Origin: Bacteroidota bacterium
GTDB taxonomy: Bacteria; Bacteroidota; Bacteroidia; Chitinophagales; Chitinophagaceae
Assembly (NCBI GenBank): GCA_018268035.1
Contig: JAFDXI010000104.1
Location: 1-36,284, forward strand
Reading direction: 5' to 3'
Length of the DNA stretch: 36,284 bases
Made by a program: the position numbers and the translations under genes. The notes under the pieces are model-generated. The model did not search any database, was not told the origin of the DNA, and saw only the letters and a list, made by a program, of their open reading frames with translations. Shown piece after piece: positions 1 to 36,284 of the stretch (positions are counted from its first letter, which is position 1; each line of letters starts with the position of its first letter).

Positions 1-267
1 TCGAATATAATCATGATAAACAGTAATGAAGATGCTGTGCGCATTTATCCCAATCCTGCAAAAAATATTTTGCATATTGAAGGTTTATCATCAAAAGCAA
101 AAATTACAGTTATCAGTTTCAACGGCTTTACAGCTATCAGCCAACAGCTAAAAGCTAATAGCTATCCCAGTTACAATCTAAACATCGCTTCATTACAACC
201 AGGAAATTATTTATTGAAAATTGAAATGAATGGAGCAATGGTGACGAAGAAGTTTTTGAAAGAGTGA
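1..267 (+). CDS. C-terminal end of a secreted protein with a type IX secretion (Por) sorting domain; 5' truncated by window edge
   Basis: The frame is open from base 1, so this is the tail (88 residues) of a gene that starts outside the window. It carries the hallmarks of the type A T9SS C-terminal sorting domain: IYPNPAKN near residue 21, a hydrophobic strand, then LQPGNYLLKIEMNG and a basic end, VTKKFLKE. In this family the domain directs export across the outer membrane by PorSS and is then cleaved, with the cargo usually anchored to the surface or released. Nothing of the cargo domain is visible, so its function cannot be told. The gene converges on rdgB; the shared hairpin at 282-315 separates them. 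Confidence 0.88.
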   Translation, partial: SNIIMINSNEDAVRIYPNPAKNILHIEGLSSKAKITVISFNGFTAISQQLKANSYPSYNLNIASLQPGNYLLKIEMNGAMVTKKFLKE

Positions 268-281
268 GGATATATAAATTT

Positions 282-315
282 GCCAAACGGTAAATAAGAC
301 TAATTACCGTTTGGC
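282..315. terminator. Perfect 12-bp hairpin between convergent genes
   Basis: GCCAAACGGTAA (282-293) and TTACCGTTTGGC (304-315) form a perfect 12-bp stem with a 10-base loop. The right arm is the last three codons and the stop of rdgB. There is no strong T-run on either side, so it is a plausible bidirectional terminator or mRNA 3'-end stabiliser rather than a textbook intrinsic terminator. Confidence 0.55.
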
Positions 316-897
316 TTCGCTTATTAAAAATTCAATTAATTTATCCATAGCTTTTCTCCTGTGGCTATATAAATTTTTTTCTGAAAGTTCCATTTCACCA
401 AATGTTTTATCACTGCCATCAGGAATAAAAACAGGGTCATAACCAAACCCGTTTGTTCCTCTTCTCTCATCAATAATCTTTCCCCTGGTAATACCTTCAA
501 ATATATGTTCTTCGCCATTCCACATTAATGATATGATGGTTTTGAATTGTGCAGAGCGGTTTTGAAAACCCTTCATTTTAAAGAGCAGCTTATTTATATT
601 GGCTGAAAAATTTTTTTCTTCACCTGCATACCTTGCACTTTTCACACCCGGTTCTCCATTCAATGCATCCACTTCAAGACCGGTATCATCGCCAAAACAA
701 TTTTTTCCTGTGAGTGCAAAAATGGTTTTAGATTTTTCTGAAGCATTGGCTTCAATGGTATCGTATGGTTCGGGTATGTCAATATCAATACCTGCTTCTT
801 TCAGACTGATTACTTTACATACATTGCCAATAATAGAATTGATTTCTTCAACCTTATGTTGGTTATTGCTGGCGAATATGAGTTGGTTATTTTCCAA
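304..897 (-). CDS. rdgB: RdgB/HAM1 family non-canonical purine NTP pyrophosphatase
   Basis: 197 residues, the usual size for the family. The enzyme hydrolyses dITP, XTP and dHAPTP to the monophosphate plus pyrophosphate and keeps deaminated purines out of nucleic acid in the cytoplasm. Visible family blocks: the nucleotide-binding start LIFASNNQHKVEEI (residues 6-19), the catalytic acidic block FGDDTGLEVDALNGEPGV (about 68-85), GTNGFGYDPVF (about 147-157) and the C-terminal SHRRKAM. The start is a TTG at 895-897; no ATG is available before the first conserved strand. It overlaps the end of the upstream gene by 11 bases, so the two are very likely translationally coupled. The last codons also form the right arm of the 282-315 hairpin. 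Confidence 0.93.
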   Translation of the reverse strand: MENNQLIFASNNQHKVEEINSIIGNVCKVISLKEAGIDIDIPEPYDTIEANASEKSKTIFALTGKNCFGDDTGLEVDALNGEPGVKSARYAGEEKNFSANINKLLFKMKGFQNRSAQFKTIISLMWNGEEHIFEGITRGKIIDERRGTNGFGYDPVFIPDGSDKTFGEMELSEKNLYSHRRKAMDKLIEFLISEAKR

Positions 898-1429
898 GGT
901 TAAATATGTTTTGCAGGCTTTTCCACAATTTGGTTTTTTCTTCTTTTGCTTTTCCCGTTTGTTGATTCAATACAGCTAATGATGGCGCTGTAAGTATTTT
1001 ACAATTGTTATAATCCTGTACCTGGTATTGTGGCATAGCAAAAGGCAATTGTATCTGCAAAGCATCTACACCAAATGCTATTAAATACTGTGGTTGCATT
1101 TCTTTTTTTAACTGGTTAAAATCAACAGCATGCTGGTGAAAATTCATCAAAGCAATATGTCCAACATTGAGTTTGCATGCATTTAATATACCGGAAAGAA
1201 ATGTAAGGTTGTTTTCATCAAGATATACATTGTCTGCATCATCAACCAATACAATAATTTTCTTCTCATAATTCCCGAGATAATTCCGGGCTGGTTTAAA
1301 AGGCGTTGATTGTTGTTGAGGTTTTGTATTTTGTTCAGGTTGTGACAATGGTTTAATAACATCACCAATATCAACCAACACATCATCAAAAATCTGTGCT
1401 ACTACAAATCCAGGTAATATTTCTTCCAT
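887..1429 (-). CDS. Conserved hypothetical protein, possibly a HolD-like (DNA polymerase III psi) protein
   Basis: 180 residues, ATG start, first gene of a two-gene unit with rdgB (11-base overlap). No signal peptide or membrane segment. There is a Pro/Gln-rich linker at about 30-50, then a compact alpha/beta-looking region: KKIIVLVDDADN (about 56-67), LIAFGVDAL, and a C-terminal block ILTAPSLAVL...KTKLWKSLQNIF. That last block resembles in layout the 'SPAL..L......LW..I' end of E. coli HolD, which has a uracil-DNA-glycosylase-like fold. The resemblance is by eye and weak; the alternative is simply a Bacteroidetes protein of unknown function. Pairing with a nucleotide-pool sanitising enzyme is at least consistent with a replication role. 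Confidence 0.6.
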   Translation of the reverse strand: MEEILPGFVVAQIFDDVLVDIGDVIKPLSQPEQNTKPQQQSTPFKPARNYLGNYEKKIIVLVDDADNVYLDENNLTFLSGILNACKLNVGHIALMNFHQHAVDFNQLKKEMQPQYLIAFGVDALQIQLPFAMPQYQVQDYNNCKILTAPSLAVLNQQTGKAKEEKTKLWKSLQNIFNLGK

Positions 1430-1543
1430 GAAGCTTGTAAAAAATTTAATTTTGAGCGATACAAATCATAACCGTGTGTTACAAATTACTAACGGCTGTT
1501 CGTTTTGTTTTAATTTTATTTTCTTTGCATCAAATTTACAGGT

Positions 1544-2605
1544 ATGACAGAAGTATTAGACATTAACGTAAGAAAAATTAAATCAAGCAGGTTACAGGAT
1601 TTAAATATTGATGAACTGCCTTTTGGCAAATATTTTACTGACCACATGCTGGTTGCAGATTATGCAGATGGCGAATGGCAGCATGTAGAGATTATACCCT
1701 ACCAGCCACTGACAATAGAACCGTCCAACTCTGCATTGCATTATGGACAATCTATTTTTGAAGGCATCAAAGCTTACCGCGACCATCATGGTGATGCTTA
1801 TATTTTCCGGCCTTATGAAAATTTCAAACGATTTAATCTTTCGGCCCAACGAATGTGTATGCCGGAAGTACCGGAAGAAATTTTTATTGAAGGCATGCGT
1901 AAGCTGATTGAAATAGACAAAGAATGGATTCCCCAAAAAAAGGATCACGCTTTATATATACGTCCTTTTATGTTTGCAACTGATGGAGCTCTTGGTGTGA
2001 AGCCATCTGATACATATAAATTCCTAATTATTCTATGCCCGGTAGGGCCATTCCATGCAGCACCAATGAAGATAGCTGTGGAAGAAAAATATACCAGGGC
2101 TGCACCGGGAGGAGTAGGCTTCTCAAAAAATGCAGGCAATTATGGTGGCAGCATGTACCCTGCCATGAAAGCCCAAAAAGAAGGCTATGATCAGGTTTTG
2201 TGGACAGATGCTTTTGAACACAAATGGCTCCAGGAAGTAGGAATGATGAATATAGGTTTTATTATCAATGGAACTTTTGTTACACCGATGTTGGAAGATA
2301 CCATTCTGAAAGGAGTAACGAGAGATAGTGTTTTAACAATTTTGAAAGATATGGGTATCTCTACTGAAGAAAGGAAAATCAATATTGACGAAATAGTTGA
2401 AGACTATAAAAAAGGTCAGATAAACGAAGTCTTCGGGATGGGTACTGCAGCAGTAATCTCTCCAGTCAAGGAATTGAAATATAAAGATGTTGTGATGAAA
2501 TTTGATCCATCTACATTTACTATTGCTGCCAAAGTGAAGCAGACTTTATATGAAATTCGTACAGGAATTAGTGCAGACACCCACGATTGGATGTTAAAAG
2601 TGTAA
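1544..2605 (+). CDS. ilvE: Branched-chain amino acid aminotransferase (fold type IV PLP enzyme)
   Basis: 353 residues, as usual for the long bacterial/mitochondrial-type BCAT. It catalyses the last step of Leu, Ile and Val synthesis and the first step of their breakdown, using glutamate/2-oxoglutarate and PLP. Visible: LHYGQSIFEGIKAYR (about 66-79), YIRPFMFATDGALGV, the PLP lysine K195 in GGVGFSKNAGNYGG, the cofactor-phosphate region GYDQVLWTDA, and EVFGMGTAAVISPV near the C-terminus. It stands apart from the leu/ilv island 21 kb away and is divergent from the rdgB unit; the 114-base gap between them must hold both promoters, but no clean Bacteroidetes -7 element stands out for it. Confidence 0.95.
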   Translation: MTEVLDINVRKIKSSRLQDLNIDELPFGKYFTDHMLVADYADGEWQHVEIIPYQPLTIEPSNSALHYGQSIFEGIKAYRDHHGDAYIFRPYENFKRFNLSAQRMCMPEVPEEIFIEGMRKLIEIDKEWIPQKKDHALYIRPFMFATDGALGVKPSDTYKFLIILCPVGPFHAAPMKIAVEEKYTRAAPGGVGFSKNAGNYGGSMYPAMKAQKEGYDQVLWTDAFEHKWLQEVGMMNIGFIINGTFVTPMLEDTILKGVTRDSVLTILKDMGISTEERKINIDEIVEDYKKGQINEVFGMGTAAVISPVKELKYKDVVMKFDPSTFTIAAKVKQTLYEIRTGISADTHDWMLKV

Positions 2606-2674
2606 ACAGTAAAGGCAAATAGTGAAGGAAACTAAATTTTTCATGCTTAATTTTTAATTTTTAATTGTTTCCCC

Positions 2675-2682
2675 TACCTTTG
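2675..2682 (+). promoter_or_regulatory. Bacteroidetes-type -7 element upstream of rpsL
   Basis: TACCTTTG matches the Bacteroidetes -7 consensus TAnnTTTG exactly and lies 26 bases before the rpsL ATG. A convincing -33 TTG at the expected 19-21 base distance is missing; that position falls in an AATTTTTAATT-type repeat tract. Confidence 0.5.
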
Positions 2683-2707
2683 CCGTCCCAAAAATTTAAG
2701 GTTAGTA

Positions 2708-3088
2708 ATGCCTACAATACAACAGTTAGTAAGAAAAGGCCGTGAGATTATCAGGGCAAAGAGCAAATCAAGGGCTTTGGACGCCTGCCCTCAGCGCCGC
2801 GGTGTTTGCACCAGGGTTTATACCACAACACCTAAAAAGCCAAATTCAGCTTTGCGTAAAGTAGCAAAAGTGCGTTTGACCAATAAAGTTGAAGTGATTG
2901 CATATATACCAGGTGAAGGTCATAATTTACAGGAGCACTCAATCGTTTTGATACGCGGAGGCCGTGTAAAAGATTTACCAGGTGTGCGCTATCATATCGT
3001 GCGTGGCAGCCTTGATACTGCAGGCGTGAAAGACCGTAAAAAAAGCCGTTCTAAATACGGAACAAAAAAAGAAAAAGCTAAAAAATAA
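2708..3088 (+). CDS. rpsL: 30S ribosomal protein S12
   Basis: 126 residues, highly conserved. S12 sits at the decoding centre of the small subunit and monitors codon-anticodon pairing. Visible blocks: [26 protein letters not shown] and [17 protein letters not shown]. The residues hit by streptomycin-resistance mutations in other bacteria (the second lysine of TPKKP and the lysine of RVKDLPG) are wild type here. The aspartate of VKDLPG is the known RimO methylthiolation site. Followed 25 bases later by rpsG, with which it forms a two-gene operon closed by a strong terminator. Confidence 0.98.
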
Positions 3089-3113
3089 TATTCATCATCC
3101 ATCAGATTAAAAG

Positions 3114-3581
3114 ATGAGAAAAGCACAAGCAAAAAAATTACCATTAGCGCCTGATGCCCGTTTCAACGATAAACAGGTTACACGTTTTGTAAACAACATT
3201 ATGTGGCAGGGCAAGAAAAGTACTTCTATCAATATATTTTATGATGCCGTTGATAAAGTGAGCAAAATGACAGGCGAAAACGGTTATGAAGTTTGGAAAA
3301 AGGCATTACAGAATGTTACACCTGCTGTAGAAGTTCGCAGTCGCAGAATTGGTGGCGCTACTTTCCAGATTCCTACTGAAGTACGCGCTGATCGCAAAAT
3401 TTCTTTGAGTATGAAATGGCTCATCCGTTACAGCCGTGAGCGTAATGGTAAAACTATGGCCGACAAATTAGCCAATGAAATTGTTGCTGCCAGCAAAGGT
3501 GAAGGTGCTGCATTTAAAAAGAAAGAAGATACTCACCGTATGGCAGAAGCCAACAAAGCTTTCTCTCATTTCAAAGTATAA
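3114..3581 (+). CDS. rpsG: 30S ribosomal protein S7
   Basis: 155 residues. S7 is a primary 16S rRNA-binding protein that nucleates assembly of the 30S head. It starts [30 protein letters not shown] and contains the conserved [20 protein letters not shown] and [12 protein letters not shown] end. In many bacteria fusA follows in the str operon and S7 represses the operon; here the unit ends after rpsG at the 3601-3632 terminator, and the next genes are an unrelated convergent etf pair. Confidence 0.98.
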
Positions 3582-3600
3582 GATGAAATTGACAATAAAA

Positions 3601-3632
3601 AAAACCTCTGCCAAAAATGCGGAGGTTTTTTT
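3601..3632 (+). terminator. Intrinsic terminator of rpsL-rpsG
   Basis: AAAACCTCTGC (3601-3611) pairs with GCGGAGGTTTT (3619-3629) over 11 bp with one G-U pair and a 7-base loop, followed by a run of seven T. A strong rho-independent terminator 20 bases after the rpsG stop. Confidence 0.88.
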
Positions 3633-3704
3633 ATTCCTGTTCAGCCATAATCAATACTTTTTAAAAACAGGTTTCTAAAAATTTATAGCTAAAATATTGA
3701 TATC

Positions 3705-3738
3705 AAAAAAAAAGCCGGAAGTTTTTCAACTGTCCGGC
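3705..3738 (-). terminator. Intrinsic terminator of etfB-etfA
   Basis: On the minus strand the stem GCCGGA (3738-3733)/TCCGGC (3719-3714), with an inner AGTT/AACT pairing, is followed by nine T (the A-run 3705-3713 on the plus strand). It lies 24 bases past the etfA stop and, with the rpsG terminator, insulates the convergent operons. Confidence 0.85.
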
Positions 3739-3761
3739 AAATGCTAATTAGAAATGCGTAA

Positions 3762-4712
3762 TTATAATTTCTTAATTGCTTCAGTTAATTTAGGAACAAT
3801 TTCAAAAGCATCACCTACAATACCATAATCTGCCGCTTTGAAAAAAGGAGCTTCAGGGTCTTTATTGATAACCACAATTGTTTTGCTCCTGTTCACACCT
3901 GCCAAATGCTGAATGGCGCCTGAAATACCTATTGCAATATAGAGGTTGGGGGCAATCTGGATACCAGTTTGTCCTACATGTTCATGATGAGGACGCCAAC
4001 CTGAATCTGCTACTGGTCTGCTACAAGCTGTAGCTGCATGCAATGCATGGGCCAGGTCTTCAACCATTTTCCAGTTTTCAGGGCCTTTCAATCCACGGCC
4101 GGCACTCACCACAATTTCTGCTTCTGTCAAAGGCACTTCGCCTTTCACTTTATTCACTGAAACAACTTTTACTTTTGGTTCATCAAAAGTAACTTTCAGT
4201 TGTTCGACAGTGGCAATACCTTCTGTTTTTTTAACCTGGAAACTATTCGGGTTAACTGATATTATTTTTACAGGTGAATCAATGCTGACATTCGCAAATG
4301 CCTTTCCACTAAATACACTTTTCTTTACGACAAATCCTTTCGAAGTATCAGGCAATGCAACAGCGCCTGAAACAAGCCCTGCTTTTAAGCGGGCAGCCAC
4401 TGCTGCAGCAACCGCTTTTCCGGTTTGGTTCTGACTGAAAATAATTTCAGATGCATTTAATTGTTGCACTACATCAGCAATAACTTTTGCATAAGCCTGT
4501 GTATCAAGTGTATTGAGTTTTTCATTAGCCAACTGATGCACTTTTGTGGCCCCATAATTACCAAAAGCCGAAAGATCATCCTGCACGGTTCCAAGTAAGA
4601 CTGCTTCAGCAGTTGTGCCTAACTTTTCTGCAACAGCAGCGCCATAGCTTAAGGCTTCATAAGATGATTTTTTAATTGAACCATCTGCATGATCTATAAA
4701 TACAAGTACCAT
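3762..4712 (-). CDS. etfA: Electron transfer flavoprotein alpha subunit
   Basis: 316 residues from the ATG at 4712; an in-frame upstream ATG would add 21 residues that do not fit the family, whose members start close to the MVLVFIDH strand. EtfA/EtfB accept electrons from acyl-CoA dehydrogenases and pass them to the quinone pool through ETF:quinone oxidoreductase. The C-terminal FAD domain is clear: SAGRGLKGPENW, SRPVADSGW, VGQTGIQIAPNLYIAIGISGAIQH, VINKDPEAPFF and DYGIVGDAFEIVP. The gene follows etfB after 69 bases and is closed by the 3705-3738 terminator. Confidence 0.95.
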   Translation of the reverse strand: MVLVFIDHADGSIKKSSYEALSYGAAVAEKLGTTAEAVLLGTVQDDLSAFGNYGATKVHQLANEKLNTLDTQAYAKVIADVVQQLNASEIIFSQNQTGKAVAAAVAARLKAGLVSGAVALPDTSKGFVVKKSVFSGKAFANVSIDSPVKIISVNPNSFQVKKTEGIATVEQLKVTFDEPKVKVVSVNKVKGEVPLTEAEIVVSAGRGLKGPENWKMVEDLAHALHAATACSRPVADSGWRPHHEHVGQTGIQIAPNLYIAIGISGAIQHLAGVNRSKTIVVINKDPEAPFFKAADYGIVGDAFEIVPKLTEAIKKL

Positions 4713-4781
4713 TATTTTTATTTTATTGATGATTAATTTTGAAAATTGAAAGCATGATAAACAACACTTATCCAAGCATTA

Positions 4782-5525
4782 TCATATCACTTTAGCTTCT
4801 TCGTGTAACAACCGCACCAGTTCCTCAACATTATCTGCTGCTACCAGTTTTACACCAGCTTTTTGCGGCGGCAATTCAAAACTTTCAACATGTGTTAATG
4901 CATCAATTGCAGCAGGTTCCATCACTTTTAGCGGTCTCGACTTAGCAGCCATAATACCACGCATATTCGGAATACGTTGTTCTGCCACACCTTTCTGGCA
5001 ACTGATGACAACAGGTAAATTCACTTCATCAGTTTCTTCACCACCTTCAATTTCCCGCTCAACAAGCGCAGTCGTTCCATTAATGTCCACTTTGTTTGCT
5101 AAAGAGATAAATGGCATATCCAACAATTCAGCTAAAGCACTGCCTACAGAAGAACTGTTATAGTCGATAGTTTCTTTACCAGTCAACACAAGGTCATACC
5201 CGTTTTGTTTTGCAACGGCTGCAATTTGTGCAGCAATAAAAAAAGTATCATCACTGGTAGTATTGATTCGAATTGCCTCATCACCACCAAGTGCTAAAGC
5301 TTTTCGGATAATCGGATCGCAATCAGCGCCACCAACAGTAATTAAATGTAACTGTATGCTGGTATCTTTTTCTTTTAATTCAATAGCTCTTACCAATGCA
5401 TTCCATTCATCATAAGGATTAATGATCCATTGCACTCCGGCTTCCTCAAACTTTGTGTTATTATCTTTAAAAGCAACCTTTGAAGTTGTATCGGGTGTTT
5501 TACTGATACATACAAGTATTTTCAT
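4782..5525 (-). CDS. etfB: Electron transfer flavoprotein beta subunit
   Basis: 247 residues, typical length, first gene of the etfBA operon. Its N-terminus MKILVCISKTPDTTSKV, the NPYDEWNALVRAIELKE block, the nucleotide (AMP) binding region VLTGKETIDYNSSSVGSALAELL and the C-terminal NMRGIMAAKSRPL are all as in the family. EtfB forms a heterodimer with EtfA, binds AMP structurally and docks the dehydrogenase partner. A good consensus promoter lies 77-106 bases upstream. The window also has an enoyl-CoA hydratase (9.7 kb), consistent with beta-oxidation or branched-chain acid catabolism. Confidence 0.95.
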   Translation of the reverse strand: MKILVCISKTPDTTSKVAFKDNNTKFEEAGVQWIINPYDEWNALVRAIELKEKDTSIQLHLITVGGADCDPIIRKALALGGDEAIRINTTSDDTFFIAAQIAAVAKQNGYDLVLTGKETIDYNSSSVGSALAELLDMPFISLANKVDINGTTALVEREIEGGEETDEVNLPVVISCQKGVAEQRIPNMRGIMAAKSRPLKVMEPAAIDALTHVESFELPPQKAGVKLVAADNVEELVRLLHEEAKVI

Positions 5526-5601
5526 CTGGAAAAATTTAGTTAGATACTGAATAAATTGCCAACTAAATACAGTGTATTTCTATGGCAATAATTATTTAGC
5601 G

Positions 5602-5631
5602 CAAAAGTAAAAGATAAAGTTGTTTATGCAA
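5602..5631 (-). promoter_or_regulatory. Consensus Bacteroidetes promoter for etfBA
   Basis: On the minus strand TTG (5631-5629), exactly 19 bases, then TACTTTTG (5609-5602). This fits the Bacteroidetes sigma-ABfr consensus TTG-N19..21-TAnnTTTG. Transcription would start near 5597-5595, giving a leader of about 70 bases. A short inverted repeat, AGTTG/CAACT (5618-5622 and 5629-5633), overlaps the -33 element and could be an operator, but its arms are only 5 bp. Confidence 0.72.
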
Positions 5632-5674
5632 CTATTTTACATAAAATCTTTGTTAAGCCATCAGGGAAAAATCA

Positions 5675-7213
5675 TCAGAATTTGAAACCCATTGTCAACA
5701 TTACATTGGTACGGTTATTCTTTAGCGTTGCGAAAGTATTGGCTTTGTCAAGCAAACGATATGGGAAGTTCACATCTTTATTGAACATCTGTGCTATTGT
5801 AAGATCAATGAACATCCCATATTTACGATAGCCCACACCACCTGCAATCATCATGCGGTCGGCTTTTAATGCATTATCTTTATAAGGGCTACCATAATAA
5901 GCAGCTCCAAGACGCACAGCTAAAGGAGAAAATTTCAGTTCCCCACCTATCCTTACATTTATATTGCCTTTATAGTAACTCTTAATGACATCGTTTAAAG
6001 AACCATAATAATTATCCAATGACGGGTCAGTATAACCTTCTCCATCTGACTGTTGTAAAAATCTGGAGCCTCGATGATTTACAAATTCTATATCGGCCGA
6101 AACAAAACCTTTTTGTGCTTTTACATTTGCCACTTCATTGAGCACATAAGCAGCGCTGGCAACAATCTTATATGGTGTTAATTCATTATAATTTGTTTGT
6201 GATGCAGCATTGGGAAAATCACTGCTATTAGATGTTTGCACGCCAGCATAATCTTCAGTATTGGTAGTCATCGAGGCAGATAAATCATCAGAATAATTCA
6301 TGAAAGAAGGTGTATGAAATGCCAGCCCCAGGCGTAAAGAATTAATAGGTTTGAATATTACACCAATCCTTGCATTTAAACCAATGCCGTTTATTGTATG
6401 ATGTTGTGAAAAATCAGAATAAGCAAAATTATTATGTTCATCACCGCTGAGGTCTGTTTCAGTATATGTCAGATCTTGTTTGTAAAATGAAAAAGGTACA
6501 TTAATACTTACACCCCAAAGAAATTTATCCCTATCATTGTTTGCGAAGCCAAAAGAAATCTCATACAAACCACCACCGGTAACTGCATCATATTGCTGTT
6601 GGATACTTCCATTACCAACAGGAACAAGACTCCTGTAACCAGATAAATTACCGGTTGCATCAAGTGTTGTATCAATCAAATAAGTAAAGTAGGCCAGAGA
6701 TGCGCCAAAAGGATAATTGTTGGCAGCTTCATTTTCTGTAGCATTATCTCCTACAAGTTGCTCCAGGTATTGTTCTGAATAAGAACTATAATCATTCAAC
6801 CCCTTATAATTTGTTTTGTTATTATAGCTTGCAAGCTGGTTGACAGAAATAGAAAAGGCTGACGAACTATTGCTGCGGTTGATCCTGCCACCAATCACTG
6901 CCCCGGTTGGGCCCAATAAAAAACCACTCTTATTAATTTTTGAGCCTGTCCCGCGAAAATCAGCAGAATTATTATTCAGCATAAATGCAGGAGAAATTAC
7001 TATTTCGTTTGTTCTGTAAAAACCAAGGCCTGCAGGATTAACATAAGAAGACGTGATATCACCGCCTAAAGCGCCGATAGCTCCACCAATGGCATTACTG
7101 CGGGCAGTTCCATTTGGAATGAACCATGCATTGTTTACAACATCATCCGGACTTTGCGCAAAGCTCATTCCAACCACACAAAGCCCTGCCACTAAAAACA
7201 AAAGTTTCTTCAT
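5675..7213 (-). CDS. OmpP1/FadL-type outer membrane transport protein
   Basis: 512 residues with a clear signal peptide (MKKLLFLVAGLCVVGMSFAQ, cleavage after about residue 20). The region after it, NGTARSNAIGGAIGALGGD and SYVNPAGLGFYRTNEI, is the standard start of the OmpP1/FadL/TodX porin family in Bacteroidetes, where the N-terminal plug precedes a 14-stranded barrel. The rest is rich in alternating Tyr, Asn and Ser strands, and the protein ends in an aromatic residue (MGFKF), as barrel proteins do for BAM recognition. Substrate unknown; the family moves hydrophobic compounds such as long-chain fatty acids. It follows the lipoprotein gene by 38 bases, so both are probably one transcript. 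Confidence 0.85.
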   Translation of the reverse strand: MKKLLFLVAGLCVVGMSFAQSPDDVVNNAWFIPNGTARSNAIGGAIGALGGDITSSYVNPAGLGFYRTNEIVISPAFMLNNNSADFRGTGSKINKSGFLLGPTGAVIGGRINRSNSSSAFSISVNQLASYNNKTNYKGLNDYSSYSEQYLEQLVGDNATENEAANNYPFGASLAYFTYLIDTTLDATGNLSGYRSLVPVGNGSIQQQYDAVTGGGLYEISFGFANNDRDKFLWGVSINVPFSFYKQDLTYTETDLSGDEHNNFAYSDFSQHHTINGIGLNARIGVIFKPINSLRLGLAFHTPSFMNYSDDLSASMTTNTEDYAGVQTSNSSDFPNAASQTNYNELTPYKIVASAAYVLNEVANVKAQKGFVSADIEFVNHRGSRFLQQSDGEGYTDPSLDNYYGSLNDVIKSYYKGNINVRIGGELKFSPLAVRLGAAYYGSPYKDNALKADRMMIAGGVGYRKYGMFIDLTIAQMFNKDVNFPYRLLDKANTFATLKNNRTNVMLTMGFKF

Positions 7214-7251
7214 AAAAAATTCAAAGGTGAATACCAGGAAAATAATAAGAT

Positions 7252-7986
7252 TTATGGCCTTGTACGGTTGCCACCACCATTAACTCTTGAACCTCCACCA
7301 CCTGAGTTACCGCTATTATTAAAACTGCGTGAAGGCGTATAAGTGTTATTATTATTATTATAATTATTGTTGTATTGGTTATTCCCGTTATTGTTTTGCT
7401 GATAATAATTATTATTACCCCTTCTCACCTGGTTGGAGGCATTACTGTTATTATATGCATTGCTACGGTTTCCACGTTGCAAAGGCATGTTGTAATTATT
7501 ATACGTTTTATTACTGTAAGTGGATAAATTATACCTGCTAACCGGCCTGTAATAAACAGTTGGGTTTTTGTAATAAACAACAGTATAGTAAGGATAATAC
7601 AATGACTGCCAGGGTGAATAATAGAAGGAGTTAAACGAATAAGGGTTATAATAACCATAACCCAATCCATAATAACCCAGGCCTAAAGAATAAGTAGGAG
7701 TCCATGACGAATAATAGTTATTAGCATAATACCTGCTGTCATACCAGTAATCATAATCGTCCAATGCACTCCATCTATCATAATCCCTCGCTTTCATTCG
7801 CAGATAATAATCATCTGAAGAGTTGCTATAAGTTTCATACTGATCCTGTCCATAATTATCAGCATACATTTGTTGCTGTCCGGGTGAATAATAAACATCA
7901 TCAGGTGTTTGAGATGTTCTGTATGCAGATGAACAACTTGTAAGCAGGGCAACCAAAAATGCTACATAAATTAAATTCTTTTTCAT
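7252..7986 (-). CDS. Asn/Tyr-rich lipoprotein of unknown function
   Basis: 244 residues from the ATG at 7986 (a GTG two codons earlier is also possible). The signal peptide MKKNLIYVAFLVALLTSC ends in a lipobox, with the lipidated cysteine at C18, so this is an exported lipoprotein. The middle is extremely rich in Tyr, Ser and Asp (YYLRMKARDYDRWSALDDYDYWYDS) and the last 80 residues are a low-complexity Asn/Gln/Gly tract ending in RVNGGGNRTRP, likely disordered. I recognise no enzyme motif. It shares an apparent transcript with the downstream porin, so a role at the outer membrane is a reasonable guess. Confidence 0.75.
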   Translation of the reverse strand: MKKNLIYVAFLVALLTSCSSAYRTSQTPDDVYYSPGQQQMYADNYGQDQYETYSNSSDDYYLRMKARDYDRWSALDDYDYWYDSRYYANNYYSSWTPTYSLGLGYYGLGYGYYNPYSFNSFYYSPWQSLYYPYYTVVYYKNPTVYYRPVSRYNLSTYSNKTYNNYNMPLQRGNRSNAYNNSNASNQVRRGNNNYYQQNNNGNNQYNNNYNNNNNTYTPSRSFNNSGNSGGGGSRVNGGGNRTRP

Positions 7987-8013
7987 TCTCACATGGTTTG
8001 TATGCTAAGTTAT

Positions 8014-8021
8014 TACATTTG
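8014..8021 (+). promoter_or_regulatory. Likely -7 element of proS
   Basis: TACATTTG fits TAnnTTTG and lies 42 bases before the proS ATG in the divergent gap. The nearest upstream TTTG (7997-8000) is only 13 bases away, shorter than the usual 19-21, so the -33 element is uncertain. Confidence 0.4.
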
Positions 8022-8063
8022 CCGCGTTTATCATTTTTTTACACTTAGTTTTTTATAAATGGT

Positions 8064-9542
8064 ATGGGCAAAGCAATAACATCAAGGCATGAAGACTACT
8101 CTCAATGGTATAATGACCTCGTTTTAAAAAGCGAACTTGCAGATTACAGTGCAGTGAGGGGTTGTATGATTATAAAACCTTATGGGTTTGCATTATGGGA
8201 AAATATGCGGGATGCGTTAGACAAGATGTTTAAAGATACAGGACATGTGAATGCATATTTCCCATTATTTGTGCCGAAGAGTTTATTTGAAGCAGAAGAA
8301 AAAAATGCGGAAGGTTTTGCAAAAGAATGTGCCGTTGTAACCCATTATCGCTTAAAATCTGACCCCGAGAAAAAAGGAAAATTAATTGTTGATGAAGATG
8401 CAAAGTTGGAAGAAGAATTAGTTGTGCGGCCTACCAGTGAAGCCATCATTTGGAACTCTTATAAAAACTGGATACAAAGTTATCGTAACCTGCCTATACT
8501 TATCAATCAATGGGCCAATGTGGTACGTTGGGAAATGCGAACAAGGTTATTTTTACGTACAGCCGAATTTTTATGGCAGGAAGGACACACTGCACATGCC
8601 ACCCGCGATGAAGCAATAGCAGAAACAAAACAAATGCTGGATGTATATGCCAGCTTCGTTGAAAATTTCATGGCAGTGCCAGTCATCAAAGGCATTAAAA
8701 CACCTAATGAACGTTTTGCAGGCGCTGAAGATACATATTGCATTGAAGCGCTGATGCAGGATGGCAAAGCTTTGCAAGCTGGCACATCACATTTTCTTGG
8801 CCAAAATTTTGCCAAAGCATTCGATGTAAAATTCAGTGATAAAAACAATAAGCTTGATTATGTATGGGCTACCAGCTGGGGTGTAAGCACCCGGTTAATT
8901 GGCGCTTTAATCATGGCGCACAGTGATGACGATGGTTTGATTTTACCTCCCAAAATTGCGCCTTTGCAGGTTGTCATTGTACCGATTTATAAAAGCGATG
9001 AACAGAAACAACAGATTGCAGAAAAAGTCACTGATATCATCAACAACCTAAAGCAGCTGAATGTGCGGGTGAAATATGATGATAATGATTTGACAAGGCC
9101 AGGTTGGAAATTTGCTGAATATGAAATGAAAGGCGTACCGGTTAGAATTGCTATCGGGCCTAAAGATTTAGAAAATAATGTAGCTGAAGTTGCCCGCAGG
9201 GATACAAAAGAAAAGCAAAGTATCAGCCTTGAAAATATTTCTATTGCCATTTTTAATTTGCTGGCAGACATTCAGCTAAACATGTTTAATAAAGCAAAAA
9301 ACTTCCTTGATGAACACATTACTGAAGTCAATACCTGGGATGAATTTATTGATGTACTTGAAAATAAAACAGGTTTTGTAAGTGCACATTGGGATGGCAC
9401 TTCAGAGACAGAAGAAAAAATTAAAGAACTCACCAAAGCCACCATCCGTTGTATTCCATCAAATGCAAAAATTGAAGAAGGTGTTTGTGTGCTTACCGGT
9501 AAACCTTCTGCACAAAGGGTTTTGTTTGCGAAAGCATACTAA
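8064..9542 (+). CDS. proS: Prolyl-tRNA synthetase, archaeal/eukaryote-like (type 3) form
   Basis: 492 residues: the short ProS class without the inserted editing domain of the E. coli type. It charges tRNA(Pro) with proline in the cytoplasm. Class II motifs are visible: RPTSE (122-126), motif 2 [21 protein letters not shown] (155-175) and motif 3 [14 protein letters not shown] (about 273-286), followed by the anticodon-binding domain ([11 protein letters not shown] onward). The C-terminal domain ends in the diagnostic [11 protein letters not shown] tail with the terminal Tyr. The zinc-binding cysteines of archaeal homologues appear reduced to two (CIPSN and GVCVLTG), so zinc binding may be lost. 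It is followed by the intergenic repeat cluster. Confidence 0.96.
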
Positions 9543-9551
9543 TCAATTACG

Positions 9552-9689
9552 AATTAAAAATTACGAATTACGGGTTGTTGAAATTTTGAGAGGTATTGTT
9601 TACCTCACCACCTCGTAATTCGTAATTCGCAATTTTTAATTGAATTATTACATTCTTACACCGTAATTCGTAATTCGCATTTTTTAATT
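9552..9689. repeat. Intergenic AT-rich repeat cluster (one inverted and two direct copies)
   Basis: A 28-base unit built from CGTAATTCGTAATTCGC followed by a T/A tail occurs at 9614-9641 and again at 9662-9689. A shortened copy in opposite orientation lies at 9552-9572 (AATTAAAAATT plus ACGAATTACG). The inverted copies can fold into a long hairpin between proS and the convergent enoyl-CoA hydratase gene, where it may serve as a transcription end. Related AATTTTTAATT tracts are seen at 2648-2667 and at the right end of the window. Confidence 0.8.
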
Positions 9690-9696
9690 ATCTATC

Positions 9697-10476
9697 CTAT
9701 TTCCCCTTAAAATTTGCTTTTCGTTTTTCAAGAAATGCAGATGCTCCTTCTTTTGCATCTTCTGTTGAAAAACATTCTCCGAATTTTTTTATTTCATAAT
9801 CGTAACCTTGATGTGTATGGTCAAAGTTGTTAATGGTTTCAATCACTTTGGCAATGGCCAATGGCGCTTTTGTATTGATGATTGCTAATATTTTTTTTGC
9901 TTCATTTAGCAATTCAGTTTGTACAACCACTTTATTCACCATACCCAATTGTAGTGCATCATTGGCGCTGAATATTTCCCCGGTCATGATGTATTGCATT
10001 GCCCTGTTTTTCCCAACTAATTGAGTTAACCTTTGTGTGCCTCCATATCCTGGAATTAATCCAAGATTCACTTCCGGTTGTCCAAATTTTGCCTGTTCGC
10101 TTGCAATGATAAAATGACAAGCCAATGCCAGTTCACAACCACCACCCAATGCAAAACCATTCACAGCGGCTATAATAGGTTTGGGCGACTTTTCTATTTT
10201 GTCAAATACCAGCTCCTGCCCACGTCTTGCCAAAGCTTCACCTGCTGTTGCATCCAATGTCAAAAATTCGCTGATATCTGCACCGGCAACAAAGCTTTTT
10301 TCACCTGCTCCTGTGATGATGGCAGATTTTATTTCAGGGTTATTATAAACTTCATTTATAGCTGCACCTAATTCTTCAATTACTGTTTTGTTGAGTGCAT
10401 TTAATTTATCTGGGCGGTTAATTGTAATAATAAAAATATTATTCTCTAATAATGTAAGTATGGTTTGATAATTCAT
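9697..10476 (-). CDS. Enoyl-CoA hydratase (crotonase family)
   Basis: 259 residues, the standard length. It hydrates trans-2-enoyl-CoA to 3-hydroxyacyl-CoA in fatty acid or branched-chain acid oxidation. The oxyanion-hole regions AGADISEF (about 65-71) and NGFALGGGCELALAC (106-120) are present, and both catalytic glutamates of true hydratases are there: E115 in GGCELA and E135 in FGQPEVNLG. This separates it from isomerase or synthase relatives that lack one of them. Physiological substrate unknown. It lies 69 bases after the B12-binding subunit gene on the same strand, so the two may be cotranscribed. Confidence 0.92.
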   Translation of the reverse strand: MNYQTILTLLENNIFIITINRPDKLNALNKTVIEELGAAINEVYNNPEIKSAIITGAGEKSFVAGADISEFLTLDATAGEALARRGQELVFDKIEKSPKPIIAAVNGFALGGGCELALACHFIIASEQAKFGQPEVNLGLIPGYGGTQRLTQLVGKNRAMQYIMTGEIFSANDALQLGMVNKVVVQTELLNEAKKILAIINTKAPLAIAKVIETINNFDHTHQGYDYEIKKFGECFSTEDAKEGASAFLEKRKANFKGK

Positions 10477-10545
10477 TTTTCAATTTTAATAATATAAAAA
10501 ATTAACATGCAAATTCTTTCCATATAAATAGAGGATCAATTTGTT

Positions 10546-10965
10546 TTAAAAGCTCCTGTTTTCTTTCACCCAATCTTTAATGTAATCCGCAATTTCATGT
10601 GTATTGGCGCCTGGTGAGAATAATTTACCAACACCCAATGCATTGAGTTCTTTTATGTCATCTTCAGGTATAATGCCACCACCAGTTACCAGCACATCAT
10701 GCATCTCTTTTTCTTTCATCAGCCGCATAATCTTTGGGAACACCGTCATGTGAGCGCCACTTAAAATACTGACACCAATAGCATCCACGTCTTCCTGTAA
10801 TGCAGCGCTGACAACCATTTCAGGCGTTTGTCGCAAACCGGTATAAATTACTTCCATACCAGCATCACGCAAAGCAGTGGCAATGACTTTTGCACCACGG
10901 TCATGGCCATCCAAACCTACTTTTGCAACTAAAACACGAACAGGACGGTTAATTGTTTCACTCAT
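10546..10965 (-). CDS. Stand-alone cobalamin-binding subunit of a methylmalonyl-CoA mutase-type enzyme
   Basis: 139 residues, consisting only of the B12-binding domain. The base-off/His-on motif DGHDRG (D19-G24, lower ligand H21), the second motif GVSILSGAH and the VTGGGIIP loop are all visible. Most methylmalonyl-CoA mutases carry this as the C-terminus of the large chain; separate small subunits of this size are known for isobutyryl-CoA mutase, ethylmalonyl-type mutases and archaeal-type MCM. No catalytic large subunit is in the window, so the partner and substrate are unknown. Neighbouring enoyl-CoA hydratase fits an acyl-CoA pathway. Confidence 0.88.
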
Positions 10966-11001
10966 GCAATCGCTTTTAAACCATCAAAAATAAGTAAAGC
11001 A

Positions 11002-11592
11002 TTATGATTTAAGGGCAGTTGCAATTTCTTCTCCCATTGGTTCAATGCCGGCTTCAAAAAAATGGGTGAGCATACCTGTCTCATTGATGAGGTATTTACA
11101 AAAGTTCCAGGTGGGCTGTTGGTTCAGCCAGCCATTTTCTTCATCATGGGTAAGCCATTTAAAAATCTTATTCTGGCTGCCTTCTTTAATGACAACAGAT
11201 TTTTTTGCCAAAGGGAAAGTAATGCCATAATTTGTTTGACAAAACTTCGCAATCTCCTCATCGTTACCCTTTTCCTGTTGTTTAAAATTGTTGGAAGGAA
11301 ATGCTATAAGTACCAAATCATTTTTATGTGCCTCACAGAGTTTTTCCAATCCTTCATACTGATGTGTATAACCACAGTTGGATGCCGTATTTACCAACAT
11401 TATTTTTTTGCCTTTATATGCAGATAAATTTGTTATACTGCCATTATTCAACATAAAGGGAATATCATAAATTGATTGATTTGGATTGATCTTTCCTGCA
11501 TTTTTTAAAACCGCTGTATTCATTTTTGTTCTTTTATTAGTTCGAATAATTAAAGGATAAACCAATTTCAAAATCTTTTGCCTTACCGTCAT
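11002..11592 (-). CDS. Glutathione peroxidase family thiol peroxidase
   Basis: 196 residues. It reduces peroxides; most bacterial members use thioredoxin rather than glutathione. The catalytic set is visible: Cys73 in NTASNCGYTHQYEGLE, Gln105/106 in FPSNNFKQQEKG, and Trp162-Asn163 in PTWNFCKYLI. It is a cysteine, not a selenocysteine, enzyme. The first 23 residues (MTVRQKILKLVYPLI...) form a basic-hydrophobic extension that looks like a membrane-proximal helix; an internal ATG at residue 24 is the alternative start. No neighbour points to a specific oxidant source. Confidence 0.92.
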   Translation of the reverse strand: MTVRQKILKLVYPLIIRTNKRTKMNTAVLKNAGKINPNQSIYDIPFMLNNGSITNLSAYKGKKIMLVNTASNCGYTHQYEGLEKLCEAHKNDLVLIAFPSNNFKQQEKGNDEEIAKFCQTNYGITFPLAKKSVVIKEGSQNKIFKWLTHDEENGWLNQQPTWNFCKYLINETGMLTHFFEAGIEPMGEEIATALKS

Positions 11593-11727
11593 AAAATTTT
11601 AATTCTTTACAGGTTGATGAATAAGGTTGTCAATGCTGTCATGAAAAATAAATGAATAATAGTTTCATCTTTACTGACTGAAGGTGCTGAAAACAATGTC
11701 TTTTATTTTAAAGCATTGCACCGGATA

Positions 11728-13923
11728 TTATTCATCACTATTCATCAACTCTTTTTTATAAGCCATGATAAACACAGCTCCAAGGTTGGAATAAGGCGCC
11801 ACATAATCGTCAAACAAATCACCATGATTAAACATGGTGCCAAAACGTTTCCACATCAGCGGCCAGTCAAGATTTTTACCTTGCCTTAAATCTTCAATTA
11901 TTGCGTTGATAATAGGTTGGTTAATGGATCCTGAACCTGTTTGTTTGGAAGAAATAATTTGTGCTGTCGGACATATCTGCAAAACTTTATCAAGACTTTG
12001 ATATGCACCGCAACTACCCAGCATAACAAGTTTAGCAGAACTATTCAACTGATCCAATGTGGAAGACAGCCAGTAACTATGTCCACGATGTATCACCATA
12101 GTCGGGTTTAAATCATTATCATACAAATACTGGTTTAATGCTTCCTGAGCTTCTGCATCCAGGTTCTGTTTTTCATCCAAAGGCTTATTGGAATAAATAA
12201 TGATTGGAACTCCTTTGGTGGAAGAAATCGTTACCCATTGATTGTTGGATTGTATCTTCCAATTGCTGTTTCTAAAACTGTTGACAAACACCGGGAAATA
12301 TATTTTACCATCTTCATCACCATAAAAATATTGCTGAATAATTATCCTCCCCTTATCATCCTGCATATCTTTATTAGGCATAAAATATACCGGAGGTATC
12401 CCAAGTTTTTCTGAAAGATTTATATGATTTGTAGTATCAATTGAAAGGAACAATGTATTTAAAATATCATAAATATGTTCAGCTCTCTGGTTGCCTGAAT
12501 TTTTTGCCCGTTCCAAATTGCTTTGCACCTGGTTAAGAATCAAATTGTGTAATTCTTTATCTTTTATGCCTGCATAAGAATCTGCAACATCCACTGCATC
12601 TTCAAGTGTCGCAGATTTTTCAAGGCCATTTACAAAAGCTTTCATCAGCAAATCTGCATTGCCTTTGTTCATGCGTTTCAAAAAATCATCAAGTGTATTA
12701 TAATTCGCAGCCATTTTTATCCATTTCCTGAAATGGTCAAATTTTACACGCATCAATAAGCTATCACCTCTCGGATTTTTCATTTTTTTCCAAATCAAGG
12801 GGTAAACACCTCGTGTATAACTGCTTGTATAAATTACATCTTCCGTCATCACAGCTAGATAATACAATTCTTCCGGTGACAGGTTTTGAATTTTTTTAAA
12901 CCGAACTGCATCAGGCGATTCATGCAAACCATTGATAACATTTATATATACATCTTCTGCTTTTTCTCTTAGCTTACCCTGCAATGCTTTCATCGAAAGT
13001 GCTGTATCATGGTAACGCAACCTGTCAGCATAATCTATTTCGGTCTTCACCAGCAAAGCATAATATTTCTCATCATTATTCAATGCTGCATCAATATCAT
13101 CAAATGTTATTTTATGAGCATAGAGATTATCAAGAAATGGAAAATACATTCTGCCTTGCTGAGTGCCTGAGCCTTGTTGCATTTTAGCAATGTGAACAAT
13201 AAGCTGCACTAAACTATCGGGGCTTTGCGCAATTCTTTGTGCCAGCTTGTTATATGCTGCTGCATACGTATATAAATCATCCGGCCTTTTGCGCGCAGCC
13301 ACGATGATCAGGCTGTCAGCATAAGGCAGATCAGGATGCTGATTTAAAGTAGCCATCATCCTTTCAGGATGCTCAATACAAACTCTGTATAGCAGATAAT
13401 TTTTAGAATCTTCAATGCCCGCATTGTCACTAAAAGCAAATGAATTCACCAAAATATCACCCACATCATAAGAGTATTTTTGAATCTCAGGAAAAATAGA
13501 TTCTTTCTTTTCATCTAGTTCCAGACAATTCCTGAAACCATTGATCATTTGTATTAAAACAGAAGATTTAATAGTTTGATACCTGAAACCAATGAGGTAT
13601 TTTTCCAAACATTCATTCAGGCCCCGCAGGTAACGTATTTTTTCATTATTTCCGGTCAATTTGCTGGCTTCAATTTCAGACTGCAAAGAGTCTACCTGCG
13701 TGGTGAGCGCTGCATTTAATTTTTCATTTAAAGCTTCGTTATCAGAAGGCATAAAATATCCATCCGGTTTCCCATCATATTTTTCTATCAGCTTTTGTGT
13801 ACTGTCAATCTTTTCATGAAAATAAACACGCACTAAAGGAATATCCTGACGGGATGCAGTCTGTGCAAAAGCAGCATTTGCCGCAACAATAATACTTAAT
13901 ACAGAGAGAAATTTTTTTTTCAT
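11728..13923 (-). CDS. Large secreted protein with a clan CD peptidase-like C-terminal His/Cys arrangement
   Basis: 731 residues from the ATG at 13923 (an in-frame TTG lies two codons upstream). The signal peptide MKKKFLSVLSIIVAANAAFAQ implies export to the periplasm or beyond. Residues ~25-500 look mostly helical with no motif I recognise. The C-terminal ~200 residues look alpha/beta: VPIIIYSN, then a hydrophobic strand with HRGH (612-615), and about 25 residues later the strand KLVMLGSCGAY with C638. A strand-His-Gly followed by a strand ending in Cys is the hallmark of clan CD cysteine peptidases (caspase, gingipain, CHAT). This is inference from pattern; activity is unproven and the whole could be a non-catalytic relative. 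It is divergent from a two-component system. Confidence 0.72.
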   Translation of the reverse strand: MKKKFLSVLSIIVAANAAFAQTASRQDIPLVRVYFHEKIDSTQKLIEKYDGKPDGYFMPSDNEALNEKLNAALTTQVDSLQSEIEASKLTGNNEKIRYLRGLNECLEKYLIGFRYQTIKSSVLIQMINGFRNCLELDEKKESIFPEIQKYSYDVGDILVNSFAFSDNAGIEDSKNYLLYRVCIEHPERMMATLNQHPDLPYADSLIIVAARKRPDDLYTYAAAYNKLAQRIAQSPDSLVQLIVHIAKMQQGSGTQQGRMYFPFLDNLYAHKITFDDIDAALNNDEKYYALLVKTEIDYADRLRYHDTALSMKALQGKLREKAEDVYINVINGLHESPDAVRFKKIQNLSPEELYYLAVMTEDVIYTSSYTRGVYPLIWKKMKNPRGDSLLMRVKFDHFRKWIKMAANYNTLDDFLKRMNKGNADLLMKAFVNGLEKSATLEDAVDVADSYAGIKDKELHNLILNQVQSNLERAKNSGNQRAEHIYDILNTLFLSIDTTNHINLSEKLGIPPVYFMPNKDMQDDKGRIIIQQYFYGDEDGKIYFPVFVNSFRNSNWKIQSNNQWVTISSTKGVPIIIYSNKPLDEKQNLDAEAQEALNQYLYDNDLNPTMVIHRGHSYWLSSTLDQLNSSAKLVMLGSCGAYQSLDKVLQICPTAQIISSKQTGSGSINQPIINAIIEDLRQGKNLDWPLMWKRFGTMFNHGDLFDDYVAPYSNLGAVFIMAYKKELMNSDE

Positions 13924-13982
13924 CAGCAAAATCCTGTTTTATCCTTCACTAAATAAGATCAACTCCAATAATTTCAATGGTG

Positions 13983-13990
13983 CAAATTTA
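13983..13990 (-). promoter_or_regulatory. Possible -7 element for the large secreted protein gene
   Basis: On the minus strand TAAATTTG matches TAnnTTTG, 60 bases before the ATG. No -33 TTG is present at 19-21 bases; instead an inverted repeat ATGGC-N9-GCCAT (13990-14008) abuts it, a candidate regulator site in the divergent gap with the response regulator gene. Confidence 0.35.
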
Positions 13991-14075
13991 TGGCTAATAT
14001 TATGCCATATCCTTAACAATAAGATAATATGTGAAGGAATAGTAAATGGCAGCTTGTCATCCTATTTTTGCAGCA

Positions 14076-14762
14076 ATGGATTTAAAAGAAAAAATCATAC
14101 TGATTGCAGATGACGAACCTGATATACTTGAGATCGTTTCATTTAACCTGCAACTGGAAGGCTATACAGTTCACACTGCAAAAGACGGGAACGAAGCGCT
14201 TGAAAAAGCAAAACAAATCAATCCTCAATTGATTATCCTTGATATCATGATGCCTTTTAAAAATGGTGTGGAAGTTTGTAAAATATTAAGGACACTACCG
14301 AAATTCAAAGATACGCTCATCATTTTTTTAACAGCACTCAGCAATGAAGCCATGCACATCAAAGGCCTTGATACCGGCGCCGATGATTATGTAACAAAAC
14401 CTATCAGCCCTAAAGTATTGGTGAGCCGTGTGCATGCATTGTTCAGAAGAACAATGCATGACAATTCAGGTATTATTACAGCCGGTGATATCACCATCAA
14501 CGCATCCAATTATAATGTGAAAGTCAATGGCAAGGATGTTGTATTGGCAAAAAAAGAATTTGAATTATTGTATTTACTGGCAGCAAAGCCAGGGCGTGTT
14601 TTTTTACGCAACGAAATTTTAGAACAGGTATGGGGCAACAATGTAATAGTGGGCGACCGTACCATTGATGTACATATCCGCAAAATTCGCCAGAAGCTTG
14701 GTGTCAACTGTATCAGCACTTTAAAAGGTGTTGGATATAAATTTGATTATATGACTGAATAA
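14076..14762 (+). CDS. OmpR/PhoB-family response regulator
   Basis: 228 residues from the ATG at 14076 (an ATG ten codons earlier is open but would add an untypical leader). The receiver domain has the acidic pair D12-D13, phospho-acceptor D56 in LIILDIMMP, T86 and K108 in VTKPI. The C-terminal winged helix (about 135-228) has the PhoB-type features FELLYLLAAKPGRVFLRNEIL and VWGNNVIVGDRTIDVHIRKIRQKLG. It acts as a phosphorylation-dependent DNA-binding regulator, with the kinase gene 154 bases downstream as its obvious partner. Target genes unknown; the divergent secreted protein is a candidate. Confidence 0.93.
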   Translation: MDLKEKIILIADDEPDILEIVSFNLQLEGYTVHTAKDGNEALEKAKQINPQLIILDIMMPFKNGVEVCKILRTLPKFKDTLIIFLTALSNEAMHIKGLDTGADDYVTKPISPKVLVSRVHALFRRTMHDNSGIITAGDITINASNYNVKVNGKDVVLAKKEFELLYLLAAKPGRVFLRNEILEQVWGNNVIVGDRTIDVHIRKIRQKLGVNCISTLKGVGYKFDYMTE

Positions 14763-14916
14763 ATATTTTGGTTTACCTGCCTAAGTTTTTTGGTCATCTC
14801 TTTACGAATATGTCCATAATGGCAACGATTACCTTTATTCATGCTTGTGAGACTATCAAATCAAATTTCAAATCAGTGCTTTCTATTAATTTATCTTTAC
14901 AACAGAAAAATGCAAT

Positions 14917-15960
14917 ATGTTAAATACAAAAAATTTATCACCGGATAATCTTTCACTTTTCACTGCATTGTGTTTATCGTTCCCGGTAAGTATTGCGTTT
15001 TATTTTATCAGCTTCCATTGGATTGATTCGCTTATTACATTTATCATCGTTTTTATTCTTTCCTTTTTCCTGATTCGCTTCGTACTTAATGAATTTATTT
15101 ACCGGAAAATAAAAGTTATATATAAATACATCTATCAAACCAAAGCCAGCCAGCGCGAAGAAATGTATTATCAATATATCCTGCCCAAAAAAAGTATTGA
15201 AGAAGTAGGCGCTGATGTGGAAAAATGGGCGGTGCAGCAAAGAGCTGTGATTGATGACCTGAAAAATAATGAGCGTTACCGTCGTGAGTTTCTTCAAAAT
15301 TTATCACACGAAATAAAAACTCCCGTTTTTGCAATCCAGGGGTATGTGGACACTTTGCTAAACGGCGCTCTGGAGAACAAAGAAACAGCAAAAAAATTTT
15401 TAACCAATACTTCCCGTAATGTTACCCGAATGGTTGACCTCATTAATGACCTCGATGAAATAACAAAACTCGAAAGTGGTGAGCAAACATTACACAAGGT
15501 TAAATTTACCATCCAGGATGCCATTCGCGAAACTTATGAAACGCTTGCCAATAAAGCACAGGAAAAGAAAATTACTTTAAGCATTAAAAAAGGTTGTGAG
15601 CAACCGGTAGAAGTGCTGGCTGATAAAGAAAAAATCCAAAGGGTTTTAATCAACCTTGTTGACAATGCCATTAAATATGGCAAAGCAGATGGATTTGTAA
15701 ATGCCGGCATTTACAGGACTGACGACAAGAATGTACTCATCGAGATTACAGATAACGGTTGCGGTATTGCCGAAGATCATCTGCCCCGCATCTTTGAACG
15801 TTTTTACAGGACAGACAATGTTCGCAGTCGTAATACCGGAGGTACCGGATTAGGTCTTGCCATTTGTAAGCATATTGTAGAAGCTCATCAGCAAAGTATG
15901 ATTGTGCGCAGTAAACCCAACATCGGGTCCACTTTTGGTTTTACTTTAGATAAAGGCTGA
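14917..15960 (+). CDS. PhoR-like membrane sensor histidine kinase
   Basis: 347 residues. Two closely spaced hydrophobic segments (about 14-33 and 36-57) anchor it with almost no periplasmic loop, so the signal is probably sensed in the membrane or inside the cell. Then come the HisKA domain with FLQNLSHEIKTPVFAIQGY (phospho-acceptor H131) and the HATPase domain with N-box LVDNAIKYG, G1 box DNGCGIAEDHLPRIFERFYR and G2 box TGGTGLGLAI. All catalytic boxes are intact. It presumably phosphorylates the response regulator encoded just upstream. Confidence 0.93.
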   Translation: MLNTKNLSPDNLSLFTALCLSFPVSIAFYFISFHWIDSLITFIIVFILSFFLIRFVLNEFIYRKIKVIYKYIYQTKASQREEMYYQYILPKKSIEEVGADVEKWAVQQRAVIDDLKNNERYRREFLQNLSHEIKTPVFAIQGYVDTLLNGALENKETAKKFLTNTSRNVTRMVDLINDLDEITKLESGEQTLHKVKFTIQDAIRETYETLANKAQEKKITLSIKKGCEQPVEVLADKEKIQRVLINLVDNAIKYGKADGFVNAGIYRTDDKNVLIEITDNGCGIAEDHLPRIFERFYRTDNVRSRNTGGTGLGLAICKHIVEAHQQSMIVRSKPNIGSTFGFTLDKG

Positions 15961-15993
15961 CAATTTCATAAAAGCACACTACGTTCAATTTTA

Positions 15994-18204
15994 TTAATTG
16001 CCATCATATTCAAACACAATTTTTGCATTGGTTTGGAGGTCAGTCTTAATGCCGAGTTTATAAATCTGCGTACCCACTGTAATCCGCATCAATGCTGTAT
16101 TGGGGGCAATCGCTCCCAGGTTTTCTGCAATCATGGTAAACGCATGTTCTCTGTGTGCTGAATCTGCATGGATTTTAAATGTTATTGGGTCTTTGTTCAG
16201 CATCTGGTTATTAACAATAAGTTCTTTATTATGATAAACACTAACCCGGTCGCCATCAATCTGTGCATTATCAAACAATTCTATTAAAATATCCGGCGTA
16301 GTGATATGATAGGTTTGCACCAAAACATTTGTTCTCGTTTCAAATGCTTTTGCCGCCGAAGGGTTTCCTGTGCCATTCGCTTTTGCAATAGAATCAGCAA
16401 TATGTTGCTGATGTATTTTTTCGAGCAATGCAATATTTGAGATTGAATCCTGAATTCGCTTTTGTTCCTTTTGTTGAACAACTAACAACGAATCCTCAAC
16501 CTGTTTTTGCCGCAGTTTAGCTGTTGCAATTGCATCATTTGTTGAATCTTCAACAAACTTCCTACGTTGCTTTGCCAAAATTGCTGCATTAGAAATAGAA
16601 TCTGCAATACGCCTTTGCTCTTTGTCCCGTATAGCTGCCAATGAGTCTTCAATTTGTTGCTGCCGTATTTTTACTGCAGTAACAGAATCCTGTATTCTTT
16701 GTTGTTCAAGTTGCTTAATCAATAATAAAGAATCGTCAATTTGTTGTTGTCTTTTCTTTGCTGCAGTAATTGCATTATTGGTTGAATCGTCAATAAATTT
16801 CTGTCGCTTTTTCGCAGCAGCAATTGAATCCTGCAACCGTTGTTGCTCCTGCTGTTTCACTAATGCAAGAGAATCATCAATCTCCTTCTGTCTTTGTTTC
16901 GCTAAAGCAGCAACATTATCTAATGAATCTTTTATTCTTTTTTGTTCCCTTTGTTTGACCAACGATAAAGAATCGTCAATTTGTTGTTGTCTTTTCTTTG
17001 CTGCAGCAATTGCATTATTGGTTGAATCGTCAATAAATTTCTGTCGCTTTTTCGCAGCAGCAATTGAATCCTGCAACCGTTGTTGCTCCTGCTGTTTCAC
17101 TAATGCAAGAGAATCATCAATTTCCTTCTGTCGTTTCTTTGCAATAGTTAAAGCATTCTTTGTAGAATCGGCAATAAACTGTTGGTGTTTTTTTGCTGCA
17201 ATTACAGAATCCTGAAGCCTTTGTTGTTCTCTTAGTTTTGCCAATGCTAACGAATCATCAATTTCTTTCTGTCGCTTTTTCGCCAATACTACAGCGTTAT
17301 TCAAAGAATCTCTGATGCGTTGCTGTTCTTTTTGTTTGGCTACATTAATAGAATCCTGCGACTGTTGCCAACGCTTTTTTGCAAGTGCCTGCGCTTGTGT
17401 AATAGAGTCCTGTACTTGTTTATGATATTTCCTGACCTTAGCAATTGAATCTTCAATTCGTTGTTTTTTCTCTTTTGCAATTGAATCAATAATGCTTGTT
17501 GAATCAGTAACAGTTTTATGTCTTTTACGCAGATAAGCTGCAGCTGCCTCTAAGGAATCCCTATGTTGTTTAGCCTGGATACTTTTTGTTTGTGCTATAG
17601 AATCTTCATTATGTATCACTCTTTTTTCAGCAGCAGCAATTGCTGTCCGCACTGTATCTTCTTTTTTACGTTGTTCACAACTCTTAAATGCGGCTATATC
17701 TGCAGGTGTACCAAATCGCCCAACAAGGTAGCGTTGCATCACTGAATCATATTCACACAATAACCTGTAATAAACAGTTGTACCATCACAATTGTGCTGG
17801 CAACCTGATATGCGGGTAGTCAATATCAGGCTATCACCTTTAATAAAAATTCTATTTTGAGGGGTGCACGATGAACAATCCCACCACTGACCTTTTACAG
17901 GTTCTTTTTTAAATAAAACAATACCATTCTGCAAAGTCATTTCTTTATCATTCAAAGAACCTGTGACAGCAGTAACAATTTTTGCATGATAACGGTCATT
18001 GATTTCAGTAGTGCGGCTACCCGCAAATGTTTCACCATCCACTGATTCAATAACTATCATCTTTATCAACTGTGATTTAATTCCATTCACCTGATTGCCA
18101 TTCCCATTCCATGTGCCTATCAGCCAGGTGTTGTTTTGAGAATGAACAGCAACACAACAAATACAAAACAACAACAGTGAAATAATTTTTTTACAGTTAA
18201 GCAT
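15994..18204 (-). CDS. Secreted protein with a long DS-periodic helical repeat region and a conserved C-terminal beta domain
   Basis: 736 residues from the ATG at 18204 (a GTG five codons upstream is possible). Parts in order: signal peptide MLNCKKIISLLLFCICCVAVHSQ; an N-terminal domain with GTWNGNGNQVNGI and a Cys-rich patch (WWDCSSC, GCQHNC); then about 430 highly charged Lys/Gln/Arg/Asp-rich residues with a 'DS' every 14-18 residues, predicted to be one long helix or coiled coil; and a C-terminal domain of about 100 residues (DILIELFDNAQIDGDRVSVYHN ... VGTQIYKLGIKTD) of a kind common at the C-termini of secreted Bacteroidetes proteins. No catalytic motif. The length of the rod looks evolutionarily labile because of an internal duplication. 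Role unknown; envelope scaffold or adhesin-like spacer is a guess. Confidence 0.8.
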   Translation of the reverse strand: MLNCKKIISLLLFCICCVAVHSQNNTWLIGTWNGNGNQVNGIKSQLIKMIVIESVDGETFAGSRTTEINDRYHAKIVTAVTGSLNDKEMTLQNGIVLFKKEPVKGQWWDCSSCTPQNRIFIKGDSLILTTRISGCQHNCDGTTVYYRLLCEYDSVMQRYLVGRFGTPADIAAFKSCEQRKKEDTVRTAIAAAEKRVIHNEDSIAQTKSIQAKQHRDSLEAAAAYLRKRHKTVTDSTSIIDSIAKEKKQRIEDSIAKVRKYHKQVQDSITQAQALAKKRWQQSQDSINVAKQKEQQRIRDSLNNAVVLAKKRQKEIDDSLALAKLREQQRLQDSVIAAKKHQQFIADSTKNALTIAKKRQKEIDDSLALVKQQEQQRLQDSIAAAKKRQKFIDDSTNNAIAAAKKRQQQIDDSLSLVKQREQKRIKDSLDNVAALAKQRQKEIDDSLALVKQQEQQRLQDSIAAAKKRQKFIDDSTNNAITAAKKRQQQIDDSLLLIKQLEQQRIQDSVTAVKIRQQQIEDSLAAIRDKEQRRIADSISNAAILAKQRRKFVEDSTNDAIATAKLRQKQVEDSLLVVQQKEQKRIQDSISNIALLEKIHQQHIADSIAKANGTGNPSAAKAFETRTNVLVQTYHITTPDILIELFDNAQIDGDRVSVYHNKELIVNNQMLNKDPITFKIHADSAHREHAFTMIAENLGAIAPNTALMRITVGTQIYKLGIKTDLQTNAKIVFEYDGN
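16725..17132. repeat. Recent in-frame tandem duplication (240-bp unit)
   Basis: Bases 16725-16892 recur at 16965-17132 with an offset of exactly 240 bases (80 codons) and only two differences that I find (at 16767 and 16882). Other units of the helical repeat are far more diverged, so this copy is recent. Confidence 0.88.
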
Positions 18205-18219
18205 TGGCGTCGGATTCAC

Positions 18220-18752
18220 AATAGCTTTGAATATCTGAAACTGAATTTACATGATCCTAAAAGCAGCAAGCTGGCAGTAAACATAAAACTTTTCTGCTAA
18301 TGATTTAAAAAAATATAACAATTATTTACTCTAATGGATCTTTCAATTTAATTATTAATTGAGATGTATTAAACACTATGCTCCCACAATTTATAATATT
18401 TGCACTTGTAATAAAATCATCACTCTACATTTTCGGATTTATTTTTCATCCTGATAAAAACAATTTCCGTTTCTAACCATTTTAACCGCTTACCTGTATA
18501 CTAATTTTATTATATCAATTGCAATCTCCCTGTCATGGTTTATTATTCCATTCAGCATTCATAAAATTTCCGATACTATTTTAAAATCTCAACAATGAAT
18601 GTTGGATAAAACTGTTTAATTTTATTTTGATTTTATAAACAGAACATGAAAGTTGTTGATTTACATACCGGTTTTTCTCAACCGTTAAAACAAAAATTCA
18701 AAAAAGGTTTCCCTCAAAATTTTAAAACTTTCATTTTTTAAAATATAAACAC
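18220..18752. other. 533-base gene-free, AT-rich stretch
   Basis: No gene with family resemblance on either strand. It contains a 32-codon hydrophobic ORF on the plus strand (18378-18476, starting MLPQFIIFALVIKSS) with no support beyond being open. No clean TAnnTTTG promoter, hairpin-plus-T terminator or tRNA-like fold was seen. It must hold the promoters of both flanking genes. Confidence 0.5.
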
Positions 18753-20000
18753 ATGAAAAAGTTACTAACGTTATTTTTATTACTGCCATTCTTTACAATG
18801 GCACAGGAAGGTGTCAATTTTGAACAAAATTTATCCTGGCAACAAATTCAGGCAAAAGCCAAAGCAGAACATAAAATGATATTTATGGATTGCTTCACCA
18901 CCTGGTGTGGGCCTTGCCGTTATATGAGTACAACCATTTTCCCTCAAAAAGTTGTGGCCGACCTAATGAATGAAAAATTCATCAATGTTAAAGTGCAGTT
19001 GGATACAACTGATGCAGACAATGAAGAAGTAAAAAGCTGGTATCAAACCGGGCATGATTTAGCTGCCCAATATGATATCCGCGCTTATCCCACATATTTG
19101 TTCTTTGATGAAAACGGGAAAGCTGTTCACCGGATGGTTGGATCTACACAAACAGGCGAAGATTTTGTATCGAGGGTAAAGACTGCATTTGATCCTTCCA
19201 AACAATATTACACATTGCTCGATGAATATAAAGCAGGCAAAAATGATCCGCATTTCTTAATGTCACTTGCCAATGCTGCCCAGGATGCTTATGATATGAA
19301 ACAGGCAAATAAAATTGCTGCCGCTTACCTGGCAACACAAACTGATCTTTATACAAAAGATAATCTCGAGTTCATTAAAAATTTCACACAAAGCAGCAAG
19401 GATAAAGGATTTGATATTTTCCTCCACCATGCTGATAAAGCTGATGCAATATTGGGAGCAGGAACAAGCGCTGATATTGTTACCAATATTATTTTGAGAG
19501 AAGATATATACCCGGTAGTGTTTGCAAAACGTATTGACAATTCAAAAGATTTACCAGAACCAGACTGGAGTGCATTAACAACAAATCTCGAAAAAAAATA
19601 TCCGGCAAATGCAAAAGAAGCAATCAGCTATGCACAGGTGATATATTATGAAAACAAACCGGATTGGGAAAAATTTGCACCTGCAGTTGTAAGTTATATG
19701 AAAGCTTATGGCAGCAAAGCAAACAGCAGTCAATTGAACGACTTTGCATGGAATATATTTTTAAACTGCAATGATATGGCCTGTGTGCAACAGGCTTTGG
19801 AATGGAGTAAACGTTCTATTGATCAAAACCAGGAACCTGCATTTATGGATACCTATGCAAACATCTTATATAAATTAGGCAGAAAAGATGAAGCATTGGT
19901 GTGGGAAAACAAAGCCATGACTGCTGCACCTGAAAATGAAAAGAAAGGTTACCAGGAAACCATTGACAAAATGAAGAGCGGTGAAAAAACCTGGAATTGA
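18753..20000 (+). CDS. Secreted thioredoxin-fold protein with a helical C-terminal half
   Basis: 415 residues. The signal peptide MKKLLTLFLLLPFFTMAQ sends it to the periplasm. The thioredoxin-like domain (about 20-145) has the redox motif WCGPC (C52, C55) in MDCFTTWCGPCRYM and the cis-proline loop IRAYPTYLFFDENGK. The C-terminal 270 residues are helical and TPR-like, including a segment near the end (AFMDTYANILYKLGRKDEALVWENKAM) that reads as a TPR pair. Such proteins in Bacteroidetes act as thiol-disulfide oxidoreductases, possibly with the helical part binding a client; the client is unknown. A strong terminator follows. Confidence 0.88.
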   Translation: MKKLLTLFLLLPFFTMAQEGVNFEQNLSWQQIQAKAKAEHKMIFMDCFTTWCGPCRYMSTTIFPQKVVADLMNEKFINVKVQLDTTDADNEEVKSWYQTGHDLAAQYDIRAYPTYLFFDENGKAVHRMVGSTQTGEDFVSRVKTAFDPSKQYYTLLDEYKAGKNDPHFLMSLANAAQDAYDMKQANKIAAAYLATQTDLYTKDNLEFIKNFTQSSKDKGFDIFLHHADKADAILGAGTSADIVTNIILREDIYPVVFAKRIDNSKDLPEPDWSALTTNLEKKYPANAKEAISYAQVIYYENKPDWEKFAPAVVSYMKAYGSKANSSQLNDFAWNIFLNCNDMACVQQALEWSKRSIDQNQEPAFMDTYANILYKLGRKDEALVWENKAMTAAPENEKKGYQETIDKMKSGEKTWN

Positions 20001-20022
20001 CAAATCATACACTTTGAAACCT

Positions 20023-20052
20023 AAAAGGCTGCTGTAATTAGTAGCCTTTTTT
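20023..20052 (+). terminator. Intrinsic terminator after the thioredoxin-fold gene
   Basis: AAAAGGCTGCT (20023-20033) pairs with AGTAGCCTTTT (20040-20050), 11 bp with one G-U pair, loop GTAATT, and a run of six T from 20047. Confidence 0.85.
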
Positions 20053-20181
20053 ATTGTCGCTATTTGTATTTTTAAGAAACCAACAACCGTTATATTTTAC
20101 AATTCATAAAAATATTTCAATAACCATAAAAATATTTTTAAGTTTAACCGCTAATTTATCCAACACACTAAAATTAACGCT

Positions 20182-20964
20182 ATGAAAATTGGACACCTTG
20201 CTACATCTTCATGCATCATATTATTATTATCATGCACGCAGCCGCCTGAAATGAAAACAACAAAATTTATTGCACTGAATGATTGGAAGAGCGAAAATTT
20301 AAAAGGATCAGTGTATAGAATTGTAACTGAAACTTATCTTTTAGACAGTATAAGCGGGAAAATAGGAATACTCGAAAGCAAAGGGATTGAAACATTTGAT
20401 GAAAATGGTTATACTGTAACATATAACAATTTCACAACTACTGATAGTGTAAACATGATTTACAACTATATTTATAACGCTTCAGGTTTTCTTACAGGCA
20501 TGACAGTAACTAAAAACGGTAAACCATCGTCCTCAATGAAAATTGATGTGGACACGCTGGGCGTCTACATGTCTGCCACATCGTTTGACTCTGCTGCCAA
20601 GGTTGATGCTATTTATACTGAAATTCAAACTAATAAATTTGGACAGGTGTTAAGCGCAAACGGGCTTCATCCCGACAGCACATTAAAAATGTCATTCACC
20701 AATAAATATGACAGTATTTTTTATATGGGTGGTGAAAGTAAAGACAGTGTTGGCAAAGTCACTTATTCATCCACAATAGCTTTGAATGACAACAAAGACC
20801 CTGCAGCAATGGATGAAACAGACTTCACCAAAAACTCATATACAACAAATACAGTTTATACTTATAGCAAAAAAGATAGTGAAGGCAACTGGACTGAACA
20901 AACCATTACCGTAAATGGCAAACCTTCAAAACTGATAAAGCGGACTATCTCTTATTTTAAATAA
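20182..20964 (+). CDS. Hypothetical lipoprotein with beta-rich YD-like repeats
   Basis: 260 residues. The signal peptide MKIGHLATSSCIILLLSC carries a lipobox (LLSC) with C18 as the lipidation site. The rest is built of short beta-hairpin-like units such as FDENGYTVTYNNF, YNASGFLTGMTVTKNGKP, NKFGQVLSANG and DSEGNWTEQTITVNGKP, a pattern seen in RHS/YD-type beta proteins of Bacteroidetes, without the toxin core. No enzyme motif. Its own terminator follows, and it stands as a single-gene unit, convergent with the small lipoprotein gene. Confidence 0.72.
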   Translation: MKIGHLATSSCIILLLSCTQPPEMKTTKFIALNDWKSENLKGSVYRIVTETYLLDSISGKIGILESKGIETFDENGYTVTYNNFTTTDSVNMIYNYIYNASGFLTGMTVTKNGKPSSSMKIDVDTLGVYMSATSFDSAAKVDAIYTEIQTNKFGQVLSANGLHPDSTLKMSFTNKYDSIFYMGGESKDSVGKVTYSSTIALNDNKDPAAMDETDFTKNSYTTNTVYTYSKKDSEGNWTEQTITVNGKPSKLIKRTISYFK

Positions 20965-20977
20965 AAATTTTTTACAC

Positions 20978-21006
20978 TGCCTGCAAATTGTTTGCAGGCA
21001 TTTTTT
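20978..21006. terminator. Intrinsic terminator between convergent lipoprotein genes
   Basis: TGCCTGCAAA (20978-20987) and TTTGCAGGCA (20991-21000) form a perfect 10-bp stem with loop TTG, followed by six T on the plus strand. On the minus strand the stem is followed by GTAAAAAATTTTTAT, so it may also stop the opposing gene. Confidence 0.87.
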
Positions 21007-21316
21007 ATTTATCAGATCTGATACTAATAATTTGCATGACAGGATATGCAGTGGCTGCAATGCCGCAATAAAAAGAATCATGGACTTCAACATAGCTTAA
21101 GAAAACTTCAAGATTATTTTTTTTAAAACTATCAAGCAGGTTTTGAGGATGATAAGTTTTTAAATTATCTGCTAACCTTATCTGCCATCCGCATCCGTCA
21201 GGTATATTGACTCCCGCATCCATTACGGTTGCACGCACAAGTGCCGGGCTTTCTGTTAAGTTATTTTTACTACAAGCAGCCAACATCAAAATCGAAAAAA
21301 ATAAAACTCTTTTCAT
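21005..21316 (-). CDS. Small hypothetical lipoprotein
   Basis: 103 residues from the ATG at 21316, chosen over an ATG six codons upstream because it puts the signal peptide MKRVLFFSILMLAAC at the very start. The lipobox LAAC gives lipidated C15. The mature part contains GCGWQIRLADNLKTYHPQNL and a strand-rich end with FYCGIAATAYPVMQIISI; two further cysteines (in DGCGW and FYCG) could form a disulfide. I recognise no family with a known function. Its 3' end reaches the shared terminator. Confidence 0.7.
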   Translation of the reverse strand: MKRVLFFSILMLAACSKNNLTESPALVRATVMDAGVNIPDGCGWQIRLADNLKTYHPQNLLDSFKKNNLEVFLSYVEVHDSFYCGIAATAYPVMQIISIRSDK

Positions 21317-21601
21317 CACACAAAATTTATACATGGTTTCAATGACAATTTTCTTACCAGAATATTTGAAGACAGGTTATTTTTAGCAATGAAAAAAAAT
21401 TGCAATGTGCATTTTAGCAAATTCAGGTAAGTGATATTGTAATGACATATTGATTTGTTCAAAGAATAAAAAAAAAGAATTTATATAAGCGCTTACATAA
21501 CAACCAGGTCGGTAATGCTAAAAGAAAACTAATGATTTTTAATTTTTTTAGGGGAGCATTAATAAGAATAAAAAAACACAACGCTATCAAAATTTTTTTA
21601 A

Positions 21602-23164
21602 CTAAATATAAGCAGGTTGACGGTTCTTTTTTGATGCCAGGTATTTATTTCTGATGATTTGTTGCACAGGAACATTTTCAATTTTACTTTCCAGCCAACC
21701 GATAATGTCAAGATACATAAAAGAACGTGTAGCCAATGGGTTGCCTTTAAGGGCTTCAAACTTTTCTTTCAATGGCTTAAATTCTGCAATTACTTTTGAA
21801 GATGTCAGTGAAAATGATTTACGTAAAAATTTAAAGATCTCTTCTTCCACCACACTCAGGCTGTTCATCTTTGCCATAAAACGATAGACCGATTTTATCA
21901 GGTATTCCACCAAATCATAATTTCCCATTTCATAATGCGCAATCAGATGAAGCAATCGTGCATAACAATGCAGGTCTGCTCTTAGATCTGGTTTACGGTT
22001 GATAATCTCATTCAGGTATTCAACAGCCTTTTCATTATCTCCGCTGCCAAAATATAAACAGGCTATTTTATAATAGAAAATTAGCACCCTGTGGTTATCA
22101 ATATGCAATTTATATTCTTCAATTTTTTCTTCTATTTCAGGTACTATATTAAGCCCTTCTATAAAACTGCCATGCATAAAATGTTTGTTGAGCAAAGCAA
22201 TTTCATAATAAATAAAGGCCTGTATTTGTGTGTTGGTATCTTTTTGCCCTGCATCTGACTGAATAAAATTTTCAAACAAATGCAATGCCTCTTCAAACTT
22301 TTTGTAATTGGATAAAACAAAATGTGCAGTGGAAAGGTTATGCAGCCCTTTCACGTATTGAATGGATTCAATATCCTTCATCCCTGGATTGGTTTCAAAG
22401 AGGTCAACCCATTTTTGCGATGCCTTGTAAAAACCCAACAAGTCCTGCAATATAAATGTGTACCAGCTAAAAGCCTGGTAATAATACAAACGCTCGTAAA
22501 AATCCATTGCATATAAATTGCAGGCTACAGGAAGGTTAGCCTCAAAAAATGCTTTTAATGCCCTTTCATCTTTTTCATCACGGGCATGGCCGTTTTGAAT
22601 ATACCAGCTATACAATTGTAATGCAAAACCTGAAAGTTTATTTAATTGAGACACCCTGTTGTTTACTTCATCAGATTCCCTCGACAGTTCTCCTGCCCTG
22701 CCTTCAAAGCTCCGAGTGATGTGCATGCTTTCAATCTTTTTTTCAAATATCAATGCCTGTATGCGATATGTAGATTGACTAAATGTTTTTGCAGTAGATT
22801 TTACTTTATCCAGCGCTTTCAATGCCTGCATATACAAACCCTTGTTGTATAATAAACGGGCATACATGATTTGTTCGGCCAACTGAGTTTCGATATCTGG
22901 AGATGAATGAACGAGTGTTGCAAGTATTTGTTTATACAGATAAGCTTTCATATTAGAAAGCTGCTGTTTTTGAATGGAAGCATTTTTGCGCAATAACTTT
23001 TCTTCATCATATTCCTGCATTCCATCAAGCGCATCAAATAAAGAAAGGATTTTTAAATCATCAGTACCAGAAGCACGTTTTACATGTAGCTTAAATGAAC
23101 GCTTTTCAGACTTGCTGAGCGATTTTATCAATTGAAAAAGTTCGTCTGTATTCCTGTTAGGCAT
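21602..23164 (-). CDS. Conserved hypothetical all-helical (TPR-like) protein
   Basis: 520 residues, no signal peptide, so cytoplasmic. It starts with NTDELFQLIKSLSKSEKRSFKLHVKR, a conserved-looking opening of a Bacteroidetes family of unknown function. The remainder consists of helical pairs in which small and aromatic residues recur at TPR-like spacing, for example YARLLYNKGLYMQALKALDKV and KIACLYFGSGDNEKAVEYL. It is probably a protein-interaction scaffold. It is divergent from leuA across a 185-base gap containing an 8-bp inverted repeat (23231-23260) and, on this strand, a TAATTTTG -7-like element at 23216-23209. Confidence 0.75.
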   Translation of the reverse strand: MPNRNTDELFQLIKSLSKSEKRSFKLHVKRASGTDDLKILSLFDALDGMQEYDEEKLLRKNASIQKQQLSNMKAYLYKQILATLVHSSPDIETQLAEQIMYARLLYNKGLYMQALKALDKVKSTAKTFSQSTYRIQALIFEKKIESMHITRSFEGRAGELSRESDEVNNRVSQLNKLSGFALQLYSWYIQNGHARDEKDERALKAFFEANLPVACNLYAMDFYERLYYYQAFSWYTFILQDLLGFYKASQKWVDLFETNPGMKDIESIQYVKGLHNLSTAHFVLSNYKKFEEALHLFENFIQSDAGQKDTNTQIQAFIYYEIALLNKHFMHGSFIEGLNIVPEIEEKIEEYKLHIDNHRVLIFYYKIACLYFGSGDNEKAVEYLNEIINRKPDLRADLHCYARLLHLIAHYEMGNYDLVEYLIKSVYRFMAKMNSLSVVEEEIFKFLRKSFSLTSSKVIAEFKPLKEKFEALKGNPLATRSFMYLDIIGWLESKIENVPVQQIIRNKYLASKKNRQPAYI

Positions 23165-23230
23165 CGTAAATAAAATTGCTTGAAATGCAGGCTGGCAAAG
23201 GGTTTTAACAAAATTAAGGGTGAATTATAA

Positions 23231-23260
23231 CCGTAAAACAGGTTCAAATTGATTTTACGG
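23231..23260. promoter_or_regulatory. Inverted repeat in the divergent leuA promoter region
   Basis: CCGTAAAA (23231-23238), 14 bases, TTTTACGG (23253-23260): a perfect 8-bp inverted repeat. It lies 90 bases before leuA and 67 bases before the opposing gene, with no T-run, so an operator is more likely than a terminator. No regulator is identified. Confidence 0.4.
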
Positions 23261-23349
23261 CACTACACCTCCACGCTACCTTTATGCACTTTGCAGCCTG
23301 ATTTATTCAAAATTAATCAGTCTGCACATCTCATACTAATTTGAATGCC

Positions 23350-24537
23350 ATGCAAACTAAAAAGATTAACATTTTCGACACCACTTTAAGAGATGGTGAA
23401 CAGGTACCAGGATGTAAGTTGAATACTAAAGAAAAGATACAGCTTGCACTCGCATTGGAAGAACTTGGTGTTGACATCATCGAAGCCGGGTTCCCTATCT
23501 CCAGCCCCGGTGATTTTACTTCGGTAGAAGAAATAGCAAAAGTGATTAAACACTCCACTGTATGCGGCCTCAGCCGTGCTGTTGAAAAAGATATCCAGGC
23601 TGCCGGTGAAGCTTTGAAATTTGCCAAAAGGCCACGTATTCATACAGGTATTGGGACAAGCGATACACATATAAAAGCCAAATTCAAAGCATCCAGGGAG
23701 GAAATTTTAGGTCGCGCTATCCAGGCTGTGAAATGGGCGAAAGCATATGTGGATGATGTTGAGTTTTATGCAGAAGATGCTGGCCGCACAGATAATGAAT
23801 ACCTTGCCAGGGTAATAGAAGCTGTTATCAAAGCAGGTGCAACTGTAGTGAATATTCCTGACACTACCGGCTACTGTTTGCCACATCAATATGGAGAAAA
23901 AATTGCTTACCTCGTAAACAATGTACCTAATATTGATAAAGCCACCATCTCCTGTCATTGTCATAATGACCTTGGTCTTGCAACAGCAAATTCAATTACA
24001 GGTGTGATTGCAGGTGCCGGCCAAATAGAATGTACCATCAATGGTTTGGGTGAACGTGCCGGCAATACATCGCTTGAAGAAGTAGTGATGGTGATGAAAC
24101 AACATGCCTATCTTGGTTTTTATACCAACATTAAAACCCAAAAGCTAAATCCCATCAGCAGGTTGGTAAGTGAAACAATGCGCATGCCGGTACAACCAAA
24201 CAAAGCGATAGTTGGCAGTAATGCATTTGCACACTCCAGTGGCATCCACCAGGATGGTTTCTTGAAAGACAATTCCACTTATGAAATCATAAAGCCTGAA
24301 GATGTTGGCGCTGATGGCAGCAAGATTGTACTCACAGCCCGTAGCGGCAGAAGTGCATTGGCACATCGCTTTCAAAAAATCGGTTTTAGTTTCACCCGCA
24401 ATGATATAGATATTTTATATCAACAGTTTTTAATAGTGGCCGATAGAAAAAAAGAAGTGAAGGATGAAGACTTGCAGGAAATGGCAAATGAACATCTTGC
24501 CGCAAACAGGAAAGAAGAAAAAGCACACATTCTCTAA
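23350..24537 (+). CDS. leuA: 2-isopropylmalate synthase, short form without the regulatory domain
   Basis: 395 residues from the ATG at 23350 (a TTG three codons earlier is possible). It condenses acetyl-CoA with 2-oxoisovalerate, the committed step of leucine synthesis. The TIM-barrel features are clear: [13 protein letters not shown] (catalytic R14, metal ligand D15), [12 protein letters not shown], the metal histidines in [14 protein letters not shown] and [12 protein letters not shown]. The protein stops about where the C-terminal leucine-binding LeuA dimerisation/allosteric domain (~110 residues more) would begin, so classic feedback inhibition is probably absent. First gene of the leu cluster, 41 bases before leuC. 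Confidence 0.94.
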
Positions 24538-24578
24538 CTTTAATATCCACTTATCCAATCATTGAAAAGATATATTGA

Positions 24579-26039
24579 ATGAGCAATACGGATTCATATA
24601 ATTCTGAACAAAATCTTACACAGGCAGGCGGTGACAGGAGCCTGTCCTTGTTTGAAAAAATCTGGGAGAAACACATTGTAAAAACTATTGATGGCGGGCC
24701 ATCAGTGTTTTATATTGATAAGCATTTTATTCATGAGGTTACCAGCCCACAGGCATTTAAAGGTTTGGAAAAAAGAGGTCTCAAAGTTTTTCGGCCTAAC
24801 CAGGTAGTTGCAACAGCAGACCATAATGTACCAACATTAAACCAGCATTTGCCCATCGTTGAAGAACTTTCCCGCATACAGGTGCAAACACTGACTGAAA
24901 ATTGTAAAAAGTTTGGGATTGAATTATACGGTTTGGGGCATCCTTATCAGGGCATTGTACACATCATCGGCCCTGAGCTTGGTGTTACACAACCTGGTAT
25001 GACGATAGTTTGTGGTGATTCGCATACATCTACTCATGGTGCATTTGGCACCATTGCATTTGGCATAGGTACCAGTGAAGTAGAAATGGTTTTAGCTACT
25101 CAATGTTTGATGCAGAGCAAGCCCAAACTGATGCGCATTAATGTGGAAGGCCAACTCAATAAAGGTGTGGTTTCAAAAGATATCATTTTATACATCATCT
25201 CAAAAATATCAGCAAGTGGTGCAACAGGTTATGCTGTTGAATATGCAGGCAGCGCCATCAGGAGTTTAAGTATGGAAGCCCGCATGACCATCTGTAACAT
25301 GAGTATAGAAATGGGGGCACGTTGTGGAATGATTGCACCTGATGAAACCACTTTCAAATACATGAAAGGGAGAAAATTTGCACCACAGGGTGAAGCATGG
25401 GATAAGGCTATGGCTTATTGGAAAACATTACACAGCGATGAAGGTGCAATGTTTGATAAAGAGCTTTATATAAAAGCTGAAGATATAGAACCCATGATAA
25501 CCTATGGCACCAACCCGGGTATGGGTATTGGCATTACAGGTCATGTGCCGGAGTTAAATGAAATCAGTACAGAAGACAAACCATCATTTGTAAAGAGCTT
25601 GCATTACATGGGCATCGAACCTGGCACTACAATGAAAGGCAAAAAAGTGGACTATGTTTTTATAGGCAGTTGCACCAATGCCCGCATTGAAGATTTGAAG
25701 ATGGTAGCTGGTTTTGTGAAAGGGAAAAAGAAAGCAAAAGATGTGGAAGTGTGGATAGTGCCTGGTAGTAAGCAAGTGGAAAAACAAGCTGTGGAAGAAG
25801 GCATCAATAAAATTTTTGAAGAAGCAGGATTTTTATTGAGGCAGCCCGGATGTTCTGCATGTTTGGGAATGAATGAAGATAAAATACCTGCAGGTAAATA
25901 TTGTATCTCTACCAGCAACAGGAATTTTGAAGGAAGACAGGGCCCTAATGCAAGGACGTTTTTAGCAAGCCCTTTAACTGCTGCTGCTGCAGCTATCACA
26001 GGTGAAGTGTGTGATGTGCGTGAGTTGCTGGCAAACTGA
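24579..26039 (+). CDS. leuC: 3-isopropylmalate dehydratase large subunit
   Basis: 486 residues. An aconitase-family enzyme that, with LeuD, isomerises 2- to 3-isopropylmalate through 2-isopropylmaleate. The [4Fe-4S] ligands are C365 in [13 protein letters not shown] and C425/C428 in [11 protein letters not shown]. Also visible are [26 protein letters not shown] and [19 protein letters not shown]. The first ~20 residues ([20 protein letters not shown]) are an extra polar extension before the usual LFEKIWEKH start. Its LeuD partner lies two genes on, with a methyltransferase gene inserted between them. Confidence 0.96.
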
Positions 26040-26141
26040 TGCTGTGTTGATTTTTTCAAATGGATTTTTCATCTTGGAAAAAATGAGAAATCATAAATAA
26101 TAAAAATAAATTTCTAACCTTTCGCATTGAACAGGCGATAT

Positions 26142-26894
26142 ATGAAGTGGAACGCAACATTATATGATAACAAACATGGCTTTGTAGCAAAATATGGTGA
26201 AGATGTTTTGGGTTGGCTTGCACCTCAACATGGAGAAAACATTTTAGATGTTGGTTGTGGCACCGGGACATTAACTTCAAAAATTGCTGTAAGCGGTGCA
26301 ATGGTAACCGGCATTGATGCTTCACCTGAAATGATTGAAAAAGCAACAGAAGTTTTCCCGCATATTCAATTCTTTGAAAGAGATGCAACAGATTTTTCTT
26401 TTGAGAAAAAATTTGATGCAGTGTTTTCAAATGCTGTTTTTCACTGGATAAAAAACCAGCAACAATTGTTGCAATGCATTTACGACAACCTGCAAACAGG
26501 CGGAAGGTTGGTGTATGAAATGGGTGCAAAACATAATATTGAAAACATCCACAATGCTGTTAAAAAAGTTTTGATGGAAGAAGGATTTGAAAAAAACACA
26601 AACATTGAATTGAATTATTTTTCTTCTGCAGCGCAACAGGCAGTGATGCTTGAAAATATCGGCTTCACTATTTCCAATATCATACAGTTTGAAAGGCCAA
26701 CGGAATTATCAGGTACTGATGGAATGAAAAACTGGATTATGCAGTTTGCACAACCTTTTTTCTCCAACATCACTGAAGAGAAAAAAAATGTTATGATAGA
26801 AAAAGCAGTTGCTGCTTTAAAAGAAACAAATTTTGAAAATGGCAAATGGTATGCAGATTATATCAGGTTAAGAGTGAAAGCCATTAAAAAATAA
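26142..26894 (+). CDS. Trans-aconitate methyltransferase-like SAM-dependent methyltransferase
   Basis: 250 residues from the ATG at 26142 (a TTG five codons earlier is also open). Class I methyltransferase: motif [10 protein letters not shown] (34-42), acidic D59 in [11 protein letters not shown] for the ribose of SAM, and FSNAVFHWI (95-103), the post-motif typical of the Tam family (NAxxxW). Tam methylates trans-aconitate; the yeast relative Tmt1 also methylates 3-isopropylmalate. Its place between leuC and leuD, whose enzyme handles isopropylmalate and isopropylmaleate, makes those acids plausible substrates here, but that is inference. It could equally be another small-acid methylase. 23 bases before leuD. 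Confidence 0.8.
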
Positions 26895-26917
26895 TCAACA
26901 GGAAAAACAAAAAAATT

Positions 26918-27574
26918 ATGGGCGTTTTTTCAACAATCGAAGAAGAAAAAAAGAAACAGTTGAACACTGCAAAATTTCAATCTGAAAGAAAAGTAATCTT
27001 ATCTGCTGCAGTGCCTATTGAACTTGAAAATATTGATACCGACCAGATAATCCCTGCCCGGTTTTTAAAGGCAACTACAAGGGAAGGCTTTGGAAAAAAT
27101 TTATTCCGCGACTGGCGATATGAAAACAATGATGAAAATAAACCGGTAAAAGATTTTGCCTTAAACAATACAATTTATTCAGGCAGATTATTGGTAGCCG
27201 GTAAAAATTTTGGCTGCGGCTCATCAAGGGAACATGCAGCATGGGCCATAAAAGATTATGGCTTTGATGCAGTAGTCAGCAGCTTCTTTGCTGATATTTT
27301 TAAAAACAATGCACTCAATAATTTTCTCCTGCCGGTGCAGGTGAGTGATGCATTTCTCGGGAAAATTTTTGAAGCCATCAATAAAAACCCGGGAACAGAA
27401 CTTGAAATCAATCTTGAAGAACAATACATAAAAATTACTTCAACCGGCGAACAGGAAAATTTCGATATCAATAAATATAAGAAGACTTGTTTACTGAATG
27501 GGTACGATGATATTGATTATTTATTGAGTATGAAAAACGAGATTGAAGAATTTGAGAAACAACCAACCCATTAA
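26918..27574 (+). CDS. leuD: 3-isopropylmalate dehydratase small subunit
   Basis: 218 residues, the swivelling-domain partner of LeuC. Key blocks: [15 protein letters not shown] (about 38-52), the substrate-binding serine/arginine loop [25 protein letters not shown] and [18 protein letters not shown]. About 20 residues ([20 protein letters not shown]) precede the usual start of the family; no better internal ATG exists before the first conserved strand. Tightly packed between the methyltransferase (23 bases) and the ABC ATPase (21 bases), so all three should share one transcript. Confidence 0.95.
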
Positions 27575-27595
27575 AATTTTATTTTAAAAATAAAA

Positions 27596-29101
27596 TTGGA
27601 AAGCAGGCATCACGATATTACAAAATATGTTCCATCCTCAACAGCAGGAAGCAATGCTGATTTGACAAATAAAAATTGCGTGATTGATATTTCATTTATG
27701 CTCAAAGCAGGTGAACATTTATTAATCACAGGCGCTTCCGGTAGTGGCAAATCCACATTAGCAAAAGCAATTGCAGGCAAAGCATTTAATAAAGGAAACA
27801 TTCATTTAGGTGTGCAGCCCCAAAAGATAATCCTGGTGGAACAGCATTATTATTTCAAAACACTTTCCAATACAAATGATTTCTACTACCAGCAACGATA
27901 CAACAGTTTCGATAGCAATGATGCATTAACCGTTTATGAAGAGCTGTTGAAAATCACTGATGCTACAGAGCAGATAGATAAACAATTGTTTCAACTAAAT
28001 CTCCTGCACCGCAAACAGGATTCATTATTACATCTTTCAAGCGGCGAGCACAAAAGGTTTCAATTGATTAAAGCTTTTTTACAGGATGCATCAGTATATA
28101 TTTTTGATTCACCATTTGTTGGTCTTGATGTAAACAGCCGCAGAAATCTTAAAGCAACGATTAATAAAAAATCTGAAACATCAACCATCATCATCATTGC
28201 TGACGTAGAAGATGCGCCAACCTGTATTACTCATGTTGCAGAAGTTTCAAATGGCCAATTGAAAGAAATTGAAAAATTAAATGATTATAAAAAACATGTT
28301 GCTGGAAACATGCAGCTTGTTACCAATCATCATCAGCCATCAATTTTCAAAGGAAATATCCCGGTAGAAAAAAATGAAATTGATTTTGATGTTGCAGTAA
28401 AACTTGAAAATGTCAACATCGCTTATGGTGAAAAAATAATCCTGGAAAATATTTCCTGGCAGATTAACCGTGGTGAAAGATGGTTGTTGAAAGGCGCTAA
28501 TGGTTCAGGCAAATCAACGCTATTGAGTTTAATTACCGGCGACCATCCGCAGGTTTATGCCAACAAAGTTTTTTTATTTGATAAAAAACGTGGAAGTGGC
28601 GAAAGTATCTGGGACATCAAAAAAAGAATCGGTTTTGTATCACCTGAACTGCATTGGTATTTTGATAAAACTATTTCCGTGTATAATACCATTGCATCCG
28701 GGTTTTTTGATACAGTAGGTGTTTATAAAAAATTGAGTGAGCAACAACATGATGTTGTGCAGCAATGGTTGTCATTTCTTCAATTAGAAAAGAAAGCATC
28801 ATTTAGTTTATCAGCACTTTCAACAAGCGGGCAAAGATTGGTTTTACTCGCAAGGGCATTAGTAAAAAACCCATCCTTGTTAATTCTTGATGAACCCTGC
28901 CAGGGACTTGATGAACAACAGGTAAAAGATTTTGTTGCGTTGGTAGATGCATTATGTTTTGAAACAGGCAACACTTTGATTTATGTAAGTCATTACGAAA
29001 ATGAAATACCTGCATGCATCAATAAAGAAATGTTACTGGAAGAAATTAAAAAGAAAAAAAATTCAATCAATATAAAAAACAAAACTGCAGTAGCAGTATA
29101 A
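27596..29101 (+). CDS. ModF-like cytoplasmic double ABC ATPase
   Basis: 501 residues, apparently starting at a TTG; the first internal ATG would cut off the first strand of domain 1. Two ABC domains, no membrane segment. Domain 1: Walker A GASGSGKST (46-54), signature LSSGEHKR, but Walker B reads FDSP, with S172 where the catalytic Glu should be, and the H-loop has D203 in place of His, so it probably binds without hydrolysing. Domain 2: Walker A GANGSGKST (301-309 region), GDHPQVYANKVFLF, RGSGESIWDIKKRIGFVS, signature STSGQ, intact Walker B LILDEP and H466. The GDHPQ and RGSGE-IWDIKK blocks are diagnostic for ModF (PhrA). ModF's role is unclear in E. coli; no molybdate genes are present here. 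Confidence 0.88.
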   Translation: MESRHHDITKYVPSSTAGSNADLTNKNCVIDISFMLKAGEHLLITGASGSGKSTLAKAIAGKAFNKGNIHLGVQPQKIILVEQHYYFKTLSNTNDFYYQQRYNSFDSNDALTVYEELLKITDATEQIDKQLFQLNLLHRKQDSLLHLSSGEHKRFQLIKAFLQDASVYIFDSPFVGLDVNSRRNLKATINKKSETSTIIIIADVEDAPTCITHVAEVSNGQLKEIEKLNDYKKHVAGNMQLVTNHHQPSIFKGNIPVEKNEIDFDVAVKLENVNIAYGEKIILENISWQINRGERWLLKGANGSGKSTLLSLITGDHPQVYANKVFLFDKKRGSGESIWDIKKRIGFVSPELHWYFDKTISVYNTIASGFFDTVGVYKKLSEQQHDVVQQWLSFLQLEKKASFSLSALSTSGQRLVLLARALVKNPSLLILDEPCQGLDEQQVKDFVALVDALCFETGNTLIYVSHYENEIPACINKEMLLEEIKKKKNSINIKNKTAVAV

Positions 29102-29104
29102 AAA

Positions 29105-29124
29105 CCCCTTTAGGAGGAAGGGGG
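29105..29124 (+). promoter_or_regulatory. Unusual Shine-Dalgarno-bearing hairpin before leuB
   Basis: CCCCTT (29105-29110) can pair with AAGGGG (29118-29123), placing TAGGAGG in the loop. AGGAGG ends 11 bases before the leuB ATG. Strong Shine-Dalgarno sequences are rare in this phylum and no other gene in the window has one this good. Confidence 0.45.
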
Positions 29125-29128
29125 CATT

Positions 29129-30250
29129 ATGGTTCACAAAATTACAGTTATCGAAGGCGACGGCATAGGCCCGGAAGTAACAAGGCAATCAGTAAAAATT
29201 TTAAATGCTGTGGCTGCCCGTTTCAACCACACATTTATTTATACCTATCATTTAATGGGCGCTATTGCTATTGATAAAACAGGTAACCCTCTGCCTGATG
29301 AAACCATTGAAAGTTGCTTAAACAGTGATGCAGTATTATTCGGTGCAATCGGCCATCCGAAATATGATAATGACCCAACAGCAAAAGTGCGGCCTGAACA
29401 AGGTTTGCTGAAACTAAGAAAATCTTTGCAGTTATTCGGAAATATCCGCCCCATCAATACATATCCATCGTTGCAACATTTATCACCATTGAAAAAAGAG
29501 AAACTGGATGAAGTTGATTTTATCATCTTTCGAGAGTTGACAGGTGGTATCTATTTTGGTAAAAAAGAATTATCAGCAGATGGCAACACAGCAAGCGATG
29601 ATTGTGTTTATACAAAGCCAGAGATAGAACGTATTGCCCACCTTGCTTTTCAATATGCGCAAAAACCTGAACGTAGAAAAAAATTAACGCTGGTGGACAA
29701 AGCCAATGTGCTGGAAACATCAAGGCTTTGGAGAAAGATAGTACAGGAAGTATCGCAACAATATCCTGATGTAGCCGTGGATTACATGTTTGTTGATAAT
29801 GCGGCTATGCAAATCATGCTAAATCCAAAACAATTCGACATTGTGTTGACTGAAAATATGTTTGGTGATATCATCAGCGATGAAGCCAGTGTGTTGAGTG
29901 GATCATTAGGTCTGTTACCTTCAGCATCTGTGGGCACAGGCACAGTTTTGTTTGAACCCATACATGGCTCCTATCCACAGGCAGCAGGTAAAGATATTGC
30001 AAACCCTTTGGGTTCTATTTTATCAGCAGCAATGATGCTGGACCATTTCAACCTCACACAAGAAGCAGCATTGGTGCGTGATGCGGTGAAATGGACATTG
30101 GAAAATGGTTTTGTTTCAAAAGATATTGAACCGGTGAATTTTTATTTTACATCTACCATCGGCGATTTGATCAGTGATTATATAAGATCAATAGATCATA
30201 GTAAAATCAATATTGAAAATATTCATTTGAGAAAATCAACAATCATATAA
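29129..30250 (+). CDS. leuB: 3-isopropylmalate dehydrogenase
   Basis: 373 residues. It oxidises and decarboxylates 3-isopropylmalate to 2-oxoisocaproate with NAD+. Family features: ITVIEGDGIGPEV at the N-terminus, the substrate-binding arginines in LLKLRKSLQLFGNIRP, FRELTGGIYFGKK with the catalytic Tyr, LVDKANVLETS with the catalytic Lys, the Mg2+ aspartates in NMFGDIISDEAS, and EPIHGSYPQAAGKDIANP for NAD+. Last gene of the leu block. Its stop codon overlaps an AT-rich 10-bp hairpin (30249-30258/30271-30280), and a fresh promoter for the ilv block begins 37 bases later. Confidence 0.96.
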   Translation: MVHKITVIEGDGIGPEVTRQSVKILNAVAARFNHTFIYTYHLMGAIAIDKTGNPLPDETIESCLNSDAVLFGAIGHPKYDNDPTAKVRPEQGLLKLRKSLQLFGNIRPINTYPSLQHLSPLKKEKLDEVDFIIFRELTGGIYFGKKELSADGNTASDDCVYTKPEIERIAHLAFQYAQKPERRKKLTLVDKANVLETSRLWRKIVQEVSQQYPDVAVDYMFVDNAAMQIMLNPKQFDIVLTENMFGDIISDEASVLSGSLGLLPSASVGTGTVLFEPIHGSYPQAAGKDIANPLGSILSAAMMLDHFNLTQEAALVRDAVKWTLENGFVSKDIEPVNFYFTSTIGDLISDYIRSIDHSKINIENIHLRKSTII

Positions 30251-30280
30251 ACAGTTTTAAAAAAAAAACAAAAACTGTTT
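30249..30280 (+). terminator. Weak AT-rich hairpin at the end of leuB
   Basis: AAACAGTTTT (30249-30258) pairs with AAAACTGTTT (30271-30280), 10 bp around an A-rich loop. Few G-C pairs and no good T-run, so at best a partial terminator; some leu transcript may read into the ilv genes. Confidence 0.4.
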
Positions 30281-30286
30281 AAGTTC

Positions 30287-30317
30287 TTTGGATAATTGAA
30301 AGGCGGTTATATATTTG
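30287..30317 (+). promoter_or_regulatory. Consensus Bacteroidetes promoter of the ilv operon
   Basis: TTTG (30287-30290), exactly 19 bases, then TATATTTG (30310-30317): a perfect match to the Bacteroidetes -33/-7 consensus. The start of transcription is expected about 5-7 bases downstream, near 30322-30324, which leaves only some 12-14 bases before the leader ATG. Confidence 0.82.
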
Positions 30318-30335
30318 CTCAACATCACTCAAAAA

Positions 30336-30428
30336 ATGTTGAACAGAATAATCAATAACATCATCGTGAACAACTCAATAATTATTGTGGTTGTCATTAT
30401 TATTTCTGTTGCAGGAGGTGGTGTTTAA
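30336..30428 (+). CDS. Ile/Val-rich leader peptide of the ilv attenuator
   Basis: A 30-codon ORF: MLNRIINNIIVNNS, then IIIVVVIII (codons 15-23, bases 30378-30404), then SVAGGGV and TAA. Ten residues are Ile and six Val, with a single Leu, matching the end products of the downstream ilv genes. The start follows AAAAA, the usual initiation context in this phylum, and lies about 13 bases from the predicted transcript start. Such peptides act through ribosome stalling when charged tRNA(Ile) or tRNA(Val) is scarce, not as proteins. The tail codons GGA-GGT-GGT-GTT carry the antiterminator strand. It is too short for ordinary gene callers. Confidence 0.88.
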   Translation: MLNRIINNIIVNNSIIIVVVIIISVAGGGV

Positions 30429-30463
30429 CAAACAAAAAATTATTTGATATATAAACCCGCCTC
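30415..30463 (+). promoter_or_regulatory. Antiterminator pairing of the ilv attenuator
   Basis: Bases 30415-30426 (GAGGTGGTGTTT, the end of the leader ORF) are complementary to 30453-30463 (AAACCCGCCTC, the 5' arm of the terminator): 11 pairs including one G-U, with a single bulged U. Pairing here excludes the terminator. A ribosome stalled in the Ile/Val run leaves 30415 onward free; a ribosome at the leader stop codon covers it. Confidence 0.8.
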
Positions 30464-30486
30464 ACATCACGAGGCGGGTTTTTTTA
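30453..30486 (+). terminator. Attenuator terminator upstream of ilvD
   Basis: AAACCCGCCTC (30453-30463) and GAGGCGGGTTT (30471-30481) make a perfect 11-bp stem with loop ACATCAC, followed by a T-run. It lies 25 bases after the leader stop and 30 bases before ilvD. A strong terminator in front of a biosynthetic gene only makes sense if it is conditional. Confidence 0.92.
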
Positions 30487-30515
30487 TTTTTAATAACAAC
30501 TATAAGACAACAATA

Positions 30516-32198
30516 ATGGCAGAGTTAAATAAATTTTCTAAAACACTTACACAGGACGAAACACAGCCGGCAGCACAGGCGATGTATTATGCAATTGGTT
30601 TTAAAGAGGAAGATTTTAAAAAAGCACAGGTTGGTGTTGTGAGCATGGGATGGGATGGCAACCCCTGCAATATGCACCTGAACGACCTCGCTACCAATGT
30701 AAAAAACAGTATCAACAAAACAGAAGGTTTATTGGGTTTACGTTTTTACACAATTGGAGTAAGTGATGGTATCAGCATGGGTACAGATGGTATGCGCTAC
30801 AGTCTGGTAAGCCGCGATGTGATTGCAGATAGTATTGAAACCAATGCAGGCGCTCAATATTATGATGCTATCGTTGCCATACCGGGATGCGATAAAAATA
30901 TGCCGGGTTGTATTATGGCCATTGGCAGATTAAACCGGCCTGCCATCATGTTATATGGCGGCACTATTGCAGCAGGGCATTATCATGGTGAAGAATTAAA
31001 TATTGTATCAACGTTTGAGGCATTGGGTCAGAAGATAATGGGCAATATCGGCGAGAAAGATTTTAAGGAAATCATCCGACACGCCTGCCCCGGGCCAGGT
31101 GCTTGTGGTGGCATGTACACTGCCAACACGATGGCAAGTGCAATTGAGGCTATGGGAATGAGCTTGCCTTATTCTGCCAGCAACCCGGCATTAAGTGAAG
31201 ACAAACAAAAAGAATGTGATGCCGTTGGCGAAGCCATAAAAAAATTGCTGGAAAAAGATATCAAGCCCAGGGATATCATGACTAAGAAAGCATTTGAAAA
31301 TGCCATTACTATCGTGATGGTTCTGGGTGGTAGTACCAATGCCGTATTGCATTTGATAGCTATGGCAAGAAGTGTTGGTGTTGATTTAACTGTTGATGAT
31401 TTCCAAAGAATCAGCGACAAGACACCAATGCTTGCAGACTTTAAACCCAGTGGTAAACACATGATGGAAGATTTGCATGCGCATGGAGGCATACCTGCTG
31501 TGATGAAATATCTTTTAGGCAAAGGCATGCTGTATGGAGACTGTATAACAGTAACAGGGAAAACTGTTGCTGAAAATCTTGCAGAAGCTGCTGTTCTTGA
31601 TTTTGATAAACAGGATATCGTAATGCCGCTTGAAAAACCAATCAAGAAAACAGGTCATTTACAAATTTTATACGGCAACCTCGCTGAAAAAGGAAGCGTA
31701 GCAAAAATCACAGGTAAAGAAGGTGAACGTTTTGAAGGAACAGCAAGGGTGTTTGATGGCGAACAACATTTACTCGAAGCTATACAAAATAAAAAAGTAC
31801 ATGCAGGGGATGTAGTGGTCATCAGGAATATCGGGCCAAAAGGTGCACCCGGAATGCCTGAAATGTTGAAACCTACCGGTGCTTTAATCGGTGCAGGTTT
31901 AGGCAAGACAGTTGCATTAATTACTGATGGAAGGTTTAGCGGCGGCACACATGGTTTTGTTGTTGGCCATGTTACACCTGAAGCACATGAAGGCGGATTG
32001 ATTGGATTGGTGAAAGATGATGATATCATTGAGATAGATGCAATCAATAATACACTTACACTAAAAGTAGGTGATGAAGAAATAGCAAAGCGGCGTGCAG
32101 CATGGAAACAACCTGCACCAAAGGCAACAAGCGGTGTGTTATTTAAATATGCCCGCTTTGTAAAAACAGCAAGTGAAGGTTGTGTAACAGATGAGTAG
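30516..32198 (+). CDS. ilvD: Dihydroxy-acid dehydratase
   Basis: 560 residues from the ATG at 30516. An in-frame ATG at 30444 is rejected: its extra 24 codons are read straight through the attenuator terminator stem and have no family resemblance. IlvD dehydrates dihydroxy-isovalerate and dihydroxy-methylvalerate, the third common step of Val/Leu/Ile synthesis, using an iron-sulfur cluster. Cluster cysteines are C51 ([10 protein letters not shown]), C125 ([11 protein letters not shown]) and C197 ([14 protein letters not shown]). Also visible are [12 protein letters not shown] and [20 protein letters not shown]. First structural gene after the Ile/Val leader. Confidence 0.96.
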
Positions 32199-32266
32199 AC
32201 ATCAAAACAATTGAGCAAAAACAAAAAGAGGATATAACAAATAAAACATTTTAGTCAGGCGGTTTT

Positions 32267-32761
32267 ATGACACTATCATATTTAAAGGAATTAGCTACAT
32301 ACAATTTATGGGCAAATACTATTGTATGTGGTTGGCTTGAGCAGATTGATGATACACAATGGAAACAGAATATCATCAGCAGTTTCAACAGCATTCAGGA
32401 AACCGTATTGCATATTATCAGCGCAGAAAATATCTGGTTACAACGGCTCAATAAAGAACCAAAAACCATTTGGCTGCAAAATGAATTTAATGGAACAAAA
32501 GAAGAGCATACCAAACTTTGGAAAAAGACTTCAACAGATTTAAAATCATTTATTGACAACTTTAATGAAAATGATTTGAACACAAAGCTTGATTTTAAAA
32601 GACTAAATGGCGAAGCATATTCAATGCCTTTTTACCAGTTGATAGCACACGTCGTCAACCACGCAACATATCACCGGGGCCAACTGGTGACAATGTTGCG
32701 GCAAACAGGTTTTAAGAATGTAAGCTCAACAGATTTACTGGAGTTTTACAGGAAAATGTAA
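32267..32761 (+). CDS. DinB-family (YfiT/DinB four-helix) protein
   Basis: 164 residues forming four predicted helices. The DinB metal site is visible: H49 in TVLHIISAENIW and H132/H136 in HVVNHATYHRGQL. DinB-superfamily members include thiol S-transferases and metal-dependent hydrolases; most, as here, have no assigned substrate. It sits inside the ilv operon, 68 bases after ilvD and 59 before ilvB, in the same orientation and without a terminator of its own. Confidence 0.85.
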   Translation: MTLSYLKELATYNLWANTIVCGWLEQIDDTQWKQNIISSFNSIQETVLHIISAENIWLQRLNKEPKTIWLQNEFNGTKEEHTKLWKKTSTDLKSFIDNFNENDLNTKLDFKRLNGEAYSMPFYQLIAHVVNHATYHRGQLVTMLRQTGFKNVSSTDLLEFYRKM

Positions 32762-32820
32762 TGAATTAAATTTTTAAATAACGCCCGGCTGATTTTCCGG
32801 GATTTGCAAAAAAATGTTTT

Positions 32821-34557
32821 ATGGAAACGCTTGAAATTGTAAAAGAAAAGACAACAGCAGTTAAGGAAGAAAATATCTCCGGTTCAGAAGCTGTGATGCG
32901 GGCTTTGATAGCAGAAGAAGTTGACACCATTTTTGGTTACCCTGGTGGCGCTATTATGCCCATTTATGACGCGTTGTATGATTATGACAATAAACTAAAG
33001 CATATACTGGTGCGCCATGAGCAAGGCTCTATCCATGCGGCACAGGGATATGCAAGGACCAGTGGAAAAACAGGTGTAGTGTTTGCTACAAGTGGGCCGG
33101 GTGCAACTAATTTAGTTACTGGTCTTGCTGATGCCATGATTGATTCCACTCCTATAGTGTGTATAACGGGTCAGGTATTTGCGCATTTACTGGGCACTGA
33201 TGCATTTCAGGAAACTGATGTCATCAATATTACAACACCCGTTACTAAATGGAATTACCAGGTAACTGATGCTAATGAAATTCTTTCTGCATTAGCTAAA
33301 GCATTTTACATTGCAAAAAGCGGAAGGCCAGGTCCGGTATTGATTGATATAACCAAGAATGCGCAGGTGCAAAAATTTGATTACAAAGGTTATGAAAAAT
33401 GCAATCATATCCGCAGCTATCGCCCCAAACCTTTTATCAGGAAAAAATATATTGAACAGGCTGCAGCTTTAATCAACGAAGCAAAAAAACCATTTGTGAT
33501 TTTTGGGCAGGGAGTGATATTAGGAGATGCAGAAAAAGAGTTTCGGCAGTTCATTGAAAAAGCCGGTATCCCATCTGCCTGGACGGTGCTCGGATTAAGC
33601 GCATTGCCTACTGACCATCCTTTAAATGTCGGCATGTTGGGGATGCATGGTAATTATGGCCCGAATGTGTTAACAAATGAATGTGATGTTTTGATAGCAA
33701 TCGGTATGCGTTTCGATGACCGTGTAACAGGCCGATTGGATAAATATGCAAAACAGGCAAAAATCATCCATCTCGATATTGACCCCGCAGAAATTGATAA
33801 GAACGTTCAGACAACTATTCCAGTATGGGGCGATTGCAAAGAAACTTTACCACTCCTGACAACATTGGTTAATAAAAAAGAACACAAAGAATGGTTGAAG
33901 AAATTCAATGATTTTTCAAAAGAAGAAAATGAAATTGTTATTAAAAAAGAAATGCATCCAACAACAAATGAAATGAGTATGGCTGAAGTGATTGATGCGT
34001 TGAACGAACTCACAAATGGAGATGCAGTAATAGTTTCAGATGTAGGGCAGCATCAGATGGTTGCCTGTCGTTATACAAAATTTAACCAGTCAAGAAGCAA
34101 TGTAACATCAGGGGGCCTTGGCACTATGGGCTTTGGCTTGCCGGCAGCTATTGGCGCTAAATACGGTGCTCCGCAAAGAGAAGTTGTTGCTATTATTGGT
34201 GATGGTGGTTTTCAAATGACCATCCAGGAATTAGGAACGATAATGCAGTTTGGTGCAGCAGTTAAAATTCTTGTGTTGAATAATAATTTCCTCGGTATGG
34301 TGCGTCAATGGCAACAATTGTTCAATGACAGAAGGTATTCATTTGTTGACATTCAAAGCCCCGATTTTGTTGCAGTTGCAAAAGCTTACAACATCACAGG
34401 CCAATCAGTAAATGACAGAAAAAATTTAAAAGCTGCATTAAAAGAAATGCTGGATCACAAGGGCGCTTATCTATTGGAAGTAATGGTGGGAAAAGAAAAC
34501 AATGTATTTCCAATGGTGCCACAGGGTTGCAGTGTTGCTGAAATAAGATTAAAATAA
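32821..34557 (+). CDS. ilvB: Acetolactate synthase large (catalytic) subunit
   Basis: 578 residues, a ThDP/FAD enzyme that makes acetolactate or acetohydroxybutyrate from pyruvate (plus 2-oxobutyrate), the first common step of Val/Leu/Ile synthesis. Visible: FGYPGGAIMPIYDAL, catalytic E67 in VRHEQGSIHAAQGYAR, ATSGPGATNLVTGLADA, the FAD region IGMRFDDRVTGRLDKY, and the ThDP-Mg motif beginning GDGG at 460-463 and running to the NNN before FLGMVRQW. That the small subunit follows supports a valine-regulated anabolic enzyme rather than a catabolic AlsS. A 10-bp hairpin separates it from ilvH. Confidence 0.97.
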   Translation: METLEIVKEKTTAVKEENISGSEAVMRALIAEEVDTIFGYPGGAIMPIYDALYDYDNKLKHILVRHEQGSIHAAQGYARTSGKTGVVFATSGPGATNLVTGLADAMIDSTPIVCITGQVFAHLLGTDAFQETDVINITTPVTKWNYQVTDANEILSALAKAFYIAKSGRPGPVLIDITKNAQVQKFDYKGYEKCNHIRSYRPKPFIRKKYIEQAAALINEAKKPFVIFGQGVILGDAEKEFRQFIEKAGIPSAWTVLGLSALPTDHPLNVGMLGMHGNYGPNVLTNECDVLIAIGMRFDDRVTGRLDKYAKQAKIIHLDIDPAEIDKNVQTTIPVWGDCKETLPLLTTLVNKKEHKEWLKKFNDFSKEENEIVIKKEMHPTTNEMSMAEVIDALNELTNGDAVIVSDVGQHQMVACRYTKFNQSRSNVTSGGLGTMGFGLPAAIGAKYGAPQREVVAIIGDGGFQMTIQELGTIMQFGAAVKILVLNNNFLGMVRQWQQLFNDRRYSFVDIQSPDFVAVAKAYNITGQSVNDRKNLKAALKEMLDHKGAYLLEVMVGKENNVFPMVPQGCSVAEIRLK

Positions 34558-34571
34558 AAAGAGACCTGATT

Positions 34572-34597
34572 TATCAATGACATCAGTGTCATTGATA
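34572..34597 (+). other. 10-bp intercistronic hairpin between ilvB and ilvH
   Basis: TATCAATGAC (34572-34581) and GTCATTGATA (34588-34597) form a perfect stem around ATCAGT. It is followed by CTTTCC rather than a T-run, so it is unlikely to terminate transcription; it may mark an mRNA processing or 3'-end protection site. Confidence 0.6.
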
Positions 34598-34637
34598 CTT
34601 TCCTGAATTTATAAAACTTAAAAATCATTTTTAGAAA

Positions 34638-35285
34638 ATGAACAACGATAATAAAAATCAATATGCTCCCAATTCTTCAGCATCAGGTGGGGCAAAGGGC
34701 AAGCAGGAATACACTATAACGGTTTATACTGAAAACCAGATTGGTTTACTCAACAGGATTGCCATCATGTTTACACGCAGAAAAATGAATATTGACAGTT
34801 TCAATACTTCTCCTACTGAAGTGGACAGTGTGCACCGTTTTAATATTGTAGTAAATGAAACAGAAGAAGTAGTAAGAAAACTATGCAGGCAAATTGAAAA
34901 ACAGGTAGAAGTTTTGAAAGTATATTTTAATACCAATGATGAAATTGTATGGCAGGAAATGGCTTTATACAAAGTGCCGGCTGATGTGATTGCAACAAAA
35001 GTAAAAGTGGAAAGGCTGCTTCGTGAAAAAGGCGCCCGCGTGGTAGCCATCCGAACAGATTATATTGTGTTTGAAACAAGCGGCCACCGCGAAGAAATTA
35101 ATGCGCTCACCAAAGCGCTTGAGCCTTATGGGCTGATAGAATTTGTGCGCACTGCCCGCATCGCTATCATTAATAACAGTAAAGGCTTCCACGAAAAACT
35201 CAAAGAGTTTGAAGCCCTACAACCAGGTGAAGGTATCATATCCAATGAATTTTTAAACCAGCAGGACAAAGTGTTCAGCATGTAA
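34638..35285 (+). CDS. ilvH: Acetolactate synthase small (regulatory) subunit
   Basis: 215 residues. After a polar N-terminal 22 residues comes the ACT domain YTITVYTENQIGLLNRIAIMFTRRKMNIDSFNTS (about 24-58), where valine binds in the family, followed by the conserved C-terminal domain with VARTARIAI-type ending EFVRTARIAIINNSKGF. It activates IlvB and confers feedback inhibition by valine. Together with the leader peptide this gives the ilv block both enzyme-level and transcript-level end-product control. Slightly longer than the ~160-170-residue E. coli type because of both termini. Confidence 0.94.
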   Translation: MNNDNKNQYAPNSSASGGAKGKQEYTITVYTENQIGLLNRIAIMFTRRKMNIDSFNTSPTEVDSVHRFNIVVNETEEVVRKLCRQIEKQVEVLKVYFNTNDEIVWQEMALYKVPADVIATKVKVERLLREKGARVVAIRTDYIVFETSGHREEINALTKALEPYGLIEFVRTARIAIINNSKGFHEKLKEFEALQPGEGIISNEFLNQQDKVFSM

Positions 35286-35298
35286 AATCAATTTTAAC

Positions 35299-35334
35299 AT
35301 GAAGGGTTATTGGCAACAGTCAGCAGCCCTTCAT
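35299..35334 (+). other. 8-bp hairpin after ilvH
   Basis: ATGAAGGG (35299-35306) and CCCTTCAT (35327-35334) can pair around a 20-base loop. There is no clear T-run after it, so it is a weak terminator or an mRNA stabiliser in the 68-base gap before the next gene. Confidence 0.4.
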
Positions 35335-35353
35335 TTATAATAAATAATTTGTA

Positions 35354-35818
35354 ATGACAGAATTTGTATTCAAATATATCAGGAGGAACAGGGAAATATT
35401 TTTACAGCTCGTCAATAGTCTAAGCATAGAACAAATTAATAAAATACCCGATGGGTTCAGGAATAATATTGCATGGAATTTTGGGCATATTGTAGTGAGC
35501 ACACAAAATCTTTGTTATGTACGTTCGGGAATAAAACCAGGTCTTGACATTCCATTCAAATCAAAATTCGGGAAAGACACAAAACCGGAAAGTTTTATTT
35601 CACAGGAAGAAATTGATGAACTAAAAAAACAATTGCTGACAACAATTGACGAATTGGAGAAAGATTATTTATCTGGTGTTTTCAAAAATATTACTCCTTA
35701 TTCCACTTCAACATATAAACATGAGATGCATTCCATTGAAGAAATCATTACCTGCACTTTAGCACATGATTCATTACATTTTGGTTATGCATTGGCTCAA
35801 AAAAAATTAGTGGTTTGA
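35354..35818 (+). CDS. Second DinB-superfamily protein
   Basis: 154 residues, predicted four-helix bundle. The DinB metal-site pattern is present: H45 in WNFGHIVVSTQNL and the H-x3/4-H pair in LAHDSLHFGYALAQ near the C-terminus. It differs clearly in sequence from the DinB protein between ilvD and ilvB, so it is not a local duplicate. Function unknown; the stop overlaps the start of the glyoxalase-fold gene by one base (TGATG), which implies translational coupling with it. Confidence 0.83.
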   Translation: MTEFVFKYIRRNREIFLQLVNSLSIEQINKIPDGFRNNIAWNFGHIVVSTQNLCYVRSGIKPGLDIPFKSKFGKDTKPESFISQEEIDELKKQLLTTIDELEKDYLSGVFKNITPYSTSTYKHEMHSIEEIITCTLAHDSLHFGYALAQKKLVV

Positions 35819-36249
35819 TGCAAATAAATTATCCAGATATCATGCAAAGGTCTCCACTTGAAAGTACTGTGCTGAAGACAGAGAAAGTAATTCCAATTCT
35901 CCGCATATTTGATTATAACAAAGCAGTTGAGTTTTATGTTAAATGGCTTGGTTTTAAAATTGAATGGGAGCATTATTTTGAAGAAAACACCCCGGTGTAT
36001 ATTGAAGTTTCAAAAGATGGAATTACACTTCATCTCAGTGAACATCATGGTGATGGCACACCGGGTACGCATGTGTTTATTTGGTGTACCGGCGTGGGAG
36101 CATATCACCAGGAGCTTATCAACAAAAAATATAAATACAACAGACCGGGTTTGGGAAAAAGTTTTTTTGGTACGCTGGAGTTTACTGTGAATGACCCATT
36201 CAACAACAGAATATCTTTTAATGAAAAATTACCTGAACCTGAAAACTGA
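35818..36249 (+). CDS. Glyoxalase/bleomycin-resistance superfamily protein
   Basis: 143 residues from the ATG in the TGATG overlap (a TTG one codon earlier is possible). It contains the bleomycin-resistance-type VOC pattern: PILRIFDYNKAVEFYVKWLGFKIEW (about 26-50), ITLHLSEHHGDGTPGTHVFIW and FTVNDPFNNRISFNE. VOC proteins of this subgroup include antibiotic-binding dimers as well as many uncharacterised ones; the short length and missing glyoxalase I metal set argue against a true lactoylglutathione lyase. Coupled to the DinB protein upstream; the next gene lies outside the window. Confidence 0.85.
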   Translation: MQINYPDIMQRSPLESTVLKTEKVIPILRIFDYNKAVEFYVKWLGFKIEWEHYFEENTPVYIEVSKDGITLHLSEHHGDGTPGTHVFIWCTGVGAYHQELINKKYKYNRPGLGKSFFGTLEFTVNDPFNNRISFNEKLPEPEN

Positions 36250-36284
36250 TTTCTTTAATTTTTTAATTTTTAATTTTTAATTCA
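36250..36284. repeat. AT-rich AATTTTTAATT tract at the window end
   Basis: Three iterations of a TTTTTAA-type unit follow the last gene. The same kind of tract is present before rpsL (2648-2667) and within the 9.6-kb repeat cluster. Confidence 0.5.

Follow-up and report, generated by a model that had tools for sequence, protein, structure and literature searches.

The window analysed here (the whole stretch of DNA, 36,284 nt; all features described below lie on its + strand) carries ilvD, which encodes dihydroxy-acid dehydratase (30516..32198; NCBIfam TIGR00110, 741.6 bits) and is the first gene that the elements described below would regulate. It is followed by the genes for the large (32821..34557; NCBIfam TIGR00118, 713.2 bits) and small (34638..35285; NCBIfam TIGR00119, 102.5 bits) subunits of acetolactate synthase; all three assignments are over the cut-off, and from the gene order both subunit genes are presumed to belong to the ilvD operon. 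On the 5' side lie leuA, leuC, leuD and leuB, interspersed with one methyltransferase-like and one ABC-ATPase-like gene. The leuB gene ends at 30250, just 5' of the putative attenuator that is our subject; leuA starts at 23341, and inspection by eye of 23165-23340 revealed no leader.

Between leuB and ilvD there is a promoter with a full 10/10 fit to the sigma-ABfr consensus, which was scored as it is given in excerpts of PMC7366714: a -33 element, TTTG (30287..30290), is separated by 19 nt from a -7 element, TATATTTG (30310..30317; consensus TAnnTTTG), which itself lies 18 nt 5' of the ATG of a short reading frame. That frame (ATG at 30336, TAA ending at 30428; 30336..30428) has 30 codons and would encode the leader peptide MLNRIINNIIVNNSIIIVVVIIISVAGGGV, in which 16 of the 30 residues are Ile or Val; homologous leaders are found in the other 50 loci of the comparison set described below. 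Codons 15-23 (30378..30404), which we regard as regulatory, read Ile3-Val3-Ile3, a nine-codon pattern that occurs once in the 4.47-Mb assembly, namely here; the reversed control pattern occurs 0 times. An earlier note on this DNA had called both the consensus promoter and the 30-codon leader with its III-VVV-III run and 16 Ile/Val residues, and both calls are borne out, the second by translation of 30336-30428.

The leader stop is separated from the ilvD start (30516) by 87 nt, and four RNA strands can be assigned in and around the leader. Strand 2, the candidate antiterminator (GAGGTGGTGTTTA; 30415..30427), lies within the last leader codons and was placed by the fold of 30385-30463, duplex tests and pair counts. 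Strand 3 (30452..30463; duplex, fold and alignment pair counts) is the alternative partner of either strand 2 or strand 4 (30471..30481; both-side changes in 8 of 10 pairs), the latter being the 3' arm of a predicted intrinsic terminator. The terminator stem predicted from the sequence (30453-30463 x 30471-30481) has 11 bp, as the earlier note had it, together with a 7-nt loop, and is accompanied by a tract of seven T (30479..30485). That note was also right that a strand in the last leader codons pairs with the 5' arm of the terminator; its limits and length need correction, the duplex being 30415-30427 x 30452-30463, with 12 bp and one bulged U (30422), rather than 11 bp from 30415-30426, and the gap between the Ile/Val run and the antiterminator measures 10 nt instead of 11. 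Strand 1 (30321..30329), a putative anti-antiterminator that the note had missed, pairs with 30417-30425 in MFE folds and lies at about the position where the transcript would start. With strands 1-4 all present, the layout is the four-strand one that is typical of classical trp, his and ilv attenuators; the enterobacterial-type logic proposed in the note is supported, and strand 1 completes the layout. This leader structure is not a chance product: the 201-nt leader region folds with z = -3.89 (0/200 shuffles as good), the 2:3 duplex is matched by 0.5% of 200 shuffles, the codon pattern is unique in the assembly, and there are close homologues. The 1:2 duplex is matched by 1.5% of shuffles.

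A covariance model (R1) built from six leaders was searched against 394 genomes of the family, and it matched 249 of them at E<=0.1. At E<=9.2e-6 there are matches in at least 150 genomes (150 listed places, each in a different genome); matches weaker than the listed 150 may be plain terminators. Within the window's genus a strong R1 match is present in only two of eight genomes; of the six without one, three have a completeness of 63-67%. We also fetched 80 ilvD loci, 42 of which are from Bacteroidota (L003-L044). A clear leader is present in 26 of these 42: six have it directly before ilvD (L006, L010, L011, L016, L018 and L033) and 20 before ilvE, the leader and ilvE then lying about 1 kb further upstream of ilvD. 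The remaining 16 (L004, L005, L013, L021, L022, L024, L026, L031, L036-L038 and L040-L044) have no leader in the fetched stretch, although by ilvD identity L004 (88%) and L005 (87%) rank with the loci closest to the window. The earlier note had expected a leader and terminator of this kind upstream of ilvD in related genomes, and had considered that ilvD without a leader in relatives would speak against its proposal. The Ile/Val leader and terminator do recur, before ilvE or ilvD, at 26 of the 42 loci, but the opposite is seen at the other 16 and in the six genus genomes that are without a clear match.

These absences rest on reading of the loci together with a model search (E<=10), and not on blanks from a simple scanner alone; such blanks were not counted as absences because the scanner missed real leaders in L009, L016, L025 and L033. 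For eight of these sixteen loci, a search of the whole genome with a second model, R2, returned 12 loci, and none of the five inspected is an ilv leader: L150 is a Cys leader, L153 is a Thr/Ile leader, and L151, L152 and L158 show no leader. Weak R1 matches in the Sphingobacterium loci L036-L038 (16.5-17.3 bits, at the expected distance) proved to cover the end of a protein-coding frame plus a terminator.

The comparison set consists of 51 loci, i.e., the window, the 26 Bacteroidota loci from the ilvD survey and the 24 best-scoring further family loci, and was kept from 57 matches after a reverse-strand match in L033 and five repeats (L084, L086, L091, L109 and L110) had been dropped. The gene after the leader is ilvE in 33 loci, ilvD in 17 and neither in one (L102); NCBIfam TIGR01122 identifies the ilvE taken from L014 as reference, with a score over the cut-off, as a branched-chain transaminase. 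Each of the 51 loci has a leader of 26-38 residues that starts at ATG and includes an Ile/Val run, as well as a stem of 8 bp or more whose 3' end has six or more T within the surrounding 12 nt; the terminator, run and ATG are partly selected for, because the search model contains terminator and run, the stem search scores for both stem and T, and our scripts favour ATG starts, a high density of Ile/Val and stems rich in T. To judge from these sequences, the leader unit is a member of a well-conserved family.

Conservation of the strands was followed in an alignment (A5; 50 distinct rows) that was not fitted to structure. The terminator positions pair in 95.2% of 500 cells, as against at most 59.0% in slid versions, with 0/500 shuffles as high; both sides have changed in 8 of 10 pairs (28 cells), and 0/500 shuffles do as well. 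These figures point to strong compensatory change in the terminator. The antiterminator positions pair in 90.8% of 400 cells, versus 51.3-67.8% when slid; both-side changes are seen in 3 of 8 pairs and 5 cells (values reached by 32 and 2 of 500 shuffles, respectively), the covariation score is reached by 22/500 shuffles, and the number of pair types by 93/500. Strand 2 is conserved and its covariation with strand 3 is modest, so that the compensatory changes anticipated in the earlier note are marked in the one helix and slight in the other.

The energy of the 2:3 duplex is equalled by <=5% of 200 shuffles (which preserve base composition only) in 50 of the 51 loci, and by <=1% in 39. When strand 3 was swapped between species, a locus's own pair was the more stable one in 1555 of 2456 comparisons, tied in 160 and was the weaker one in 741. 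For example, L094 combines GGAAG with CGCTTC; pairing its strand 2 with the arms of others costs 5 kcal/mol, while the others' strand 2 pairs slightly better with the L094 arm, by wobbles; strand 2 likewise loses 7 kcal/mol in the case of L020 and 3 kcal/mol in that of L018. Contrary cases are L017, L025 and L029, in which strand 2 would pair better with other arms. In the Chitinophaga leaders L030, L032, L034 and L035, the 5' arm GCCTTCCTC is found with a matching 3' arm and with GGAGGATAG at the leader end. The 1:2 duplex outdoes 95% of shuffles at 42 of the 51 loci and falls short of this mark at nine. A promoter scoring at least 9/10 lies within 43 nt 5' of the leader in 41 loci (ten have none at 9/10), and the promoter score is reached by <=5% of shuffles in 32 of 51.

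Single-base codon differences between leaders, counted over all pairs (which are not independent), number 2776, 1963 and 6550 at the first, second and third positions; 5544 of the total of 11289 are synonymous. This third-position excess speaks for translation of the leader. The spacing between run and antiterminator is nearly fixed: counted from the first base of the last run codon to the antiterminator start, it is 15 nt in 40 of the 51 loci and 9-21 nt in the others, among them the window with 12 nt. We modelled a stalled ribosome that is assumed to mask 12 nt from the first base of its A site. For an A site at any of codons 15-23, before strand 4 is made, the predicted fold is -16.8 to -17.1 kcal/mol and the whole 2:3 helix is intact; codons 24, 25 and 26 give -12.1, -5.4 and -1.7 kcal/mol, and codons 27-31 (stop) give no fold. 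Masking in the model starts only after codon 23, and therefore the regulatory run ends where masking begins. The stalling geometry put forward in the earlier note is reproduced here, in that any run codon leaves the antiterminator free and codons 27 to stop cover it. When all strands are present, the terminator is always more stable than the antiterminator; because the terminator always wins in the full transcript, antitermination would have to be kinetic, i.e., chosen during transcription.

Run on 395 genomes of the phylum, R2 gave matches in 51 at E<=0.01. We inspected 29 R2 loci: eight are of the window's family and have ilv leaders, and 21 are of other families, 18 of them resembling leader attenuators. 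Short Ile/Val leaders precede ilvE (L124, L126, L127, L129, L139 and L142) or an ilvN-like gene (L125 and L134), Ile leaders precede ilvA (L131, L141 and L144), Thr/Ile leaders precede an aspartokinase gene (L128, L132 and L140), and His leaders precede hisG (L133, L137, L138 and L143), with L133 coming from another class of the phylum. The downstream genes of seven of the 18 were checked by NCBIfam (L124, L126, L139, L141, L128 and L133; L134 was below the cut-off), and the others were named by eye from their N-termini. The other three loci, L130, L135 and L136, show no recognisable leader of such a kind.

In the window's own genome, hisG is preceded by a leader of the His type, MICNTHTHHHHFIPPGKLL, and a terminator. 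About 420 nt upstream of each of three of its four aspartokinase hits (L146, L147 and L148; the fourth, L149, is weak) was read by eye, and no leader was seen. The same genome has a Cys-rich leader (L195) before genes for uroporphyrinogen-III methyltransferase and a cysJ-like protein (the latter cut by the stretch fetched), and a second Cys-rich leader (L192, L196) before cysH. The genus search that accompanied these Cys leaders gave ten sites at E<=5e-11; eight were inspected, and in all eight the 2:3 pairing is equalled by <=3.3% of shuffles. A Cys-run pattern matched 221 of 294 family genomes, many of the matches being TGC/TGT repeats; among the Cys-run loci taken further (L150 and 25 that were fetched), L150 alone passed a filter for a leader plus terminator.

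We conclude, with a probability of about 0.9, that the window's leader region acts by ribosome-mediated transcription attenuation that senses charged tRNA-Ile and tRNA-Val, a reading in favour of which the His leader and terminator before hisG in the same genome also count. Transcription would begin about 15 nt 5' of the leader ATG, and ribosomes would presumably initiate there without a Shine-Dalgarno sequence. When Ile and Val are plentiful, the ribosome would translate the whole Ile/Val run, go on to the Gly codons and the stop codon, and mask strand 2; strands 3 and 4 would then form the terminator, and transcription would end before ilvD. When either amino acid is short, the ribosome would stall in codons 15-23 and leave strand 2 free to pair with strand 3 while strand 4 has yet to be synthesised, in which case no terminator would arise and ilvD and its downstream genes would be transcribed. 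If the leader were not translated at all, strand 1 would pair with strand 2 and the terminator would form by default. Such a switch should allow transcription of Ile/Val biosynthesis genes only when these amino acids run short.

Another possibility is that the hairpin is an ordinary intergenic terminator of the leuB transcript, and that the neighbouring reading frame encodes a hydrophobic peptide with its own function, e.g., a membrane peptide. The end of leuB at 30250, the hydrophobicity of the peptide and the variability of its tail are all compatible with this. We consider it very improbable in view of the comparison set: the same leader-terminator unit precedes ilvE in 33 of 51 loci, a promoter of at least 9/10 stands before the unit in 41, and the complementarity between the leader end and the 5' arm of the terminator is equalled by <=5% of shuffles in 50 of 51. 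Furthermore, L106 retains the strand-2 letters even though the tail of its peptide is read in a different frame.

In tna- and erm-type leaders it is the nascent peptide or a ligand that stalls the ribosome, and one may ask whether the window's leader responds to a nascent peptide or bound ligand instead of tRNA charging. Conservation of the peptide beyond the run, in a PALHGGG-like tail, might be read in this way, but that tail coincides with strand 2, and the N-terminal half is more variable. Moreover, the run changes its make-up yet stays branched-chain (IIIVVVIII, IIIVVVVIII, LVVIVVVII), and in other families its place is taken by quite unlike peptides, of the Ile/Val type where ilvE follows, of the His type where hisG follows and of the Thr/Ile type where an aspartokinase gene follows, so that we give stalling of this kind little credence. 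Finally, the leader might couple translation, by reinitiation or polarity, with the hairpin serving RNA stability or Rho rather than intrinsic termination. Leader genes in Bacteroidetes do peak 11-14 bp before the next gene, and reinitiation has been proposed for them in the accessible text of PMC4833913; in the window, however, 87 nt with an 11-bp stem and seven T intervene between the leader stop and ilvD, and all 51 loci have a stem of 8 bp or more with six or more T (features for which the search scores), all of which makes this explanation hard to credit.

If attenuation by charged tRNA-Ile and tRNA-Val is accepted for the window, a wider generalization comes into view, on which we are evenly divided: throughout the class Bacteroidia, ribosome-mediated attenuation may be a general means of controlling the supply of amino acids (ilv, ilvA, thr, his) and may extend to sulfate assimilation through Cys-rich leaders before cysH and siroheme/sulfite-reductase genes, operating without Shine-Dalgarno sequences and having perhaps arisen independently of proteobacterial attenuators. 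Were this true, initiation without a Shine-Dalgarno sequence would imply that RNA polymerase and ribosome are closely coupled in Bacteroidia. To our knowledge, close transcription-translation coupling has not been established in Bacteroidota. The attenuator offers a direct test of it, because the switch needs a ribosome close behind RNA polymerase and the mRNAs of this phylum lack classical Shine-Dalgarno sequences (PMC7366714, in excerpt). The ilv leaders of Bacteroidota also bear on a supposed gamma-proteobacterial origin of attenuators, since a 2013 survey supposed, in the sections available, that gamma-proteobacteria may be where attenuators arose, and that there was very little transfer (PMC3766115).

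The Bacteroid-trp motif (RF01692), the name of which suggests trp genes, is an attenuator. Excerpts of PMC2864571 list it as a likely cis-regulatory RNA in Bacteroidetes; it has no match in the window, nor in the leader region at E<=5. Indeed, Rfam at gathering score gives 0 matches in the window, and in the leader region the amino-acid leader families (Leu, Thr, Trp, His and Phe) do not reach their gathering thresholds: Leu_leader scores 24.7 bits (gathering, 50), Thr_leader 26.9 (55), Trp_leader 22.7 (41) and Phe_leader 28.5 (55), and the sub-threshold matches also include many unrelated families. The ilv leader family is covered by no Rfam family. The earlier note had left it open whether such a switch was known in this phylum. 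Leader-peptide attenuation had in fact been inferred there: for Flavobacterium psychrophilum, of the same phylum as the window, a 2021 study reports 'strong clues' of it upstream of amino-acid biosynthesis operons and includes pheA and hisG among the genes that structured 5' elements precede (PMC9723704, in excerpt), and small ORFs reminiscent of leader peptides are described for Bacteroides thetaiotaomicron in excerpts of PMC7366714. The main text of PMC9723704, as available, does not contain 'ilvD', and its attenuator section names no ilv leader; among the literature matches listed, which cover few subscription journals, no title concerns an ilv attenuator in Bacteroidota. Because leader-peptide attenuation had already been inferred in the phylum, the ilv leader is a further case of a long-known type of switch and not a new idea there; such switches have so far been described in the phylum only in outline. 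A 2004 study by Vitreschak et al. (FEMS Microbiol Lett 234:357) reportedly names Bacteroidetes/Chlorobi in its abstract.

Outside the phylum, the actinobacterial ilvB leaders likewise consist of a short ORF with Ile/Val/Leu runs and a terminator before ilv genes; they differ in that the ORF overlaps the candidate terminator, and their mode of action is called unclear in the accessible text of PMC1262725. A close likeness can also be drawn to the attenuator of E. coli ilvXGMEDA, where a short leader, IlvL, with an Ile/Val run also stands before ilv genes. The E. coli attenuator has a layout of competing RNA strands, as does that in the window. IlvL (from NC_000913) and several leaders of the comparison set even share VVVIIIP, within a low-complexity run that fits either descent or convergence. 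In contrast to the E. coli system, the attenuator described here has a Bacteroidota promoter and no Shine-Dalgarno sequence is expected; its first gene is ilvE or ilvD, and its antiterminator is built on GGAGG in the Gly codons of the leader.

In one member of the ilv leader family (L106:434-534), the tail of the leader is shifted to another frame and now reads PAQTEVVFNV; despite this shift, the letters of the antiterminator strand in the last leader codons (strand 2), GGAGGTGGTGTT, are retained. The change of peptide frame around a preserved strand suggests that it is the RNA, rather than the leader peptide tail, that is under selection. Three other members of the family (L016, L033 and L112) carry GAGACGGG in the 3' arm of the terminator, a mismatch that weakens the terminators concerned; the common CCCGCCTC is retained in their 5' arm, which the antiterminator shares.

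Another set of leaders is rich in cysteine (MYNPSSICCCMC and similar), each with its own terminator and complementary strand. Such leaders occur in the window's own genome (L195:12-92 and L192/L196) and elsewhere in the genus (L187-L191 and L194); 8 of the 10 strong sites were read. The genes that lie 3' of them are either cysH or the uroporphyrinogen-III methyltransferase gene together with a cysJ-like gene, and we consider these leaders to be candidate cysteine attenuators that would control sulfate assimilation. The hisG gene of the window's own genome (L145) is preceded by a His leader, MICNTHTHHHHFIPPGKLL, and then by a terminator; TACATTTG stands upstream of this leader, and inspection by eye shows a candidate strand that could pair with the 5' arm of this terminator.

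Candidate leader-peptide attenuators also lie before genes of several pathways of amino-acid metabolism: ilvE (L124, L126, L127, L129, L139 and L142), an ilvN-like gene (L125 and L134), ilvA (L131, L141 and L144), aspartokinase (L128, L132, L140 and L153) and hisG (L133, L137, L138 and L143). These loci belong to other families of the same class, apart from L133, which is from a single genome of a different class, and L153, which is from the genome of locus L036.

Two further genes of the window are embedded among its clustered leu genes: a methyltransferase-like gene (26127-26894) and a ModF-like double ABC-ATPase gene (27596-29101), each scoring below the cut-off of its best model. An ORF of 164 residues (32267-32761), which separates ilvD from the acetolactate synthase gene, had no NCBIfam model match at the thresholds used.

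Finally, we compared window positions 30378-30414 with the E. coli ilv leader locus (L114:23-121): the VVVIIIP of IlvL is also present in several of these Bacteroidota ilv leaders, a likeness that may reflect either convergence or descent.
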